From Pseudobythopirellula maris (lineage in GTDB: Bacteria; Planctomycetota; Planctomycetia; Pirellulales; Lacipirellulaceae), in NCBI RefSeq assembly GCF_007859945.1, contig NZ_SJPQ01000002.1, positions 322,588 to 386,587 on the forward strand: a stretch of 64,000 bases of DNA, written 5' to 3'. Below the pieces are notes generated by a model. The model saw nothing but the letters and a program-made list of their open reading frames with translations, did not search any database and was not told the DNA's origin. Both the position numbers and the translations under genes were made by a program. Position 1 is the stretch's first letter. The number at the start of each line of letters is the position of its first letter. Positions 1-64,000 of this stretch are shown here, in pieces.

Positions 1-1457
1 CCACGCTGTTCATCTTCAGCGACGGGCGGTTCTCCGACGTCAAAGACTTCGCCCTCGGCAACCTCGAGCCGGTTTACGTGCCGATCGGCGAGCCGGGCAC
101 CGCGAACCTCGCGATCACGGCCTTCCAGACCCGTCGCGACGAGCTGCTGCGGACCCAGTTGCAGGCGTTCGTGCAGGTGGCCAACCTTTCGGACGCGGCC
201 GCCGAGGCGGTCGTCGAGATCCGCCGCGACGGCTCGCTGGTCGACGCCAAACGGGTGGCGGTGGCGGCGGGCGCCACGGCGGGCGTGGTCTTCCCCCTCG
301 GCGAGGCGGCCGCCGGCGGGCTCACCGCGCAGTTCGACCAAGAAACGCTCGCCTCGGTCGGCGACCGCTTGGCGGTCGACAACACCGCCTACGCCGCGAT
401 CAACGACGCCCGCCCCGGCGCGGTGCTGCTGGTGACGCCCGGCAACGTGGCGGTCGAGACCGCTCTGGCAAGCACGCGCGTCGACCGGCTGGGGGGCGTG
501 CGAGTCACCAAGCCCGATTTCTTGCAAGAAGCCGAGTACCAGCGCGACGCCGAGGCGGGCGCCTACGACCTGGTGATCTTCGACCGCTGCGCGCCCGAGG
601 CGTCGCCTCGCGCCAGCACGATTTACCTCGGCGCCCTGCCGCCGGGCCCCGCGTGGCGCAGCGACGGCGACGGCGACGAGCAAGACGAACCGGGCGAACC
701 GGCCACGGTCGACTGGCCCCAGCTGATCGACTGGAGCCGCACCCACCCGCTGCTGGCGCACATCGAGCTCGGCAACTTCGACGTCGTCGAGAGCCTCAAG
801 CTCGACCCGCCGAGCGGCGGCTCGTCGCTGATCGACTCGGCCTCCGGATCGGTCGCCGCGATCGCGCCGCGCGGCGGCTACGAAGACTTGGTGCTCGGCT
901 TCCCGATCCTGGTCGAGTCCGATGGCCGCACGCAGAAGAACACCGACTGGATCAACCGCCACAGCTTCCCCACCTTCTGGCTGAACGCGGTGGAGTACTT
1001 CGTGGCGCAGGCGAGCCTCACGGCCGAGCGTCCCCAACCCGGCGAACCGGTCGAGCTGCGGCCGCTTGGTCGCGCCGAAGCGGCGACCCTCATCGCCCCC
1101 AACGGCCGCACCGAGCAGCTCACCCGCACCGGCGACGAGCCGTACATCGTCCACAACACGGCCGACCCGGGCGTCTACACCATCGACGAGGGCGAGGCCG
1201 CGGGGGGCGATCGCCTCAGCCAGCGCTTCGCGGTGAACCTGTTCGACCAGGCCGAGAGCGACGTCCGTTTGCGGGCCGCCACCGCCGGCGACGAGCAAGA
1301 CGCCCGCACGGCCGCCATCCGCATCGGCAACATCGACGTGGCCGCCCAAGCCGGCTCGACCCCCGCTCGGCAAGAAATTTGGCGCCCGCTGCTGCTGGCG
1401 GCCTTGGTCGTGCTGTTGATCGAGTGGTACGTCTACAACCGCCGGGTGTACGTGTAA
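1..1457 (+). CDS. BatA/VWA-type membrane protein, C-terminal part
   Basis: The frame is open from the window edge (frame 3), so the 5' end is missing; the GTG at 78 is internal. The first visible residues, TLFIFSDGRFSDV, look like the late strand of a von Willebrand factor A fold. A long extracytoplasmic stretch follows with beta-rich, BatA-like repeats, and a single hydrophobic segment close to the C-terminus (LLLAALVVLLIEWYVYNRR) would anchor it in the membrane with a short basic tail. Planctomycetes often carry such genes beside MoxR ATPases and DUF58 proteins, which would lie to the left. Function is not known beyond a likely chaperone or adhesion role. Confident it is a real gene, moderate on family. 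Confidence 0.8.
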   Translation, partial: TLFIFSDGRFSDVKDFALGNLEPVYVPIGEPGTANLAITAFQTRRDELLRTQLQAFVQVANLSDAAAEAVVEIRRDGSLVDAKRVAVAAGATAGVVFPLGEAAAGGLTAQFDQETLASVGDRLAVDNTAYAAINDARPGAVLLVTPGNVAVETALASTRVDRLGGVRVTKPDFLQEAEYQRDAEAGAYDLVIFDRCAPEASPRASTIYLGALPPGPAWRSDGDGDEQDEPGEPATVDWPQLIDWSRTHPLLAHIELGNFDVVESLKLDPPSGGSSLIDSASGSVAAIAPRGGYEDLVLGFPILVESDGRTQKNTDWINRHSFPTFWLNAVEYFVAQASLTAERPQPGEPVELRPLGRAEAATLIAPNGRTEQLTRTGDEPYIVHNTADPGVYTIDEGEAAGGDRLSQRFAVNLFDQAESDVRLRAATAGDEQDARTAAIRIGNIDVAAQAGSTPARQEIWRPLLLAALVVLLIEWYVYNRRVYV

Positions 1458-1541
1458 GAGAAACCGCCAAGTCGCCATGGACGCCAAGCGGAGCCGAAAA
1501 TCCTGGCTTGCTGTGAGCTCATTTTGGTGGCGGTTGATTGT

Positions 1542-1626
1542 TGTGGGAGGCGTCTCCGACGCCGATAACGCGCCGCTTGCTAAATCGGCGGGCATACCGG
1601 TATCGGCGTCAGAGACGCCTCCCACA
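1542..1626. repeat. Palindromic dispersed repeat, copy 1
   Basis: Two 26-base arms (1542-1567 and 1601-1626) are reverse complements with one mismatch; the arm core is GGGAGGCGTCTCCGACGCC. A second, more decayed copy lies at 15661-15719. The arms could fold into a long hairpin in RNA. There is no T-tract, so it is called a dispersed repeat, not a terminator. Confidence 0.8.
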
Positions 1627-1734
1627 GCGCTAATGTCCCGCAGCCCTACCTCCCAAGCGAGACCGGCACGCGGCCCGCGTGGCGCGTCTTGGCGTCCTTG
1701 GCGTCTTGGCGGTTCCCCCCGCCCCCGAAACGGC

Positions 1735-1763
1735 CTGACACGCCGCCCACCACGAGCTATAAT
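1735..1763 (+). promoter_or_regulatory. Sigma70-type promoter of tRNA-Leu
   Basis: CTGACA (1735-1740) and a perfect TATAAT (1758-1763) are 17 bases apart, and the -10 ends 12 bases before the mature tRNA. Spacing and position both fit a housekeeping promoter. Confidence 0.75.
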
Positions 1764-1775
1764 TGCCGAGCCTTA

Positions 1776-1857
<82 letters not shown>

Positions 1858-1976
1858 CTAGGGCCCTCGATTCCTGCGGCTTGCGGCGAACCGATCACCG
1901 GGGCGCCGCGTACCGCTGCGGGGGCTCACCGAGCGCTCCCAGGCCGACACGCATTTACCCGAACAGAGACCACCCG

Positions 1977-2378
1977 ATGCGCACCCTCTCGCTGTCGCTG
2001 ATCCTCGCCCTGGCCGCCTGCCTGCTGGCCGCCCCGGCCCACGCCTTCCCGGACTTCCAGAAAGTCTATTTCAAGGAGTACGCCGGATCGGACGCCGACC
2101 CCCAGCTCGCCAAAGACATCAAGAAGGCCAAGTGCTTCAACTGCCACCAAGGCAAGAGCAAGAAGCACCACAACCCGTTCGGCCAGCACTTGGTCGGCAA
2201 GCTCGGCAAGGCCGACCGCAAAGACACCGACAAGATCCTCGCCGTGCTTACCGAGGTGATGGCCCTCCCGAGCGACCCCACGCACGAGGGCTCGCCGACG
2301 TACGCCGAGCTGATGGCCGAGAACAAGCTGCCCGGCGGCACGCTCGAAGATTGCAAGAAACCGCCCGCTGAGGAGTAA
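1977..2378 (+). CDS. Secreted mono-heme c-type cytochrome-like protein
   Basis: A 133-residue product with a clear Sec signal peptide (about residues 1-23, ending APAHA). A single heme-attachment motif CFNCH sits at C53-C56-H57, within a lysine-rich stretch (KKAKCFNCHQGKSKKHH). No clear distal methionine ligand motif stands out, though the methionines near residues 100 and 115 are possible. Known chemistry of CxxCH in an exported protein suggests periplasmic heme c and electron transfer; this exact family is not recognised. The ATG at 1977 is chosen because it opens the signal peptide directly. A strong terminator follows at 2437. Confidence 0.75.
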   Translation: MRTLSLSLILALAACLLAAPAHAFPDFQKVYFKEYAGSDADPQLAKDIKKAKCFNCHQGKSKKHHNPFGQHLVGKLGKADRKDTDKILAVLTEVMALPSDPTHEGSPTYAELMAENKLPGGTLEDCKKPPAEE

Positions 2379-2436
2379 ACGCCGCAGCCCATGCGATGGC
2401 TTCCCCTCCTCCGGGAAGCGGCCCCAACACACCCGA

Positions 2437-2465
2437 CGCCGTGGCTTTTGCCACGGCGTTTTTTT
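2437..2465 (+). terminator. Rho-independent terminator
   Basis: A nine-base perfect stem CGCCGTGGC / GCCACGGCG with a TTTT loop is followed by seven T residues. It lies 59 bases after the heme-protein stop codon and before the DinB gene. Confidence 0.9.
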
Positions 2466-2548
2466 ATGCGCCGGCGGGGTTGACCGACTGGTGTTCTCTT
2501 GTACACTCTTCGCAGCCGTTGCCCCCCGCCCTCTATCGGAGTCCTTCG

Positions 2549-3055
2549 ATGCCGTTCGCCGAGACCTTTCTTCCCGAGTTCGAGCAAGAGATGGCAGCCA
2601 CCCGCAAGGCGCTCGAGCGTATCCCCAACGACAAACTCGACTGGAAGGCTCACGAGAAGTCGAACACCATCGGCTGGGTCGCCAACCACTTGGCCGAGAT
2701 CCCCGGCTGGGTCGACGGCACGCTGACCCAAAACTCCTGGGACGTGAACCCCGATGGCCCCACCCCTTACCAGCCGCCCAAGCTGGGATCGATCGAAGAG
2801 ATCCTGGCGTTGTTCGACGCCAACGTGTCGTCGGCGGCAGAGCGGATCGCCAAGACGGACGACGCCGAATACGCGAAGACCTGGCGACTGATCTCAAACG
2901 ACGAGATCTACATCGAGATGCCCAAGTCGGGCGTCCTCCGCACCTGGGTGTTGAACCACACGATCCATCACCGCGGGCACCTTTGTGTGTACCTCCGCCT
3001 GAACGACTTGCCCGTGCCGGGGATGTACGGCCCTTCGGCCGACGAGGCGGGCTAG
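2549..3055 (+). CDS. DinB family protein
   Basis: A 168-residue protein with the DinB/YfiT four-helix-bundle pattern. The predicted metal ligands are H47 (in VANHLAEI) and H137/H141 (in NHTIHHRGHL), the spacing expected for the His triad. The family contains thiol-dependent metalloenzymes such as bacillithiol S-transferases; the substrate here cannot be told from sequence. The ATG at 2549 starts the first helix; an in-frame extension upstream crosses the terminator and is rejected. A 95-bp repeat starts seven bases after the stop codon. Confidence 0.85.
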   Translation: MPFAETFLPEFEQEMAATRKALERIPNDKLDWKAHEKSNTIGWVANHLAEIPGWVDGTLTQNSWDVNPDGPTPYQPPKLGSIEEILALFDANVSSAAERIAKTDDAEYAKTWRLISNDEIYIEMPKSGVLRTWVLNHTIHHRGHLCVYLRLNDLPVPGMYGPSADEAG

Positions 3056-3061
3056 GACGCA

Positions 3062-3156
3062 CTAGATCGCACTACCGCTAGCCGTAGCGTTGTTTTCGCC
3101 ATATCGACGTCGAATCACACCGCCACACACGCTACGCATCCGTGCGATTCGCACTA
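3062..3156 (-). repeat. 95-bp dispersed repeat, copy A
   Basis: Reverse complement of 63780-63874 with only two differences over 95 bases. It contains the palindrome TCGACGTCGA in its middle and imperfect inverted ends (CTAGATCGCAC versus CTAGTGCGAATCGCAC after complementing), so it resembles a small MITE or REP-like element. It encodes no protein. Confidence 0.85.
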
Positions 3157-3195
3157 GGCGCGTGGGTTGGCCAGCCGAGCTGTTCGGTCGGCCCG

Positions 3196-3930
3196 TCAGT
3201 AGCCGTAGTGCGCCGCGGCGTGGAGGCTGGCGAGTTGCGGCTTGGTGAGCCCCTCGATCTTGGCGGGCGAGAAGCCGTGGTCGCGGGTGAGGTGCTCCCA
3301 ATAGGTCATGCCGCTCACGCCCGCCTCGGGCAACTCGACCAGCCCGAGCCAGTAAGCCAACTCGCCCGCCTCCAGGCTGCGCAGCCAGCGACTCGGCGGC
3401 CGCCCTTCGCGCGCCTTGCGTGTCGGGTGGGGGTGACCCGGATCGGGCTCGGGGCCGTCGTCATCGATCGTCTCGTCGGGCGTCTCCTCGGCGGGCCCGC
3501 CGTACGCCCCGGCGCTATCGCGTGTGTAGTCGCTGTCGTGCGTGTAGTCTCCCGGCATGGCGGGCGAATCGCCGAGGCGCAGCCCCTCGGGCGCGAGCTC
3601 GTCGTCGAGGTAGCCCTCGGCTTCGAGGAACGGCTCGCCGGTCGATTTCTTCCGCGGGCGGGTGATGCCCGTCACCTTCCACTCGTCGTCGACGCGGGTC
3701 TCACGGACGAACCAGCCCCAGGTCTTGTTCGACGCGGCGGTCCAGTGCTCGGCCCCATCGACACCGGTGGCCAACGCCTCGGCCGCCCCGGCGGCGGGCG
3801 GCGGAGCGGCCGTCGGTTCGGTCGCACGCATCGCCGCGGCGGCCAGCGTGTCGAGCGAATCGGCCCGCAACCGCTCGGCCAAGCCGAACAGGCCGGCGCC
3901 GATCCAGAAGGCGAATTTGCGACGGTTCAT
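3196..3930 (-). CDS. Hypothetical protein with Tat-like N-terminus
   Basis: A 244-residue product not recognised as a known family. The N-terminus NRRKFAFWIGAGLFGLAERL has a twin arginine before a hydrophobic core, so export through the Tat or Sec pathway is possible. The middle is acidic and low-complexity (about residues 125-155, rich in D, E, P). The N-terminal half contains WTAASNKTWGWFVRET and the C-terminal half EAGELAYWLGLVELPEAGVSGMTYWEHLTRDH, which look like short folded motifs. The start at 3930 is preferred over an upstream one because it opens the signal-like segment. No partner genes are evident; it stands alone between a repeat and a divergent gene. Confidence 0.6.
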   Translation of the reverse strand: MNRRKFAFWIGAGLFGLAERLRADSLDTLAAAAMRATEPTAAPPPAAGAAEALATGVDGAEHWTAASNKTWGWFVRETRVDDEWKVTGITRPRKKSTGEPFLEAEGYLDDELAPEGLRLGDSPAMPGDYTHDSDYTRDSAGAYGGPAEETPDETIDDDGPEPDPGHPHPTRKAREGRPPSRWLRSLEAGELAYWLGLVELPEAGVSGMTYWEHLTRDHGFSPAKIEGLTKPQLASLHAAAHYGY

Positions 3931-4227
3931 GGCGTCGGTCGAAGTGGGGGAACGGGGGGCGCAGCAGCTCACTCAAACCCTACGCGCCCCGCTGAGGAAA
4001 GGTCGGCCGCTCGCTGCGAGTTACGCGGCTTTTTCAGAACGCCGTCCCGTTCAGCCGCCAAAAACTCTGCGAGCGGATGCTTCCAGAAATTACTGGAGAA
4101 CCGCCGCTGCTGAGCCGGGTGAGACCCGATACGGCCATTGGGGGGCAAGATTCGTTCAGCCGCGGCGAATCCCCTTCAGCTACACGAACCAATCACTCAC
4201 TATCCCTTCGATCGAACAGGTGGAACT

Positions 4228-4863
4228 ATGTCGACGATTGCCCGTGGCCGCTCATTGGCGGCGACCGCATGCACGCTCTTGCTTCTGGTGGGCGGCCCCG
4301 TCCTCGCACAGACGCCCGGCGAGACCCCGGACCCCGCAGCAACCGCGCCCGGCGTGGGCGAGCAAGCCGAACGGACGCTCCAGAGCGCCCGCGACACGGC
4401 GGGCGCGGCGCTCCGCGCGGTCGACGGCGACCCCCGGGCGCAGGAGCTGACCGCCGGTCTGCTACAGCCGATCTACGCCGTGGCCGAGTCGTTCGCCTTC
4501 CCCACGTTCTACTGGCTCGCCTTCGCGGCGATGGCGGCCGGCGTGGTGAGCTTCGTGCTGCAGTTGACGCTCGGCAAACTGGTGGTGATGAGCCGCATGG
4601 GCTTTAGCCCCGCAGAGATCGTCAGCGACTTGGTGGGCCTGGTCGTGAGCCTCGTGGGGCTGGTGCTAGCCACCCAGGCGGCGGTGGAGAACTCTAGCTT
4701 CACCCAAAGCCCGGCCGCGGTGCTCAGCTCAGCGGGAGTGGGCACCGTGATCGGCCTGTTTCTCTACGTGTGGGGCCAGCGTCAGGAGCTCGACGCCGCC
4801 CGTGGCCGCACCGCCTCGGCGAAGACCTCCGGCAAGCAAGCAAAGCTCGCTTCGGCCGAATAG
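4228..4863 (+). CDS. Hypothetical membrane protein with signal peptide
   Basis: A 211-residue protein of unknown family. It has a signal peptide (about 1-27, ending PVLAQ), a short periplasmic helix-rich segment (25-85), then three hydrophobic segments (about 95-120, 135-155, 170-185) and a basic, lysine-rich cytoplasmic tail. AGGTGG six bases before the ATG is a good ribosome site and fixes the start at 4228. It is monocistronic as far as can be seen. Likely an inner-membrane protein; no catalytic motif was found. Confidence 0.65.
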   Translation: MSTIARGRSLAATACTLLLLVGGPVLAQTPGETPDPAATAPGVGEQAERTLQSARDTAGAALRAVDGDPRAQELTAGLLQPIYAVAESFAFPTFYWLAFAAMAAGVVSFVLQLTLGKLVVMSRMGFSPAEIVSDLVGLVVSLVGLVLATQAAVENSSFTQSPAAVLSSAGVGTVIGLFLYVWGQRQELDAARGRTASAKTSGKQAKLASAE

Positions 4864-5071
4864 CAGGGACTGGTCGCGCTGCGACCAGCAGGCCGCCGCC
4901 GAAGCAAGTGATCCGCATTTCTAGCCGCAGAAAAGATTCGAGCTCTTGCCCGCCGGCATTCGCGGTTCTAGAAATGGAGAGACACGCCCCGGCTGTAACC
5001 GGGCATGGAGGCAACTAGGCGGGCGCCGCGCACCAATCTTCGTCGCGTGGCGCCCCATTGAGGGAGCGACC

Positions 5072-6073
5072 TTGGCCGGTTCGATCAACACCGTCCGCGG
5101 CGCCGCGGACAGGCTGGCGGCGACTGCGATCCCCGTGGATCTGCTCCCGCCGCCGGCGACCTCTCCGGCGGCGCTGGCCCGTCCGGCCGCCGCATCGCAC
5201 CAGATCGCTTGGCGCTACGCCGTTCCGATCGTCGCGATCCACGCGCTGGCGCTGCTGGCGTTCGTGCCTTGGCTGTTCAGCTGGACCGGCTTGGTGTTGT
5301 GTTTGGCGGGCGCCTACGTCTACGGCGGCCTGGGCATCAACATCGGATACCACCGGCTGCTCACGCACCGCAGCTTCCGCTGCCCGCTGTGGCTCGAACG
5401 GACCTGCGTGGTGACGGCGATCTGCTGCCTCGAAGACGCGCCCGCCAGCTGGGTGGCCGCCCACCGCCTGCACCACCGCGACTCGGACGAGCAGCCCGAC
5501 CCGCACAGCCCGCTGGTGAGTTTCTTTTGGAGCCACATCGGCTGGCTGCTCGTGAAGAACCCCGCGGTGCACAGCCTGGGGGTCTACGACCGTTACGCAC
5601 GCGACGTGCTCCGCGACCCGTTCTACATGTGGCTGCAGCGCGGCATGAACGCCATGTGGGTCTATGCGATCCACCTGCTGGCGCACTTCTTAATCGGCTT
5701 GGGTCTGGGCTACTTGGTTGCAGGAACGGCGATGGGCGGCCTGCAGCTCGGCGCCAGCCTGGTGGTGTGGGCCGTGCTGCTGAGGACCGTGTTGGTCTGG
5801 CACATCACTTGGAGCGTCAACTCGCTGACCCACCTGTTCGGCTACCGCACCTACGACACCGACGAGAACAGCCGCAACAACTGGTTCGTCGCGCTCGTGA
5901 GCAGCGGCGAGGGGTGGCACAACAACCACCACGCCGACCAGTCGAGCGCCTCGAACTGGCGCCGCTGGTGGGAGATCGACCTGATCTGGCTCGTGATCCT
6001 GCTGTGGGAACGCCTCGGCCTGGCGTGGGACGTGGTGCGGCCGCGCCACCAACGCCGCCCCGCAAGTCGCTGA
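5072..6073 (+). CDS. Fatty-acid (acyl-CoA/acyl-lipid) desaturase
   Basis: A 333-residue membrane di-iron desaturase of the stearoyl-CoA delta-9 type. All three histidine boxes are present: HRLLTH (H94-H99), HRLHH (H131-H135) and HNNHH near residue 290. Hydrophobic segments at about 50-85 and 205-245 flank the boxes as in the family. It should introduce a double bond into saturated acyl chains at the cytoplasmic membrane. Start chosen: TTG at 5072 with AGGGAG seven bases upstream; a longer frame begins at 4946 but lacks a ribosome site. A relic of a second desaturase 3' end lies at 12938. Confidence 0.88.
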   Translation: MAGSINTVRGAADRLAATAIPVDLLPPPATSPAALARPAAASHQIAWRYAVPIVAIHALALLAFVPWLFSWTGLVLCLAGAYVYGGLGINIGYHRLLTHRSFRCPLWLERTCVVTAICCLEDAPASWVAAHRLHHRDSDEQPDPHSPLVSFFWSHIGWLLVKNPAVHSLGVYDRYARDVLRDPFYMWLQRGMNAMWVYAIHLLAHFLIGLGLGYLVAGTAMGGLQLGASLVVWAVLLRTVLVWHITWSVNSLTHLFGYRTYDTDENSRNNWFVALVSSGEGWHNNHHADQSSASNWRRWWEIDLIWLVILLWERLGLAWDVVRPRHQRRPASR

Positions 6074-6161
6074 GTGGCGGCGCCCGCTTGTCGTGAAAAG
6101 GCGTGATTCGCCGGCGCACCGCCGTAGTGCCGCTCGCTGCGCGGCGGGGTAGATTGGAGGT

Positions 6162-6929
6162 ATGAAACACCTCCACCCCACGGCCGCCCTCGCCGGTCTG
6201 CTGCTCGCCATCTCCTCGCTGAGCACGTTGAACGCCACGGTAGCTTACGCCACCGAGCCCGCCGCTGCGTCCGAAGCGCGGGCCGCTGTCGCGCGGCCGC
6301 CCAAGTTCGTCACGGCCGCGGAGTGGGGCTCCGACCCCGCCCCGATCGCCGACGACCGCCGGCACACGCCCACCTACGTCACGCTACACCACGCCGGAGT
6401 GCTGTGGACCAAGGACCGCGACCCGGTCGCCTTCATCCGCAACATGCAGTCGTGGGGCAAGCGGCGGCCGCAGATCGAGCAGCCCCCGCGCAACACCTTC
6501 TGGCCCGACCTGCCGTACCACTTCCTCGTCGCCCCGGACGGCCGCATCTTCGAAGGCCGGTCGCTCGACTACGAGCCGGAGTCGAACACCAAGTACGACC
6601 TCGCCGGCCACGTCGGCGTCGAGCTGATGGGCAACTTCGAGGAGCAGCGGCCGAGCCCCGCGCAGGTCGAGTCGGCCGTGCGGCTCGTGGCGTGGCTGCT
6701 GGCCGAGCACGAGCTGCCGCTCTCGGCGATCAGCACGCACGGCAAGGTGGCCGGCGGCCAGACCAGCTGCCCGGGCCGCGACTTCGCCCGCTACTTCGAC
6801 GGCGAGCCGGCGCCGTTCGCGACTTGGGTCGACCGCGTGCTGCGCGGCGAAGAGCCGGCGATCGAACTGGGGGCGCCGCTCGATGGGGGCCCGACCGAGT
6901 CGATCACCGAGACCACCAAGAAGCCTTAG
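6162..6929 (+). CDS. N-acetylmuramoyl-L-alanine amidase (amidase_2/PGRP fold)
   Basis: A 255-residue exported protein: signal peptide about 1-31, then an amidase_2/PGRP domain. Expected zinc ligands are visible as H76 or H77 (YVTLHHAGV), H193 (STHGKVAGG) and C203 (TSCPG). The family cleaves the bond between N-acetylmuramic acid and L-alanine in peptidoglycan, so it acts in the periplasm or outside the cell. The presence of such an enzyme fits planctomycetes making peptidoglycan. GGAGGT touches the ATG with only one base between, an unusually short gap. Monocistronic. Confidence 0.88.
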   Translation: MKHLHPTAALAGLLLAISSLSTLNATVAYATEPAAASEARAAVARPPKFVTAAEWGSDPAPIADDRRHTPTYVTLHHAGVLWTKDRDPVAFIRNMQSWGKRRPQIEQPPRNTFWPDLPYHFLVAPDGRIFEGRSLDYEPESNTKYDLAGHVGVELMGNFEEQRPSPAQVESAVRLVAWLLAEHELPLSAISTHGKVAGGQTSCPGRDFARYFDGEPAPFATWVDRVLRGEEPAIELGAPLDGGPTESITETTKKP

Positions 6930-7397
6930 CTCGCGCTGCTCAGAATCAGGCGGGTGGCCAATAGTTTTTCAGATTGCTCCGCCGCTTGGTCGCCAGAAAA
7001 AGCTCGCACGCGATCCGCCGTGGCAAACGGCGTGATCAACGCAGCGGGCGGCGTGCTGTCGGGTGCGGTGGTCGGAAGATCGCAGCGGCGCCGCGAAAAA
7101 TGCCCACCCTGCGGCGCCCAATTATCTTTGTAGCAGGCGTTTTACCTAATTTCGACAATCGCTTTTGGCCGCGCGCGCAGCAGCGATTCTTGGCCGTTTA
7201 TGATTTTGTTGTAAGCCGTTGCATGGGGGTGGTTTAGAGCTGTGTAGCGGTGCGTGATGGCGGGGCGGTGGGGGCGGATTTTTTATGGGCGGGCGGTTTT
7301 GGCCGGGGGGCAGGAGCCCCGGCCCGTTAGGGCGGGCTGGCGCCAATGACACCGCTCGGCCCCGCTAGTCATAATCGACCGGCGAGTCCGTAACCCT
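6930..7397. other. Intergenic spacer between convergent genes
   Basis: About 470 bases without a credible gene. It lies between two convergent genes, so it should hold the 3' ends of both transcripts. G-rich and T-rich stretches occur near 7250-7340, but I see no clean terminator hairpin and no promoter. Confidence 0.5.
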
Positions 7398-8369
7398 CTA
7401 ACGCGACGCGCGGTTGCCCGCGCCGTGCTCCGGGTCGGTCACCACCGCCTTGACCTCATCGACCCCCTCCATGTGGTAAGAGTACGGCGGGTCGAACACC
7501 GGGTAGGAGTTCTCGATGTAGGTCGGCTGCTCGCTGCCTTCAAACAGCAGGTTGTCCCAGCCGATCTCGCCGCCGCTCTCGGTGGCGCCGACCCGCTGGT
7601 CACGCCACGGGGTCTTCACGCCGTCGAAGCAAGAGTTCTCCACCCGCACGTGGCACTCGAAGCCTGTGCCGATGCAGTACAGGCTGTCCGGGCAGCCGTA
7701 GTAGTTGTTGTAAATATGCACGCTGCCGTAACGGACCCGCGGCATCCGGCCGCGTACGCCTTGGGCGTACCAGTTGTGGTGCATCGTGACGTGCAGCTTG
7801 CCGCGGTCCGATGTGCGGTCGTCGCGGTTGCCGATCAGGCCGCCGAAGGCGTGGCTGTGCGTGTCGTCGAAGTAGAACTTGCACCACGAGACGGTCACAA
7901 AGTCCGACTGACGCACGATCGAGCAGAGCTCGTCGCTGCTGTCGTGCAGGTCGCACTTGGTGACGAGCACGTTCTTGGCGCCGGAGATCTCGATCGCGTC
8001 GCCGCGCACCGGGCCGACCGTGAGGTTCTGCACGATGACGTTGTTCGAGCCGATGCGGAGCGTCCCGCCCGCCAGCGCGGCGTCGGGGCCCGCGCCGATG
8101 AGGGTCTTGTTCGCGCCGATGTCGACGCCGTCGATCGCGATCTTGCCTTCCACAACAACCACCGCGGGCGAGTCGCCCGCGACCGCCTTCTGCAACTCGG
8201 CCGCGCTCGAAACGGTGACCGGCTCGGCGTCGCCGCCGCCGGTCACGCCGTCGCCTTGCGTGGCGAAGCCGTCGGGCGTGGCGACGGCCACTTCGGCCAA
8301 GCCGGTCGCGGCGCCGAGGAGCACGATTGAGAACGCAAGCACGACACGCGCAACGAGGGGAGAGGGCAT
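7398..8369 (-). CDS. Pectate lyase, polysaccharide lyase family 1-like
   Basis: A 323-residue exported protein: signal peptide about 1-25, then a right-handed beta-helix lyase domain. The early motif GFATQGDGVTGG, the SDFVTVSWCKFYFDDT strand and RGRMPRVRYG, which holds the catalytic arginine region, match PL1 pectate lyases. The usual WIDH calcium-site motif is replaced by VLVTKCDLHD. It should cleave polygalacturonate by beta-elimination outside the cytoplasm. The start at 8369 opens the signal peptide. It sits just downstream of a second, larger pectate lyase on the same strand, 141 bases apart. Confidence 0.88.
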   Translation of the reverse strand: MPSPLVARVVLAFSIVLLGAATGLAEVAVATPDGFATQGDGVTGGGDAEPVTVSSAAELQKAVAGDSPAVVVVEGKIAIDGVDIGANKTLIGAGPDAALAGGTLRIGSNNVIVQNLTVGPVRGDAIEISGAKNVLVTKCDLHDSSDELCSIVRQSDFVTVSWCKFYFDDTHSHAFGGLIGNRDDRTSDRGKLHVTMHHNWYAQGVRGRMPRVRYGSVHIYNNYYGCPDSLYCIGTGFECHVRVENSCFDGVKTPWRDQRVGATESGGEIGWDNLLFEGSEQPTYIENSYPVFDPPYSYHMEGVDEVKAVVTDPEHGAGNRASR

Positions 8370-8510
8370 CAGGGGGCGCTTTGTTGAGGTGGCGGACGAG
8401 TCACAAGACGTGCCCGTCATGATAATCACTCAACGCCAAGCTTGCTCGTGCGGCTGAGCAGCACGCCGCCAGACAAGTCGCCCTCCCCCTCGATTGGGCC
8501 GGCCGGCGTT

Positions 8511-10397
8511 TCATACCACACGCCGCGGGCGGGCGGCGAGCAGGCACCACACCAGCAGCAGCGTCCCGCTCAGCGGCTCGGGCACGCTCGCCAGGGATCG
8601 CAGGTCGATCTCGCGCTCGGCGCCGAAGTTGTTCACCCAGGTCTGGTACTGGGCGTCGCCGACCAGGCCGCCGTCGACCTCGTTGGCCAGGGTCAACACG
8701 GCGGGGGCGCCGAGGTTGTCGCGCCACACGGTGAAGTCGGCCGCGTCGACCACGCCGTCGTCGTTGAAGTCGCCGGGCAGGGCGGCGCCCGCTCCGGCGC
8801 GGGTCAGCACCAGCACCTTCACCTCCGACGCATCGTCGGGCGTGTAGGCGTAAGGGGGCGTGAAGACGTCGTCGCCCCCCTGGGCGGCGCCCGACGCGCC
8901 CCGCAGCAGGTTGCCGACGGCCTCGACCTGACCGCCCTGCTGCTTCTCGTAAGGCGTGTTTACGTTCTCGAACACGCTGTTCTCGACCAGCACCTCGGCG
9001 CCGATCGCCGAGCGGATCACGTAGTTGTTGCCTTGGGAGTTGTAGAACTCGTTGAAGGCGTGGATGTCGCCGTAGCGAACGCGCGGCATGCGCTCGTGCA
9101 CGTTGTCGCCCCAGTGGTTGTGGTGCAGCGTGACGTGCAGGTTGTCGGCGTCCTCGGTGGCGCCGTCGCCGTTGCCGATGAGCATCGCGTAGCGGTGCCC
9201 CCGGTTCACGTTCGAGGCGAACTCGTCGGTGTAGTAGAACTCGTTCCACGACACGGTCACGTTGTCCGACTCGCGGATGATGTCGAGCAGTCCGTCGGTC
9301 GAGTTGAAGATGTCGTTGTGGTCGATCCAAACGTTCGTGGAGCCGCGCAACGTGAGGACGTCTCCCTCGCCTACGCCCGAGGGGTTGGAGAGCTCGAGGT
9401 TCTTCACGATCACGTTGCTCACCCCCGAGAGCTGCAGGCTGCCGACCAGCCCGGCGCTCTCGCCGACGCCGAGGATCGTCTTGTTCGACGCGACCGAGAC
9501 GCCGCCGACATTCAGGGCGCCGACGACGTTGATATTGAGCGGCCCCGACTGCGTGGCGTAGCTGCGGAACTCCTCGGCCGTGGTGGCGGTGACCAGCGGG
9601 CCCGCGGCGCCGCCGGTGACGCCGTCGCCGACCGTGGCGAACCCGATCGGAAGGGTGCGGCCGGTCTCGACCGGCTCGGGCACGAGGCTCGCGCTGATCG
9701 CGTCGAACGCGATGTTGCGGGCCGTGCCGCCGCCGTTCTGCTCGGCGCCGAGCACGATCCGCAGGGTCGCCGCGTTGCTGGGCACCGGCTCGTTGGACAT
9801 GCCGCTCACGTACGACCAGCCGCCCCCCGCGCTGGTGTCGGCCGCGTAGCCGGGGCCAATCGTCGCGCCGCCCGAGTCGAGGTAGTCGTAAGAGATCAAG
9901 CCGAGGTCGAGCGGGTCGCTGTCGTAATACGCGTACGAGAGACCCAGGTATTGGTCGCCCCCGCCGAGCTGGGCGGCGTAGGGCGTAAGGTCGATGTCTT
10001 GATACATCGAGGCGCTGTTGGCGGCGCCGCCCGACAGTGAGCCGGAGTCGGGCAGGCCGCCGTACTGCCAGCTCGCCGAAACGAACTTCGAGCCGCTGTA
10101 CCCGCCGCTCGGATCGGCGCCGCTGAAGCTGCTGTCGCCAATCCAGAAGAAGTTCTCGGTGTTGGTCCAACCGCTCGGGGGCGAGTCGCCCGCCGAGCCG
10201 AACTCGAAGTCGCCGTTGGCGACCGGCAACGCGATCTGAGCCTCGGCCGCCAAGCCGCCGCCGAGCACCAGCAGCGCGGCCAACAACAAGGCGCGGCAGG
10301 CGGCGCCATTCTCACGGCTGCGTGGCGCACGAGCAGGGTTGCTGTAAGCAGAGGCGGACGGCTGCGCTACGAGACGACGGACCGGCAGAGAGATCAT
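8511..10397 (-). CDS. Pectate lyase with dockerin-like repeat and PEP-CTERM anchor
   Basis: A 628-residue multidomain exported enzyme. In order: signal peptide (about 1-45), an N-terminal beta-sandwich (50-250, opening with NGDFEFGSAG, a carbohydrate-binding-like fold), a PL1 pectate lyase domain (260-540) with NVWIDHND, NVTVSWNEFYY and ERMPRVRYG, a planctomycete dockerin-like segment (PGDFNDDGVVDAADFTVW, about 550-600), and a PEP-CTERM tail (SVPEPLSG, hydrophobic helix, RPRR). PEP-CTERM proteins are cut and sorted by exosortase. The lyase domain keeps the canonical WIDH motif that the neighbour at 7398 lacks. Start at 10397 precedes the basic signal n-region; longer frames upstream are rejected. 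Confidence 0.88.
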   Translation of the reverse strand: MISLPVRRLVAQPSASAYSNPARAPRSRENGAACRALLLAALLVLGGGLAAEAQIALPVANGDFEFGSAGDSPPSGWTNTENFFWIGDSSFSGADPSGGYSGSKFVSASWQYGGLPDSGSLSGGAANSASMYQDIDLTPYAAQLGGGDQYLGLSYAYYDSDPLDLGLISYDYLDSGGATIGPGYAADTSAGGGWSYVSGMSNEPVPSNAATLRIVLGAEQNGGGTARNIAFDAISASLVPEPVETGRTLPIGFATVGDGVTGGAAGPLVTATTAEEFRSYATQSGPLNINVVGALNVGGVSVASNKTILGVGESAGLVGSLQLSGVSNVIVKNLELSNPSGVGEGDVLTLRGSTNVWIDHNDIFNSTDGLLDIIRESDNVTVSWNEFYYTDEFASNVNRGHRYAMLIGNGDGATEDADNLHVTLHHNHWGDNVHERMPRVRYGDIHAFNEFYNSQGNNYVIRSAIGAEVLVENSVFENVNTPYEKQQGGQVEAVGNLLRGASGAAQGGDDVFTPPYAYTPDDASEVKVLVLTRAGAGAALPGDFNDDGVVDAADFTVWRDNLGAPAVLTLANEVDGGLVGDAQYQTWVNNFGAEREIDLRSLASVPEPLSGTLLLVWCLLAARPRRVV

Positions 10398-10682
10398 ACG
10401 CGTCTGGAGGGATGGGTTGCTCGGAAGGGAGTCGTGCGTCGAGAGGAGGAACACGCCTGCCGCAGGAGGAAAGCCGATCCGACGCCTAGACTTAATTGTC
10501 GCTGAACGCTCCGCCGCTTGAAAGTGTCGTGCGCAACCCCGCAGCAGTTGGGGCACGCCTGCTAGATAATACGCAACGCGTACGAAGAGGCAGCGTGGTC
10601 GTATTGCAGGGAAGCTTTGCGAGATCGCGGCAGACGGACCGAGTGGCTGGGGGACGCAGCCGCCGCGACTCATCGGCCAAGA

Positions 10683-11189
10683 TCAGAGGAAGGCCTGCCT
10701 GATCATTTCGATGCGTTTGTCTTCCACGATCTGGTACTGCTCTTCGGCCTTAGAGATCAGAGCGCCGAAGTCTTCGTCGGGGAACAGCCCGGCCTCCGCC
10801 TGCAGCTGCCGCAGGGCCACCCACAAGGCTCGCTTTCCCAGGATGCCGAGCGAGAGTATCTCGGCGCCTTCGAATGGGCCCAACTCGCCCGAGAACCGGC
10901 GCCAGAACTTCAGCCCGCCAAGCTTCGCCCCCAGCCAAGAGAACAGCCGCCGCAGCGGGTTGTTGCTCCCCCCCGCTTCGCGCAGCAGCCGCCGCAGCAC
11001 GTCGCGGTCGGCCTGGATGTCGGAGACGAGCCGCTCGGCCAACTGGCTGACAGCGCAGCGTCCCTCGTGCCGGCGGAAGTCCTCGAGCGTCCGGATGGCG
11101 GATTCGCCGCCTGCAAGATGGTCAAGCAGATAGGCCCTCAGGGCGCTCATGTTGACCGATTGAGCAACGGCGGGTTGTGCTGTCGCCAT
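10683..11189 (-). CDS. Hypothetical helical (ferritin-like?) protein
   Basis: A 168-residue, strongly helical protein resembling a four-helix bundle: SALRAYLLDHLAGGESAIRT starts the first helix, and later helices contain RLVSDIQADRDVLRRLL and ALWVALRQLQAEAG. Paired acidic residues and the helix pattern recall ferritin-like bundles, but I cannot place the metal ligands, so the function is open. AGGGGG five bases before the ATG at 11189 fixes the start; the in-frame extension to 11297 runs into a mobile-repeat fragment (11267-11306). The product has no signal peptide and should be cytoplasmic. Confidence 0.65.
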   Translation of the reverse strand: MATAQPAVAQSVNMSALRAYLLDHLAGGESAIRTLEDFRRHEGRCAVSQLAERLVSDIQADRDVLRRLLREAGGSNNPLRRLFSWLGAKLGGLKFWRRFSGELGPFEGAEILSLGILGKRALWVALRQLQAEAGLFPDEDFGALISKAEEQYQIVEDKRIEMIRQAFL

Positions 11190-11266
11190 GGAATCCCCCT
11201 GTTGGATGGTGCGTCGCGTGAGACGTCCTTCCAAGGGTGCATATCGGATGCCAAACCGCTCAGGGG

Positions 11267-11306
11267 TCGCGAGCCGAGCGTCTACACCAATGAGCAAACC
11301 GCTCTA
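11267..11306. repeat. Fragment of the 157-bp MITE-like element
   Basis: Forty bases matching one end of the elements at 17915 and 56007: GCGAGCCGAGCGTCTAC, then CAATGAGCAAACCGCTCTA. Only this terminus is present, so it is a truncated or solo end. It ends in CTCTA, keeping the TA border. Confidence 0.8.
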
Positions 11307-11434
11307 ACCCCGGTAGCGGCGAGCGGATCGGCACGCCTAGAGTGCCCATGAGAATGCGTCGTTGCCGGAGTCGCGAAGCGACAAGAGGCCGACCGGTTCG
11401 CCTCTTGGGCTGAGCCCCCGCGTCTTCAGTCATA

Positions 11435-11499
11435 GCCCACAAGTGTTCGGCACAGCGGATGCGTTGACCAGGGAGGCGGCACGCCGAACACTTGTGGGC
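11435..11499. repeat. 17-base perfect inverted repeat
   Basis: Arms GCCCACAAGTGTTCGGC (11435-11451) and its exact complement (11483-11499) are 31 bases apart. It lies 20 bases past the stop of the PEP-CTERM gene at 11519. Without a T-tract it could be a terminator-like hairpin or a small mobile repeat. Confidence 0.75.
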
Positions 11500-11518
11500 A
11501 CTGCCTGACCTCCGGACT

Positions 11519-12703
11519 TTAAGCCCTGCGACGTCTAAGCTTCGCCCCCCAGGCGACGACGACCGCTGCGAGGTAACTCGAAGAGGGCTCCGGCACCGTG
11601 GAGAAAAAGTTCGAGTAGCCGTACAAAACATTAGGTGCGGAGGCGGCGACATCTCCACTGACCGCCACGCGGCTGCCATTGTACACGCGGATCCCGGTCA
11701 CGCTCTTCTCGTGTCGGACGAGACTGTTGGGTGATTCGATGTCGTAGAAATACACCGCCCCCGAACCGACATGTGGCGTGCCGTGGCGAGAGGCCCCGAT
11801 GACCGCTGCGGTCCCGTCGAGGTCGACTGCCCCTCCCAGGCTTTCCCCCACGGCGGGGTCCTCGAGATCAAGCCGAACGATCTGCTCGCCGCTGTCGAGA
11901 TCGAACAAGTAAGCCGCACCGGCGGAGCTGAGGCTTCCCGAATACGTGGGGTCCCCTACCAAGACCCTCCCTTCGGAGATGGCGACGGAATGGGCGTACT
12001 GGCTGGTCGGCGGGTCGCTCTCACTGGTCAGCTCCCGCAGCAACTCGCCGGTTGTCGCATCGACCACATACGCCTTCCCTGGCACGCTGCCATTGCCGTA
12101 GAACGAGCCGACACCAACAACAGCCAGGCCATCCCAAAGATCCACCGAGACGTGGACCGACGCAGCGGCGGAGGAGACGCCCGCCATCGCCTCGGCGCCA
12201 AAGCTGGCGAGCGTCTGTCGCGTCTGAAGGTCGTAGAACCACACCGAGTCGTCGATCACTGCAGCCGCGTGTGTTCCGTCGATCGCGATTTCGCCAAAAT
12301 TCGTCGGTGCTCCGCCGGGGCCGAGCGGATCCCATGTGTAGGAGTATTCGAAATCACGGTAGACCCGCAGCCCGTTGCTGACGGCTAGCGACCACTCCCC
12401 GTCGAGCGCCAAGTCGTCAGGAAACGTGGGAGTGAAAAACGAGCCTTTGACTGCGCCATTGCTGGCGTTAAGAACCGTAACGCCGGAAGTAGATCGATCG
12501 AAATGGGCGCCTACCAGCGCGACGTTGTCGTCGAGGGCGATCGGAATCGCTCGACCGGCTAGCGCCCTAGGAAAGGGGGACTGGTATGCGTGCAACCAAT
12601 CACCCACGGCCCCACGGGCCGAGGAACAGTGGGCGACCATCAGCAGGTCAATAACGCACGTTGACACGACAAGGGCGGGGCGACACGAAAGGGTCCGGTT
12701 CAT
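11519..12703 (-). CDS. PEP-CTERM protein with beta-propeller-like repeats
   Basis: A 394-residue exported protein. After a signal peptide (about 1-33) come repeated blades such as ALDDNVALVGAHFD, AISEGRVLVGDPTYSG, AAYLFDLDSGEQI and AVIGASRHG, typical of FG-GAP/PQQ-like beta-propellers in which each repeat ends with a tryptophan- or aromatic-rich strand. The C-terminus STVPEPSSSYLAAVVVAWG plus KLRRRR is a PEP-CTERM sorting signal. It is expected at the cell surface; no enzyme motif is seen. The ATG at 12703 is chosen over a GTG nine bases upstream. Codon use is slightly less GC-rich than that of neighbours. Confidence 0.82.
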   Translation of the reverse strand: MNRTLSCRPALVVSTCVIDLLMVAHCSSARGAVGDWLHAYQSPFPRALAGRAIPIALDDNVALVGAHFDRSTSGVTVLNASNGAVKGSFFTPTFPDDLALDGEWSLAVSNGLRVYRDFEYSYTWDPLGPGGAPTNFGEIAIDGTHAAAVIDDSVWFYDLQTRQTLASFGAEAMAGVSSAAASVHVSVDLWDGLAVVGVGSFYGNGSVPGKAYVVDATTGELLRELTSESDPPTSQYAHSVAISEGRVLVGDPTYSGSLSSAGAAYLFDLDSGEQIVRLDLEDPAVGESLGGAVDLDGTAAVIGASRHGTPHVGSGAVYFYDIESPNSLVRHEKSVTGIRVYNGSRVAVSGDVAASAPNVLYGYSNFFSTVPEPSSSYLAAVVVAWGAKLRRRRA

Positions 12704-13342
12704 GAGACGCACTTGGGAAGAACTGAGTTATGAATGATGGGACGCATGACCTAGAAATCAAGCACTCCCTGACCATTCGCCCTCTAGACGGCTTATTATT
12801 CCCCAAGTGAATCTGGTAGGTCAGGCGTATGCTCGCCGTATCCTACTCGGTCGAGCTTGCCTCGCTGAGATATGGGCCTCGCGGGGCCGAGATGTAATGA
12901 GGCGGAATCCTCGTCACGGCACAGCCTGATCTACGGACTGGAGCGCGTCGGCCTGGCGTGGGACGTGGTGCGCCCTAGTCGCCAGCGATGCACGCCGCCG
13001 GGCTGAGCCCCCGCGGTGGGGTGGCTGGGGTCGGAGCCGAAGGCGTAGCCCCCAGCTTTCAGCAAGTGGGGACCGCGTTGGTGATTCCCCGGGGGCTCCG
13101 CTCCGCTACGACCCCGGGCACCCGGCGAAGTGGGGACACCTCTAGCGGTACATCACACTGGCAACACGCGGGTGGCACATAAGTTCAGGCCGCCAGCCGT
13201 CGCTGAGCCTTATGGCTTCTTGGTATTGACAATTACCTTTAATACATGTACTTTAATTTCGTCCTGCCTTCGTTCTCTAAAATCTCAAATATCACATATA
13301 TGTCTTTTTGTTTTTTATGACACTTCTGCAAGGAGGATTCTC
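12704..13342. other. Intergenic spacer with gene relics and palindromic repeats
   Basis: About 640 bases. 12938-13006 is a relic of a desaturase 3' end. 13000-13130 is built of short palindromic pieces (GGGCTGAGCCCCCGCG, GGGGGCTCCGCTCCGC). After 13210 the base composition drops sharply to AT-rich, marking the edge of the next gene's foreign segment. Confidence 0.6.
12938..13006 (+). pseudogene. Relic of a fatty-acid desaturase 3' end
   Basis: The frame reads LERVGLAWDVVRPSRQR and then stops, matching the C-terminus of the intact desaturase at 5072 (WERLGLAWDVVRPRHQR). A run of 24 bases (12949-12972) is identical to the intact gene. Nothing upstream matches the rest of the gene, so this is a leftover from a lost or recombined second copy, not an active gene. 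Confidence 0.7.
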
Positions 13343-14056
13343 GTGGTTCATCTAGCAAAGAAAGAGTCACGCGAACGCGAGATGTTTCGTCTATATGCAG
13401 AGTACCCAAAGCGATTTCTTTTGCCCTTCGTAATGGTAGTGCTATCCTGGGGCCCTGTGTTCGGTGCAACAGTCTTCACTGATCGTATAATGTTTGAAGC
13501 AGCCAGTGGTCCATTGATGATTGAGGGTTTCGAGGGCGCGACTCTCTTCGAGACAAGCGGATCAGCCATGCTTGATTTGGGGATTGTTTCGGTTGCCTAC
13601 GAGGGAGAAAGACCTTTCGGCGTGCTTGACATTGTTGGCTTCGTACCCGGCAGTACGACTACAGAAGTAGGCCCCACAGAGGGGCAGCGGTACTTGTTGG
13701 CGACTTTTGCGACATCTGTGACATTTGTCTTTGAAGAACTTGTTTTTGAGTTTGGAACTGATTTAAAGGACGTGGAGAGTACGATCAATTATCTCACCTC
13801 TAGTGGCGAATCGGGTGTTGCTGGAGTACAGATGGATGATGGTGTAGTTCAATTCTTTGGTTTCAGAAGCGATACGGGGTTCTCGTCAATCCGATTTACC
13901 AATGACAAGGACGGAGACGGCATGATATTTGATCACGTCGTGTTCACTGGAGTGCCAGAACCAAGTACTGCGTTTCTTTCAATATGGGCTTTCTTGGCTG
14001 CCAGCTTTTATAGAGAGCCTGTGCGTACTTCTCTCACAACCGCTCAGCATCAGTAA
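13343..14056 (+). CDS. AT-rich PEP-CTERM protein
   Basis: A 237-residue exported protein. AAGGAGG (13330-13336) six bases before the GTG at 13343 decides the start; the ATG at 13382 has no ribosome site. A basic n-region and hydrophobic core (RFLLPFVMVVLSWGPVFG, about 25-42) form the signal peptide. The body is a beta-rich domain with VTFVFEELVFEFG and GFSSIRFTNDKDGDG, typical of PEP-CTERM beta-sandwiches. The sorting signal is GVPEPSTAFLSIWAFLAASF, with a longer tail after the arginine than usual. Base composition is far lower in GC than every neighbour, which suggests recent transfer. Confidence 0.8.
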   Translation: MVHLAKKESREREMFRLYAEYPKRFLLPFVMVVLSWGPVFGATVFTDRIMFEAASGPLMIEGFEGATLFETSGSAMLDLGIVSVAYEGERPFGVLDIVGFVPGSTTTEVGPTEGQRYLLATFATSVTFVFEELVFEFGTDLKDVESTINYLTSSGESGVAGVQMDDGVVQFFGFRSDTGFSSIRFTNDKDGDGMIFDHVVFTGVPEPSTAFLSIWAFLAASFYREPVRTSLTTAQHQ

Positions 14057-14174
14057 GCTATTCCCACGCTCCCGATGGAACAGCGCGAGCGCGCACAAGC
14101 CGCCATGGGTTGATCAGCAGGAACGCGGCGGGAGCGCCTGGATTCGCGGCATGTAGCGACGGGTGGCGGTCAGC

Positions 14175-14246
14175 AGGGTCCGCTGTGCGGAGCGACGCCA
14201 TAGATATCGATGGCAACGTCACGTTGCGGTCCGCACAGCGGACCCT
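14175..14246. repeat. 17-base perfect inverted repeat overlapping a stop codon
   Basis: Arms AGGGTCCGCTGTGCGGA (14175-14191) and its complement (14230-14246) flank a 38-base centre. The right arm overlaps the stop codon of the minus-strand aminotransferase gene at 14245. It could serve as a bidirectional terminator hairpin or be a small mobile repeat. Confidence 0.75.
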
Positions 14247-15516
14247 ACCCCGCTGCCCCCACGCTCGCTTTGCCCGCGTACTCCGCCTCGGCGTCTTTCA
14301 GGCAAGCCTTGATCTGCCGCACCGCTTGCCGCAGGCGTTCTTCGTTTTCGACGAGGCTCATCCTTAGGAAGCCCTCGCCGGCCGGGCCGAAGCCGCTGCC
14401 GGGGCTCACCGCGACGTTGCCCTTGGTGAGCAGCATCATCGCGAAGTCCATCGTGCTCATGCGGCTGCGCCACGGCTCGGGCACCGGCTGCCAGACGAAC
14501 ATGCCGGCCTTCGGGCGGGCGTCTTCCCAGCCCATCCGCACAAGGCCGTCGCACAGCGCGTCGCGGCGGCCTTGGTAGACGCGGCTCTGCTCCTCGACGG
14601 CGGCCTCGGTCTCGCGTAGGGCGACGATCGCCGAGATCTGGATCGCCTGGAACATGCCGTAGTCGTAGTAGCCCTTGATCGTGGCGAGCGCGTTGATCAT
14701 CTCGGCGTTGCCGCTGCAGAAACCGACCCGCCAGCCGGCCATGTTGTAGCCCTTGCTCATGGTGGTGAACTCGACGCCGACCTCCTTGGCGCCCTCGCTC
14801 GCCAGGAAGCTGGGGGGCTGGTAGCCGTCGAACGCCACGTCGGCGTACGCAAAGTCGCTGATCACCATCAGGTTGTACCGCTTGGCGAGCTTCACCACCT
14901 CGTCGAAGAACGACTGCTCCACGACCACCGACGACGGGTTGTGGGGGTAGCAGAGGATCAGCAGCTTGGGCTTGGGGTAGAGCGTCTCGCAGGTGTAGGC
15001 GATGTCCGACAGGAACTTGTCGCTGTCGGTCACGTCGAGCGAGATCACGTTGCCCGAGGCGAGCGCGACGGCGTAAACGTGCACCGGGAAATAGGGCGCC
15101 GGTACGATCGCCGTGTCGCCGGGGCCCATCAGCGCCAGGCACATGTGGCTGAAGCCCTCTTTCGAGCCGAGGCAGGTGATCACTTCGCTCTCGGGGTCGA
15201 GCCGCACGCCGTACTTCTTAAAATACTTGGCGCCGACCTCACGCCGCAGGTTGGCGATGCCGTTCGACTTGCTGTAGCGGTGGTTGCCCGGGTTGCGGGC
15301 CGCCTCGACGAGCTTCTCGATCACGACCTCTTGGGGCGGGTCGCTCGGGTTGCCCATGCCGAGCTCGATGACGTCGTCGCCGGCGACGCGCTTGTCGTAG
15401 ATCATCTTGTTGATGCGGCCGAACAGGTACGGCGGCAGCCGCGTGACGCGTTGGGCGACCTGGACCTGGAAGGGCCCATTTTCAGGAGAATCGGAGGGGA
15501 CGCGGGATTCGGACAT
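14245..15516 (-). CDS. Class I/II aminotransferase (AlaC-like)
   Basis: A 423-residue PLP-dependent fold-type I aminotransferase. Visible signatures: [17 protein letters not shown], the cofactor region [25 protein letters not shown], and the Schiff-base lysine in [16 protein letters not shown]. Overall pattern is closest to AlaC/glutamate-pyruvate transaminases; LL-diaminopimelate aminotransferase is a related alternative. It acts in the cytoplasm in amino-acid synthesis. The ATG at 15516 is preferred to a GTG at 15552. It is monocistronic, and its stop codon lies in an inverted repeat. Confidence 0.85.
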
Positions 15517-15882
15517 GGAGTGAAAGACGGGGGTCGAGTGGGTTGGGTTCACTTGATTTTAGGCGCGGCGGCGGGGTCACGCCATCCGAGCCTATTCGGC
15601 AGCGGCGCCCGAGCGGGCCAAGTCGTGGGAAGCGTCTAATTCCTGTTATGTGAGGGGTCACTGTGGGTGGGGTCTCCGGGCTGAAACAGCGTTTTCGGCG
15701 TCGGAGACGCCTCCCACAGCTCAGTTCGATTGGGGAGAGCTCCGGCGTGGCGTGAAATGGTTGCTGGCGGCCCCGCGGCCGTCCTACAATCACTCTCGGT
15801 CGACGACGACGCTGCTTGGCGGCGCGGCGACCGCGAGCCACGGCCGGGCTTCCGGCCGACTCATCTAGGGGGGAAACACGCC
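15517..15882. other. Divergent intergenic spacer
   Basis: About 365 bases between divergent genes. It contains the second copy of the GGCGTCTCC palindrome (15661-15719). No gene and no confident promoter are seen. Confidence 0.5.
15661..15719. repeat. Palindromic dispersed repeat, copy 2
   Basis: Arms 15661-15679 and 15701-15719 are reverse complements with about three mismatches in 19. The right arm (TCGGAGACGCCTCCCACAG) is almost the same as the right arm of copy 1 at 1609-1627. Confidence 0.75.
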
Positions 15883-16698
15883 GTGAATAAACTGCGCCGA
15901 AGAACCGTGCTGGCGATGGCGTGGCTGCTGGCGGCCGCCGCTCCGGCCGTGCACGCCGAGCCTACCGCCGCCGGGTCGCCCCCCTGGCGGCAGCTTTTCA
16001 ACGGCGAGGATCTCGACGGCTGGCTGGTGAAGCTCTCCCACCACGAGTTGGGCGACAATTACCGCGACACGTTCCGCGTGGAAGGGGGGCTGATCAAGGT
16101 CCGGTACGACCGCTACGACGAGGGCGATTTCGGCGGCCGGTTCGGGCATCTTTTTTACGACGAGCCGTTCGAAAACTACCGGCTGGCGGTCGAGTACCGG
16201 TTCGTCGGCGAGCCGCTCTTCCGCTCGGCGCCCGACTACGCGCGGCTCAACAGCGGGGTGATGCTCCACGCCCAAAGCCCGCGAAAGATTCTCAAAGACC
16301 AAGATTGGCCGATCTCGGTCGAATTGCAATTCCTGGCCGGCCTGGGCGACGGCGAGCCGCGGGCCACAGGCAACGTTTGCACCCCCGGCACGCACGTTTG
16401 GTACGAGGGCCAGCGCGACAAGCGGCACATCCTCCCCTCAACCGGGCCGACCTTCGCCCCCAGCGATTGGGTGCGGTGCGAGGCGCTAGTGGTCGGCAAC
16501 CATTTCACCCACTTCGTGAACGGCGAGAAGGCGCTCGAGTACGAGCGGCCGGAGATCGGCGGCGGTGTCGTCGCGCATTACGCTCCCGAGGAGTTCGTCG
16601 CGGGCCGGCCGATCACCTCCGGCTACCTCGCCCTGCAGGCCGAGGGCGCCGAGATCGACTTCCGCAAGGTGGAGATCCAGGTCCTGCCAGGCGACTGA
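15883..16698 (+). CDS. DUF1080 (3-keto-disaccharide hydrolase-like) protein
   Basis: A 271-residue exported protein with signal peptide (about 1-27) and one DUF1080 concanavalin-like domain: LFNGEDLDGWL at the N-terminus, DYARLNSGVMLHAQ, VWYEGQRDKRH and YLALQAEGAEIDFRKVEIQ at the end. The family is greatly expanded in planctomycetes and includes enzymes that hydrolyse 3-keto-glycosides; the substrate here is unknown. The GTG at 15883 with AGGGGGGA upstream is the start. The rhomboid gene follows after 31 bases on the same strand, so the two may be co-transcribed. Confidence 0.85.
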   Translation: MNKLRRRTVLAMAWLLAAAAPAVHAEPTAAGSPPWRQLFNGEDLDGWLVKLSHHELGDNYRDTFRVEGGLIKVRYDRYDEGDFGGRFGHLFYDEPFENYRLAVEYRFVGEPLFRSAPDYARLNSGVMLHAQSPRKILKDQDWPISVELQFLAGLGDGEPRATGNVCTPGTHVWYEGQRDKRHILPSTGPTFAPSDWVRCEALVVGNHFTHFVNGEKALEYERPEIGGGVVAHYAPEEFVAGRPITSGYLALQAEGAEIDFRKVEIQVLPGD

Positions 16699-16729
16699 CT
16701 CTCCGGCCCAACCTTTCGGAAATCGTCCC

Positions 16730-17917
16730 ATGTTCTTCCCTTGCAGCGCCGACGCCCCGATCTACCACTGGCCGTACGCCACGGTGGGGCTGATCGTGGC
16801 GAACGTGGCGGTCTTCGTCGGCATGGTCACCGGTGAGCTAACGCCCGCCGGCCCGTGGGTGCTGATGTACGGCGACGGGCTGCACCCGGCCCAGTGGGTC
16901 GGCGCCCACTTCAGCCATGCCGGCCCCGGCCACCTGTTGTACAACATGGCCTTCCTTTGGGTGTTCGGTCTGATCGTCGAGGGCAAGCTCGGCTGGTGGA
17001 AGTTCCTGTCGCTGTACCTTGGCATCTGCATCATCGAGGGGGCGATCGAACAGCTGGTGATGCTCCCCTTTGGCGCCGTTGGCACGGGATCGCTGGGGGC
17101 CTCTTCGGCGATCTACGGCGTCATGGCGATCGCCATCGTTTGGGCGCCCGCCAATGAGATCAGCTTCTTCTACTTCTTCTGGTTCTACTTCCGTTTCATC
17201 GTGGGAACCTTCGAGGTTCCGGTGGCCATGGTCGCGGCGTTCTACGTCGGCCTCGACATGCTGCTCGCCATGCTTGGGGGCGCCGGCGCCGCGTCGAGCC
17301 TGCTGCACCTGGCCGGGGCGGCGGTTGGCTTCCCGATCGGCGTGGCGATGCTCCACTGGAAGCTGGTCGACTGCGAGGGCTGGGACCTGTTCCACTACCA
17401 GAACCGTGTCGACGAGAACGACCCCAAGCAGGTGCAAAAGAAACTCAAGGCGCTCGACAAACGCAAGAAGAAGAAAGACGACGCCCAGCTCGCCGGCGCC
17501 CTCGAACAGTGGCGCCTCTACCTGAAGAACGGCGCCCCGCTCGCCGCGCTCACGCTCTGCCGGAAGATGCAGGAGGTCGGCCAAGGGCTGGAGCTCGGGG
17601 TCGACGACCTGCGGGCCCTCGTCCGCGGGCTGCACGCCGAGAAGCACTGGGGCGATTCGGCGCCGTACATGGCGCGGCTGATCGAGCTCGACCCCGAGCA
17701 CGCCCCGGCGCTGCGGCTCAAGCTGGCGCAGATCTGCGTGGTCGAACTCAGCCGGCCGGGCCGGGCCCTGGAACTGCTTTCCCAGGTCGACGACGCCCGG
17801 CTGACCCTCGACCAACGCGGCCTGAAGGCGCGGATCGCCCACCGGGCCGCCGAGCTGCAGGGCGAGGGGACCGTCGAGCTCGACGATGGTGCGTGGCAAT
17901 CGCTGGCCCCCTCTTAG
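16730..17917 (+). CDS. Rhomboid intramembrane serine protease with C-terminal helical domain
   Basis: A 395-residue protein: six hydrophobic segments (about 15-220) form the rhomboid core, followed by a charged coiled region (KKLKALDKRKKKKDD) and a TPR-like helical tail. The catalytic serine is probably S125 in GASSAIYG, with the partner histidine near 197 in SLLHLAGAAVG; GHLLYNMAFLWVFG carries the conserved His and Asn. It should cleave membrane proteins. The TAG stop (17915-17917) is the first three bases of a 157-bp mobile element, so the original 3' end may have been slightly different. Confidence 0.85.
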   Translation: MFFPCSADAPIYHWPYATVGLIVANVAVFVGMVTGELTPAGPWVLMYGDGLHPAQWVGAHFSHAGPGHLLYNMAFLWVFGLIVEGKLGWWKFLSLYLGICIIEGAIEQLVMLPFGAVGTGSLGASSAIYGVMAIAIVWAPANEISFFYFFWFYFRFIVGTFEVPVAMVAAFYVGLDMLLAMLGGAGAASSLLHLAGAAVGFPIGVAMLHWKLVDCEGWDLFHYQNRVDENDPKQVQKKLKALDKRKKKKDDAQLAGALEQWRLYLKNGAPLAALTLCRKMQEVGQGLELGVDDLRALVRGLHAEKHWGDSAPYMARLIELDPEHAPALRLKLAQICVVELSRPGRALELLSQVDDARLTLDQRGLKARIAHRAAELQGEGTVELDDGAWQSLAPS

Positions 17918-18071
17918 AGCGGTTTGCTCATAGGTGTAGACGCTCGGCTCGCGATCGGCGTCATGGCTTCGTCAGCCTGCATCGACAATGCACCGCATTG
18001 CCTGCTTCGGCTTCCTCGCCACGCCGCCAATCGCTTCCCCGCTCGTCCACACCAATTCGAATACCGCTCTA
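17915..18071 (+). mobile_element. 157-bp MITE-like element, copy 1
   Basis: Matches 56007-56163 in inverted orientation with two differences in 157 bases. Ends read TAGAGCGGTTTGCTCA and, complemented from the right, TAGAGCGGTATTCGAA; the imperfect terminal repeats extend about 45 bases. TA borders both ends, as expected for a target duplication of IS630/mariner-type transposition. It encodes no transposase, so it would move only with help from a full-length relative. Confidence 0.85.
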
Positions 18072-18247
18072 ACCCTCTATTGGACGAGTCATTAGGGGGC
18101 CCCGCCCTATTTATTGAATATATTTTCAACGACACCAGAACCACCCCCGCCAGCCGCCCGTAACGGGAGTCGAAACCACCAGGCGGCAGACCCGAGCGGC
18201 GGCCTCGGCACCCGCGGCCGCCGCCAACCTCAACACAGGAAACAGAA

Positions 18248-18991
18248 ATGGGTTACGACATCGAGGGAAAGACCGTGCTGGTCACCGGCGCCAACCGCGG
18301 CATCGGCAAGGCGATCGTCGAGGCCGTGCTGGCGCACGGCGCCAAGAAGGTGTACGCGGCGGTCCGCTCGGTCGAGTCGGCCGAGCCGCTCGTCGCCGAG
18401 CATGGCGAGCGGGTCACGCCGGTCGAGATCGACCTGACGAAGCCGGAGACGATCACCGCGGCGGCCGAGGCCGCGAGCGACGTGCAGGTGGTCGTCAACA
18501 ACGCCGGCGTGCTGAAGACCTCGACCGCGCTCGACGCGGACGCCCTGGAGAACCTCGCCTTTGAGTTCGAGGTGAACGTCTACGGCCTGGTGCGCGTGGC
18601 GCAGGCTTTCGCACCGGTCCTCAAGGCGAACGGCGGCGGGGCGTTGGTGCAGCTCAACTCGGTGGCGTCGCTGATGAGCTTCCCGCCCTTCACGACCTAC
18701 TGCGCGAGCAAGGCGGCCTCGTACTCGGTGACGCAGGCGCTCCGCCGGTTGCTCGAAGAGCAAGGCACACAGGTGCTGAGCGTCCACCCCGGCCCGATCG
18801 ACACCGACATGGGCGACAACGCCGGCTTCCACGACATCGCCGAGCCGCCGAGCTTGGTGGGCGAGGGGATCGTCGCGGCGCTCGCCGCGGGCGATTTCCA
18901 TCTCTGGCCCGACTCGATGGCCAAGCAGGTCGGCGAGGCCTACCGCGGTTTCGCCGAGAACGTCGTCGAGGCCGAGCTGGCCGTCGGCTGA
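18248..18991 (+). CDS. Short-chain dehydrogenase/reductase
   Basis: A 247-residue classical SDR. The NAD(P)-binding motif TGANRGIG (13-20), NNAG, and the catalytic Y151-x3-K155 (YCASK) are all present. The family oxidises or reduces alcohol and keto groups; the substrate is not evident. AGGAAACAG before the ATG is the ribosome site. The last bases of this gene, from 18960 through 22 bases past the stop, are repeated at 20402-20455 beyond the next gene, so the 3' end has been involved in a rearrangement. Confidence 0.88.
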
Positions 18992-19013
18992 CGGGAGAAG
19001 CGGACAGGATCAC
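18960..19013 (+). repeat. 54-bp direct repeat, copy 1 (3' end of SDR gene)
   Basis: Identical to 20402-20455 except at two positions. It covers the last eleven codons of the short-chain dehydrogenase, including the stop, plus the bases GGGAGAAGCGGACAGGAT downstream. Confidence 0.9.
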
Positions 19014-19088
19014 AGAATCGACAAGAACCAATCAGGTCCAGTCGATGCTTATTAATCTTGTGGTCCTGTCCCTTCGGATCGGAGCGGC

Positions 19089-20219
19089 TCACTCCGAACG
19101 CGCCGCTCGGCGCCCGCCAGGGCCCAGCCGGCGCCCGCCCAGACCCAGCAAGAGCACCGCCGTCGCAAGGCCGCTCGGCTCGGGCACTCCCACATCGGCC
19201 GAAATGGTGAGGACGGGCTCGCCGTCGACGCAGTCGCCGGCGGCGCCCGCATGGGCTTCGATGACGCCGAGATCGACGAATTCGCCATCCGGGTGATGGA
19301 GGATCTCGATCCGTCCGGCGCCGCCGCACCCGCCCATGTTGGGAACCTCGCCGCCGACGCCGCCGCTGGCTTGGATCAGCGAGTTGAGGTCCACGGAGAC
19401 CTCGAATCCGTGCAGCACGATCGCGCCGCCGCTGCCGCCGCCGCCGTCGGCGAAGCCGTTGGCGCCGTCGCCGCCGTTGGCGAGGATCGTCGCCCCCACG
19501 AACCCGAGCGAAGTCTGCGCGCCGATCTCAAGGGCGCCGCCCCCCGCGCCGCCGCCGCCGCCGAGTCGCTGGTTGCTTTGTCCGCCGCCCCCGCCCCCGC
19601 CGCTGCCGGCGAAGAGCAGATCGCGGAGAGGGTCGCCGTAGGGCGCGCCCCCCTCCCGGGTGGTGACGCCGGCGCCGCCTTGCCCTCCCATCGTTCCGAA
19701 TCCTGCTCCCGCGCCCGACCCGACGCCGCTGACCGAGGCGCTGCTGGACCCAGCAACGCCGCGCCCGGGGCCGACGCCGTCTTGTCCGGAACTGAAGGGG
19801 CCACCGTTGCCCCCCCGGCCGCCGCCCGCCACGCCCGAGCCGCCGATGCCCGTGACGACATTCTGGATCGCGTCCAGACCGTTGGCGCCGCTCACGTCGA
19901 TGGTCCCTGCCAAGGTCGCCGAGCCCTGGAACAGCAGCGCCAGGGCGTTGCCGCCGGTGACCGTGATGTTGTCGCCGCTCGCGAGCACGCCGCCGCCGTC
20001 GAACACAAAGACGGCGATGTCGGGCGCGCCGCCCCCTTGAGTGTGCAGAACCCCGCCCGCCGCGCCGCCGAAGGTGAGCGCGTCGGTGTCGATCTCAAAG
20101 CCGCCCGCGGGGAGCGGACCGAGCGACAAGAAATCACCGGGGCGCAGGGGCGTGCCGGGGCACGCATTGCCGAACCCGAAAATGGCAAGAACCGCGGCAA
20201 CCACTGTTTTGTATCGCAT
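19089..20219 (-). CDS. Glycine-rich PEP-CTERM surface protein
   Basis: A 376-residue exported protein. Signal peptide about 1-20, then a long region (95-290) very rich in glycine, with runs such as GAGAGFGTMGGQGGAG, that resembles autotransporter-like or parallel-beta repeats. The sorting signal is VGVPEPSGLATAVLLLGLGG, ending in GGRRAARSE. AGGAG nine bases before the ATG at 20219 supports the start. The gene is flanked by two 54-bp direct repeats derived from the neighbouring dehydrogenase, which suggests insertion of the segment as a block. Confidence 0.82.
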   Translation of the reverse strand: MRYKTVVAAVLAIFGFGNACPGTPLRPGDFLSLGPLPAGGFEIDTDALTFGGAAGGVLHTQGGGAPDIAVFVFDGGGVLASGDNITVTGGNALALLFQGSATLAGTIDVSGANGLDAIQNVVTGIGGSGVAGGGRGGNGGPFSSGQDGVGPGRGVAGSSSASVSGVGSGAGAGFGTMGGQGGAGVTTREGGAPYGDPLRDLLFAGSGGGGGGGQSNQRLGGGGGAGGGALEIGAQTSLGFVGATILANGGDGANGFADGGGGSGGAIVLHGFEVSVDLNSLIQASGGVGGEVPNMGGCGGAGRIEILHHPDGEFVDLGVIEAHAGAAGDCVDGEPVLTISADVGVPEPSGLATAVLLLGLGGRRLGPGGRRAARSE

Positions 20220-20401
20220 CGCGTTGGTCTCCTGTCTCCAAGGGACGTGAGTTCTTCTCGAGATCGCTCGTTGCATTGTTCGACGAGGGGAGGGGCCGAC
20301 TCGTGGGCCTATCCTAATTCGGCGTGCGGCCGGCCGCTACGCTTTTTTAAGCCGATCGGCCGCTCCGAGGCATGCGAATCGCCTGTGGACGTCGTGTATG
20401 C

Positions 20402-20455
20402 ACGTTGTCGAGACCGAGCTGGCCGTCGGCTGACGGGAGAAGCGGACAGGATCAC
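20402..20455 (+). repeat. 54-bp direct repeat, copy 2
   Basis: Second copy of 18960-19013 with two mismatches. It is a displaced dehydrogenase C-terminus with no coding role here. The PEP-CTERM gene lies between the two copies. Confidence 0.9.
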
Positions 20456-20589
20456 GGGATACAAGAGGGTTCGACGGGATGAATAATCCCGTCGATCACT
20501 GCCGAAGCTGGGCTCGGCGCCCGACAGGATCTATAGGGCCCGTCCCGTTAAGATCACGTCGATCCCTTCTTGATCCCGTGATCCTGTCC
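20444..20589. repeat. 17-base inverted repeat pair
   Basis: GGACAGGATCACGGGAT (20444-20460) and its exact complement (20573-20589) enclose about 110 bases. A weaker version of the same pair occurs at 19002-19073, so this is a repeated structural unit. Confidence 0.7.
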
Positions 20590-20597
20590 ATTCGAGC

Positions 20598-21914
20598 CTA
20601 AGCGCTCTCGCGCGGCGCGCCCTCGGCGTGGTTCTCGTCGACGCGTTCGAGTCGCACGCGTTCGATGCGGCGGCGGCGGGCCTCGAGGACCGTCAGCCGC
20701 ACGCTGCCTTGCCACACCAGCGACTCGCCGCTCGTGGGCAGGCGGCCGAACTCGGAGAAGACGAATCCGGCGATCGTGTCGTAGTCTTGCCCCTCGGGCA
20801 GCTCGAGGCCCATCGCCTGGTTGATCTCGTCGACGTGGGCGCGGCCGACCGCCTCGCACACGCCCGGGCCGAGCGTGAGGATCTCGACCTCGACGTCCTC
20901 GTCGTACTCATCGACGATCTCGCCGACGATCTCCTCCAGCGCGTCCTCGATCGTCACCAGGCCCGACACGCCGCCGTACTCGTCGAGCACGATGGCGATG
21001 TGGGTGCGCATCTGCTGGAACATCTCCAACAGGTCGTTGACCTTCTTGGTCTGCGGCACGAAGACCGCCTTGCGGGCCAGCTCGCGGATCGTGCTGCGCG
21101 GCTCGCCCGGGCCCTTGGCCAGTTCGGGCAACAGGTCTTTGACGTAGACCACGCCGAAGATGTCGTCGCGCGACTCGCCGTAGGCCGGCACGCGGGTGTG
21201 GCCGAACTCCGTGATGTCGGTGAGCATCTCGTCCCACGTCATGTCGACGTGGATCATGTGCATGTCGGTCCGCGGCGTCATGATCTCGGCGACGTCGGCG
21301 TCGGCCAGCTCCATGACGCCCTCGATCATCTCGCGGGCGTCCTCCTCGAGGAGCCCCTCGCGGTGCCCCTCGTTGACGATCGTGCGGATCTCTTCTTCGA
21401 GCGTCTCCTCGTTGAGTGAGGTCGGCGTCTTGCCCGCGGCGCGGTGCAGCAGGGCGTCGATCAGATGAGCGATCGACCTGAGGGGCGAGGCGGCCGTGTC
21501 GAGCACGCGCCACATCCACCAGGTGTGGAACAAGAACGAGGCGGCCCCCAGGCGCGAGACCGACCACGGGATCCAGGTCCGCAGCGGGGCCGACGCCAGC
21601 CCGATGACCAGACCGATCAGCAGCACCAGCAGCAAACGGCCGACCGCGCCGCTCTCGCGGAGCCAGTCGTAACCCGAGCAGCCGAGCGCGGCGACACTCA
21701 CCGAGGTGAGCACCACGACCCGGGTCTCGAGCGTGAGGGCGACCTCTTCGTGGCGGGCGAGGATCTCGGAAAAACGGCCCGCGCGGCCTTTGCGGACGCA
21801 GAGCTCGTGCAGATCGTGGCGAGAGAACTCGCGTGCGGAGCGGGCGCCGATCGCCATCAGCGAGGCGAGCGCCATGGTCCCCAGCCCGATCCATAGCAGC
21901 GGGTCGTCGGTCAC
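20598..21914 (-). CDS. CorC/HlyC-type CBS-domain membrane protein
   Basis: A 438-residue CNNM/CorC family protein: N-terminal membrane region (about 1-140), acidic linker, tandem CBS domains (roughly 205-330; VAEIMTPRTDMHMIHVDM and DEYGGVSGLVTIEDALEEIVG), and a C-terminal CorC_HlyC domain (345-425). The family is linked to magnesium and cobalt efflux. Its start codon overlaps the stop of ybeY by four bases (ATGA), so it is translated from the phoH-HD-ybeY operon. This gene order is widely conserved in bacteria. Confidence 0.9.
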   Translation of the reverse strand: MTDDPLLWIGLGTMALASLMAIGARSAREFSRHDLHELCVRKGRAGRFSEILARHEEVALTLETRVVVLTSVSVAALGCSGYDWLRESGAVGRLLLVLLIGLVIGLASAPLRTWIPWSVSRLGAASFLFHTWWMWRVLDTAASPLRSIAHLIDALLHRAAGKTPTSLNEETLEEEIRTIVNEGHREGLLEEDAREMIEGVMELADADVAEIMTPRTDMHMIHVDMTWDEMLTDITEFGHTRVPAYGESRDDIFGVVYVKDLLPELAKGPGEPRSTIRELARKAVFVPQTKKVNDLLEMFQQMRTHIAIVLDEYGGVSGLVTIEDALEEIVGEIVDEYDEDVEVEILTLGPGVCEAVGRAHVDEINQAMGLELPEGQDYDTIAGFVFSEFGRLPTSGESLVWQGSVRLTVLEARRRRIERVRLERVDENHAEGAPRESA

Positions 21915-22408
21915 AGGGGGGGCCCCTCTCCTCGGCTGGGCGTCGCGGCGCCGGCCGCCGATGGCTCGGCGGGGGCTGACGGCAAACGGACGCCGAACCG
22001 CTGCATGTAGCGCGTCTCGGCGGCCCGCATCTCACGCGTTTGATCGTCCGACTTGTCGCCCAGGCCCGCGAGGTGCAGCGCGCCGTGAACGACGTACAGC
22101 AGCAGCTCGTCCTCGGGCGCCATGCCGTACTCGGCGGCGTTGGTGACGGCGGTGTCGGCGCTGACAACGACCTCGCCCTCCAGCCGGCCCGGCGCCTCGT
22201 CGAGGCAGAAGCTGAGCACGTCGGTCGGGTAGTCGTGGTCGAGCGAGCGGCGGTTGAGCTCGTGGATCTCCGGGTCGGTCACCACGGCGATGCTGAGCTC
22301 GCCCTCGCCGTAGCCGGCGTCGACGAGCACGGACCGCGCGGCGTCGGCGAGCCGGGGCTCGTCGATCCGCAACGTCTGCTGCTGGTTCGTTACCGTGATA
22401 TCCATCAT
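21911..22408 (-). CDS. ybeY: YbeY endoribonuclease
   Basis: A 165-residue UPF0054/YbeY protein, a metal-dependent RNase that acts in 16S rRNA maturation and ribosome quality control. The zinc motif region is VVHGALHLAGLGD: H108 and H112 are present, but the third ligand, usually His, is D118. DHDYPTDVLSF is also conserved. The C-terminus has a proline- and alanine-rich extension. It sits between the HD phosphohydrolase (13 bases upstream) and the CorC-like gene (overlap of four bases). Confidence 0.92.
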   Translation of the reverse strand: MMDITVTNQQQTLRIDEPRLADAARSVLVDAGYGEGELSIAVVTDPEIHELNRRSLDHDYPTDVLSFCLDEAPGRLEGEVVVSADTAVTNAAEYGMAPEDELLLYVVHGALHLAGLGDKSDDQTREMRAAETRYMQRFGVRLPSAPAEPSAAGAATPSRGEGPPL

Positions 22409-22421
22409 GGGGGTGCGGGGG

Positions 22422-24686
22422 TCAGGCGGTCACTTGGTCGGGGTACTTCACGCGGCCGTGGTAGACGGCGGTGAGCGACTTGACCAGGCTGTCGCCGATC
22501 TTGCGCAGCTCTTCGAGTGTGAGGTTGCACTCCTCGAACTGGCCGTCGTCGAGCCGCTTGCGGGTGAGGTCTTCGACGAGGCTCTCGATGCGTGCCGGGG
22601 TCGGCTCGACCAGGGTGCGGCTGGCGCTCTCGACCGCGTCGGCGATCATCAGCACGGCGGCCTCCTTGGTCTGCGGCTTGGGGCCGGGGTAGCGGAAGGA
22701 CGACTCGTCGATCTCGCTGTCCCCCTCGCCCTTCTTCGCGGCCGCTTGGCGGTAGAAATACTCGACGAGCGTCGTGCCGTGGTGCTGCTGGATGAAGTCG
22801 ATGATGCACTCGGGCAGGTGGTTCTGCCGGGCGAGGTCGGCGCCGTCTTTCACGTGGGCGATGATCACCAGCGTGCTCATCGCCGGCACGAGCGTGTCGT
22901 GCTGGTTCTGGCCGCTCGACTGGTTCTCGATGAAGTAGCCCGGCTTGAGCATCTTGCCGATGTCGTGAAAGTAAGCCCCCACACGCACCAGCAGGCCGCG
23001 GGCGCCGATCGACTCGGCCGCCGCCTCGGCGAGCGAGGCGACCGTGATCGAGTGGTTGTACGAGCCCGGTGCGCGGCGGATGAGCTCCTGCAAGAGCGGG
23101 TGGGCCGGGTCGCCCAGCTCGATCAGGCTCAGGTCGGTCTGCACGCCGAACACCCGCTCGACCAGCGGGAGCAGACAGGTCATCAGCGAGCCGGCGATCA
23201 CCGACCACAGCGCCATCATCAGCGCCTGCTTGAAGATCAGGTCGTACGGCGCGCCGTCGAGCACGCCGACGCCGACGGTCGTCAAGAACGCGACGAGCGC
23301 CGCCACAAAACCGACCAGCAGCAGCTTGCTGCGCGTGCGGACCGAGTCGAGCACGATGATCGCCCCCGCCGTGGGGGCCAGCATCAGCACGGCGACCGAC
23401 AACTCGTGGTTCGAGGCGACGGCCGACACGAGCGTGAGGGCGGCCGACATCAAGAGCGCGGTCTCTTGCCGGTAAGCGATGGCGATTGTCATTCCGAACA
23501 GCATCAGCGGGATCACCTCGGCGCGCCATTCTTGGCTGCGGGTGAGCATCATCGCGCCGATCGTCAGCAGCACCAGCGTCAGGACCGTGAGCAATCGCGG
23601 CAACTGGGCGACGATCCGCTTGTCGAACCGGCAGACATAGAAACCGCACAGCGTGAACATCGCCAGGTACAACCCGAGCGTGGCGAACGCGCGGTTGATG
23701 CGCGAGCCCCAGCCGCGGCGGGTGACCCACGCCTCGTGCTCGATGTCGAGCAACTCGATCGCGGTCTCGCCGAGCGGCTTGCCCGCCTCGGCGAGCCGGG
23801 CGCCGCGGTCGTAGATCTTGTACTGCTCCTCGACCTCCTCGGCGCGGCGGTCTTGCGATTCGCGGGTCGCCTCGCGGTTGAGCTTGAGGGTGATCGGCAA
23901 CTGGGGCCGCACCCAGGCGAACAGTCGCTGGGCGACCTCGAGGTTGGCCACCTTCTGGTCGAGGGCGTTCTTCAGGTCGTTGCGGGCGTTCTCGACGAGC
24001 ACCTCGCGCACGGGGACGATCGTCTCGAACCCCTCCTTGCCGGAGGTGCGGACGGCGATCCGTTCGGAGTTCGCCTCGGTGGGCTGCGTGTCGAGCAGGC
24101 CCTGACGCACGAGCGGGGCGAAGGCCTCGTCGAGCGCCGCCTGCAGCGCGTTCTGGGCCTCCTCGCCGCCGAGCGCGGCCTTGAACCGCTCGAACTGTTT
24201 GGCCTCTTCCTCCGCCGTGGGCGCGGGGGTCCCCTCGGCGCGGGGCGGGGTGTAGAGCGCCCACATGTTGCGGTCGACCGTCTCGTAGCTCTCGGCGCCG
24301 GCCAGCTCGGTCACCTCGTTGAGCAGCGTCGACTTGAGCTGCAGCAGCTCCATCGGGTCGTGGTCGTATACGGCCTCGGCGAAACGACGCGCCGTGGCGC
24401 GGGCCTCGCGTGTCGCCGCCCGATCGGGCTGCTTGAATTCGACGCGGGCCGTCAGGTCGCGTTTCGGCGCCATGCCGAGGCGGTAGTCGCGCGGCGGTTC
24501 CCAGCCGCGGGTGATCGCCAGCAGGGCGATCGCCGTGAGCAAGCAAAGTGCGAGCCTCACGAGCACGGCGCCGCGCTGCAGGTTCATCCAGGCCGCCTCG
24601 AGCGGGCCGGGGGGTAGCTCGACCGTCGCGACACGCTGGCTGCGTGTGCGTCGGGGGGCGGGCGGGTTGTTGGTTGGTGCGGCCAC
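22422..24686 (-). CDS. 7TM-HD (PgpH-like) cyclic-dinucleotide phosphohydrolase
   Basis: A 754-residue membrane protein: one N-terminal membrane helix (about 38-60), an extracytoplasmic 7TMR-HDED domain (65-330), seven membrane helices (335-530), and a cytoplasmic HD domain (540-740). The HDIG motif is YFHDIGK near residue 575, followed by HDTLVPAMSTLVIIAHV and QQHHGTTLVEYFY. PgpH proteins of this design hydrolyse cyclic di-AMP; that activity is inferred. The start is a GTG at 24686 without a clear ribosome site; M34 is an alternative. Confidence 0.9.
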   Translation of the reverse strand: MAAPTNNPPAPRRTRSQRVATVELPPGPLEAAWMNLQRGAVLVRLALCLLTAIALLAITRGWEPPRDYRLGMAPKRDLTARVEFKQPDRAATREARATARRFAEAVYDHDPMELLQLKSTLLNEVTELAGAESYETVDRNMWALYTPPRAEGTPAPTAEEEAKQFERFKAALGGEEAQNALQAALDEAFAPLVRQGLLDTQPTEANSERIAVRTSGKEGFETIVPVREVLVENARNDLKNALDQKVANLEVAQRLFAWVRPQLPITLKLNREATRESQDRRAEEVEEQYKIYDRGARLAEAGKPLGETAIELLDIEHEAWVTRRGWGSRINRAFATLGLYLAMFTLCGFYVCRFDKRIVAQLPRLLTVLTLVLLTIGAMMLTRSQEWRAEVIPLMLFGMTIAIAYRQETALLMSAALTLVSAVASNHELSVAVLMLAPTAGAIIVLDSVRTRSKLLLVGFVAALVAFLTTVGVGVLDGAPYDLIFKQALMMALWSVIAGSLMTCLLPLVERVFGVQTDLSLIELGDPAHPLLQELIRRAPGSYNHSITVASLAEAAAESIGARGLLVRVGAYFHDIGKMLKPGYFIENQSSGQNQHDTLVPAMSTLVIIAHVKDGADLARQNHLPECIIDFIQQHHGTTLVEYFYRQAAAKKGEGDSEIDESSFRYPGPKPQTKEAAVLMIADAVESASRTLVEPTPARIESLVEDLTRKRLDDGQFEECNLTLEELRKIGDSLVKSLTAVYHGRVKYPDQVTA

Positions 24687-24707
24687 GCGGCTCTGGTTGG
24701 TTCCCGT

Positions 24708-24747
24708 TGTACCTGGCTTATCCCTGTTGTACCTGGCTTATCCCTGT
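24708..24747 (-). repeat. 20-bp perfect tandem duplication at phoH stop
   Basis: Two exact copies of TGTACCTGGCTTATCCCTGT (24708-24727 and 24728-24747) stand head to tail. The minus-strand phoH stop codon (24738-24740) is in the copy nearest the gene. Confidence 0.9.
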
Positions 24748-25676
24748 TGGCCCTGGTCGTACGCCTTGACGATGTCGTTGACCAGGCGGTGACGGACGAT
24801 GTCTTCTTTGCCCAGCGTCACGCACGCCACGCCATCGATTCCTCGCAGGCGGCTGATCGCGTCGGTCAGGCCGCTGCGGGTGTGCTTGGGCAGGTCGACC
24901 TGGGTCGTGTCGCCGGTGACCAGCATCTTCGAGCCGGCGCCCAAGCGGGTGAGGAACATCTTCATCTGAGCGACGGTCGAGTTCTGCGCCTCGTCCATGA
25001 TGACAAAGGCGTTGTTGAGCGTCCGGCCGCGCATGTAGGCGAGCGGTGCCACCTCGATCACGTCGTCGGCCGTGTAGCGTTTGAGCTGCTCGTAATCCAT
25101 CATGTCGCCCAACGCGTCGAGCAGCGGGCGGAGATAGGGATTGATCTTCGCCTGCAAGTCGCCCGGCAAGAAGCCGAGGCTCTCGCCCGCCTCGACGGCG
25201 GGCCGCACGAGCACGATCTTGCGGATCTGATTGTCGGCCATCGCCTCGACCGCAGCCGCCACGGCGAGAAACGTCTTGCCCGTGCCGGCGGGGCCGGAGC
25301 TGAAGATCAGCTCGTGCGAGCGGATCGCTTCGACGTAGGCCGCCTGGCCGTCGGTCCGGGGGCGGATGGTCACGCCGGGGCGTTTGACCGCCATCTTGGG
25401 AGCGGGGGGCGCCTTGCCGCCGACCACCTCTTCGAGGATGGCCGTGACTTGCTCGGGCTTGAGCGCGCCCTCCGACGCGATCGCCTGCTTCAGACGCTCG
25501 AACACGGCCGTGGCTTGCAGCACCGCCTGCTCGTCTCCCGACAAGAAGATCCGCCCGTCACGCGTGGCGATCTTCGCCGGCAAGGACTCGCGGATCCGGC
25601 GGAGGTGCTGATCGGCTGCGCCGAACATCAGGATGATCTGTTCCGGACCGCCAACCGGGATGGTCGCTTCGATCAT
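24738..25676 (-). CDS. PhoH-family ATPase
   Basis: A 312-residue PhoH-like protein. Walker A is GPAGTGKT (128-135) and the Walker B region is FVIMDEAQNSTVAQMKMFLTR. An N-terminal KH-like segment (about 10-70) precedes the P-loop domain. It is the usual first gene of the phoH-HD-ybeY-corC operon and is thought to act with YbeY on RNA. The HD gene starts 51 bases downstream; a 20-bp tandem duplication covers the stop region. Confidence 0.92.
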   Translation of the reverse strand: MIEATIPVGGPEQIILMFGAADQHLRRIRESLPAKIATRDGRIFLSGDEQAVLQATAVFERLKQAIASEGALKPEQVTAILEEVVGGKAPPAPKMAVKRPGVTIRPRTDGQAAYVEAIRSHELIFSSGPAGTGKTFLAVAAAVEAMADNQIRKIVLVRPAVEAGESLGFLPGDLQAKINPYLRPLLDALGDMMDYEQLKRYTADDVIEVAPLAYMRGRTLNNAFVIMDEAQNSTVAQMKMFLTRLGAGSKMLVTGDTTQVDLPKHTRSGLTDAISRLRGIDGVACVTLGKEDIVRHRLVNDIVKAYDQGQQG

Positions 25677-25910
25677 TCAATGGCCGACGCTTGCGTTCGG
25701 CTCGGGGGGGCCAGTCGGTGTGCTGCGGACGTGGTAGCCGCAACGTTGAGGGGTCAAACTCCGATACGCAACTATAGCCGACCACACCCGACAATCACCA
25801 CACGCATCGCGGGCATGGATCACAACCTATTACCAACAAAGGGGTTGTGTCGATCGCACGGATCACCCGGCCATCGGTCGCTGCGTGCCCCCACGATCTA
25901 AGGCCCACGA

Positions 25911-26870
25911 TTAAGGACCGACAATGCGTGCGATCCACAGGAAGTACGCCACGGGAGCGGCGAACAAGATCGAGTCCAGCAGGTCGAGCACGCCGCCGAA
26001 ACCGGGCATCCAGGTGCTGGAGTTCTTCAGCTGGGCGTCGCGCTTAAGCAACGAGACCGCCAAGTCGCCCGCCATGCCGGCGGCGCCGACCAGCAAGGCG
26101 TACAGCAGGCAGCCCCCCAGCCAGGTCCAGAACCCCCGCGTAGAGTCGCAGCCCAACGCGTGCGCCAGCGGCCCGAGGGCGATCATCGCGCCCACGGCCG
26201 ACAGGGCGAAGCCCCCCAGGGCGCCCTCCCAGGTTTTACCGGGGCTGAGGATCGGCGTCATCTTGTGCCGCCCCAGGGCGCGACCGGCGAAGTACGCGCC
26301 GGTGTCGTCCATCTTCACCACCACGATCAGCGAGAGCAACGCGACCATGCCCCAACGCCCGTCGGCGTCCCACACGCCGCCGGCAAGCAGCCTCAGCTGC
26401 GCGACGAATCCCATCAGCCCGCCGGCGTAGGCGACCGTAAACACCGATCGGGCCAACCGGGTCGAGGCGGCGCCGGGGCCGGCGTAGCGGACCATCTCCT
26501 CGACAAACACCACCATCCCGGCGATCGCCAGCCCAAGGCCGACCCACCCCGCCCGGCCGACAACGGTCTCTTTGGGGTACTCGAGCCAAAGCATCGGCGT
26601 GGCGCTGACCAGGACAACGAGCACGGTGGCGGCGAGCACCACCCGCCGACGGGGCGCCGCGTCGGCCGCCCGGCCCTTGTGGCCCGCGGGCAGCCCCGGT
26701 TGGGCGGAATTCTCAAACACCCGCACCAGCTCGCCCGCCGCCAAGGCCGAGCCAACGAGCGCGAGCGGCAGCAGCACCACCCCGGGCCGGTCGGCCCTCA
26801 GGTCGAGCCAAGCCAGCGCGTACAACACGCCAACCAGAGCAACGCCAAGGATGATTCGAGAGCTGAGCAA
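25911..26870 (-). CDS. cdsA: Phosphatidate cytidylyltransferase
   Basis: A 319-residue polytopic membrane enzyme that makes CDP-diacylglycerol from phosphatidic acid and CTP. The C-terminal signature region is SLLKRDAQLKNSSTWMPGFG then GVLDLLDS, a variant of the family pattern with N in place of the usual D after LK, F in place of H, and L in place of R. KMDDTGAYFAGRALGRHK and SPGKTWEG are conserved. The start is taken as TTG at 26870; no strong ribosome site is visible. uppS lies upstream on the same strand, so the two may be linked in lipid and cell-wall metabolism. Confidence 0.9.
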   Translation of the reverse strand: MLSSRIILGVALVGVLYALAWLDLRADRPGVVLLPLALVGSALAAGELVRVFENSAQPGLPAGHKGRAADAAPRRRVVLAATVLVVLVSATPMLWLEYPKETVVGRAGWVGLGLAIAGMVVFVEEMVRYAGPGAASTRLARSVFTVAYAGGLMGFVAQLRLLAGGVWDADGRWGMVALLSLIVVVKMDDTGAYFAGRALGRHKMTPILSPGKTWEGALGGFALSAVGAMIALGPLAHALGCDSTRGFWTWLGGCLLYALLVGAAGMAGDLAVSLLKRDAQLKNSSTWMPGFGGVLDLLDSILFAAPVAYFLWIARIVGP

Positions 26871-26894
26871 AGGAGCGGACGCTGGCGGTTGGGG

Positions 26895-27010
26895 GCTGTT
26901 GGCTATTAGCTGTTAGCGAGCAAGCTGAAGCCTGTTCGTTCTGCACTATCATAACCGCTAGCAATGCCGTTGGGGGATGCGCCCATGGCTAACAGCCAAT
27001 AGCTAACGGC
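26895..27010. repeat. Imperfect 23-base inverted repeat between cdsA and uppS
   Basis: GCTGTTGGCTATTAGCTGTT (26895-26914, extending to 26917) and a complement-like copy at 26988-27010 differ at a few positions. Pieces such as GCTAACAGC and TAGCTAAC are repeated inside it, so it is a local low-complexity hairpin zone and not a gene. Confidence 0.7.
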
Positions 27011-27016
27011 TAATCG

Positions 27017-27790
27017 CTAAGAGCTAACGGAGCTCAGCCCGCCGAAGCGGCGTTCGCGCGAGGCGTAGTCGATAATCGCCTCGTGCAGGGCGCCTTCGTC
27101 GAAGTCGGGCCAGCAGCGGTCGGTGACCCAGATCTCGGCGTAGCTGATCTGCCACAACAAGAAGTTGCTGATGCGCATCTCGCCGGCCGTGCGGATCAGC
27201 AAGTCGGGATCGGCTGCCCCCGCGGTGTAGAGGTTGCGAGCGATCATGCCCTCATCGATCTGGTCGGGCTGCAAGCCGCCCGCGGCGACCTCGCCCGCGA
27301 TCGACCGCACGGCGTCGGCGATCTCGCCGCGACCGCCGTAGTTGATCGCCAGGTTGAGCCGCAGGCCGGTGTTTTCGGCGCTCAATGCGACCGTGCGGTC
27401 AAGCTCCTCAAGGGCGTCGTCGGGGATCCCCTCACGGCGGCCGATCATGCCAACCCGCACGTTGTCCTCCATCATGATCGGTCGCTCATCGACCAAGTAG
27501 GACTTGAGCAACTGCATGAGGAAGGCGAGCTCCTCGGCGGGCCGCTTCCAGTTCTCGCTCGACAGGCAATAGAGTGTGAGCTGCTCGATGTGTCCCAGCC
27601 GGGCGCACTCGCGCGTGATCGCCCGCACGACGCCGCCGCCCCGGTTGTGCCCCTCGACCCGCGGCATCCCCTGCCGCTGAGCCCAACGCCCGTTGCCATC
27701 CATGATGATGGCGATGTGCCGCGGCCAGCGCTCACTCGGCAGCGCGGCGAGCCGCTTGGCGAGGTCGTCCGTGGCGGCGGAGGACGGCAT
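27017..27790 (-). CDS. uppS: Isoprenyl transferase (undecaprenyl diphosphate synthase)
   Basis: A 257-residue cis-prenyltransferase. The substrate motif IMDGNGRWA carries the catalytic D31; SSENWKRP, NLAINYGGRGEI and RTAGEMRISNFLLWQISYAE are all family signatures. It elongates farnesyl diphosphate with isopentenyl diphosphate to make the lipid carrier for peptidoglycan and surface polysaccharides. It is cytoplasmic. Start ATG at 27790. Hairpin repeats flank it on both sides, and cdsA is next downstream. Confidence 0.95.
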   Translation of the reverse strand: MPSSAATDDLAKRLAALPSERWPRHIAIIMDGNGRWAQRQGMPRVEGHNRGGGVVRAITRECARLGHIEQLTLYCLSSENWKRPAEELAFLMQLLKSYLVDERPIMMEDNVRVGMIGRREGIPDDALEELDRTVALSAENTGLRLNLAINYGGRGEIADAVRSIAGEVAAGGLQPDQIDEGMIARNLYTAGAADPDLLIRTAGEMRISNFLLWQISYAEIWVTDRCWPDFDEGALHEAIIDYASRERRFGGLSSVSS

Positions 27791-27796
27791 AGGGGA

Positions 27797-27944
27797 GGGG
27801 CTAGGAGTTAGGGGCTAGGGAGTTGCGATTCCGATCTGGCGCGTAAGCAAAGCGAGACGTCTAGCGCGGGACGAAGCTCTGGGCAACCGAGTGCGGCAAA
27901 GCCGCATCCACTTCCCTAGCCCCTAACCCCTAACTCCTAGCCCC
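27797..27944. repeat. Inverted repeat of CTAGGGGTTAGGAG-type units
   Basis: GGGGCTAGGAGTTAGGGG (27797-27814, extending to 27820) and complementary units at 27914-27944 flank the spacer between uppS and purA. The right side has one more repeat unit than the left. Confidence 0.75.
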
Positions 27945-27962
27945 TCAGTGCTCACCCCACGT

Positions 27963-29285
27963 TCACCCAATCGCCTCATAAAGCAGCGGCGGGTCGCCCA
28001 CCAGGATCGACTGATCGCGTCCCGGGCCGACCGACACCAGCTCCACCGGCCGCTCGACCAGCTCGGCGACCCGGTCGAGATAGCCACGGGCGTTGGCCGG
28101 CAGCTCGTCGATCGACTTGCAGGCGGTCAGGTCTTCGCTCCAGCCCGGCAGCGACTCGTAAATCGGCTTCACACGGCGGACGTCGTCCACGTGGCTCGGG
28201 AAGTTGCGGGTTTGCTCGCCGTCGAGCTCGTAGGCGTTGCAGATCTTGATCTCGTCAAAGCCGCTCAGCACGTCGAGCAGCATCACCGCGATGGCGTCGG
28301 CGCCGCCCAGGCGGGCCGTGTAGCGCACCGCCACCGTGTCGAGCCAGCCGCAACGCCGCGGCCGTTTGGTCACCGTGCCGTACTCGTTGCCCTGGTCGCG
28401 GAGCTGCTGGCCCTGGTCGTTGTCTTGCTCGGTGGGGAACGGACCGCCGCCCACGCGCGTGCTGTAGGCCTTCACCACGCCGAGCGTGTGGTTCACGTAG
28501 CGGGCCGGCAAGCCCGAGCCGTTGCAGATGCCCACGCCGCTCGAGTTGCTGCTCGTCACGAACGGGTATGTGCCGTGGTCCACGTCGAGCAGCGCCCCCT
28601 GGGCGCCCTCGAACAAGATCTTCTTGCCCGCCTCGGCCGCGTCGAGCAGCATCGTCGTCGTGTCGCACAGGTGCGACTTGAGACGTTCGGCGTAGCCGCG
28701 GTACTCCTCGTAGATCGCCGCCGGGTCGAGCGGCTCGAACGTGCCCGACTTGTCGATCGCCGCGAGCACCACGTTCTTCTCCGCCACGATGTGCGCGATG
28801 CGTTGGGCGAGGTCGTCGCGGTACAGGTCGTCGAACCGAATGGCGTGCGAACGGGCGACCTTGTCGCGGTAGCACGGGCCGATGCCGCGCTGCGTGGTGC
28901 CGATGTTCTCGCCGTCGGAGGTGTTCGCGTCGAGCGCCCGGTCCTCGGCGAAGTGCCACGGGAAGATCACGTGCGCGCGGCCGCTGATCTTGAGGTTCTT
29001 GTCGAGCCCCTCGACGCCACGGCCGGCGAGCTCGTCGAGCTCCTCGATCGCCTTGACGGGGTTGATGACCACGCCGCCGGCGATGACGCTCGTCACGCCG
29101 GGGGTGAGCACGCCGCTGGGCAGCAGCGAGAGCTTGTAGACCTCTTTGCCAACAACGACCGTGTGGCCGGCGTTGGCGCCCCCTTGGTAGCGGACCACGA
29201 AATCGTGGCGGGGAGTGAGCAAGTCAACGATCTTGCCCTTCGCTTCGTCGCCCCATTGGAGGCCAATCACACAGGCGCCAGGCAC
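27963..29285 (-). CDS. purA: Adenylosuccinate synthase
   Basis: A 440-residue PurA, which makes adenylosuccinate from IMP, aspartate and GTP. Conserved parts are NAGHTVVV, GTTQRGIGPCYRDK, FEGAQGALLDVDHGTYPFVT, STRVGGGPFPTE and KRPRRCGWLD. The N-terminal P-loop reads QWGDEAKGK where the common form is GDEGKGK, an Ala for Gly change. The start is GTG (29285) with GAGG upstream. The gene is probably monocistronic. Confidence 0.95.
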   Translation of the reverse strand: MPGACVIGLQWGDEAKGKIVDLLTPRHDFVVRYQGGANAGHTVVVGKEVYKLSLLPSGVLTPGVTSVIAGGVVINPVKAIEELDELAGRGVEGLDKNLKISGRAHVIFPWHFAEDRALDANTSDGENIGTTQRGIGPCYRDKVARSHAIRFDDLYRDDLAQRIAHIVAEKNVVLAAIDKSGTFEPLDPAAIYEEYRGYAERLKSHLCDTTTMLLDAAEAGKKILFEGAQGALLDVDHGTYPFVTSSNSSGVGICNGSGLPARYVNHTLGVVKAYSTRVGGGPFPTEQDNDQGQQLRDQGNEYGTVTKRPRRCGWLDTVAVRYTARLGGADAIAVMLLDVLSGFDEIKICNAYELDGEQTRNFPSHVDDVRRVKPIYESLPGWSEDLTACKSIDELPANARGYLDRVAELVERPVELVSVGPGRDQSILVGDPPLLYEAIG

Positions 29286-29619
29286 TCGGGGTCCTCGCTG
29301 GGGCGTATAGGGGGGGAGGGAGAATTCAGAATCCGAAGCCGCCCGGCGCCCGCTGGCGTCGACCGGCCAAACGGGCGATTCTCCGCCGGCTCCCCCACCG
29401 GGTCAACCGCCCGGCTCCCTTAAAAACCGCTCCCCGTGAAACCGCCCTGCTGGGAAATCCCGCCACAACGCCCATGCCTGTCGGTGAGCGTTTGCAGTCG
29501 CCGCCTCCGTGGCGGATAGCCGCGCCCGCACGAAACCGACAAAAAAAGCGGGGGCCGCTGTCGCGGGCCCCCGCTCGATCGTCAAACGACGCCCTCCGCT
29601 GGCCACTCTCACGGGCCGG
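29286..29619. other. Intergenic spacer between DUF1559 gene and purA
   Basis: About 330 bases. It holds the terminator of the DUF1559 gene at 29541 and should hold the purA promoter, which I could not define. No gene is seen. Confidence 0.5.
29541..29574 (-). terminator. Rho-independent terminator of DUF1559 gene
   Basis: Read on the minus strand, stem GCGGGGGCC / GGCCCCCGC is followed by seven T. It lies 45 bases beyond the stop of the pseudopilin at 29620. Confidence 0.9.
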
Positions 29620-30798
29620 CTAATTGATGCCCGACTGGTCGGTCGTCTCGGGCGATTCGATCCCGTTGGGGCCGGCCGCCGTGCCGTTGCGGGTTCCTAA
29701 GGCGTTGAGCACGTGCAGATCGATCTCGTAGTTGATCGTGTGCACCGAGCCATCGGCAAACACCGCGTTGAACCCACCGGTGTGGGCCGACCCGAGGTTG
29801 AACACCCAGAACGGGGGCTGCACTCCGAACTCACCCGTTAGATCGCCGTAGAGCTGCCCGTCGGGCAGCGCCGGGATGCAGGTGCATCGCGCCACGTCGG
29901 GGTCCCAGCCATCGGTCCAGCCGTTGTCGTCCGACGACGAGTCCTCGCCACGGTACCAGTCGGAGCGGATGTACTTCTCGGCGATCAGGGCGGTCTTCGA
30001 CGTGCCGTCGGTGATCTGCGCAAAGCGGACGGGATCGGGAGCGTTGACTCGTTCGGTTCGCAACCCGAAGCGACTCTTGGTCAGAATGGCGAAGTTGGAC
30101 CGCACGATGACACCGTCGTAAACGCCGTCGGGTTTCACCGAGTTATCAGGCTCCGCCACGGTGTGGCTGCCGCCATCGGCCGTCGGACGCGTTCGCGAGT
30201 AACCCTTCAGGGCGTCGGTTCCCGTGATGAAGTACGGGTGGATCGCGGTCCACCCCGTATTCTGATCCACAGTCGTCACGTCGAACTGATCACTGTCTTC
30301 TGTCGAGTCGGTCCTTGTGCAGGGGTGGGTGCTGGCGTAATCCGTCAGGACGACGCCGGTTTGCGGGTTGCGTGTCACGCCGCGTCGCGAGGGACAAATG
30401 TAGAGCGGTATGACCAGGTCGCGCATCTGGTCACCGGTCGTGACGTCGTGAACCGCTCCCTCCTCCAAGAACGGCAGAATTTGGTAGCCCCACCCTAGGC
30501 CGATCTTTCCGTGGCCCAAGATGTTGCCGTCGACCTCGTAGTCCTCGATGTAGGCGCCGTAAACCTCGCCGCCGGTGGGGAACGCGCTGTTGGTGCTCTC
30601 GTAATTGAGGCACGAGAGGCCAACGTTCTTGAGATTGTTCTTGCACTGCAGTCGACGAGCCGCCTCACGCGCCGACTGCACCGCAGGCAGCAGCAAGGCG
30701 ACCAAGATGCCGATGATCGCGATCACCACCAGCAGTTCAACAAGGGTGAAGCCTGTCGCGTCTCGCGATTGAGGCCTGCGGTTTGAGCGGCTGGTCAT
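29620..30798 (-). CDS. DUF1559 prepilin-like protein
   Basis: A 392-residue protein with the type IV prepilin-like N-terminus [20 protein letters not shown], the expected cut after glycine, and the DUF1559 continuation [20 protein letters not shown]. The extracytoplasmic domain ends with the conserved [14 protein letters not shown]. The family is very abundant in planctomycetes; its role is unknown, probably a pseudopilin-like surface structure. AGGACAGGA before the ATG at 30798 is the ribosome site. It precedes a strong terminator, and an operator-like half-palindrome lies 84 bases upstream. Confidence 0.92.
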
Positions 30799-30881
30799 TT
30801 TCCTGTCCTTTACTCCGTGGGAAGGAATCGGCGCCTGGGGGCGAAGAGAGTTCATGTTTTGAAAAGGGTTGGCGGCGGCTG

Positions 30882-30895
30882 TGACACCGGTGGCG
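30882..30895 (-). promoter_or_regulatory. Degraded LacI-type operator upstream of DUF1559 gene
   Basis: TGACACCGGTGGCG keeps the left half and centre of the TGAYACCGGTRTCA sites seen upstream of the LacI gene but differs in three bases on the right. It lies 84 bases before the DUF1559 start. A weak call. Confidence 0.35.
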
Positions 30896-31065
30896 CCAAA
30901 TGGGGTGAGTCGTGAACGGGTTACATTCTGTTAGTGCGACGAGCCGCCACGAACCGCTGCGAGCGAGGCACGCGCCTCACTCGCTCGACAGCTCCCGCCT
31001 GCCGGCGTCATGCCGGCCAGCGGGTCGTCCCGCCACTCGGTTCGCTTTTGGCTCCAGCCAGCGAA

Positions 31066-34000
31066 TCAGCCCCGACGACGACCGACGAGACCGAGCCCCG
31101 CCAGAGCCATAAGCAAGACGCCCGAAGGCTCGGGAACCGTGCCGCCGGGACCAGTCAAGTCGGTCCGGTTGTTGCGCCAGATGCGGTAGTCGGCGATCCC
31201 GACCCGGCCGTCGGAGCCTTGGGAGCCGTCCGCCCTGGCCACGTCACCAAGCAGCGACGAGCCAACCTGGGTGTTGTAATTCGCGGCGATGATGTTGTAG
31301 TCGGCCATGTCGACGAAGCCATCGTTGTTCACGTCGCCCGGCAAAGGGAAATCGACAACGGCGTCGATCCAAGTGTCGGCGACACGCAACTCATCGAACA
31401 TCAGTCCGACGCCGCCGTGACCGCCAAAGTTGGCGAGCGCGATCCTCTCGAGCGTGAAGTTCCCACCCGAGGTCGAGGCGCTCGGCAACTCGGGCTCGAG
31501 CGCTGTGGTGGGGTCGAGGTAGATCGACACCGAGTCCATGTTTTCCTCAGCGCTGAGAACGAACTTGGCGACGATCAAGTGATTGGCCCCGTCGTCGTCG
31601 TACGAAGCCGGAGCGTTGTTGAAGATCTGGTAGCCACCAAACGTCGTGTAGAGCCGCGCGGTCTCCGGGTCTTGCTGAAGGGCCCCACCGTTCGGGTCCC
31701 ACTGGTTGTATTGGATACGCCCGATCTGGCCCTCTTCACCCGGCGGGTTGCCCGGCGAATAAAACTCGATGCCGCGGTACCCCATATCGCTGCCGTCCAC
31801 TCGCGCGCCGAAGTTGCTGATCCAGCTGATGTAGAAAGTCCCCTCGGTCGAGGCGGTCCACGGCTCGGCGAGGGCGCGAGCGACTCGCGCTTCGGGGTCG
31901 AGCGGGTCGCCCGATGCGACCACGCTGAGCGCCCCGCCTAGCGCAGGCGATCCGAGGTAATCCAAGCCGCTTTCGACCGGTTGGATATTAATAAGTGTTG
32001 AGGTCTGAGCGTGCCACGGGCCGGCGAAGAACTCGGTATCGACTGTGGGGTTCTGCGTGTCGACCGTTACGCCGGTGGTGTATTGCCCCGCCGCGGCGTT
32101 ACCGCCGACTTCAAACGGATCGTAGAAGAGCAACTCCGCTTGAGCGGGAGACGCCGCCGACAAGAGACCCACCATGGCCACAGCGCCCAACGCGGCGCAA
32201 CGCGTCTTGGCGGCGCGACTGCGGCCGACAAACGCCAAGCCCATCAGCCCGCCCACCGCCAGCAGCAGCGAAGCGGGCTCGGGGACCGTGCCCCCCTCGG
32301 CGCCGCTCTGACTGTTGGACGCCGCGTACAGGTTCTTGAACGCGCGGAAGTCGTTGAGATTCACGATGCCGTCTCCGGTGATCTCGCCCATCGCCGAGTA
32401 GGGCGTGCTGAGCTGTTGGCTGTTGTTTACAATCGTGTAGTCGGCGGTGTCGACGGCGCCATCGCCGTTGAAGTCGCCCGGCGCCACGCCCATGATCTCG
32501 AGAACTACGTTGTCGATGCCGGCCCAGCTGTTGGTCACCAGCGGGTTGAACTCGACGCTGGTCACGTCGAACTCAACACCGAGCGGCCGGCCGAGAGCCG
32601 GGGTGAGCAGGCTGGATCCGCCAACGATGTCGATCGAGTACTCGTTGAACTCGCTGGGGAGGTTCGATATCACCAGGTCGTCGATCGTCGTGCGGGTCGT
32701 GTTGTCCGCCTCGAGGTAGTAGAGCCGCGCCTCGAGTTGCGTCTGGTTGTCCTCGAATTCCCCGTCGACGATCTCGAAGATCGTGTGGGCGTCGAAGCTC
32801 AAACGGTACTGCTGTGTGGCGGGTATGCTCGTGGCGTTGAAGGCCGAGGTCTGGTAGGCGATGCCGTCGAGCGTCGAGAGGATCATCTCGTTGCCGGGGT
32901 TGCCGGCGCCCTCGGTGCCTGAATCTCCCAGTTGATTCTCGTGGCCGTAGTTCTCGACACCGGGGCCGGGGAAGGTCCAACCGGGTATGGCGTCGTTCGG
33001 CGTGCCGTCTTCGTTGAAAGCGATCGTCTTCTCGCCCGCGGGACCGGGGAGTTCAAAATCGCCGTTCGTCAGTGAGATGCCTTGCGTCACCGCCAGTGCG
33101 GACGGGGCGACCAGGCAGAGCAGGCCGGCCCCCAACACGCCGAGGACTCGTCGCTTGAGCGCGCCGGCCATCTGAATCGCTCCTTCCGTGTGGGTGGATT
33201 TGACCGAGCCGCCGGCGATCGCCGGGGCCGTTTCGCGACGACGCGAACCAAGACCGCTCAGCAGCAAAGCCACGGAGCCGCTCATCAGCACCATCAGGGC
33301 GCCCGGCTCGGGCACGGCGGCTGACGAGCTCGCCCCGGCGGTCGGGTCGAAGAAGATCGAACCGACACGGAACGAGGTCTCGGGCAGCAGCCCGCCCTGC
33401 TGACCGAACTGCGACACCCAGTAGTCGTAGTCCTCTTGGTCCACAACGCCCGGGGTGACGGCGTCCGGGTTCTCGTTGGTCAGTGCGATGGAAGTGTCGA
33501 GGTTGTCACGCCACACCGTAAAGTCGGCCGCGTCGACCACCCCGTTGCCGTTGTAGTCGCCGCCGACTTCGGTCGACTCGAGGCCGACCGACAGGATGAA
33601 CTCCATGCCGAGGCCATCGAGCTGCGCGTCGGTCAGGAAGCCGGTCGCCGAGATGTCGCCGATCGAAACCTCTTCGCCCGGGGAGAGCGACATCTCCGTG
33701 CCCAGCGCGGTTTGCGAAAGCGTATCGGACGTGGTCGGCGAGCTCGTGGCCCAGCCGGCGCCCAGCCCCGTGAAGCCGGAGCCGTCGAGATCGCCCGTCT
33801 CCGAGGTGATCGCGAAGCCGTCGAACGTGAGTTCGATCAACGAGTCGTTCTTGAGGAACGCCTCGCCGGTGTTCGGATTCACGCGGAGCACGAGGTTGTT
33901 CTCGAACTTCGGCGTGCCGCCGGTGTAGATCACGTCGCCAAGAGTCGGGCTCGAATCGAAGGGGCCCGCGTAGAAGAACGTGAGGTCCTCTCCGTCGGTC

Positions 34001-35322
34001 CCGAAATTAGCCAAGTCCAAGCCGACCGCGGTTTTGTCGAAACCGTCGCCAAGCCCGAGAGAAGCGGCGGACAGGTCGAGGGACGAACCGTTGCTGAGCG
34101 GGTCGTCGATGACCTCCGAGAGGGCGTTGGCGGACAAGCCGAGCTTGACCCAGTTGGTCGTGGGCGAGGGGGTCATGCCCGACACGCCGTCGTACGTCGA
34201 CTTGAGCGACCCGAGGCCCGATCCGATGGTGTAGCTGTCGATCTCGATCTCGCCGCCCAAGGGGTTGGTGATCGTCAGCTCGCCGGTGTCGCGGTTCACC
34301 TCGAGGACGAGCTTGGCGGCGTACTCGAGTTGCACCAAGGCGCCCGAATCGCTGACGGTCTTCTTCACGCGGTACGAACCGCCCGCGGGGATCGGGTTCG
34401 TCAAACCGGAGACCTCGACCGCATCGCCGCCGCCGAGGTTGTTGAATTCGCCTATGACTGCAATCGGCGATTCAACCAGGTCCCAGGTCTGTCCGACGGT
34501 GTGCGTTGTGGTCGCCGCTGCGCCGCTGAAATCGACGTCGAGCGAGCCGTCCAGGAAGATCGGGGCGCCCGAAGTGATCGCGGAGTGAGCCGTGGGGCTG
34601 GTGATCACCGCGTTGTAGCTCGACGAAGAGCCCATGGTGATCGATCCGACGGCGTGGAACGTGGCGTCGGGGCCTTCGATACGCAGCCGCCGGTCGAGCG
34701 TAGCCGTGTTGGCGCTCGGCTCGCTGTTCTTATCGATGACCAGGCTCGCGGAACCGCTGAGATCGACGAGGCTGTTGCCGAGCGAGTCGCCCGAGAACTC
34801 CTCTCCGCCAACGATGAGAGCCGTTCCGGTCAGAGCTCCGCCGGTCATCGTAACGAAACCACGGCCATCAGCGCCGACCACAATCCGGCCATCGGCGCCC
34901 AGATCGTCTTGGATCGTGGTGACGTTGTTGAGCGTGCCGCCCGTGATCGTCAATGCGCCGACCAGTGAGCCGGCGGCCGGCTCTGATTCCTCATTGAACT
35001 GGAGCCCCAGGTAAAGACCGCCCACGTCCTGTTTCGCACCGGGCAACGCGCCGGAGATCACCGGCGAGCCGAACGGGGCGTCGTTCGAGTTGGCGTAGCT
35101 GTCCGCCTGCTCCGTGCCAATGATCGCCCGCAGGTAAAAGTCCGAAGCCTGGGGAACAAACGGCACGTTGAAAGCCGGGACCAACCAGTTGTTATCGTTG
35201 TTCCAATCGCCGCTCGTGTCGCCTTGCCAAACCGTGTCGTCCGCCACAACATCGGCCTGCGGGGCCAGCGTGGCGGCTAGCCCACACGCCATCATCAGTG
35301 CGATGCGAATCCTTGAGGACAT
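31066..35322 (-). CDS. Triple PEP-CTERM fusion protein
   Basis: One uninterrupted 1418-residue frame holds three complete PEP-CTERM proteins. Module 1 (about 1-700): signal peptide, beta-rich repeats (GGTLNNVTTIQDD, TGGALTGTALIVGG), dockerin-like GDYNGNGVVDAADFTVW, sorting signal AAVPEPGALMVLMSG with RRR. Module 2 (718-1037): a second signal peptide starting at an internal ATG (33171), NGDFELPG sandwich, dockerin-like repeat, sorting signal GTVPEPASLLLAVGG. Module 3 (about 1037-1418): signal-like AALGAVAMVGLLSAASPAQA, a domain like that at 35691, dockerin-like repeat, sorting signal GTVPEPSGVLLMALAG. Start at 35322 opens the first signal peptide. It may be translated as one chain or as two from the internal ribosome site. 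Confidence 0.8.
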   Translation of the reverse strand: MSSRIRIALMMACGLAATLAPQADVVADDTVWQGDTSGDWNNDNNWLVPAFNVPFVPQASDFYLRAIIGTEQADSYANSNDAPFGSPVISGALPGAKQDVGGLYLGLQFNEESEPAAGSLVGALTITGGTLNNVTTIQDDLGADGRIVVGADGRGFVTMTGGALTGTALIVGGEEFSGDSLGNSLVDLSGSASLVIDKNSEPSANTATLDRRLRIEGPDATFHAVGSITMGSSSSYNAVITSPTAHSAITSGAPIFLDGSLDVDFSGAAATTTHTVGQTWDLVESPIAVIGEFNNLGGGDAVEVSGLTNPIPAGGSYRVKKTVSDSGALVQLEYAAKLVLEVNRDTGELTITNPLGGEIEIDSYTIGSGLGSLKSTYDGVSGMTPSPTTNWVKLGLSANALSEVIDDPLSNGSSLDLSAASLGLGDGFDKTAVGLDLANFGTDGEDLTFFYAGPFDSSPTLGDVIYTGGTPKFENNLVLRVNPNTGEAFLKNDSLIELTFDGFAITSETGDLDGSGFTGLGAGWATSSPTTSDTLSQTALGTEMSLSPGEEVSIGDISATGFLTDAQLDGLGMEFILSVGLESTEVGGDYNGNGVVDAADFTVWRDNLDTSIALTNENPDAVTPGVVDQEDYDYWVSQFGQQGGLLPETSFRVGSIFFDPTAGASSSAAVPEPGALMVLMSGSVALLLSGLGSRRRETAPAIAGGSVKSTHTEGAIQMAGALKRRVLGVLGAGLLCLVAPSALAVTQGISLTNGDFELPGPAGEKTIAFNEDGTPNDAIPGWTFPGPGVENYGHENQLGDSGTEGAGNPGNEMILSTLDGIAYQTSAFNATSIPATQQYRLSFDAHTIFEIVDGEFEDNQTQLEARLYYLEADNTTRTTIDDLVISNLPSEFNEYSIDIVGGSSLLTPALGRPLGVEFDVTSVEFNPLVTNSWAGIDNVVLEIMGVAPGDFNGDGAVDTADYTIVNNSQQLSTPYSAMGEITGDGIVNLNDFRAFKNLYAASNSQSGAEGGTVPEPASLLLAVGGLMGLAFVGRSRAAKTRCAALGAVAMVGLLSAASPAQAELLFYDPFEVGGNAAAGQYTTGVTVDTQNPTVDTEFFAGPWHAQTSTLINIQPVESGLDYLGSPALGGALSVVASGDPLDPEARVARALAEPWTASTEGTFYISWISNFGARVDGSDMGYRGIEFYSPGNPPGEEGQIGRIQYNQWDPNGGALQQDPETARLYTTFGGYQIFNNAPASYDDDGANHLIVAKFVLSAEENMDSVSIYLDPTTALEPELPSASTSGGNFTLERIALANFGGHGGVGLMFDELRVADTWIDAVVDFPLPGDVNNDGFVDMADYNIIAANYNTQVGSSLLGDVARADGSQGSDGRVGIADYRIWRNNRTDLTGPGGTVPEPSGVLLMALAGLGLVGRRRG
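33180..33185 (-). promoter_or_regulatory. Internal ribosome binding site before PEP-CTERM module 2
   Basis: AAGGAG on the minus strand, eight bases before the in-frame ATG at 33171 (codon 718). That ATG opens a full signal peptide (MAGALKRRVLGVLGAGLL), so this is probably a functional start of what was once a separate gene. Confidence 0.65.
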
Positions 35323-35690
35323 GTCTTCGTTCCAGAAAGAAAAGTTGTCGGTGTGAGCCATTTATGGCGTGAAACAGATGAGTCAATGCCGCTGGTGTTT
35401 GCCTCGGGCCACGGCAGCACGAGCGTGCATTGCCGTCGCCCTGGGATTGCCCTGCAAGTAGCGATGAAGGGTCGCTCGAAAAGCTGCTGATTTGTTCTTC
35501 GGCTGTCGATTGCGGGCTCGGCCTGACGGGCGATCGGCCGACGGCGACAATCGGTCGCGCGCAAACCTCTATCGCTCGGCCGGGCCGGGCGTTCGCGTTG
35601 TCTGAGGACTCCCTCCGGCGGCCCCCGGAACACAGGGGGCCGCCGGCGAAGGAGTCTGTCGCACTCAAATCCAGCACTCTCGCTGCGCGA
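35323..35690. other. Intergenic spacer with strong hairpin
   Basis: About 370 bases. A 12-base hairpin lies at 35615-35646; the rest has no gene and no confident promoter for the triple PEP-CTERM gene. Confidence 0.5.
35615..35646 (-). terminator. Hairpin after PEP-CTERM gene (terminator-like)
   Basis: Perfect 12-base stem CCGGCGGCCCCC / GGGGGCCGCCGG with an eight-base loop, 45 bases past the stop of the gene at 35691. No T-tract follows, so termination is only probable. Confidence 0.45.
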
Positions 35691-36713
35691 TCAAGCGCTG
35701 CGACGTCGGGCGAACAAGCCAGCACCGACCAAGCCGATCAGGGCCAGGCTGCTGGGCTCGGGAACCCAGTAGTGGGCGACCGTGTTGTTCTGCGCGTCGG
35801 CCCAGGTATCGGCCACACGCAGCTCATCGAACATAGGCGCCTCGCCGGGTCCGAAAATGAACGCCGAGAAGGTGCCGAGGCTCGTCATCAGGTACTTATC
35901 AACCGCGATCTGGGCGTCCGGCGTGTTGTCGCCTTCGTCCCCCACCGGGTTGAGGTACAGCGACACCACGTCTTGGCCGCTGGTCGTCATATCGAACTTC
36001 AGCATTGCGAACTGCGTGACGCCCTCGATCTCGGTCCACGCGGTGTGGTGCGGCAGAGCGACTTCCGTGAAGTTGCCGCTGTCGGCGTCTTTCACCTTCA
36101 AAGCCAGCTGCTGCCCGCCGCCGATGCCCGAGAACTCGCTGATGCCGAATTCAAGCGTCTTGTTGCCGTCGTCCGGGGCGCCGTTCCACCACTCGATCAC
36201 GCGGTGATGCAGGGTCGGTCCCGTGCCGAAGTTGGCAAGGAAGCTCATGTAGTAAACGCCATTGGGATCGGTGAACCCGCCCCACGGAGTATCCATGCTC
36301 ACGCCGTTGCGAGAGGTGTTGCAGCAGCTGTCCTCGACACTCGGGTCGTCGCCCACCGATCCGCCCACCGAGGGGGTGATTTGTCCCACACCGCCCTGCT
36401 TGGTGGTGCGATGCAGAGAATTCGTCCGCACCCAGGCGTCGTCCCCTTGGACCCAAGGGCCGGTGAGGAACGTCCCGGCGCCGCCGGTTTGGCCGCCCAG
36501 CAGGTCATTCACGACGGTCGTCTCGACCGGGGGATCGACATTGTTGTCGATGGTGGTTGTGGTCGTGGTAGGCGTGTAATCGCCACCCTCGGTGTCGAGG
36601 CTGAAACCGTCATACCAAAGCAGCGTGGCGTGGGCCGACTGGCCCGCGAGAATAGCCAAGCAGAACGCGGCTGCGGCGCAAAACACGCCAAGCCGTCTGT
36701 AGGAACTGATCAT
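35691..36713 (-). CDS. PEP-CTERM protein
   Basis: A 340-residue exported protein with signal peptide (about 1-29), a beta-sandwich body that starts LLWYDGFSLDTEGGDYT and contains APMFDELRVADTW, then the sorting signal YWVPEPSSLALIGLVGAG with ARRRSA. The opening motif and FDELRVADTW are shared with module 3 of the triple fusion at 31066, so the two are paralogues. GGAGG eleven bases before the ATG is a ribosome site. Function is unknown; the domain resembles concanavalin-like lectin folds. Confidence 0.85.
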   Translation of the reverse strand: MISSYRRLGVFCAAAAFCLAILAGQSAHATLLWYDGFSLDTEGGDYTPTTTTTTIDNNVDPPVETTVVNDLLGGQTGGAGTFLTGPWVQGDDAWVRTNSLHRTTKQGGVGQITPSVGGSVGDDPSVEDSCCNTSRNGVSMDTPWGGFTDPNGVYYMSFLANFGTGPTLHHRVIEWWNGAPDDGNKTLEFGISEFSGIGGGQQLALKVKDADSGNFTEVALPHHTAWTEIEGVTQFAMLKFDMTTSGQDVVSLYLNPVGDEGDNTPDAQIAVDKYLMTSLGTFSAFIFGPGEAPMFDELRVADTWADAQNNTVAHYWVPEPSSLALIGLVGAGLFARRRSA

Positions 36714-36984
36714 TGGAACAAGACCTCCGTCAAAAGGTGAAAAGCATCGGACTTAATAAGTCATCAACAGCTTGTGCGCTGGTCGCGATTCGAACCTGCT
36801 AGGCGCATCCTGCTTCTCCCCCTGCAAAGCGGAGGGAGCTGATGCGTGCTAAGCAACGGAACAATTGGAACTACTTGGCGATACCAGCGGTCGCGAGAGC
36901 CTCTTCTCAGCGTTTGCCATTGGTGCTCGTCTGGTTTCCTCCTGCGTTGAATTGAATACCGAGAGACGACTTGCCGCCGTCTTG

Positions 36985-38274
36985 TTAGCTCTGAATCGCG
37001 TCGGAATTAGCGTCGGAATTAGCGTCGTGCGAGTGCGGAGTGACAGCGCCGGTCTGGGGCGCCTGCCCGGCGGTTGTGGCGTCGGCCTGATCAGCCCCTC
37101 CGCCACGGCGCCTATCAGCCCGCTTATCAGCCTGCTCGGAACGCTGGCTGGTTGGGTGCTGGGCGTCGACACGTGTGGTTGCGCCTTTGGCCGAAGCGGC
37201 GGGCCTCTCGGCAGTTGGCGCCGCAACGGCCGACGACGCGGCGCGGGCCGCGCTCGTCGAGCCACGCACCACGAGCTTCGGCTTGACCGTCATCACACTC
37301 GCCGCTTTGTCGCTGGCGGTTGCCTCGGCCGGGGAATCGGACTTCGATTCGGACTTCGATTCAATCTCCTGGAGCACGAGTTTGGCGCCCCACTCGCCAA
37401 TCTTGGCGGCGTCGAAGCCAACCACGGTCAGCGGCGGCGTCATGTAACGCGTCGAAAAGAGATCGTTGAAGCCGATCAGGCTCACGTCGCCCGGCACGCT
37501 CAGCCCGTATTGCCAGAGCGAGTGCGCCAGCAGCGTCGCCTCCAGGTCGCTGTAGCAAAGCACCGCGGTGGGGCGCTCGTCGCCGAGCACCAGGGCGTCG
37601 ACCGCCTCCCCCTCGGGCGTTTGCACGTGCTCACGCACCGGCAGCTCCGCTTCCTCCATCGCCGTGCGATAGCCGCGGAGCCGCTCTTGGATACTGCTGT
37701 GAGGCTTGACCGACTCGTGGATGAAGCAAGAGATCCGCCGGTGCCCCAGGCCAAGGAAGTGCTTGGTCGCGGCGTAGGCGCCGGCGAAGTCGTCGACCAC
37801 CACCTGCGAGAGGTCGGGGTCCGAGTTGTCGCCGAGCATTACGATCGGCAGATTGCGCTCGCGAACGGCGTCGGCAACGGCTGTCGGCATCGGCTGGAAG
37901 ACCACGCCGCCATCGATCTGTCCGCCTAGAACGATGTCTTCCCATGCCCCGCGGCTGTCGATCGGCGTGAACACCAGATGGTACCCTTCGCCCTGGAGCG
38001 CACGGACCAAACTGTTCACCACGTGGGTGTTCACACCCTCGAAGATCCAACGATCGTCGGTGTAGAGCAACCCGATGCCGTAGGTCCGGCCGCGCGAAAA
38101 GGCTCGCGCCCGAGCGTTCGCCCGGTAGCCCATCTCTTGGGCGATCTTCTGGATCCGCTCGGCGGTCTCGATGCTGCGACGGCTCGCGCCGTTAGCGTCG
38201 CCGCGGAGGATGCGGGCGACGGTCGAACTCGACACGCCGGCGCGTTCAGCAATTTGGTAAATCGTGACCGACAC
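36985..38274 (-). CDS. LacI-family transcriptional regulator
   Basis: A LacI/GalR regulator of about 429 residues. The N-terminal helix-turn-helix is TIYQIAERAGVSSSTVARIL (about 4-23); the sugar-binding periplasmic-protein fold runs to about 340. The C-terminus carries an extra, alanine- and proline-rich, charged tail of about 90 residues (SKSESKSDSPAEATASDK onward), unusual for the family. The GTG at 38274 gives the normal N-terminus; TTG at 38277 is possible. Three operator-like palindromes lie upstream, suggesting autoregulation and control of the PEP-CTERM/DUF1559 genes around it. The ligand is unknown. Confidence 0.9.
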   Translation of the reverse strand: MSVTIYQIAERAGVSSSTVARILRGDANGASRRSIETAERIQKIAQEMGYRANARARAFSRGRTYGIGLLYTDDRWIFEGVNTHVVNSLVRALQGEGYHLVFTPIDSRGAWEDIVLGGQIDGGVVFQPMPTAVADAVRERNLPIVMLGDNSDPDLSQVVVDDFAGAYAATKHFLGLGHRRISCFIHESVKPHSSIQERLRGYRTAMEEAELPVREHVQTPEGEAVDALVLGDERPTAVLCYSDLEATLLAHSLWQYGLSVPGDVSLIGFNDLFSTRYMTPPLTVVGFDAAKIGEWGAKLVLQEIESKSESKSDSPAEATASDKAASVMTVKPKLVVRGSTSAARAASSAVAAPTAERPAASAKGATTRVDAQHPTSQRSEQADKRADRRRGGGADQADATTAGQAPQTGAVTPHSHDANSDANSDAIQS

Positions 38275-38450
38275 CAAGCAGACCCGCAGAGAAGGAAACC
38301 TGGAGAGCCCAACCTACGCCGACGGGAGTCGGCCTGAGTCGGAATTCGATAAACGCTGTTCAACCGCTGCACGGCACGGCTTAGCCGCCAGGAGCCATCC
38401 CAAGCGACAAACAAGCCACCCCACCAGTGAAAGAGCCCCCCAGAGGGATA

Positions 38451-38464
38451 TGACACCGGTATCA
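38451..38464. promoter_or_regulatory. LacI-type operator O1
   Basis: TGACACCGGTATCA, a near-perfect 14-base palindrome with the central CCGG expected for LacI-family operators. It lies 177 bases upstream of the regulator start, inside the predicted leader. Confidence 0.7.
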
Positions 38465-38702
38465 AATACGAGCAAACGCTGACGAGAGATTAAAACAGAC
38501 GATGAAAAACGCCGCTGAATGAACGAGATAAGCACCGCAGTCGCTGCTCAAGTCCGACACGGGAACTAGCAATCGACAAGCTCCGACTCGTGACGGTCAC
38601 TCAAAACACGTGGCAAACAAGCCTAGGAAACTGAAAAGATCAACTAGATGAGAGCTGACCGGCCACCATATGTCGCGTATGCGGGACTCCTGCCCGCGCA
38701 AC

Positions 38703-38716
38703 TGATACCGGTGTCA
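38703..38716. promoter_or_regulatory. LacI-type operator O2
   Basis: TGATACCGGTGTCA, nearly perfect palindrome. On the minus strand it starts about five bases after the likely transcription start of the promoter at 38728-38756, a position that would block transcription when bound. Confidence 0.75.
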
Positions 38717-38727
38717 TAACTAGTAAT

Positions 38728-38756
38728 AAACTAAGGAGACCGCGGAACCCTGTCAA
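38728..38756 (-). promoter_or_regulatory. Sigma70-type promoter of LacI regulator
   Basis: Minus strand: perfect TTGACA (38756-38751), 17-base spacer, TAGTTT (38733-38728). The operator O2 follows directly downstream, so the promoter is probably repressed by a LacI-family protein. Confidence 0.65.
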
Positions 38757-38931
38757 GCAATTATCAACGACTTCTTAGAAGCCTCTAAGTAAGACGTGAA
38801 AACGGGCTCTCCTGCGAAAGATCAACAGCGTTTAGCGTTCTTTAATCGCTTAGACTGCATGCAGCGCCATTTCCAGCACACCCACATTTGGGGGATTCGC
38901 ATTTCCCCATAGCCGCACGGCTGACACCGGT

Positions 38932-38945
38932 GTCAGTGAGGGTGA
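38932..38945. promoter_or_regulatory. LacI-type operator O3
   Basis: TGACACCGGTGTCA, a perfect 14-base palindrome, 216 bases beyond O2 and 288 bases before the Nudix gene. It could give looping with O2 or control the divergent gene. Confidence 0.7.
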
Positions 38946-39232
38946 ATCGACCCCGCCTCGTTGAGCCTGAATCACGGCTCTACGCAGCATCACCCCCACG
39001 CGGAGCAGCACCGGTCGTCTGCGGCGTCCCGCCGCAGAATCGTCTCTGTGAGCCTAGGGGCAGGTATCTGCGAGTTTGCTGGCCGTTTTTCAGCACGCCA
39101 GGCTGCCGCGGTACGGTGTCGGTTCTTCAAAAAGCGGCGTCATCGCGCTATATTCCCGACTGACCAGCCTTCCCGATAGATCAGCGGCCGGCTCGGCCCG
39201 CTCCGCCCCTCACGCACGACGAAAGGATTCGC

Positions 39233-39913
39233 ATGGCTTCGCCCGGCACGCCCCTCTCCCAAGACACCACCGCCCAGGGGGAAGCCACCGAGTCTTTGAA
39301 CGAAGAGCACGTGCTCGTCGTGCCGACGCCGCTTTTCCACGAATTGGGGCATTTTCAGGGCTTTTCGGCCGAGGTCGACCGCTATCTCGCGCCGATACTC
39401 GGCAGCGATGAGCTGAGCTACCGGCCACGGAGCGCGATGGAGATCGACCCGAGCTTCAAGCAACTGATTCCCTACGTTCTGTTCCGCCACACCGATGCCT
39501 CGGGCGTCGTGCGGCTTTTTTCGTACCTTCGGGGCGGCGGAGCCGGCGAGAAGCGGCTGCGGGCCAAGAGAAGTGTGGGGGTCGGTGGGCACATCTCCAC
39601 ACTCGACGCGGACGCTCCCTCCGGCGACGTGTACCAAGCAGGCCTCGACCGCGAGTTGTCGGAAGAAGTCGCCATCGACTCGTCCTACACCCAACGGCGT
39701 GCGGGTCTGATCAACGACGACGAGACCGAAGTCGGCCGCGTCCACCTTGGTGTGGTTCACCTGTTTGACCTCGAAGAGCCCAAGGTTCGCTCGCAAGAAG
39801 ACGACCTCGCCGAGGGCTGCTTCTTGCCCGCCGAGGAGATCTTGGCCAACATCGAAGGCTACGAGACGTGGTCGCAGATCGTTGTGCGGGCCCTGTTTGA
39901 AACGGCTAGTTAG
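39233..39913 (+). CDS. Nudix-domain phosphoesterase-like protein
   Basis: A 226-residue cytoplasmic protein with a Nudix box at about 116-147: GVGGHIS, a longer loop than usual, then GLDRELSEEVAI holding the REL-EEV catalytic core (R140, E141, E144, E145). Nudix enzymes hydrolyse nucleoside diphosphates linked to another moiety; the substrate is unknown. AAGGAT before the ATG is the ribosome site. The NifS-like gene follows on the same strand after about 100 bases. The first 100 residues are a planctomycete-style extension with PYVLFRHTD. Confidence 0.8.
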   Translation: MASPGTPLSQDTTAQGEATESLNEEHVLVVPTPLFHELGHFQGFSAEVDRYLAPILGSDELSYRPRSAMEIDPSFKQLIPYVLFRHTDASGVVRLFSYLRGGGAGEKRLRAKRSVGVGGHISTLDADAPSGDVYQAGLDRELSEEVAIDSSYTQRRAGLINDDETEVGRVHLGVVHLFDLEEPKVRSQEDDLAEGCFLPAEEILANIEGYETWSQIVVRALFETAS

Positions 39914-40014
39914 TCGGCGATTGGGGCGTGACAAGCGGCTTCGCCCGCGCCCGGCGGCGCAGCTGCCGGCGTTTTGCTGCGGAGCCGTTCTTTTACGCCG
40001 ACCCTCAATTTGCC

Positions 40015-41217
40015 GTGGCCGATCCGCCCATCTATCTCGACAACCACTCGACCACGCGCACCGACCCGCGTGTGGTCGAGGCGATGCTGCCATGGCTCAC
40101 GGAGCAATACGGCAACGCGAGCAGCACGACCAACGCCCCCGGCCTAGCGGCCCGCGACGCGGTTGAATCGGCCCGCGCCACAGTCGCCCGAGCGATCGGC
40201 GCCGATCCGGGCGAGATTGTCTTTACCAGCGGAGCAACGGAGAGCAACAACCTGGCGCTCGCGGGTGTCGCCGAAAGGCCGCGGCGGCGGGGCGACCTGT
40301 TCCTCAGCGTCCGCACCGAGCACCGCGCGGTGCTCGGTCCGCTCGAACGGCTCGCGAGGCGTGGGCTACGCGTCAAGTTGCTCGACGTGGCGCCGCACGG
40401 CGAGCGCGAGGCGGGTCGGCTCGACCCGCAGCGGCTGGCCGACGCGATCGATGAGAACAGCTGCCTCGCCTCGGTGATGCTGGCCAACAACGAGATCGGC
40501 GTGGTGCAGCCGGTCGCCGCGATCGGCGCGATCTGCAAGCAGCGCGGCGTGCTGCTGCACTGCGACGCCGCCCAGGCGTTGGGCCGGCTGCCGATCGATG
40601 TCGCGGAGCTAGGCGTCGACCTCTTGAGCATGAGCGCCCACAAGCTCTATGGCCCCAAGGGCGTGGGCGCGCTTTATGTTCGCAAACGCGATCCGGTCGT
40701 TCGGCTTGAGCCGCAGCTGGTCGGCGGGGGCCAAGAGGCAGGCCGTCGCAGCGGCACGATCAACGTGGCGGGAGTGGTGGGGTTTGCCAAAGCGGTCGAG
40801 CTGGCCGAAACGGAGCGGGCCGCTGGCGAGCCCGCTAGGCTTGCCGCCCTGCGCGATCGGCTCGCTGACGGGCTGCTGAAGCGCATCGCGGGCGCCGAGC
40901 TGTGCGGGCCGGCGCTCGACGCCTTGGGCGACGATGGCGCCCCGCTGCGGCTGCCCGGCAACCTGATGGTCGCCCTTGGCGATGTGGCGGGCGAGACCGT
41001 CATGCTGCGCACGCCCGGGCTGGCGCTCAGCAGCGGCTCGGCCTGTTCCTCGGCCGATCCCGAGCCGAGCCACGTGCTGCGGGCCTTGGGTCTCGACGAC
41101 GACCGGGCGCGGAGCGCCCTGCGGTTCGGCTGGGGCCGTTTCAACCGCCCCGAGGAGGCCGACATCGCCGCCGAGCGGGTTGCCGAAGCCGTGACGGAGC
41201 TGCGCCGGGGCCTCTGA
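40015..41217 (+). CDS. Cysteine desulfurase (NifS/IscS-like)
   Basis: A 400-residue PLP enzyme that takes sulfur from cysteine for Fe-S clusters or tRNA thiolation. Conserved: YLDNHSTTRTDPRVVEAM, GATESNNLAL, CDAAQALGRLPIDV, the Schiff-base lysine in SMSAHKLYGPKG, and the active cysteine in LSSGSACSSADPEPSHVL. The loop with the cysteine is short, as in group II-like or archaeal NifS forms. The GTG at 40015 gives the usual N-terminus; a GTG at 39928 would add 29 residues with no family match. The A-type Fe-S carrier is 192 bases downstream. Confidence 0.88.
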   Translation: MADPPIYLDNHSTTRTDPRVVEAMLPWLTEQYGNASSTTNAPGLAARDAVESARATVARAIGADPGEIVFTSGATESNNLALAGVAERPRRRGDLFLSVRTEHRAVLGPLERLARRGLRVKLLDVAPHGEREAGRLDPQRLADAIDENSCLASVMLANNEIGVVQPVAAIGAICKQRGVLLHCDAAQALGRLPIDVAELGVDLLSMSAHKLYGPKGVGALYVRKRDPVVRLEPQLVGGGQEAGRRSGTINVAGVVGFAKAVELAETERAAGEPARLAALRDRLADGLLKRIAGAELCGPALDALGDDGAPLRLPGNLMVALGDVAGETVMLRTPGLALSSGSACSSADPEPSHVLRALGLDDDRARSALRFGWGRFNRPEEADIAAERVAEAVTELRRGL

Positions 41218-41409
41218 GCCGCGAATCGGCCCGGCTGTGACGCCCCGCTATCGCTTTTTAGGGCGGATCCTAGAGGGTGGCGAACTTTTCTCCGGGAGCC
41301 GAGTAGTATATTGTTAGGGTGACGACGGGCGTCGCGCGCCCGTCTGGTAACCCACCTACTACGAGTCGTTTCGCTCCCCGCGAGACCATCCCCATCAAAG
41401 GGCTAAGTT

Positions 41410-41745
41410 ATGAGCAGCGTTGTCCTCACCGAACGGGCCGCCGAGGAAGTCAAACGGATTGTCGAGCAGCAGAAGCTCGAAGAGGGGTCCATGCTGCGGG
41501 TGGGTGTCACCGGCGGCGGCTGCAGCGGCTTCAACTACGCCCTTGGCTTCGACAACGAATTCGACGAGAAGGCCGACAGCAAGTACGAGTGCCACGGTGT
41601 TGACGTGGTGGTCGACAAGAAGAGCGCGCTGTACCTCGACGGCACCACGGTCGACTTCTACGACGGCATCGAGAAGCGCGGCTTCACGTTCGAGAACCCG
41701 AACGCCGTGAAGAGCTGCGGCTGCGGCAGCTCGTTCCAGGCTTAG
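41410..41745 (+). CDS. A-type iron-sulfur carrier (IscA/ErpA-like)
   Basis: A 111-residue HesB/IscA protein. The three cysteine ligands are C38 ([10 protein letters not shown]), C103 and C105 (SCGCGSSF), the classic C-x(64)-C-G-C pattern. It carries or inserts Fe-S clusters and pairs naturally with the cysteine desulfurase upstream. A TATATT at 41307-41312 may be a promoter -10, but the -35 is weak. Start ATG at 41410. Confidence 0.93.
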
Positions 41746-41804
41746 TTCCGAAACGATACCGCGTTCCAGCGGCTATGCCGCCGGAGCGGCGACGAATCAC
41801 GCCC

Positions 41805-41834
41805 GAAGGCGGTCCGCGTTAGCGGGCCGCCTTC
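41805..41834 (+). terminator. Possible terminator hairpin after IscA-like gene
   Basis: GAAGGCGGTCCGC and GCGGGCCGCCTTC form a 13-base stem with one wobble pair and loop GTTA, 60 bases past the stop. No T-tract, so uncertain. Confidence 0.4.
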
Positions 41835-42073
41835 GCCTCGTATTGGCTTCGCATTGGCCCCGTACGACCGTTACAGCCCCTACGACAGCCGCCCATGCGA
41901 GACGCAGGGCGCCAATCGACGCTGCATCCACCGAAGCGATCCCGCGCGTGGGCAAAGTGCGTGATAGGCTTTCAGTAAACAGGGCGGCAGCGTGCTACAG
42001 GCCGCTGACGGCCGACCACCTTTTCACCACTCCTCCACGCCGCCAATCTAGCGGCCATAGAAAGATCATTCCG

Positions 42074-42256
42074 ATGCGCGACGCCGTCGCACAATTTGTT
42101 CGGGACGAAGAAGCAGCCACCTCGATCGAGTACGCCGTGATGCTGGCGCTGATAGCGGGCGTTTGCATCGCCTCGGTGGGCTCGATGTCCAACGCCACAG
42201 CCGACAGCTTCGACACGTCGGCCACGGAATTGGCGAGCGCGCTGGGCGGCTCCTGA
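42074..42256 (+). CDS. Flp-family type IVb pilin
   Basis: A 60-residue pilin: short basic and acidic leader, then EEAATSIEYAVMLALIAGVC, with the glutamate-tyrosine pair after the predicted cut and a hydrophobic helix, as in Flp/Fap pilins. It would be processed by a TadV-type peptidase and assembled by a tad secretion system; none of those genes is in the window. The ATG at 42074 fits known pilin length. An orphan pilin gene. Confidence 0.88.
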   Translation: MRDAVAQFVRDEEAATSIEYAVMLALIAGVCIASVGSMSNATADSFDTSATELASALGGS

Positions 42257-42563
42257 GCTTGCCCGGCAGCAGCAAACCGTCCTGCAGCGGGGCTTGTTGG
42301 CGGATTTTACGCAATGGTTCTGGGCGATCTTTGCAGCCTTTTGCGCAACCCTCCTGAACCGCTAGTCATTCCATGAATGTTGCGGGTTTCCACTTATCTC
42401 GCCGTAGATAGATTCCGATAGGGAATGCAGCACCAGCCTACTAGGCCATGGTCGCCAGCGAACCAAACGAGCCTCACGCACAAACGGCTCCTCTCGCCAA
42501 CATCAGGGATGGCCTGCCCCCATCCTTGGACCTGGGAGAGGCGCCGTTTTTTTATGCGCGGCG
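42257..42563. other. Intergenic spacer between Flp pilin and queA
   Basis: About 300 bases between convergent genes. GGCGCCG followed by seven T (42541-42554) could end transcription of the pilin gene, but a clean stem was not found. Nothing else is seen. Confidence 0.4.
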
Positions 42564-43610
42564 CTACAAGATCAGCATCGCGTCGCCGTAGCTGTAGAAG
42601 CGGTAGCGCTCGGCGATCGCCTCCTCATACGCCTGCCGGATCAGCTCTTCGCCGCCGAAAGCTTGCACCATGAGCAGCAGCGTGGTGCGCGGGAAGTGGA
42701 AGTTGGTCATCAGGGCGTCGACCAGTCGGAACTCGCCCGGCGGGCGGATGAACAAGTCCGTTTCGCCACACCACGGCGCGGTCTTGCCGGGCGAAGACTC
42801 GGCTTGGCGCGCCGCCGTTTCCAGCGTCCGCACGCTCGTGGTGCCGACCGCCACCACCCGGCCGCCGGCGGCGCGGGTCGCGTCGATCGCCGCAACGGTT
42901 TCAGCGCTCGCCTCGCACCACTCGGGGTGCATCACGTGGTCTTCGACACTGTCGGCCGAGATCGGCCGGAACGTGCCCAGCCCCACGTGCAGCGTGACGG
43001 AGGAGAACGTCACGCCGCGGCCCTCGATCGTCTTGAGCAGCGGCTTGGTGAAGTGCAACCCCGCGGTGGGCGCCGCCACGGCGCCCGGCTGGCGGGCGTA
43101 AACGGTCTGGTAATCCTCCACGTCCGCGTCGACCATCTGGCCCTCGCGGATGTAATGCGGAAGCGGCACTCGGCCGACGCGGGCCAGCACGGCCGGCGTC
43201 GGTTCGTCGCCCTCCGGGTGGGCGAGCCAACGCCCCTCGCCGAGCCGCTCGAGCAGCCACAACCGGCCTGCGGGGCGACCCTCGCGGTCGTGGAGCACGA
43301 TCTTCTCGTGCGGCTGCAGCTTGCCGCGTGTCTTGCACACAATCTGCCAATGCCCGTCCGGCTCGGCCGACAGGAAGAGCCCCCGCCACGCCCCGCCCGT
43401 GGCCTCGCGCTCGCCCGTGAGCTGGGCCGGCGTCACCCGCGTGTCGTTCACCACGAGCCGGTCGCCCGAGCGGAAGAGGTCGGGCAGGTCCCGGACGTGG
43501 AAGTGATGGATCGTTTGATCACGGCGGCTCACCACCATCAGCCGGGCGTCGGCCCGGTTGGCGAGCGGCGATTGGGCGATCAGATCTCGGGGCAGGTCGT
43601 AGTCAAGCAT
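42564..43610 (-). CDS. queA: tRNA preQ1(34) S-adenosylmethionine ribosyltransferase-isomerase
   Basis: A 348-residue QueA, which converts preQ1 in tRNA to epoxyqueuosine. Conserved: MLDYDLPRDLIAQSPL, DTRVTPAQLTGE, AAPTAGLHFTK, HVGLGTFRPI, VGTTSVRTLE and TDLFIRPPGEFRLVDALMTN. The ATG at 43610 matches the normal N-terminus; the longer frame upstream is rejected. Divergent from rsmH, with 300 bases between them. Confidence 0.95.
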   Translation of the reverse strand: MLDYDLPRDLIAQSPLANRADARLMVVSRRDQTIHHFHVRDLPDLFRSGDRLVVNDTRVTPAQLTGEREATGGAWRGLFLSAEPDGHWQIVCKTRGKLQPHEKIVLHDREGRPAGRLWLLERLGEGRWLAHPEGDEPTPAVLARVGRVPLPHYIREGQMVDADVEDYQTVYARQPGAVAAPTAGLHFTKPLLKTIEGRGVTFSSVTLHVGLGTFRPISADSVEDHVMHPEWCEASAETVAAIDATRAAGGRVVAVGTTSVRTLETAARQAESSPGKTAPWCGETDLFIRPPGEFRLVDALMTNFHFPRTTLLLMVQAFGGEELIRQAYEEAIAERYRFYSYGDAMLIL

Positions 43611-43910
43611 TGTCGAACGCGAGGTGCGAATGGCGGGAGCTAGGGGGGCGGAGCGGGAGTAGGGCTGGCCAGGGCCAGCCGCACGGCGTCCGCCCAAGCC
43701 GCCCCTCACACGCTCTGCAATCTCGTAGCGTGGCGCACGGGGACGCCATCGACAATGCCCTCCCCCGCGGCGACGATAGCAGTGCTGGCGCGAGGGGGGG
43801 GAGGCGAGAAGCGCCCGGCTGGCATCCATCGTGCTTGCGGCGCCCGATCCCTTTTGCTAACTACCCCCACGCGCCTGTAGCGCACAAAGAGAATAAGAGA
43901 CCGCTGCGAT
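43611..43910. other. Divergent spacer between queA and rsmH
   Basis: Three hundred bases that must carry promoters for both genes; I could not pick out a confident -35/-10 pair. No gene is seen. Confidence 0.4.
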
Positions 43911-44780
43911 ATGACCGTCCACATCCCCGTGATGCCCCGTGAGGTCCTCGAAGCGCTCGATCCCAAGCCGGGCGAGCGGTTTATCGACGGAACGCTCGGC
44001 GGCGGCGGCCACACCCGGCTGCTGGCCGAAGCGGTCGGTCCCTCGGGGCTCGTTGTCGGGCTCGATCGCGACGCGGCCGCCGTTGAAGAAGCCGAACAAA
44101 CGCTCCGCGGCCTGCCGGTGGCCGTGGCCCACGCCAACTACGCCGAAGCCCAGGAGGTGCTCAAGGAACTGGAGATCGAAGCGGTCGACGGCGTGCTGCT
44201 CGACCTCGGCCTCTCGAGCGACCAGCTCGAAGACCGCGAGCGCGGCTTCAGCTTCCACAGCGACGGAGAGCTCGACCTGCGGTTCGACACGACCCAGGGC
44301 AAACCGGCTTGGCGGCTGATCGAACGGCTCAGCGCCGAGCACCTGGCCGACCTGATATACGCCTACGGAGAGGAACGGCTGAGCCGTCGCATCGCCCGCC
44401 GCATCGTCGAGCGTCGCCGCGAGCGGCCGATCCGCACCGCCAACGACCTGGCCGACATCGTCCGCCGGGCGGTCCCACGAAACTACGACCCGAGGATCGA
44501 CGCCGCGACTCGCACGTTTCAAGCGCTGCGGATCGCGGTCAACGAAGAGCTCGATTGGGTCGACAAGGCCCTCAAGCATTTGCCGGACCTGCTCAGGCCG
44601 GGCGGCCGGCTGGCGATCATCAGCTTCCACTCACTCGAAGACCGACGCGTTAAAAACGCCTTCCGTGAAGACGACCGACTCGAGCCGACCACGACCAAGC
44701 CGATCACCGCCGGCGAGGACGAGCTTGCTAGCAACCCCCGCTCGCGGAGCGCCAAGCTGCGCGTCGCCGTGCGTTGCTAG
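43911..44780 (+). CDS. rsmH: 16S rRNA (cytosine-1402-N4) methyltransferase
   Basis: A 289-residue RsmH/MraW. SAM-binding GTLGGGGHT, DLGLSSDQLED, the RRIARRIVERR helix, TRTFQALRIAVNEEL, IISFHSLEDRRVK and the final NPRSRSAKLRV are all family hallmarks. It methylates C1402 of 16S rRNA. In most bacteria it opens the division/cell-wall cluster before ftsL and ftsI; here only a small membrane protein follows. Start ATG at 43911. Confidence 0.95.
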   Translation: MTVHIPVMPREVLEALDPKPGERFIDGTLGGGGHTRLLAEAVGPSGLVVGLDRDAAAVEEAEQTLRGLPVAVAHANYAEAQEVLKELEIEAVDGVLLDLGLSSDQLEDRERGFSFHSDGELDLRFDTTQGKPAWRLIERLSAEHLADLIYAYGEERLSRRIARRIVERRRERPIRTANDLADIVRRAVPRNYDPRIDAATRTFQALRIAVNEELDWVDKALKHLPDLLRPGGRLAIISFHSLEDRRVKNAFREDDRLEPTTTKPITAGEDELASNPRSRSAKLRVAVRC

Positions 44781-44853
44781 CACCGAGGCTGACATCCCGC
44801 ACGAACAAAGCCAAGCCCAGCGACCGATCGTGCCGACAGTTCCTGTACAAGCC

Positions 44854-45228
44854 ATGGACGCCACACTTCAAGCAGACAACCCCGCCGCCGACCGAGCGAG
44901 CGACGCCCCCCGGGCGCCGCGCCGTCGGTTGCTCGTGCCCGACGCCCGCTTCGTCGCCTGGGCGCTGAGTGCGGCCACCGTCGTGGTGCTTGTGGCCGGT
45001 GTGCTGATCGTCAAGCAGGTGGCCACCGGCGGCCGCGCGCTGCGCCCGATCGCCGTCGACACCCCCGACGAGGCCGCTCCCTCCGAGTGGCGTTTGCCCC
45101 CCGTCGAGCCCCAGCCGCTGGTGCTGCGGCGCAGCGAGCCCACGCCCACCTGGCCCGGCTCGACGACAACCACGCCCGAGGGGCCCGTGCGAATCGGCGC
45201 CCGCCCCGCTCCCGGCGGGCTGCGCTGA
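44854..45228 (+). CDS. Small single-pass membrane protein in the ftsL position
   Basis: A 124-residue protein: a short cytoplasmic N-terminus with RAPRRR, one membrane helix (about 37-58, ALSAATVVVLVAGVLIV), then a proline-rich extracytoplasmic tail. It lies 73 bases after rsmH, where ftsL normally stands, but the tail lacks an obvious coiled coil and so is not a standard FtsL. Start at the ATG 44854 is chosen from charge and hydrophobicity; no strong ribosome site. Function unknown. Confidence 0.55.
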   Translation: MDATLQADNPAADRASDAPRAPRRRLLVPDARFVAWALSAATVVVLVAGVLIVKQVATGGRALRPIAVDTPDEAAPSEWRLPPVEPQPLVLRRSEPTPTWPGSTTTTPEGPVRIGARPAPGGLR

Positions 45229-45355
45229 CCTCAGCCTGACGGGCTTTGACTATCAGTCCTTTCTGACGCTCTGTTTGGTTTCTCTGGCGATTGCGTGTTA
45301 ATCTTGGCGGCTCTCAGGTCGCCCAAGATCGCATTCACTGAACCGGAGTACCGTG

Positions 45356-47080
45356 ATGACGCCGCTGCGCCCTGCTTCTGCTCGTCCGTACGGCGACGCG
45401 ATCAAGATCATCACAGCCGCCGCTGTGCTGTTGGCCCCGGCCGCCGCCGCGCGAGCCCAGGCCCCCGCCAACACGCCGACGCCCGCAAAGGCCCAGCCGC
45501 TGGGCGTGTCGCCGTGGGTATCGCCGGAGAGTTTTGCTTTTGCCGAGCTGCGGCCGTCGCGGCTGCTCGCCGCGCCGTTGGCCCAGTACCTGCCGATCGA
45601 AGTGGCCGACGCCGTGGGCGAGAAGTTCCTCGGCGCGCCGCTGTCGCGGCTGGTGAGCCTGCAGGCGATCGTCGAGCCGCCGATGGGCGCCACGCCGTTC
45701 TACGCTCTCATTGCGAAGTTTGACACGCCGGTATCGATCACTCACCTCGCGCCCGAGCTAACAGAGCACGCCACGCTGGGTGAACTGGGCGGCAGACAGG
45801 TCTTCCAGAGCCAGCACCCGGCTATGCCGAGCATCGCTGCGATCGACTCTCGCACGCTGATCGCCGCCACTCCCGCGATGCTCAAGAAGGTGCTCGCCGG
45901 CAGCGACGCCGCGCCCGTCGAGACGCCGCTGACCGCGCTGCTGTCGAGCCGCCCCGGCGAGACCGACGCCTACGCCGCGGTCGCGCTGGAGCCGGTCCGC
46001 CCTTTGATCCAGCTCGGCCTGATGGCCGCCCGCAGCGAGGCGCCCCCCGAGACGCACCGCTACTTTCGCGCCGCCGATTTGCTCTCGGGCGTTGAGCTGA
46101 CGGTCGACGTGACCGGCCAGCACGACACGACGCTAGCGATCCACGCCAACGACGCGGCGGCGGCCGACGAACTGGAGTCACTCGTCGCTCAGGCTCAGAC
46201 GCAGTACCGCGATCTAGTCGTGTCGGAGATGGCCGAGCAACGTCTCCAGATGGCCGCGAGTGAGGATCCTCTCGAGCGTGCGATGGCCCGCTACCTCGAC
46301 CGCATGGAGGCGATGCCGGTCGAGGAGTTCGATTGGCGTGACGGGCCGAGCCAATTCACGGCGATCCGATTAAAGGCTGGCGAAGCCAACCAGCATATGA
46401 TGGTCTGGTCGATTGGCGTCGTGGTCGCCCTGCTGCTCCCCGCCGTGCAGGCCGGCCGCGAGGCCGCGCGGCGCAATCAGGCGCTCAGTCAAGCCAAACA
46501 GATCGCCCTCGCACTCCACAACCACCACGACATCCACAACCGGTTTCCGGCGCAAGCGATCACGGATGCGAGCGGCCGGCCACTGCTCAGTTGGCGCGTC
46601 GCCCTGCTCCCTTATCTCGAAGAAGAAAAACTCTATGGCATGTTCCACCTCGACGAGCCGTGGGACAGCCCGCACAACCAGTCGCTTTTAAAGTACATGC
46701 CGGGCGTCTATTGCGACCCCAGTGGGAAGTTCGCGAAATCGGATGGCAAGTCGCACTTCCTCGGCGTCGCTGGCCCGCAGGCGTTCTTCGATGGCGGCCC
46801 CAAGGGGCGAACGTTTGCGAGCCTTACCGACGGATCGGCAAAGACCCTCGCCCTCGTCCAGGTCGACGACGACCACGCCGTGGAGTGGACCAAGCCGGCC
46901 GACTACGACGCCGCGGCTCACCACGCCAACCCGGTCGCCGGCATCGGCGAACTCCACCCGGACGTCTTCCTCGCCGGGTTCGGAGATGGCCACGCTCGAG
47001 CGGTCCCGCTCGACATTGCCCCTCAAACGCTCCGAGCAATGCTAACGGTTAACGGCAGAGAACGCTTCGAATTCCCTTAG
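45356..47080 (+). CDS. DUF1559-containing chimeric protein
   Basis: A 574-residue exported protein. A signal peptide (about 1-34) leads into an unrecognised domain (50-330, containing AIVEPPMGATPFYALIAKFD). Then comes [20 protein letters not shown] followed by REAARRNQALSQAKQIALAL: the DUF1559 segment, but without the GFTLVE prepilin peptidase site. The last 200 residues are the DUF1559 domain, ending with GFGDGHARAVPLDI. So a pseudopilin-like membrane helix is internal here. The ATG at 45356 is preferred to a GTG three bases earlier. Confidence 0.82.
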   Translation: MTPLRPASARPYGDAIKIITAAAVLLAPAAAARAQAPANTPTPAKAQPLGVSPWVSPESFAFAELRPSRLLAAPLAQYLPIEVADAVGEKFLGAPLSRLVSLQAIVEPPMGATPFYALIAKFDTPVSITHLAPELTEHATLGELGGRQVFQSQHPAMPSIAAIDSRTLIAATPAMLKKVLAGSDAAPVETPLTALLSSRPGETDAYAAVALEPVRPLIQLGLMAARSEAPPETHRYFRAADLLSGVELTVDVTGQHDTTLAIHANDAAAADELESLVAQAQTQYRDLVVSEMAEQRLQMAASEDPLERAMARYLDRMEAMPVEEFDWRDGPSQFTAIRLKAGEANQHMMVWSIGVVVALLLPAVQAGREAARRNQALSQAKQIALALHNHHDIHNRFPAQAITDASGRPLLSWRVALLPYLEEEKLYGMFHLDEPWDSPHNQSLLKYMPGVYCDPSGKFAKSDGKSHFLGVAGPQAFFDGGPKGRTFASLTDGSAKTLALVQVDDDHAVEWTKPADYDAAAHHANPVAGIGELHPDVFLAGFGDGHARAVPLDIAPQTLRAMLTVNGRERFEFP

Positions 47081-47178
47081 CGAGTGCGGATCGAAAAACG
47101 ATTCGTGACGACCAACCTGCCTGAGCTATTCCCCTACCGATTACACGGCGGAGTATTCCATCGCTGCGCCCAGACACA

Positions 47179-47206
47179 TTGACATATCGTGATATTGCGA
47201 TACGTT
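47179..47206 (+). promoter_or_regulatory. Promoter with ArsR-type operator in the spacer
   Basis: A perfect TTGACA (47179-47184) is followed by the imperfect palindrome ATATCGTGATATTGCGATA (47184-47202) and a TACGTT that may serve as -10. Binding of an ArsR dimer between -35 and -10 would block RNA polymerase; 41 bases separate this from the ArsR gene start. Confidence 0.6.
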
Positions 47207-47246
47207 TATCTGTAGGCAAGATCGTCGCCCCGTCGAAGACAAGAAC

Positions 47247-47639
47247 ATGCCCAAGGCGTCCCGCAAGAAAGCCGTTCGCAGCAAAACCACCGCCTCCAAG
47301 GCGAAGCCGGCGGCCAAGCCCGACTCGCTCCGGCTCACCGAGCTAGGAGCCCTGGAGCGGGCGGCCGAGTGCCTCAAGGCGCTGGCTCACCCGCACCGGC
47401 TGCGGATGGTGCAGATGCTGCTGCAGAAGGACTTCGCCGTCGGCGAGTTGGCCGAGGCGTGCTCGATCCCCAGCCACATGGCCTCCGAGCACCTGCGGCT
47501 GATGCAGCGCTGCGGGTTCCTATCGGCCGAGCGCGACGGGCGCCGCCGCTACTACCGCGTCGCCGAGCCGCACTTGGCCTCGATCTTGGCCTGCGTAGAA
47601 ACCAGGTTCGGCGTCGAGGCGGTCCGTGCCGCCTCGTAA
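47247..47639 (+). CDS. ArsR-family winged-helix regulator
   Basis: A 130-residue regulator. After a lysine-rich N-terminal arm (1-27) comes the ArsR core: CLKALAHPHRLRMVQMLL, GELAEACSIPSHMASEHLRL as recognition helices, and a wing SAERDGRRRYYRV. Cysteines at about 43, 71, 92 and 115 could sense sulfur species, as in SqrR/BigR-type regulators. It heads a tight operon with rhodanese genes, so control of sulfide or persulfide stress is the best guess. Confidence 0.88.
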   Translation: MPKASRKKAVRSKTTASKAKPAAKPDSLRLTELGALERAAECLKALAHPHRLRMVQMLLQKDFAVGELAEACSIPSHMASEHLRLMQRCGFLSAERDGRRRYYRVAEPHLASILACVETRFGVEAVRAAS

Positions 47640-47669
47640 CAGTTCAAGGTTGACTCAAGGAGAATCACG

Positions 47670-48200
47670 ATGGTCGCCACGATCACCCCGCAAGAGCTGA
47701 GCGATCGCCTCAAGCAAGACGGGACGAAGCTCCTCGACGTGCGCACCCCGGCCGAATACCGCGAGGCCCATGTCCGCGGCGCCGTGAACCTGCCGCTCGA
47801 CCGGCTCAGCGCCGAGGCGGCGCCGTCGGCCGAGACCGTGCTGGTCATCTGCCAACGCGGCTCACGCGGCAAGCAGGCGTGTGAGAAGCTCACAGCCGCG
47901 GGGCTTTCGAACGTGGTGAACGTCGAAGGGGGCACGCTCGCCTGCATCGAGGCGGGCCTGCCGATCGAGCGCGGCAAGAAGACGATCTCGCTCGAGCGCC
48001 AGGTACGCATCGCCGCCGGCTCGCTGGTGGTCGTTGGCGCCGCGCTCGGGGCGTTCGTCCACCCGGCGTGGCTCGGGCTCTCGGCGTTCGTTGGCGCCGG
48101 GCTCGTGTTCGCCGGCGTCACCGACACCTGCGGCATGGCCATGATGCTCGCCCGCATGCCGTGGAACCAAGCGGGCGGCGAAAACCGTACCGCCACTTAA
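47670..48200 (+). CDS. Rhodanese-DUF2892 membrane protein (YgaP-like)
   Basis: A 176-residue protein: a rhodanese domain (1-100) with active C61 in VICQRGSRG, then two membrane helices of the DUF2892 type (about 115-160), the same order as in YgaP. It transfers sulfane sulfur, probably at the membrane. AAGGAG seven bases before the ATG is the ribosome site. It lies 30 bases after the ArsR gene and 59 before the CoA-disulfide reductase, so one operon is likely. Confidence 0.9.
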   Translation: MVATITPQELSDRLKQDGTKLLDVRTPAEYREAHVRGAVNLPLDRLSAEAAPSAETVLVICQRGSRGKQACEKLTAAGLSNVVNVEGGTLACIEAGLPIERGKKTISLERQVRIAAGSLVVVGAALGAFVHPAWLGLSAFVGAGLVFAGVTDTCGMAMMLARMPWNQAGGENRTAT

Positions 48201-48259
48201 GGAATACCCCGGTGGGCGATCCTAGTAAGAAGTCTGATGAAGTATAGGGAGTCACTGCA

Positions 48260-49942
48260 ATGAAGGTCGTGATCATCGGCGCCGTGGCCGGCGGCGCCAG
48301 CGCCGCCGCACGGGCCAGACGGCTGGACGAGTCGGCCGAGATCGTGCTCATCGAACGCGGCGCCGACCCGTCGTTCGCCAACTGCGGCATGCCTTACTAC
48401 ATCGGCGGCGAGATCGAGAGCCGTGAGAAGTTGATCGTCACCTCGGCCGGCATGCTGCACGACCGCTACCGTCTCGACGTGCGGGTGCGGCAGGAAGCCT
48501 TGCGGATCGACCGCCAGGCGAAGACGGTCCGCGTGCGGCGCCTGGAGAACGGCGCCGAGTACGACGAGTCGTACGACAAGCTGATCCTCTCGCCCGGCGC
48601 CGCCCCGATCCGGCCCGAGCTGCCCGGCATCGACCACCCGAAGGTCTACACGCTCCGCAACCTCGACGACGCCGACCTGCTGCATGCGGCGACCATGGGC
48701 GCCAAGCGGGCGGTGATCGTCGGAGGCGGGTTCATCGGCGTCGAGATGGCCGAGAACCTCGTGCGGCGGGGCGTCGAAACCACGCTGATCGAACGCAACG
48801 ACCAGATCCTCACGCCGTGGGACGCCGAGATGGTCGCCCCGGCCGCCGCGGCGCTCCGCTCGGCGGGTGTGACACTCAAACTCGGCGCCGAGGCCGAGGC
48901 ATTCGAGCCCCAAGACGACGGCGGCGTGACCGTCGCTCTGAAGTCGGGCGAGCAGTTGAGCGCTGACTTTGTCGTCATGTGCATCGGCGTGCGGCCGGAG
49001 AACGCGTTGGCCAAGGCCGCCGGCTTGGCGATCGGCGAGCGCGGCGGCATCCGTGTCGACGAGACGATGCGGACCGATGACCCCGACATCTACGCCGTCG
49101 GCGACGCCGTCGAAACCTTCGACAGCGTCACCGGCAAACCGACACAAATCCCACTCGCCGGCCCCGCCAACCGGCAGGGTCGCATCGCGGCGGACAACTG
49201 CTTCGGCCGCGAGAGCCGCTACCGCGGCACGCAGGGCACGGCGATCGTGGGCGCCTGCGGCGTCACGGCGGCGATGACCGGGCTGAGCGAGAAGGCGTGC
49301 CGGCGGCTCGGCGTCGCCTTTGAGAAGGTCTACGTCCACCCGGCGAGCAACGCCGGCTACTACCCCGGCGCCGAGGGGATGACGCTCAAGCTCGTGTTCG
49401 ATCCGGAGAACGGCCGCGTGCTTGGCGCCCAGGGCGTGGGGGGCAAGGGCGTCGACAAACGGATCGACGTGCTGGCGATGGCCCTGCAAGCCGGCATGAC
49501 GGTCTACGACCTCGAAGAGAGCGAGCTCTGCTACGCCCCGCAGTACGGCTCGGCCAAGGACCCGGTGAACATGCTCGGGTTCGTCGCCGCCGGCTTGCTG
49601 CGTGGCGACCACCCGGTAGAGCACGCCCACCGGTTGCTCGACTGTGAGCTTGGCGACTCTTTCGTGCTCGACGTCCGTTCGCCCGGGGAGCACGCCGCCG
49701 GCGCCGTTCCCGGGGCAACCAACATCAACATCGACGAACTGCGCGAGCGGCTCGGCGAGTTGCCCAAGGACCGGCGGATCGTCGCCTACTGCAAGGTCGG
49801 CATGCGCGGCTACCTGGCGACGCGCCTGCTGCGGCAGCACGGCTTTGACGCGGTGAACCTCAGCGGTGGCTTCACAAAATACGAGCGGTTTGTTGCGGCG
49901 CGTGCCGAAGCGACGCCGAAGATGGCGCCTTCCGGTCGCTAA
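48260..49942 (+). CDS. CoA-disulfide reductase/persulfide reductase with C-terminal rhodanese
   Basis: A 560-residue flavoprotein. FAD-binding VVIIGAVAGGASAAARARR, the redox-active C42 in SFANCGMPYYIGG, the NAD(P)H domain AVIVGGGFIGVEMAENL, and GDAVE form the CoADR core; residues 465-545 are a rhodanese domain with AYCKVGMRGY. Enzymes of this CoADR-RHD design reduce CoA persulfide and polysulfides. Following ArsR and a membrane rhodanese, it would detoxify or use sulfane sulfur in the cytoplasm. Confidence 0.92.
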   Translation: MKVVIIGAVAGGASAAARARRLDESAEIVLIERGADPSFANCGMPYYIGGEIESREKLIVTSAGMLHDRYRLDVRVRQEALRIDRQAKTVRVRRLENGAEYDESYDKLILSPGAAPIRPELPGIDHPKVYTLRNLDDADLLHAATMGAKRAVIVGGGFIGVEMAENLVRRGVETTLIERNDQILTPWDAEMVAPAAAALRSAGVTLKLGAEAEAFEPQDDGGVTVALKSGEQLSADFVVMCIGVRPENALAKAAGLAIGERGGIRVDETMRTDDPDIYAVGDAVETFDSVTGKPTQIPLAGPANRQGRIAADNCFGRESRYRGTQGTAIVGACGVTAAMTGLSEKACRRLGVAFEKVYVHPASNAGYYPGAEGMTLKLVFDPENGRVLGAQGVGGKGVDKRIDVLAMALQAGMTVYDLEESELCYAPQYGSAKDPVNMLGFVAAGLLRGDHPVEHAHRLLDCELGDSFVLDVRSPGEHAAGAVPGATNINIDELRERLGELPKDRRIVAYCKVGMRGYLATRLLRQHGFDAVNLSGGFTKYERFVAARAEATPKMAPSGR

Positions 49943-49963
49943 GTTCATCCACCGAAAGAGGAC

Positions 49964-51931
49964 TCACGGCTCGCCATCGATGTGCGGCTGGTCTGCTTCG
50001 CTAGGCATGTAGCGCGGCGGCGCGAGCGACCAGATGACCCAGTCGCCGTCTTCTTCGGCGGGCGGGTTATCGATCGGTGGCCGTACCACGTAGGGGATCT
50101 GCCACCTCGACAGATTGGCGGACGTTTGCGTAGTAAACCTTGATGGCCAGAGGCCGCCGTCGTCGTCGCGATCGACGCCGAGGCTGTAGACGACTGGCTG
50201 GCCGTCCACGAGTCGGTAGCCGAGCGGGCCGCCGTTGATGCGGTCGACGGGGAGTTCCGGCAACCAGCGCGGCGCCAACTGGTCGAGCGACTCGGGCCAG
50301 CCGCCGTGCTCACGGCGGAGAAGCTCTAATGCGATACCGACCAAGGCGCCGTCACGCAGGCCACGGGCGCCATGAAACACCGACGGCACGGAGCCGATGT
50401 TGATTCCTGCCCCCCACAGAGTGATAGGCGGGTATCGCAATCGCTGCCACAGGGGCACTTCATCGAAGGAGTCGGTGTAATCCCCTCTGCTGCTCGTCTC
50501 CCACAAGGGACGCTGTGCCCTGCTGCGAACCCGCGCGCTTAGCTCATCGTACTTGGCGACGACTCCGCTTCGCGACGCTGTGACGAGAAAGGCTAGCGGC
50601 GCCACTGTTTTTCGAACCAACCCATTCTTTAAACCAGTGTTGTCCTTTCGCTCGTTCTCGAAGAAGCGTCTTCTCCATTCATCGGACTTGACCCAAGCGT
50701 CGAGGTCCAGGTGACCGCCGCCCCATGCGCTCTCACAGTACAACCGCTGGACAAGGTCGAGGAAGACGAGCCGCTCCGTAGCAAGATAGGGCGTTGCGTC
50801 GTAGCTCGAAGCGGCGGCAAGGTGGGCGAGCCGCTTCAGTTGCTCGTCGTTGAAGACCTCGGAGCGGTTGCGAAGCGTGTCTTCCAGAAACGCCCAGGCC
50901 ATTCGGTCGATGCTCACCATGACGAGGGCGCTGACATAGAAGCCCACTTCGCCGGATTGCTTGGCGACGCCCAGCATCGCCTCGATATCGTCTGACACGC
51001 GTCGCCCATCGGCCGACAACTGCGCGTCCACCATCAGGACTCTGGCCACGGCGCGCATTTGTTGGACATGGTCTAGTAAGACGTGCTGCAATCCCCCTCC
51101 AAAATCTTCGTACGCTGGCTCCTCTGGCCGAATGCCGCCCTCAAGCTCCGCAAAATCGTCGCGGTATGGCTTGTCAAAGCCGACCTCAACACCGAGCCTA
51201 GGCTTCGACGCCGCAGCGCGGAGCTTCTCTATGAAATCTACATGCTCGGCTATCCAGGCCTCGGCGGCGGGCCGGGTCGTGGCGGTGAGCGGCTCAGACG
51301 CCCAAGGCTGCTCCCAGCCGTAGAAGTTCGCCTGAGGATCGCCCGCCTCGCGTTTGAACCGTTGCTCCTCAGCAACGATGCGGAATGCGTCGAGGTACAG
51401 CGGCCACGCTCGATCGTCCTCGGGAACGGCGGCGGCCGGGGCATTAAGCTTCTTTAGGTAATTGACCGAAACGACCGGCTTAGGGATGAGCAGACACATC
51501 GCAAATAGCGCGTACAGGGCTAGCCCAGCCAACGCCCCCCGCGAAGCCCACCACCACGCCTGCCACACCCGCGGTCGGTTGCGGACCTTGCCGCGCCTCA
51601 TCAGCCGCGCGGCCGTGCGTGGCTCGCCGAAGTCGGCGACGAGCGCCTCGGGCGACTGGCCCGAGGCGAGGCCCTCCTGAAAGTGCGAGACAAGCTCGTC
51701 GGCAACCGCGATTCTCTCGCCCCGCCACAGCCGCGTCCTGCGGACGGTCTCGCTTACCGTTTCGGCGACCGCAAGCGGCAGGTCCGCTTTGGCGACCGCC
51801 TGCTTGTAGGTGCGAGGACTCAGCCAGCTGCGGACGACATCGGCCGCGCACTCACGGGCCGCGAAAAACGTTGGAAAAGTTTCCCGCCAGGGATCGGGGG
51901 CCCCGTCGGGCTCGGAGACGCAGTCGCTCAT
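49964..51931 (-). CDS. Hypothetical membrane protein linked to PadR
   Basis: A 655-residue protein not recognised as a known enzyme. Residues 50-90 (VADELVSHFQEGLASGQSPE then ALVADFGEPRTAARLM) look like the permease-prefix/HAAS domain that usually accompanies PadR regulators; a membrane helix follows (about 105-128, ALAGLALYALFAMCLLI). The rest is a large extracytoplasmic, helix-rich domain with a C-terminal part containing HGGWPESLDQLAPRWLPELP, a motif common in planctomycete surface proteins. Its start overlaps the PadR stop (ATGA), so PadR and this protein are co-translated. Confidence 0.75.
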   Translation of the reverse strand: MSDCVSEPDGAPDPWRETFPTFFAARECAADVVRSWLSPRTYKQAVAKADLPLAVAETVSETVRRTRLWRGERIAVADELVSHFQEGLASGQSPEALVADFGEPRTAARLMRRGKVRNRPRVWQAWWWASRGALAGLALYALFAMCLLIPKPVVSVNYLKKLNAPAAAVPEDDRAWPLYLDAFRIVAEEQRFKREAGDPQANFYGWEQPWASEPLTATTRPAAEAWIAEHVDFIEKLRAAASKPRLGVEVGFDKPYRDDFAELEGGIRPEEPAYEDFGGGLQHVLLDHVQQMRAVARVLMVDAQLSADGRRVSDDIEAMLGVAKQSGEVGFYVSALVMVSIDRMAWAFLEDTLRNRSEVFNDEQLKRLAHLAAASSYDATPYLATERLVFLDLVQRLYCESAWGGGHLDLDAWVKSDEWRRRFFENERKDNTGLKNGLVRKTVAPLAFLVTASRSGVVAKYDELSARVRSRAQRPLWETSSRGDYTDSFDEVPLWQRLRYPPITLWGAGINIGSVPSVFHGARGLRDGALVGIALELLRREHGGWPESLDQLAPRWLPELPVDRINGGPLGYRLVDGQPVVYSLGVDRDDDGGLWPSRFTTQTSANLSRWQIPYVVRPPIDNPPAEEDGDWVIWSLAPPRYMPSEADQPHIDGEP

Positions 51932-52275
51932 ACCGTACCTCCCAGGGGCTTGGGCAACACCTCCAGCGAGCCAAGCGCCTCGAACAACGCGGCCCACTGC
52001 TTCACGTCGACGGCGAGCTTGCGTTCGCCCTTCTTGGTGAGCCGGTAGTAACGCCGCGGGCGGGGGCCCGACTCGTCGGTGCGCGAGCGGACCAGGCCCT
52101 TCGCCTCGAGGTTGTAGAGCATCGGGTAGAGCGTCGACTGGCCGAGGGCCAGCACCCCATCGGTCCGCTGCGAGAGCGACTCGACGAGCTCGTAGCCGTA
52201 TTTCTCGCCGCCCGAGAGCAGCTGCAGCACCGCCGTCGGCCCGGCGCCGCGCATCAGTTCGCGTTCGAGTTTCAT
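51928..52275 (-). CDS. PadR-family transcriptional regulator
   Basis: A 115-residue regulator with the PadR winged helix: VLQLLSGGEKYGYELVESL, STLYPMLYNLEAKGLV, RRYYRLTKKGERKL. It controls membrane-protein genes such as the one overlapping it downstream. GGAGGAG lies 13 to 19 bases before the ATG, at long range. A palindrome at 52300-52314 is the likely operator. Confidence 0.92.
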   Translation of the reverse strand: MKLERELMRGAGPTAVLQLLSGGEKYGYELVESLSQRTDGVLALGQSTLYPMLYNLEAKGLVRSRTDESGPRPRRYYRLTKKGERKLAVDVKQWAALFEALGSLEVLPKPLGGTV

Positions 52276-52299
52276 GGGAAAACCCCAGGAGGAGACTTG

Positions 52300-52314
52300 C
52301 TATGCATTGCATAG
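52300..52314 (-). promoter_or_regulatory. PadR operator candidate
   Basis: CTATGCATTGCATAG, a perfect palindrome except for the central base, 25 bases upstream of the PadR start. It overlaps a possible -10 (TACTAT on the minus strand). PadR sites often have this ATGCA/TGCAT form. Confidence 0.55.
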
Positions 52315-52389
52315 TATCGGCGCCGGAGCATGGGAGCAAGTCTTTTGGCGAAAGAATACGGGGGGCTCAGCGGGCGGGCTGAGGAGCCG

Positions 52390-53388
52390 TTACCACTGGT
52401 AGCCGACCATGAAGCTGTCTCCGAGCAGGGCGTGGTCGCCCAGGTTGCTGGAGCTCCAGAGCTGGGCGTCGGCCATGTACTGCAAGATGAGGTCGCCCCG
52501 TCCGAGGCGACGGCGGTACTCAAGCCCGAGGCCGGTCTCCGCGATTCCCATCGCCGCGGTCGGCTGAAAGCCGGGAGTGGTTTCTTCGAACGTGCCGAGC
52601 ATTTGGCTGTATCGGCCGTAGCCGAGCACCGACACTTCGGACAGCTCGCTGCGATAAAGGGACCGGCGGAACTCCAAGAAAGCGCTGAGCCCGCCCCCTC
52701 CAAACCCGGGGTTCGAACCGTTGAGAAAATCGACTTCCTGGTGGGCCGCACGCACGCCCGCGCCTAGAACGAGGCTCGTGTCGCCCACCCACACCCGTTG
52801 ATACAGGTCGAAATCGAATGTCGAGAAGGTGACGTTGGCCTGCGAACTTAAGTGCGGCGCCGCGGAGCCCTGGATCGATATCTCGTCGTCCCAGGAGCGG
52901 AACGCAACGCGGTAACCGCCCCCGCGCGAGCTCTCGTGAGCGATCTTCAGCTGCCCGCCTGTGAGCTGAGATTCTTCGGCGTAGGTAAAGCTCGTGTTGC
53001 TGTGCCCGACCGTCGCCGATGAGATCCCGCCGATCACCGACCACCCGGTCAGCCGCGCTTGGCGGCAGGCGCGGCAAGGCTCGGGGCAGCAGCCGCCGGT
53101 GGGGCAGAACGCCGCGGCGATCTGCACTTCGGGGTCGTAGGTGGGCGCCAGGTCGGCCGGCGACGCCATCGGCCCTTCCGCCGGCGGCGCCATGGGATTG
53201 TCGAGCGGCGGCTGCGGCGGGACGATGGTCCAGTGCGTCTCTTCGGCGGGCTGGTCGCTCAGCAGGGCGTCGTAGTCGCCCATCGCGACTTGGGCTTGCT
53301 GAGCCTCGGCCGTCGGAACGCGCCAACCGGCGCAGCAAAGCAGCGCTAACGCCGCGACGGAGGCGGCCGCCTTGGGGGAGATGAGCAT
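52390..53388 (-). CDS. Outer-membrane beta-barrel protein
   Basis: A 332-residue exported protein: signal peptide (about 1-29), a proline-rich linker, a cysteine-rich segment FCPTGGCCPEPCRACRQAR (95-113), then alternating amphipathic strands (GYRVAFRSWDDEISIQG, VLGYGRYSQMLGTFEE) ending in FMVGYQW, the terminal aromatic typical for Bam-inserted barrels. It resembles planctomycete Lpg1974/BBP7-type porin-like proteins. The short cysteine block could bind a metal or form disulfides. Upstream of the PadR gene but on its own transcript. Confidence 0.75.
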   Translation of the reverse strand: MLISPKAAASVAALALLCCAGWRVPTAEAQQAQVAMGDYDALLSDQPAEETHWTIVPPQPPLDNPMAPPAEGPMASPADLAPTYDPEVQIAAAFCPTGGCCPEPCRACRQARLTGWSVIGGISSATVGHSNTSFTYAEESQLTGGQLKIAHESSRGGGYRVAFRSWDDEISIQGSAAPHLSSQANVTFSTFDFDLYQRVWVGDTSLVLGAGVRAAHQEVDFLNGSNPGFGGGGLSAFLEFRRSLYRSELSEVSVLGYGRYSQMLGTFEETTPGFQPTAAMGIAETGLGLEYRRRLGRGDLILQYMADAQLWSSSNLGDHALLGDSFMVGYQW

Positions 53389-53558
53389 CGGGGCTCTCGT
53401 ATAATCTGGGTCAACGGGAACGCGTCGCGGGCCGCGGGACTGGCTCGAAACGCGCTAGCAATGTTCGGCAATACAGCAATCGACGCAGCGCCGCAATGCC
53501 GGCTGGTCTCCGTTAAAAATCACCTCTCGCAGAAACCGCAGTGACAACTCCCACGCCC

Positions 53559-54425
53559 ATGGCGACCGACTGGAAGCTCCGCACCAAGACGCTAGCAGTG
53601 CGTGAGGGCGACGCCCCGCTGCTCGTGGGCGTGGTGAACGTGACGCCCGACTCGTTCTCCGACGGCGGCCGGTTCTTTGGCAGCGGGGGCTTCGACCCCG
53701 AGAGGGCGATCGAGCACGGCCTGCGGCTCGCCGGCGAAGGGGCCGCCCTGCTCGATGTCGGCGGCGAGAGCACCCGGCCCGGCGCCGAGCCCGTTTCGGC
53801 CAAGGAGGAGCTCGGTCGCGTGCTGCCGGTGGTCGAGGGGCTCGTCCGACAGCTCGACACGCCGATTTCTATCGACACGAGCAAGGCGTCGGTCGCCCGG
53901 GCGGTGCTCGAAGCGGGCGTCGAGGTGGTGAACGACGTGACCGGCCTGGAGGGCGACGCCGACATGCTAGCCCTGGCGGCAGACGCCGGGGCGGGGGTCT
54001 GTGTGATGCACATGCGTGGCGAGCCGCGCACCATGCAGCGTGACCCGCAATACACCGACGTGGCGACCGAAGTGGCGGCTTATCTGTCCGGGCGGCTTGA
54101 TGCGCTCACAGCCGCCGGCGTCGCGCCGGAGCGGATCTGCCTCGATCCCGGCCTGGGCTTCGGCAAGACGACGGCCCACAACCTGGAGCTCGTCCACCGG
54201 CTCGACGAGCTGCACGCCCTCGGCCAGCCGCTCTTGGTGGGGCACTCACGCAAGCGGTTCCTGGGCGAGATCATCGGCGACATGGAGGCCGACCGCACAG
54301 CGGCGACCATCGGCGCGGCCGTCGCCCTGGCCTCGGCGGGGGTGCAGCTGATCCGTGTTCACGATGTGCGGCCGGTGCGTGAGGCGTTGCTAGCATGGCG
54401 GGCGTGTTGGGGCCCCCAAACTTAG
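53559..54425 (+). CDS. folP: Dihydropteroate synthase
   Basis: A 288-residue FolP that joins p-aminobenzoate to dihydropterin diphosphate in folate synthesis. All loops are conserved: GVVNVTPDSFSDGG, DVGGESTRPGAEPV, SIDTSKASVARA, DPGLGFGKT, VGHSRKRFLG and the final RVHDV. Start ATG at 53559; a GTG at 53541 would add six residues. No strong ribosome site for either. It stands alone, apart from other folate genes. Confidence 0.95.
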   Translation: MATDWKLRTKTLAVREGDAPLLVGVVNVTPDSFSDGGRFFGSGGFDPERAIEHGLRLAGEGAALLDVGGESTRPGAEPVSAKEELGRVLPVVEGLVRQLDTPISIDTSKASVARAVLEAGVEVVNDVTGLEGDADMLALAADAGAGVCVMHMRGEPRTMQRDPQYTDVATEVAAYLSGRLDALTAAGVAPERICLDPGLGFGKTTAHNLELVHRLDELHALGQPLLVGHSRKRFLGEIIGDMEADRTAATIGAAVALASAGVQLIRVHDVRPVREALLAWRACWGPQT

Positions 54426-54644
54426 CCGTGGACAGGAGCCGGCGGGTCCCCCAGCGGCGGGTAACCTGCGCCGCCGGAGCCCTTCGTTTTCTCTGTGGCA
54501 AAGCGGGCGCCCGGCCTGCTCCGGGGGCTTATGCCCGCCGGCTCGCCTTTGGCGGCTGCCGGCGTTGACCCGGGGGGGCGAAACTGGGGATACTAGCGGG
54601 GATTCTCGCCCACTCTGAGACCAGCAACGCGACCGCCCCTCACG

Positions 54645-55934
54645 ATGCCCCCCAGCCAAACCCTCGCCGATCCCGCCGCCGACCTGTCCGCTTACTGCTC
54701 GGACGTGGCCCACCGCGCGAAGCGGGCGTCGGCCGATCTGGCCGTGCTGTCGGGTGACAAGAAGATCGCCTGGTTGCGGCGCTCGGCCGAGTTGCTCCGC
54801 GAATCGCAAGACAGACTCACCGAGGCGAACAAGCTCGACCTCGAGGCGGCGCCCGGCTACGGCCTCACCGACGCCGCGATCGACCGCTTGCGGCTCACGC
54901 CCGAGCGGGTCGAAGGGATCGCCATTGGCCTGGAGCAAGTCGCCACGCTCCGCAACCCGATCGGCCGGGTGATCGATTCAACCGTGCGGCCCAACGGGTT
55001 GCGGATCGACAAGGTGCGCGTGCCGCTGGGCGTGGTGTTCTTCATCTACGAGTCGCGGCCGAACGTGACGGCCGACGCGGCGGCGATCTGTGTGATGAGC
55101 GGCAACGCCGTGATATTGCGCGGCGGCAAAGAAGCAATCCACTCGAGCACGGCGATCGTCGAGCTTTTGGGCCAAGCGGCCGAGGAGATCGGGGTGCCGA
55201 AGGACGCGGTGCAGCTCGTGTCGACCACCGACCGCGACGCCGTGGGTCACTTCCTCAAGATGGACGACCGGATCGACGTCGCCATCCCGCGTGGCGGCGA
55301 GGGGCTCATCCGGCGTGTGGCGGCCGAGGCGACGATGCCCGTGATCAAACACTTTGACGGCAACTGCCACGTTTACCTCGACGCGGCCGCCGATCCCGAC
55401 CTGGCCGAGTCGGTCACGGTGAACAGCAAGTGCCACCGGCTGGGCGTGTGCAACGCGGCCGAGTCGCTGGTGGTCCACGCCGATGCGGCCGCCGAGCTGC
55501 TGCCGCGCGTCGGCAAGGCGTTGAAAGACCAAGGGGTCGAGATCCGCGGCGACGAGCGTGTGTGCGAGTTGGTCCCCGGCGCCGCGCCGGCGTGCGACGA
55601 CGACTACGGCGCCGAATACCTCGACAAGGTGATCTCGGCCGTGGTAGTCGGATCGCTGGACGAGGCGATCGAGCACATCAACCGCTACAGCTCGGGGCAC
55701 ACCGAGGCGATCGTCACCCGCGACCTGGCGGCGGCCGACTTGTTCGCGGCGCGCGTCGACAGCTCGGCGGTGATGATCAACGCCAGCACAAGATTCAACG
55801 ACGGTTTCGAGTTCGGCCTGGGCGCCGAGATCGGCATCAGCACCGACAAGTTCCACGCCCGTGGCCCGTGCGGCGTCGAGGAGCTGACGAGTTACAAGTA
55901 TGTGGTCCACGGTTCGGGACAGATCAGAGAATAA
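54645..55934 (+). CDS. proA: Glutamate-5-semialdehyde dehydrogenase (gamma-glutamyl phosphate reductase)
   Basis: A 429-residue ProA for proline synthesis. [45 protein letters not shown]-like [14 protein letters not shown], and the active-site cysteine in [14 protein letters not shown] are conserved, as is [20 protein letters not shown]. The start ATG is at 54645. proB is not adjacent. An AT-rich segment and a mobile element follow the stop codon directly. Confidence 0.95.
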
Positions 55935-55939
55935 CAAAG

Positions 55940-56006
55940 TTTTAAAAGACGATTGCAAAATTACAAATTGAGAATTGCACATTTGATATTTGCAATTTTC
56001 AATTAC
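55940..56006. repeat. AT-rich repeat segment between proA and the MITE
   Basis: About 65 bases of strongly AT-rich DNA made of related words (TTGCAAAATTACAAATTG, AATTGCACATTTGATATTTG) in a high-GC region. It looks like a tandemly decayed AATTGCAAAT unit. It may be remnant mobile DNA. Confidence 0.6.
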
Positions 56007-56163
56007 TAGAGCGGTATTCGAATTGGTGTGGACGAGCGGGGAAGCGATTGGCGGCGTGGCGAGGAAGCCGAAGCAGGCAATGCGGTGCATTGTCGATGCA
56101 GGCTGACGAAGCCATGACGCCGATCGCGAGCCGAGCGTCTACGCCAATGAGCAAACCGCTCTA
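56007..56163 (-). mobile_element. 157-bp MITE-like element, copy 2
   Basis: Reverse complement of 17915-18071 with two differences in 157. TA stands at both borders. It ends 35 bases before the fliM start codon, so it lies where the fliM promoter would be expected. Confidence 0.85.
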
Positions 56164-56198
56164 ATTTCCAATCAATGCCGTCCGGCAAGGAGGCCGCG

Positions 56199-57293
56199 AT
56201 GAGCGACGTTCTCAACCAGAACGAGATCGAGAGCCTGCTGGGCTCTCTCGACACGGGGCCGGCCGATCCCGCGCCCGCCGCCGCGCCATCCAATCCCGGC
56301 AAATCGGCGGCCAAGAGTGTCGCCGCGTTTAGCCAGTCGCAAGGCGCCTCGGGCATTGCCGAACTGCCCAAGCCCAAGGAAAAGGTCACCCCGTACGACT
56401 TCAAGCGTCCGGAGCGGGTCGGCAAGGACCAGATGCGGGCCCTGCAGACGATGCACGAGGGCTTCGGGCGCAACTTTGGCGCCGCGCTCTCCTCGCTGCT
56501 CCGCTCGATCGTTGAGGTCAAGCTCACAAGCGTCGACCAGCTGACTTACAGCGAGTTCGTGTTCAGCCTGGAAAACCCCACCTGCTTCAACTTGGTGAAC
56601 GCCAAGCCGCTCGAGGGGCAGCTGATCCTCGACATCAACCCGTCGCTGCTCTACCCGATCATCGATCGGCTGCTCGGCGGCACGGGCGAGGCGAACGCCT
56701 CGACGCGGCGTCCCCTTACCGAGATCGAGCTCCTGCTGGTGGGCCGCATCACGGGCTTGTTCCTCGACGAGATGCGCGCCGCTTGGGAGAACGTCATCGA
56801 GCTCGAGCTGTCGGTCGAGCGGGTGGAAAGCAACCCCCAACTCGTGCAGATCGTCCCGCCGAACGAAGTGGTGGTGCTGGTGAGCTTCGAGCTCACCCTG
56901 GGCGAGGTGCGCGGCATGATGAACCTCTGCATCCCGTTCAACACGATCGAGCGGATCGGCAGCAAGCTCAGCGCCAACAGCTGGATCACGTACAGCAAGA
57001 AGCCGCCCACGCCCGAGACGAGGCAGAACATCAGCGATCAGATGTCGGGCTCGATCGTCGAGGTGGTGGTCGACTTGGCCGAAACGCGCATCGCCACCAA
57101 GGACCTGATCGGTCTGCGGGTGGGCGACGTCATCAACACCGAGAAGGACAAGTCGACCCCGCTCGTGGTGTCGGTCGAGGGGCGTCGCAAGTTCCACGCC
57201 TCGCCCGGCGCGCTCAAGGGTCACAAGGCGATCCAGGTGATCGAGGCGCTCGAGGAACGCCGCCAGGCCGCGGGCGACGCGAAGGAAGCGTAG
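56199..57293 (+). CDS. fliM: Flagellar motor switch protein FliM
   Basis: A 364-residue FliM. The N-terminal LNQNEIESLLGSL is the CheY-binding segment, MRALQTMHEGFGRNFGAALS begins the core, and the C-terminal domain (about 285-350, LVVSVEGRRKFHASPGALKG) is the SpoA-type surface. It forms the C-ring of the flagellar switch. AAGGAGG seven bases before the ATG is a strong ribosome site. It is an orphan: no other flagellar gene is in the window, and a MITE lies directly upstream. Confidence 0.95.
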   Translation: MSDVLNQNEIESLLGSLDTGPADPAPAAAPSNPGKSAAKSVAAFSQSQGASGIAELPKPKEKVTPYDFKRPERVGKDQMRALQTMHEGFGRNFGAALSSLLRSIVEVKLTSVDQLTYSEFVFSLENPTCFNLVNAKPLEGQLILDINPSLLYPIIDRLLGGTGEANASTRRPLTEIELLLVGRITGLFLDEMRAAWENVIELELSVERVESNPQLVQIVPPNEVVVLVSFELTLGEVRGMMNLCIPFNTIERIGSKLSANSWITYSKKPPTPETRQNISDQMSGSIVEVVVDLAETRIATKDLIGLRVGDVINTEKDKSTPLVVSVEGRRKFHASPGALKGHKAIQVIEALEERRQAAGDAKEA

Positions 57294-57297
57294 CCGA

Positions 57298-59115
57298 TCA
57301 GCCCGCCGCTGCGGGCGCCTCAAGCACGCCGCGGGCCCGCGGCCAGGCGAGCAACGCCTCCACAACCATCCACAGCTGCAACGCCATGATCGCCACGCCG
57401 AACAGCAGCAGCGGCCACGCCGTCGAGCGGTTCGGCCAGAAGTCTTCGGCGATCTGCTCGGCCATCGCCCAGCCCGGCATCACGAGCATCAGCAGCATCG
57501 GCCCGACCGCGAACCAGAGCGGCAGGCCCCGTCGCGCCAAGTAGAAGACCACGACCATCAGCGCGAGCCCGGCGAGCAACTGGTTCGTGGCGCCGAACAG
57601 CGGCCAGAGGATCAGCCCTCCCGTGCCCGGCCCTCCGGGCCCGGGGATCATCGCCACGGCGCCGCCGGCGATCACCGCCAGGCTAGTCGCCCCGTGCTTT
57701 CCTTGGAGCGGCGCTAAACGCAGTGTGTGGGCCAGTTCCTGGATCACGTAGCGCTGCAAGCGGGTGGCGGTGTCGAGCGTGGTCGCCGCGAAGCAAGCCA
57801 CCAGCACCGCGATGATCGCCACGCAGAGCCGCCGAGGCAGGCCGAGCATCGCAACGAAGTTGGCGCCCCCTTCGACGAAGGCGCCCACCTTTTGCTTCAG
57901 GCCGATGCTCTTCCAGCCGCCGGTCGTCACGGCGGCGCCGTCGTCTGTCGTGACGGTGATGATTTGCGCCTGGTACCGCGACTCCCACGCTTGGCGTCCG
58001 GTGAGCATCTCGCCGTCGGGCCCGGGAACGCCCATGCCCAGCCCCGCGCAGCAGGCGAGTATCACCAGCACGGCGAGCCCCCCCTCCATGAGCATGGCGC
58101 CGTAGCCGATCGCTTGGGCGGCTTGCTCGTTGTCGACTTGCTTGCTCGTGGTTCCGCTCGCCACGAGACAGTGGAACCCGCTGCACGCGCCGCAGGCGAT
58201 CGTGATGAACAAGAACGGCCAGATGGGCGGCGCGTCTGCCGGGACTTCCTGGGCGATGGCCGGGGCGGCGTTCAGGTCGGCGGCGCCCGTCGCGCACGCC
58301 ACGGCCAAGCCCCCCACCAGCAACGCGACCGCCACCAGCAGTTGCTGGCTGTTGAGGTAGTCGCGCGGCTGCAGCAGCAGCCACACGGGCAGCACCGACG
58401 CCGCGTAGCAATAAACCAACAGGATCGCCGTCCACAACACGATCGGTGTGCCATACGCACCGAGCACGGGCAGGCTCGGCAGAGTGATCGGCCACACGTA
58501 CACGCCGAGCCACACCGCCAGGTAAACCAAACCGAGCGCCGCGAGCGACAGCGGCAGCAGCGGCGCCCCGCGGCGGTGGACCAGGTAGCCGATCGCCAAG
58601 GCGAGGGGCATAGCGGTCCAAACGCTCAGCACCGATTCGGGGTACATGGCGAATATCGCCGCGATCACCAGCCCGAACACGCCGATCACCACCGTGAGCG
58701 CGAAGAACAGCACCAGCAGGAACAGCAGCCGGGCGCGGGGCGAGATCAACCGGCCGGCCGCCTCGCCTACGGTCTGGCCGCGGCTGCGGAGGCTCACCAC
58801 GAGCGAGCCGAAGTCGTGCACCGCACCGACGAATATCGATCCCAGGACGACCCACAGCAAGGCGGGCAGCCAGCCCCAGAAGACCGCGATCGCCGGGCCC
58901 ACGATCGGCCCCGTGCCGGCGATGCTCGTGAAGTGGTGTCCCAGCACCACGGAGCGGCGGGTGGGGACAAAATCGACGTCGTCCCGCAGCTCGTGGCTCG
59001 GCGTTTTGGCGAGCGGGTCGAGCCGGAACACCCGCCGTGCGAGCCAGCCGCCGTACACCCGGTAGGCGAGGCCCAACGCGGCGAACGAACCGATTGCGAC
59101 AACGAGCGTAAGCAT
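57298..59115 (-). CDS. cstA: Carbon starvation protein CstA
   Basis: A 605-residue membrane protein with the CstA pattern: LGHHFTSIAGTGPIVGPAIA, VFWGWLPALLWVVLGSIFVG, CGACSGFHCLVASGTTSKQ, LDTATRLQRYVIQEL and LFGATNQLLAG. The family imports peptides or pyruvate under nutrient limitation. The ATG is at 59115. It converges with fliM with four bases between the stops, so the 3' ends must overlap. Confidence 0.93.
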   Translation of the reverse strand: MLTLVVAIGSFAALGLAYRVYGGWLARRVFRLDPLAKTPSHELRDDVDFVPTRRSVVLGHHFTSIAGTGPIVGPAIAVFWGWLPALLWVVLGSIFVGAVHDFGSLVVSLRSRGQTVGEAAGRLISPRARLLFLLVLFFALTVVIGVFGLVIAAIFAMYPESVLSVWTAMPLALAIGYLVHRRGAPLLPLSLAALGLVYLAVWLGVYVWPITLPSLPVLGAYGTPIVLWTAILLVYCYAASVLPVWLLLQPRDYLNSQQLLVAVALLVGGLAVACATGAADLNAAPAIAQEVPADAPPIWPFLFITIACGACSGFHCLVASGTTSKQVDNEQAAQAIGYGAMLMEGGLAVLVILACCAGLGMGVPGPDGEMLTGRQAWESRYQAQIITVTTDDGAAVTTGGWKSIGLKQKVGAFVEGGANFVAMLGLPRRLCVAIIAVLVACFAATTLDTATRLQRYVIQELAHTLRLAPLQGKHGATSLAVIAGGAVAMIPGPGGPGTGGLILWPLFGATNQLLAGLALMVVVFYLARRGLPLWFAVGPMLLMLVMPGWAMAEQIAEDFWPNRSTAWPLLLFGVAIMALQLWMVVEALLAWPRARGVLEAPAAAG

Positions 59116-59335
59116 GCAAGCAACCCGATAGCCAAAAATACGATGAGCGGTAGGCGGCGTCGCCCCTGGGCGCCGATCCTATCGGCCCCTCCCGAGCGTC
59201 TATCGTAATCCGCTACTCGGCGATCCGCACCCGGCCCTCGGCGGGCGGGGCGTTCCTGGGGGCTTGCCGCTCCCCTATAATCAAGAAACGAACGAGCCTG
59301 TTTCGCCCCCCTTGCTAGTAGAAAGTCACCCTCAA

Positions 59336-60382
59336 GTGCCCGAACAAGTCGTCATTATCGGCAGCGGCCCCGCCGGCTGGTGCGCCGCGATCTACACCGC
59401 TCGCGCTAACCTCAACCCGCTCTGCTTCGAGGGCGCCGTGAACGAGGAGAACCGCCAAGACGGCACGCTGCCGCTCGGGCAACTCGCGCTCACCACCGAG
59501 GTGGAGAACTACCCCGGCTTCCCCGCCGGCGACCTGAGCGGATACCTCAAGTCGTCGCTCGATGAGGAGCACCATTGGCTCGCCGATATGCACCAGAAAG
59601 AGGGCTGCAGCGGGCCGGAGCTGATGCACCTGATGCGGCAGCAGGCGGCCAACTTTGGCACTCGGATCGAGACCGACGACATTGTCGAGGTCGATTTCTC
59701 CCAGCACCCGTTCAAGCTCAAGTCGGCCGGTGGCAAGGAAGTCGAGGCGAACTCCGTCATCATCGCCACCGGCGCCCGCGCCAACTACCTCGGCCTCGAG
59801 TCGGAGACTAAGTACAAGAACGTTGGCGTGAGCGCTTGTGCCGTGTGCGACGGCGCCTTGCCGCGGTTCCGCGACAAGCCGCTGGTGGTCGTGGGGGGCG
59901 GAGACTCGGCTGTCGAGGAGGCGGACTACCTCGCTAAGTTCGCCAGCAAGGTCTACCTGATCCACCGCCGCGAGGAGCTGCGGGCCTCTCGGATCATGGC
60001 CGACCGAGCGAAGAACCACGACAAGATTGACATCCAGTGGAACTCGGAAGTCGCCGACGTGCTCGGCGACGACGAGAGCGGCGTGAAGGGCGTGGTGCTC
60101 AAGTCGACCAAAGACGGCTCGACCCGCGAGCTCGACGCCGCCGGCATGTTCGTGGCCATCGGCCACACGCCCAACACCCGCTTCCTCGAGGGCCACCTCG
60201 AGCTGCACGAGAGCAAGTACGTGAAGTGGACCGTGCCGTTCCGCACCAACACGAGTGTCGAGGGCGTGTTCGCCGCCGGCGACGTAGCCGACGACTATTA
60301 CCGCCAGGCGATCACCGCGGCCGGCACCGGCTGCATGGCTGCGCTCGACGCGGAGCGATGGCTCGCTGCTCAAGGGCTTTAG
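59336..60382 (+). CDS. trxB: Thioredoxin reductase
   Basis: A 348-residue flavoprotein that reduces thioredoxin with NADPH. FAD site [20 protein letters not shown], redox pair C168-A-V-C171-D (ACAVCDG), NADPH site [19 protein letters not shown] and [19 protein letters not shown] are conserved. It has about 30 extra residues between residues 30 and 95, compared with the Escherichia enzyme, around [12 protein letters not shown] and [12 protein letters not shown]. The GTG at 59336 gives the family N-terminus. TATAAT at 59276-59281 may be its -10. Confidence 0.9.
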
Positions 60383-60462
60383 TCACTCGGCTTAAGCGGA
60401 ACCACGGATCTGGAAGCGAGCACAGCCCGCCTTTAGTCCGCGGAGATTTTGGTTAGACTTGA

Positions 60463-60499
60463 GGGCCGCGACCGGCTGAGCCGGGGCGCGGCCCTTTTC
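60463..60499 (+). terminator. Rho-independent terminator of trxB
   Basis: Stem GGGCCGCG / CGCGGCCC with an inner CCGGC/GCCGG pair and a TTTT tail, 80 bases after the trxB stop and 30 before the next gene. Confidence 0.8.
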
Positions 60500-60528
60500 T
60501 TATCTAGGCGAACCCTCAGGCGGCAAGA

Positions 60529-62286
60529 ATGGCGAGCGACGCAAACCCTTCCTCTCCGATGTCCGGCTCCCCTTTGACGGGAGTGGAGCGCGACCGCGCG
60601 ATGCTCGCCGAGGCGAGCGCCCGCGGCACGGGCGCCAAGCTTGGCGCCTTCATGCGGCTCTCGGGCCCCGGCTGGTTGCAGAGCGCCATAACGCTCGGCG
60701 GCGGCTCGCTCGCCGGCAGCCTGTACCTCGGCGTGCTGGGCGGCACGAGCCTGCTGTGGCTCCAGCCGCTGGCGATGATCCTCGGCATCGTCATGCTCAG
60801 CGCGATCGGCTACGTCACGCTCTCGACGGGCGAGCGCCCGTTCAAAGCGATCAACACGCACGTGAACCCCGTGCTCGGCTGGTCGTGGGCCCTCGCCACG
60901 CTGGCGGCGAACATCGTCTGGTGCATGCCGCAGTTTGCTTTGGCAAACGGCGCTCTGCAGCAAAACCTGGCCCCAGGTCTTCTCGGAGCCGACAGCGCAC
61001 TTGGCGATTTCAACGCCAAACTATTGATCTCGATCGTCATCCTTGTGATCACGGTCGCGGTGACCTGGAGCTACGGTTCGGGCAGTTGGGGGATCAAACT
61101 CTACGAGTTGGTGCTCAAGCTGATGGTCGCGGCGATTGTGCTTTGCTTCCTCGCGGTGGTTGGCACGCTGGCATGGAGCGGGGCAATCGACCTCGGCGCC
61201 GTCTTCACGGGTTTCATCCCGAACCCCGCCCAGCTCTTCGAGCCCGCCGAAGCCTACTTGCCGTTCCTCGACCAACTCGACGCCGGGGCCCAAGGCTACT
61301 GGGCCGACAAAATCGTCGGCTTGCAACTCGATAAAGCGGCTGCCGCGGCCGCAACGGCCGTTGGCATCAACATGACCTTCCTATTCCCCTACTCGCTGCT
61401 GAGTAAGGGCTGGGGCAAAGAGTTCCGCGGTTTGGCAATCTTCGATCTCGCCACCGGCATGCTGATCCCCTTCGTGCTGGCCACCAGCTGCGTGGTTGTG
61501 GCTTCGGCCACCCAGTTCCACGGCCGTATCGTTCCCGGTTTAGTCGAAGACCTTGAGGAAGAAGCGAAGCCTACCAATGGGGAAGCGAAAGACTTCTACG
61601 GTATCGCCTCGAACAGACTGAAAGTGCTAGGTCTTGCGACTGAAATGCCGAAGAAACCGACACTTGATGAACATCTTGCCGAAGCAAGGAAGCTCCCCCT
61701 CGAAGAACAAGCCATTGCCGCGATGCTCGTGGACCGCAACAACTTCCGGCTGTCGCAGTCCCTTGCCCCGCTCACCGGCGAGGGCGTGGCGAACACCGTC
61801 TTCGGCCTCGGCGTGCTGGGCATGACTCTGTCGACCATCAGCGTGCTGATGCTGATGAGCGGCTTCGCGCTAACGGAGATGCTCGGCCTGAAGCAAAGCG
61901 GCTGGCCTTTCCGCCTTTGCTGCCTAGCGTCGGCCGTCGGCGTCCTTGGTCCGTTCTTTTGGAGCAAGGCGGCGCCCGCGTTGGTGGTGCCGACCTCGGT
62001 GTTCGGCCTGATCCTGCTTCCGATCGCCTACCTCACCTTCTACCTGCTGATGAACCAGCGGAGCTTGTTGGGCGAGGACCTGCCGCGCGGCGGCAAGCGC
62101 GTGGCGTGGAACCTGCTGATGGGCGTCTCGGCGGGCGTCGCCACCGCGGCAAGCCTCTACATGGTCTGGCTCAAGGCGGGCCAGAACGGCATGATCGCCA
62201 TCGGCGCGCTGCTGGCGCTGGCCTTGGTGGTTCAGTTCACCCGCAAACCTCATGGTTCCCCTCCTCCGGAACGGGGGAGGGGCTAG
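60529..62286 (+). CDS. Nramp-like membrane transporter
   Basis: A 585-residue membrane protein related to the Nramp divalent-metal transporters. GPGWLQSAITLGGGSLAGSL matches the first helix, though the usual DPGN metal motif is not present, and GINMTFLFPYSLLSKGWG takes the place of helix 6. About eleven hydrophobic helices are seen, with a soluble insert (340-410). Metal transport is only inferred; the family includes divergent members. The C-terminal residues GSPPPERGRG run into a repeat (62273), so the last codons may be recent. Confidence 0.75.
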   Translation: MASDANPSSPMSGSPLTGVERDRAMLAEASARGTGAKLGAFMRLSGPGWLQSAITLGGGSLAGSLYLGVLGGTSLLWLQPLAMILGIVMLSAIGYVTLSTGERPFKAINTHVNPVLGWSWALATLAANIVWCMPQFALANGALQQNLAPGLLGADSALGDFNAKLLISIVILVITVAVTWSYGSGSWGIKLYELVLKLMVAAIVLCFLAVVGTLAWSGAIDLGAVFTGFIPNPAQLFEPAEAYLPFLDQLDAGAQGYWADKIVGLQLDKAAAAAATAVGINMTFLFPYSLLSKGWGKEFRGLAIFDLATGMLIPFVLATSCVVVASATQFHGRIVPGLVEDLEEEAKPTNGEAKDFYGIASNRLKVLGLATEMPKKPTLDEHLAEARKLPLEEQAIAAMLVDRNNFRLSQSLAPLTGEGVANTVFGLGVLGMTLSTISVLMLMSGFALTEMLGLKQSGWPFRLCCLASAVGVLGPFFWSKAAPALVVPTSVFGLILLPIAYLTFYLLMNQRSLLGEDLPRGGKRVAWNLLMGVSAGVATAASLYMVWLKAGQNGMIAIGALLALALVVQFTRKPHGSPPPERGRG

Positions 62287-62339
62287 GGGAGGGGGCTGAA
62301 GAGGGTACCCGGGGCGCCCCCTCCCCTAACCCCTCCCCC
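62273..62339. repeat. 24-base inverted repeat of C/G-rich type
   Basis: GGGGGAGGGGCTAGGGGAGG (62273-62292, extending to 62296) pairs with 62316-62339 with one mismatch, around GAAGAGGGTACCCG. It covers the stop of the Nramp-like gene. Forms of this repeat are common in bacterial spacers. Confidence 0.8.
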
Positions 62340-62387
62340 CATGGGGGAGGGGGATACGATTCGTAGTTCCAAGTGTGAGCGTCAAGG

Positions 62388-63782
62388 ATGGAAAAGCTCT
62401 CGGTCAAAGCCGCCCGGCAGGAGTCGGCGATCGGCCAGACGGTTACCGTCGAAGGCTGGGTCCGCACGCGGCGAGACTCGAAGGCGGGGTTCAGCTTCAT
62501 TGAACTGAACGACGGCTCGTGCCTCGGCAACCTGCAGGTGCTCGCCCCGCAGGAGCTGGCCAACTACGAGTCGGAGGTCAAACGCCTCACGGCCGGCTGC
62601 TGCGTCCGCTGCCGCGGCGAGGTGGTCGCCTCGCAGGGGGGCGGCCAAGCGACGGAGCTCAAGGCCGACGAGCTGCACGTGTACGGCTGGGCCGAGCCCG
62701 AGACTTACCCGCTGCAGAAAAAGCGGCACTCGTTCGAAAAGCTGCGCGAGTGGGGCCACCTGCGGCCCAGGACCAACGCGATGGGCGCCGTGATGCGGGT
62801 CCGCAACCGGCTCTGCCGGTCGATCCACGAGTTCTTCCAGGAGGACGGTTTCCTCAACGTCCAGACGCCGATCATCACCACCAGCGACTGCGAGGGCGCC
62901 GGCGAGATGTTCCGCGTCACGACGCTCGACCCAGCCAACGCGCCGCGAACCGAAGCGGGCGGAGTCGACTGGGCCCGCGACTTCTTCGGCCGCGAGGCGC
63001 ACCTCACGGTCTCCGGCCAGTTGGAAGGCGAGGCGTATGCCTGCGCGTTGGGCCGCATCTACACGTTCGGCCCGACGTTTCGCGCGGAGAACTCCAATAC
63101 CTCGCGCCACTTGGCCGAGTTCTGGATGGTCGAGCCGGAGGCGGCGTTCTTCGACCTCGACGACAACATGGACCTCGCCGAGCGGTTCCTCAAGCGTTTG
63201 GTGGGCGACGTTCTTCGCGACTGCGACGAGGACCTCGCCCTGTTCAATCAGCACATCGACAAGACGGTCATCGCACGGCTGGAGAAGATCGCCGAGAGCG
63301 CGTTCGTGCGGATGCCTTACACCGACGCCGTCGCGTTGCTCGAGCAGTCGGGTGAGAAGTTCGAGTTCCCCGTTTCCTGGGGCGCCGACCTGCAGGCCGA
63401 GCACGAGCGTTACATCACCGAGAAGCATGTCGGCGGGCCGGTCGTGCTCTACGACTACCCGCGCTCGATCAAGCCGTTCTACATGCGGGTGAACGACGAC
63501 GACAAAACCGTGCGGGCGATGGACGTGCTGGTGCCCGGTGTCGGCGAAATCATCGGCGGCTCGCAGCGCGAAGAGCGGCTCGACGTGCTCACCGCCCGCA
63601 TGCAGGAACAGGGGATCGAGCCGGACGACTACCAGTGGTACGTCGACCTCAGGCGCTACGGCACGGCCCCGCACAGCGGCTTCGGCCTGGGGCTCGAACG
63701 GATGGTGCAGTTCACCACCGGCATGGCGAACATCCGCGACGTGATCCCGTTCCCCCGCACGCCGGGGCACGCGGGGTTCTAG
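62388..63782 (+). CDS. asnS: Asparaginyl-tRNA synthetase
   Basis: A 464-residue class II synthetase. An N-terminal OB-fold (about 1-110, [20 protein letters not shown]) precedes the catalytic domain with motif 1 [16 protein letters not shown], motif 2 [21 protein letters not shown] and motif 3 [15 protein letters not shown]. The end [10 protein letters not shown] matches known AsnRS C-termini. The TAG stop (63780-63782) is also the first three bases of a 95-bp repeat, so the repeat supplies the stop. AAGG lies one base before the ATG. Confidence 0.96.
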
Positions 63783-63874
63783 TGCGAAACGCACGGATGC
63801 GTAGCGTGTGCGGCGGTGTGATTCGACGTCGATATGGCGAAAACAACGCTACGGCTAGCGGTAGTGCGATCTAG
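63780..63874 (+). repeat. 95-bp dispersed repeat, copy B
   Basis: Copy of 3062-3156 in the opposite orientation, 93 of 95 bases identical. It starts exactly at the asnS stop codon (TAGTGCGAAACGCACGG) and ends in GCGATCTAG. Confidence 0.88.
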
Positions 63875-63920
63875 AAGGCGTATTTAGGTTTGCGGAATGC
63901 GGGGTAAGAGTGAGGGGCTG

Positions 63921-64000
63921 CTACTCGAGATCCTCAGCCGAAATCGAGTCTTGCCGCGCGCTCAGCACCCGGTAGATCACGACTGCATCATCCTCGACGC
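63921..64000 (-). CDS. RelE/ParE-type toxin, C-terminal fragment (partial)
   Basis: On the minus strand the last 25 codons before a TAG at 63923 read VEDDAVVIYRVLSARQDSIS then AEDLE. This resembles the C-terminal strand of RelE/ParE toxins, which often end with a RVLHGRQD-like motif. The rest of the gene lies beyond the window. Only the motif supports this, so confidence is moderate. An antitoxin gene should lie upstream, outside the window. Confidence 0.5.
   Translation of the reverse strand, partial: VEDDAVVIYRVLSARQDSISAEDLE

Follow-up and report, generated by a model that had tools for sequence, protein, structure and literature searches.

Organization of the locus

The 64,000-nucleotide stretch of Pseudobythopirellula maris DNA that was analysed (the window) contains an uninterrupted open frame of 1431 codons at 31066..35361 on the minus strand, where all features described below also lie. 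Sequence reading and Pfam divide it into three units, each with a putative signal peptide, a body and a PEP-CTERM tail. An earlier note on this DNA had given the frame as 1418 residues; the frame is indeed open, but that length counts from the second ATG, an alternative start at 35322. Unit 1 (33316..35322) was read from the sequence as a signal peptide (MSSRIRIALMMACGL...) and a beta-rich body extending up to its tail, and is homologous to parts of ∼600–700 aa frames in relatives. The body of unit 2 (32287..33090) includes a dockerin-like stretch (PF00404, residues 961–1010). Unit 3 (31066..32136) consists of a body, a dockerin-like repeat and, by Pfam, the true terminal PEP-CTERM signal, with its PEP motif at 31126..31134. 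The putative signal peptides of the units were recognized in the sequence as hydrophobic stretches with an AxA motif.

The three PEP sites lie at residues 684–686, 1027–1029 and 1410–1412, each followed by a hydrophobic stretch and then basic residues. A VPEP-hydrophobic-RRR signature had been proposed for every tail; PEP, helix and basic residues are present in all three, but tail 2 ends in RSRAAKTR. Tails 1 and 2 continue into a new hydrophobic stretch with an AxA end (ALA, 755–757, and AQA, 1073–1075, respectively). Pfam finds two dockerin I stretches and two PEP-CTERM stretches in the protein. The two genome-level PF07589 matches in the frame are tails 2 and 3; tail 1 scores below the Pfam threshold and is assigned from its anatomy and the orthologues only. 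Tail 3 alone occupies the extreme C-terminal position, tails 1 and 2 being internal, as previously suggested, and lying 748 and 405 residues short of the C-terminus. Since only tail 3 is terminal, the units fit PEP-CTERM while the whole open frame is no ordinary member. With several products within one unbroken frame, 31066..35361 has the arrangement of a polyprotein. An AlphaFold2 prediction for units 2 and 3, from an alignment of three sequences, had a mean pLDDT of 38.5, too low for use.

Junction 1 (33091..33315, residues 683–757) runs from VPEP (PEP at 33304..33312) through a helix, RRR and a 21-residue linker to an internal ATG and a second putative signal peptide ending in ALA. The ATG (33169..33171, residue 731) is in frame and is preceded at 8 nt by a Shine–Dalgarno-like AAGGAG (33180..33185), with GGAG or AGGAG equally spaced in orthologues L021 and L022. 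Thus, units 2 and 3 may also be started separately, giving dual expression at junction 1. All three forward frames are free of stop codons from the tail 1 RRR to this ATG, so an indel could not have fused genes having a stop there. Junction 2 (32137..32286, residues 1026–1075) comprises VPEP, a helix, RSRAAKTR, a helix and AQA, and no ATG, GTG or TTG occurs from its basic cluster to the second hydrophobic core.

Upstream (35691..36713) lies a stand-alone PEP-CTERM protein with homology to unit 3; G015 and G002, two of the three genomes with an orthologous polyprotein, carry a homologue of it immediately before that polyprotein. A DUF1559 prepilin-like protein (29620..30855; PF07596, PF07963) lies downstream, and its homologue follows the polyprotein in these two genomes and in the third, G006. 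A LacI-family regulator further upstream (36985..38277) is syntenic in G002; no homologue was found near the polyprotein in the stretches read from G015 and G006.

Conservation of the fused frame

The three-unit frame is kept in three other genomes, with identities of 56, 49 and 32%. A search for separate orthologous genes had been proposed as a check on the fusion; in G015, G002 and G006 the orthologue is in each case one open frame of three units. The presence of three PEP-CTERM units in one frame is therefore confirmed by the open frame, by Pfam and by three-unit orthologues. The fusion is no error and no isolated accident, and goes beyond chance.

Another three-unit polyprotein is present in the P. 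maris genome and on the Lacipirellula limnantheis I41 chromosome. For this second polyprotein (L102), five other rows are 46–76% identical over the full length; PEP and AxA are both present at each of the 12 junctions. A body-motif scan with it gave six near-full-length records among the 80 best, both junctions being fused in all six, though two of these were query rows, leaving four new, and the list of 80 favours fused copies. A scan of genome contigs with the window polyprotein as query confirmed nothing. In a family-wide search with the second polyprotein, which started from a junction-containing alignment, applied E ≤ 1e-40, scored 14 candidates per genome and favours fused copies, 53 of the 60 listed last-unit rows lay in frames of at least 900 codons; six lay in frames below 600 codons, so the last unit also occurs outside long chains. 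We then considered 20 loci chosen by body homology among long frames (1278–1806 codons), for which the fused state is selected and the PEP count is the result. PEP precedes the last unit in 19 of the 20, counted by eye (an automatic check covered nine loci, with PEP in all nine), and PEG replaces it in one (L241).

Between L088 and L102, identity is 55% in the junctions versus 78% in the bodies. Although the junctions diverge faster than the bodies, PEP, the basic cluster and AxA are retained, the pattern expected of cleaved signals. Junction dN/dS was below 1 in six of nine pairs, those with a finite value, from few sites, and dS was saturated in three of the nine; for the L089/L098 pair, only one of two junctions could be aligned. 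In the seven-unit frame L132, six units are 45–87% alike, which indicates that chains grow by tandem duplication.

Internal junctions in related genomes

In total, 153 internal junctions were parsed; they fall under 38 genome labels, which include public accessions and among which JALHQZ and JANQOF may each duplicate another genome in the set. The regions (40 plus 20) were hand-picked from junction-model matches, mainly full-length, stop-free, long frames, and give no measure of frequency. One L142 junction with no clear second helix was omitted, L143 had no internal junction by the filter, and PEP matches judged false were excluded (L120, the L140 and L142 short frames, the L151 plus strand, L201, L217 and L223). 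The longest frames contain ten units. The parsed plan is PEP, helix, Arg cluster, helix, AxA; as read from these sequences, the junction is an exosortase tail continuing into a new signal peptide. [AVS]xA lies within the search window at 144 of 152 non-pilin junctions and is absent at eight.

The architecture is far wider than the window locus. At least 55 of the 86 PEP-CTERM matches in one genome are internal; outside G068, most tails are terminal where counted. The P. maris genome has 82 PF07589 matches, with three frames holding two each; in L. limnantheis, where scoring covered 150 of 319 candidates, there are 108 matches and a single two-match frame. Tallies of 119 of 246 genomes in the order (E ≤ 1e-7) and eight of 392 in the phylum (E ≤ 1e-8, P. 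maris included) take in mere terminal tails and are no counts of polyproteins; in the phylum tally, G322 and G404 were fused on reading. Since 28 (order) and 17 (phylum) candidates were scored per genome, the spread is a lower bound. At another P. maris locus (L015), PEP-CTERM is fused to a prepilin. This type was rejected as a second class: among 43 family genomes (E ≤ 1e-16), the one other match was a plain prepilin.

Comparison with known systems

A bacterial precursor that yields two proteins by cleavage at an internal signal peptide is FbcH, the cytochrome b/c1 precursor of Bradyrhizobium. It differs from the window polyprotein in that it yields two subunits of one complex, has a single junction and bears no sorting tag. 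Our literature search found no publication joining PEP-CTERM with polyproteins. Each unit resembles the PEP-CTERM/exosortase substrates of Haft et al. 2006 (PMC1569441) in its putative signal peptide, PEP motif, helix and basic cluster, and P. maris has exosortases, with PF09721 matching at three loci and a best E of 2.8e-60. However, ordinary members have one C-terminal tail, whereas two of the three tails in the window frame are internal and enter a new signal peptide.

The nearest precedent is one internal MYXO-CTERM protein, MXAN_5598 (PMC11980579), in which a sorting tag lies inside one open frame; the arrangement is attributed there to gene fusion, and processing is proposed. The same paper states, citing others, that C-terminal sorting tags function mid-protein. 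MXAN_5598 differs in its tag and protease and is termed a rare case; its downstream part, an outer-membrane barrel that carries OmpA-type domains, is no repeated signal-body-tag unit, and the passages on it describe no chain. In the Phlebovirus Gn/Gc polyprotein, the second membrane protein is likewise freed at an internal signal peptide, that of Gc, most likely by signal peptidase, but this system is viral and ER-based, with no sortase-like cut ending the upstream protein (PMC5113920).

A precursor model and its alternatives

We consider it likely that three PEP-CTERM surface proteins are encoded here as one polyprotein, cut by exosortase and signal peptidase with the hairpin between them discarded. 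One precursor cut into three surface proteins had been suggested before, and with the orthologues fused it is the best-supported reading, the cuts being deduced from sequence motifs. Signal peptide 1 would direct export of body 1, until the helix of tail 1 stops transfer, its basic residues staying cytoplasmic. Export would then resume at the following hydrophobic segment, acting as an internal signal peptide, and likewise for later units. At the outer face of the membrane, every PEP would be a cleavage site for exosortase and every AxA one for signal peptidase I. The cuts would release three separately anchored proteins, and every junction would lose a transmembrane hairpin, which at junction 2 measures ∼50 residues. 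At junction 1, separate initiation may occur in addition. Translation through the junctions, cleavage, topology and anchoring are thus all predicted features of the model.

It is improbable that the products are instead made separately from one stop-less message by internal ribosome starts, the open frame being incidental. The AGGAG or GGAG 8 nt upstream of an in-frame ATG, present at junction 1 in the window and in both G015 and G002, is what such starts would use, and ATG with a Shine–Dalgarno sequence occurs at eight of 20 long-linker junctions and in six of 36 junctions of the 20 fused loci; however, it occurs at only one of 132 tight junctions. Window junction 2 and 110 of the 132 tight junctions have no ATG, GTG or TTG from the basic cluster to the signal core, the stretch counted, which lies beyond the first helix. 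With 5.3% of the codons in these frames being of start type and a mean tight-loop length of 7.3 codons, ∼67% of tight loops are expected to be start-free by chance, against 83% observed. A permanent multi-pass protein, whose uncut hairpins tie three exported domains together, is similarly unlikely. Helix-Arg-helix hairpins would make stable membrane anchors, but an uncut hairpin requires neither the PEP nor the AxA that are conserved amid fast junction turnover, and unit 1 has homologues in the shorter 600–700 aa frames.

Neutral fusions, arising by stop loss or in-frame duplication and tolerated without any precursor function, would accord with the tandem growth seen in L132, with the minority status of polyproteins in the P. 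maris and L. limnantheis genomes and with the short separate frames of some related units. We regard this as very unlikely, since the same ∼1400-residue fusions recur across genera at 46–76% identity to the query with PEP and AxA at every junction, and the finite junction dN/dS values lie below 1. A sequencing or assembly error deleting stop codons has a negligible probability: the P. maris genome is a six-contig assembly, but the region from tail 1 to the internal ATG is stop-free in every forward frame, orthologues occur in independent genomes and the L. limnantheis I41 chromosome record has the same architecture.

Implications

Under the cleaved-precursor model, a junction would need two proteases on one membrane face. 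Exosortase cleavage becomes directly testable, because release of the next protein depends on cleavage of the internal tag. Treating open frames of this kind as single PEP-CTERM proteins would miscount and misassign proteins.

Polyproteins are a viral strategy, rare in bacteria. The chained surface proteins in relatives suggest planctomycete polyproteins, as in many viruses, and members of several planctomycete families seem to produce surface proteins in chains. With somewhat less confidence than for the locus itself, we favour the view that Planctomycetes, above all Pirellulales, use an undescribed surface-protein route in which chains of up to ten export units per gene are joined by a standard excisable hairpin, in which an exosortase tag is fused to the following signal peptide. 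Most PEP-CTERM proteins of at least one species would be made by this route, with a single initiation event giving fixed stoichiometry and coupled export.

Three PEP-CTERM units in one frame

The earlier note had described three successive units, each with signal peptide, beta-rich body, dockerin-like repeat and PEP-CTERM tail, in a single frame, and reading of the frame at 31066-35361 (minus strand) bears this out, with 1431 codons free of stops. Pfam found two stretches each of dockerin I and PEP-CTERM in the protein; tails 2 and 3 account for the genome-level PF07589 matches inside the frame, and tail 1, which has the same anatomy, falls below the threshold. All three forward reading frames stay open from the RRR of tail 1 to the internal ATG. 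Long plus-strand open frames lie antisense to this GC-rich gene, e.g. at 30934-31941 and 33436-34968, and are likely by-products of composition.

Near full-length matches to the gene lie in stop-free frames of 1482 and 1610 codons in two relatives (G015 and G002), and a 1407-codon frame in a third (G006) holds a match to unit 1. The aligned identities to the window polyprotein are 56, 49 and 32%, respectively. The comparison of the orthologous locus proposed in the earlier note therefore gave fused genes, with three units per frame in all three genomes. Gene order around the polyprotein is partly conserved across them. In G015 and G002 the polyprotein sits between a homologue of the upstream PEP-CTERM gene, which is in turn homologous to unit 3, and one of the downstream DUF1559 prepilin gene; G002 also has a LacI homologue upstream, and in G006 the polyprotein is followed by a prepilin gene.

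Internal tails occur in many genomes

Other frames in the window's genome also contain internal junctions (L009, with three units, as well as L010 and L019). When 43 genomes of the family were searched with a model of eight tight junctions, many full-length matches turned up within long open frames, and each of 40 regions chosen from these was read as having at least one internal junction. A second model, of 47 junctions, was applied to 246 genomes of the order; of 20 further regions chosen from this search, 19 had internal junctions, and these regions belong to seven families, none of them the window's own. Beyond the order, genomes G322 and G404 of the same phylum have fused frames as well. 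The fused architecture is certain; it is conserved and present in many genomes.

The longest chains reach ten PEP sites, in a 2531-codon frame of genome G068 whose first unit is cut by the contig end; a 2298-codon frame there has eight, and single frames in G086 and G091 have seven and four. In G068 the PEP-CTERM tails found are mostly internal (loci L124, L125 and L147-L151): the 86 PF07589 matches are spread over 31 frames, which makes at least 55 of them internal. By comparison, the window's genome has 82 matches, with two in the same frame in three cases, and Lacipirellula limnantheis has 108 matches (150 of 319 candidates scored), with two in the same frame in one case. The share of internal tails therefore varies widely.

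Start codons at the junctions

Loci mapped to genomes yielded 153 distinct junctions, which fall under 38 genome labels and include one PEP-CTERM-to-prepilin fusion; 144 of the remaining 152 have [AVS]xA within the search window, and five of the eight exceptions are near-identical LYA junctions of a single chain, L132. A start-type codon between basic cluster and signal core is absent from 110 of 132 tight junctions (those with at most 15 residues between the two), and an ATG with a Shine-Dalgarno motif occurs in one; for the 20 long junctions the numbers are five and eight. Since 5.3% of codons in junction-bearing frames are start-type and the tight loop averages 7.3 codons, ∼67% of tight junctions would lack one by chance, against 83% observed, and we conclude that start sites are not maintained there.

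The two junctions of the window gene differ in this respect. Junction 2, VPEPASLLLAVGGLMGLAFVGRSRAAKTRCAALGAVAMVGLLSAASPAQA, runs in the order PEP, helix, basic loop, helix, AxA, and has no ATG, GTG or TTG from the basic cluster to the second hydrophobic core. Junction 1 has a 21-residue linker followed by an in-frame ATG, with AAGGAG 8 nt before it; the G015 and G002 orthologues have an ATG with GGAG or AGGAG at the same spacing. Because of this difference, unit 3 appears to depend on read-through from unit 2, whilst junction 1 may be usable both ways, by read-through and from its own start.

A second putative polyprotein, searched by its body

A distinct three-unit polyprotein, represented by L102, L088, L107, L108, L080 and, in the window's genome, L009, can be aligned from end to end; identity to L102 is 46-76%, and all 12 junctions have PEP and AxA. 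Public genomes were scanned with its DPDEWDD- and NDWWW-like body motifs, so that this test depended less on the PEP motif. Both junctions were fused in all six near-whole-query records (L152-L157); two of these, L152 (G033) and L154 (L. limnantheis I41, NZ_CP036339.1), were query rows, and the four new records include Aeoliella straminimaris ICT_H6.2. Among the other scan records (L158-L230) no convincing internal junction was found. L158 is cut by a contig end, L159-L162 are two-unit frames, and L163-L230 matched via a shared domain, one that belongs to units 1 and 2. The relatives with this domain, mostly PVC, include Verrucomicrobia and Phycisphaerae, and few of these loci have PEP-CTERM tails.

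A family-wide search with the alignment, biased to fused copies by the alignment itself, the E-value limit and the limited candidates scored, listed 60 rows covering the last unit, of which 53 lie in frames of at least 900 codons, six in frames below 600 and one between. Separate genes appear to occur as well, some unit matches of this search falling in short adjacent frames (G012 and G018). PEP ahead of the last unit is kept in 19 of 20 loci drawn from the long-frame rows. In the exception, L241, VPEG replaces VPEP in the internal tail of an otherwise intact 1418-codon frame, a natural test of any PEP requirement.

Junctions change faster than bodies

Body identity exceeds junction identity in 9/9 pairs, so junctions change faster than bodies, with PEP, basic cluster and AxA retained. 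For L088/L102 the identities are 78% (bodies) and 55% (junctions) and dN/dS is 0.13 and 0.42; for the window pair, L020/L021, dN/dS is 0.37 and 0.56. Junction dN/dS was finite for six of nine pairs (0.06-0.56). At the sequence level, such fast change around retained elements is the pattern of cleaved sorting signals.

Inferred origin and proposed mechanism

L132 has seven units, six of which are 45-87% alike, and in the four-unit L133 three are 52-60% alike; we infer that chains were built by in-frame tandem duplication. The units of L124 and L125 are mostly unlike and mixed. In G013 (L235, L236 and L238), the upstream tail's basic linker itself contains a Shine-Dalgarno motif and ATG. Junctions with such a start, including window junction 1, may be intermediate stages on the way from neighbouring genes to a polyprotein, in which adjacent genes would have lost the stop first and the start codon later. 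At L015 in the window's genome (∼4474-4700; C1:314467-314685), a PEP-CTERM tail continues in frame into a DUF1559-like protein's type IV prepilin signal, and no start codon was seen between the two; among 43 genomes searched at E ≤ 1e-16, no second such fusion could be confirmed.

Within the literature searched, which excluded most subscription journals, PEP-CTERM and polyprotein did not occur jointly, with or without exosortase, and phrases for internal PEP-CTERM tails led to three papers, all unrelated; an earlier mention of such chains may thus exist. In the 2006 founding PEP-CTERM paper the term 'internal' is absent, and passages with 'fused', 'fusion' and 'tandem' concern other matters. 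PMC11980579 notes one internal MYXO-CTERM protein, for which it suggests gene fusion, and cites others for the statement that C-terminal tags can function mid-protein. Viral precursors released at an internal signal peptide, as described in PMC5113920, are a working parallel.

In the proposed mechanism, the internal PEP-CTERM helix would halt transfer with its basic cluster on the inside, the following hydrophobic segment with AxA would reinitiate export, and predicted cuts on the outer face by exosortase and signal peptidase would remove the hairpin. Exosortase genes (PF09721) are present at three loci in the window's genome. Such a polyprotein mechanism explains the fused architecture best, and we consider it probable.
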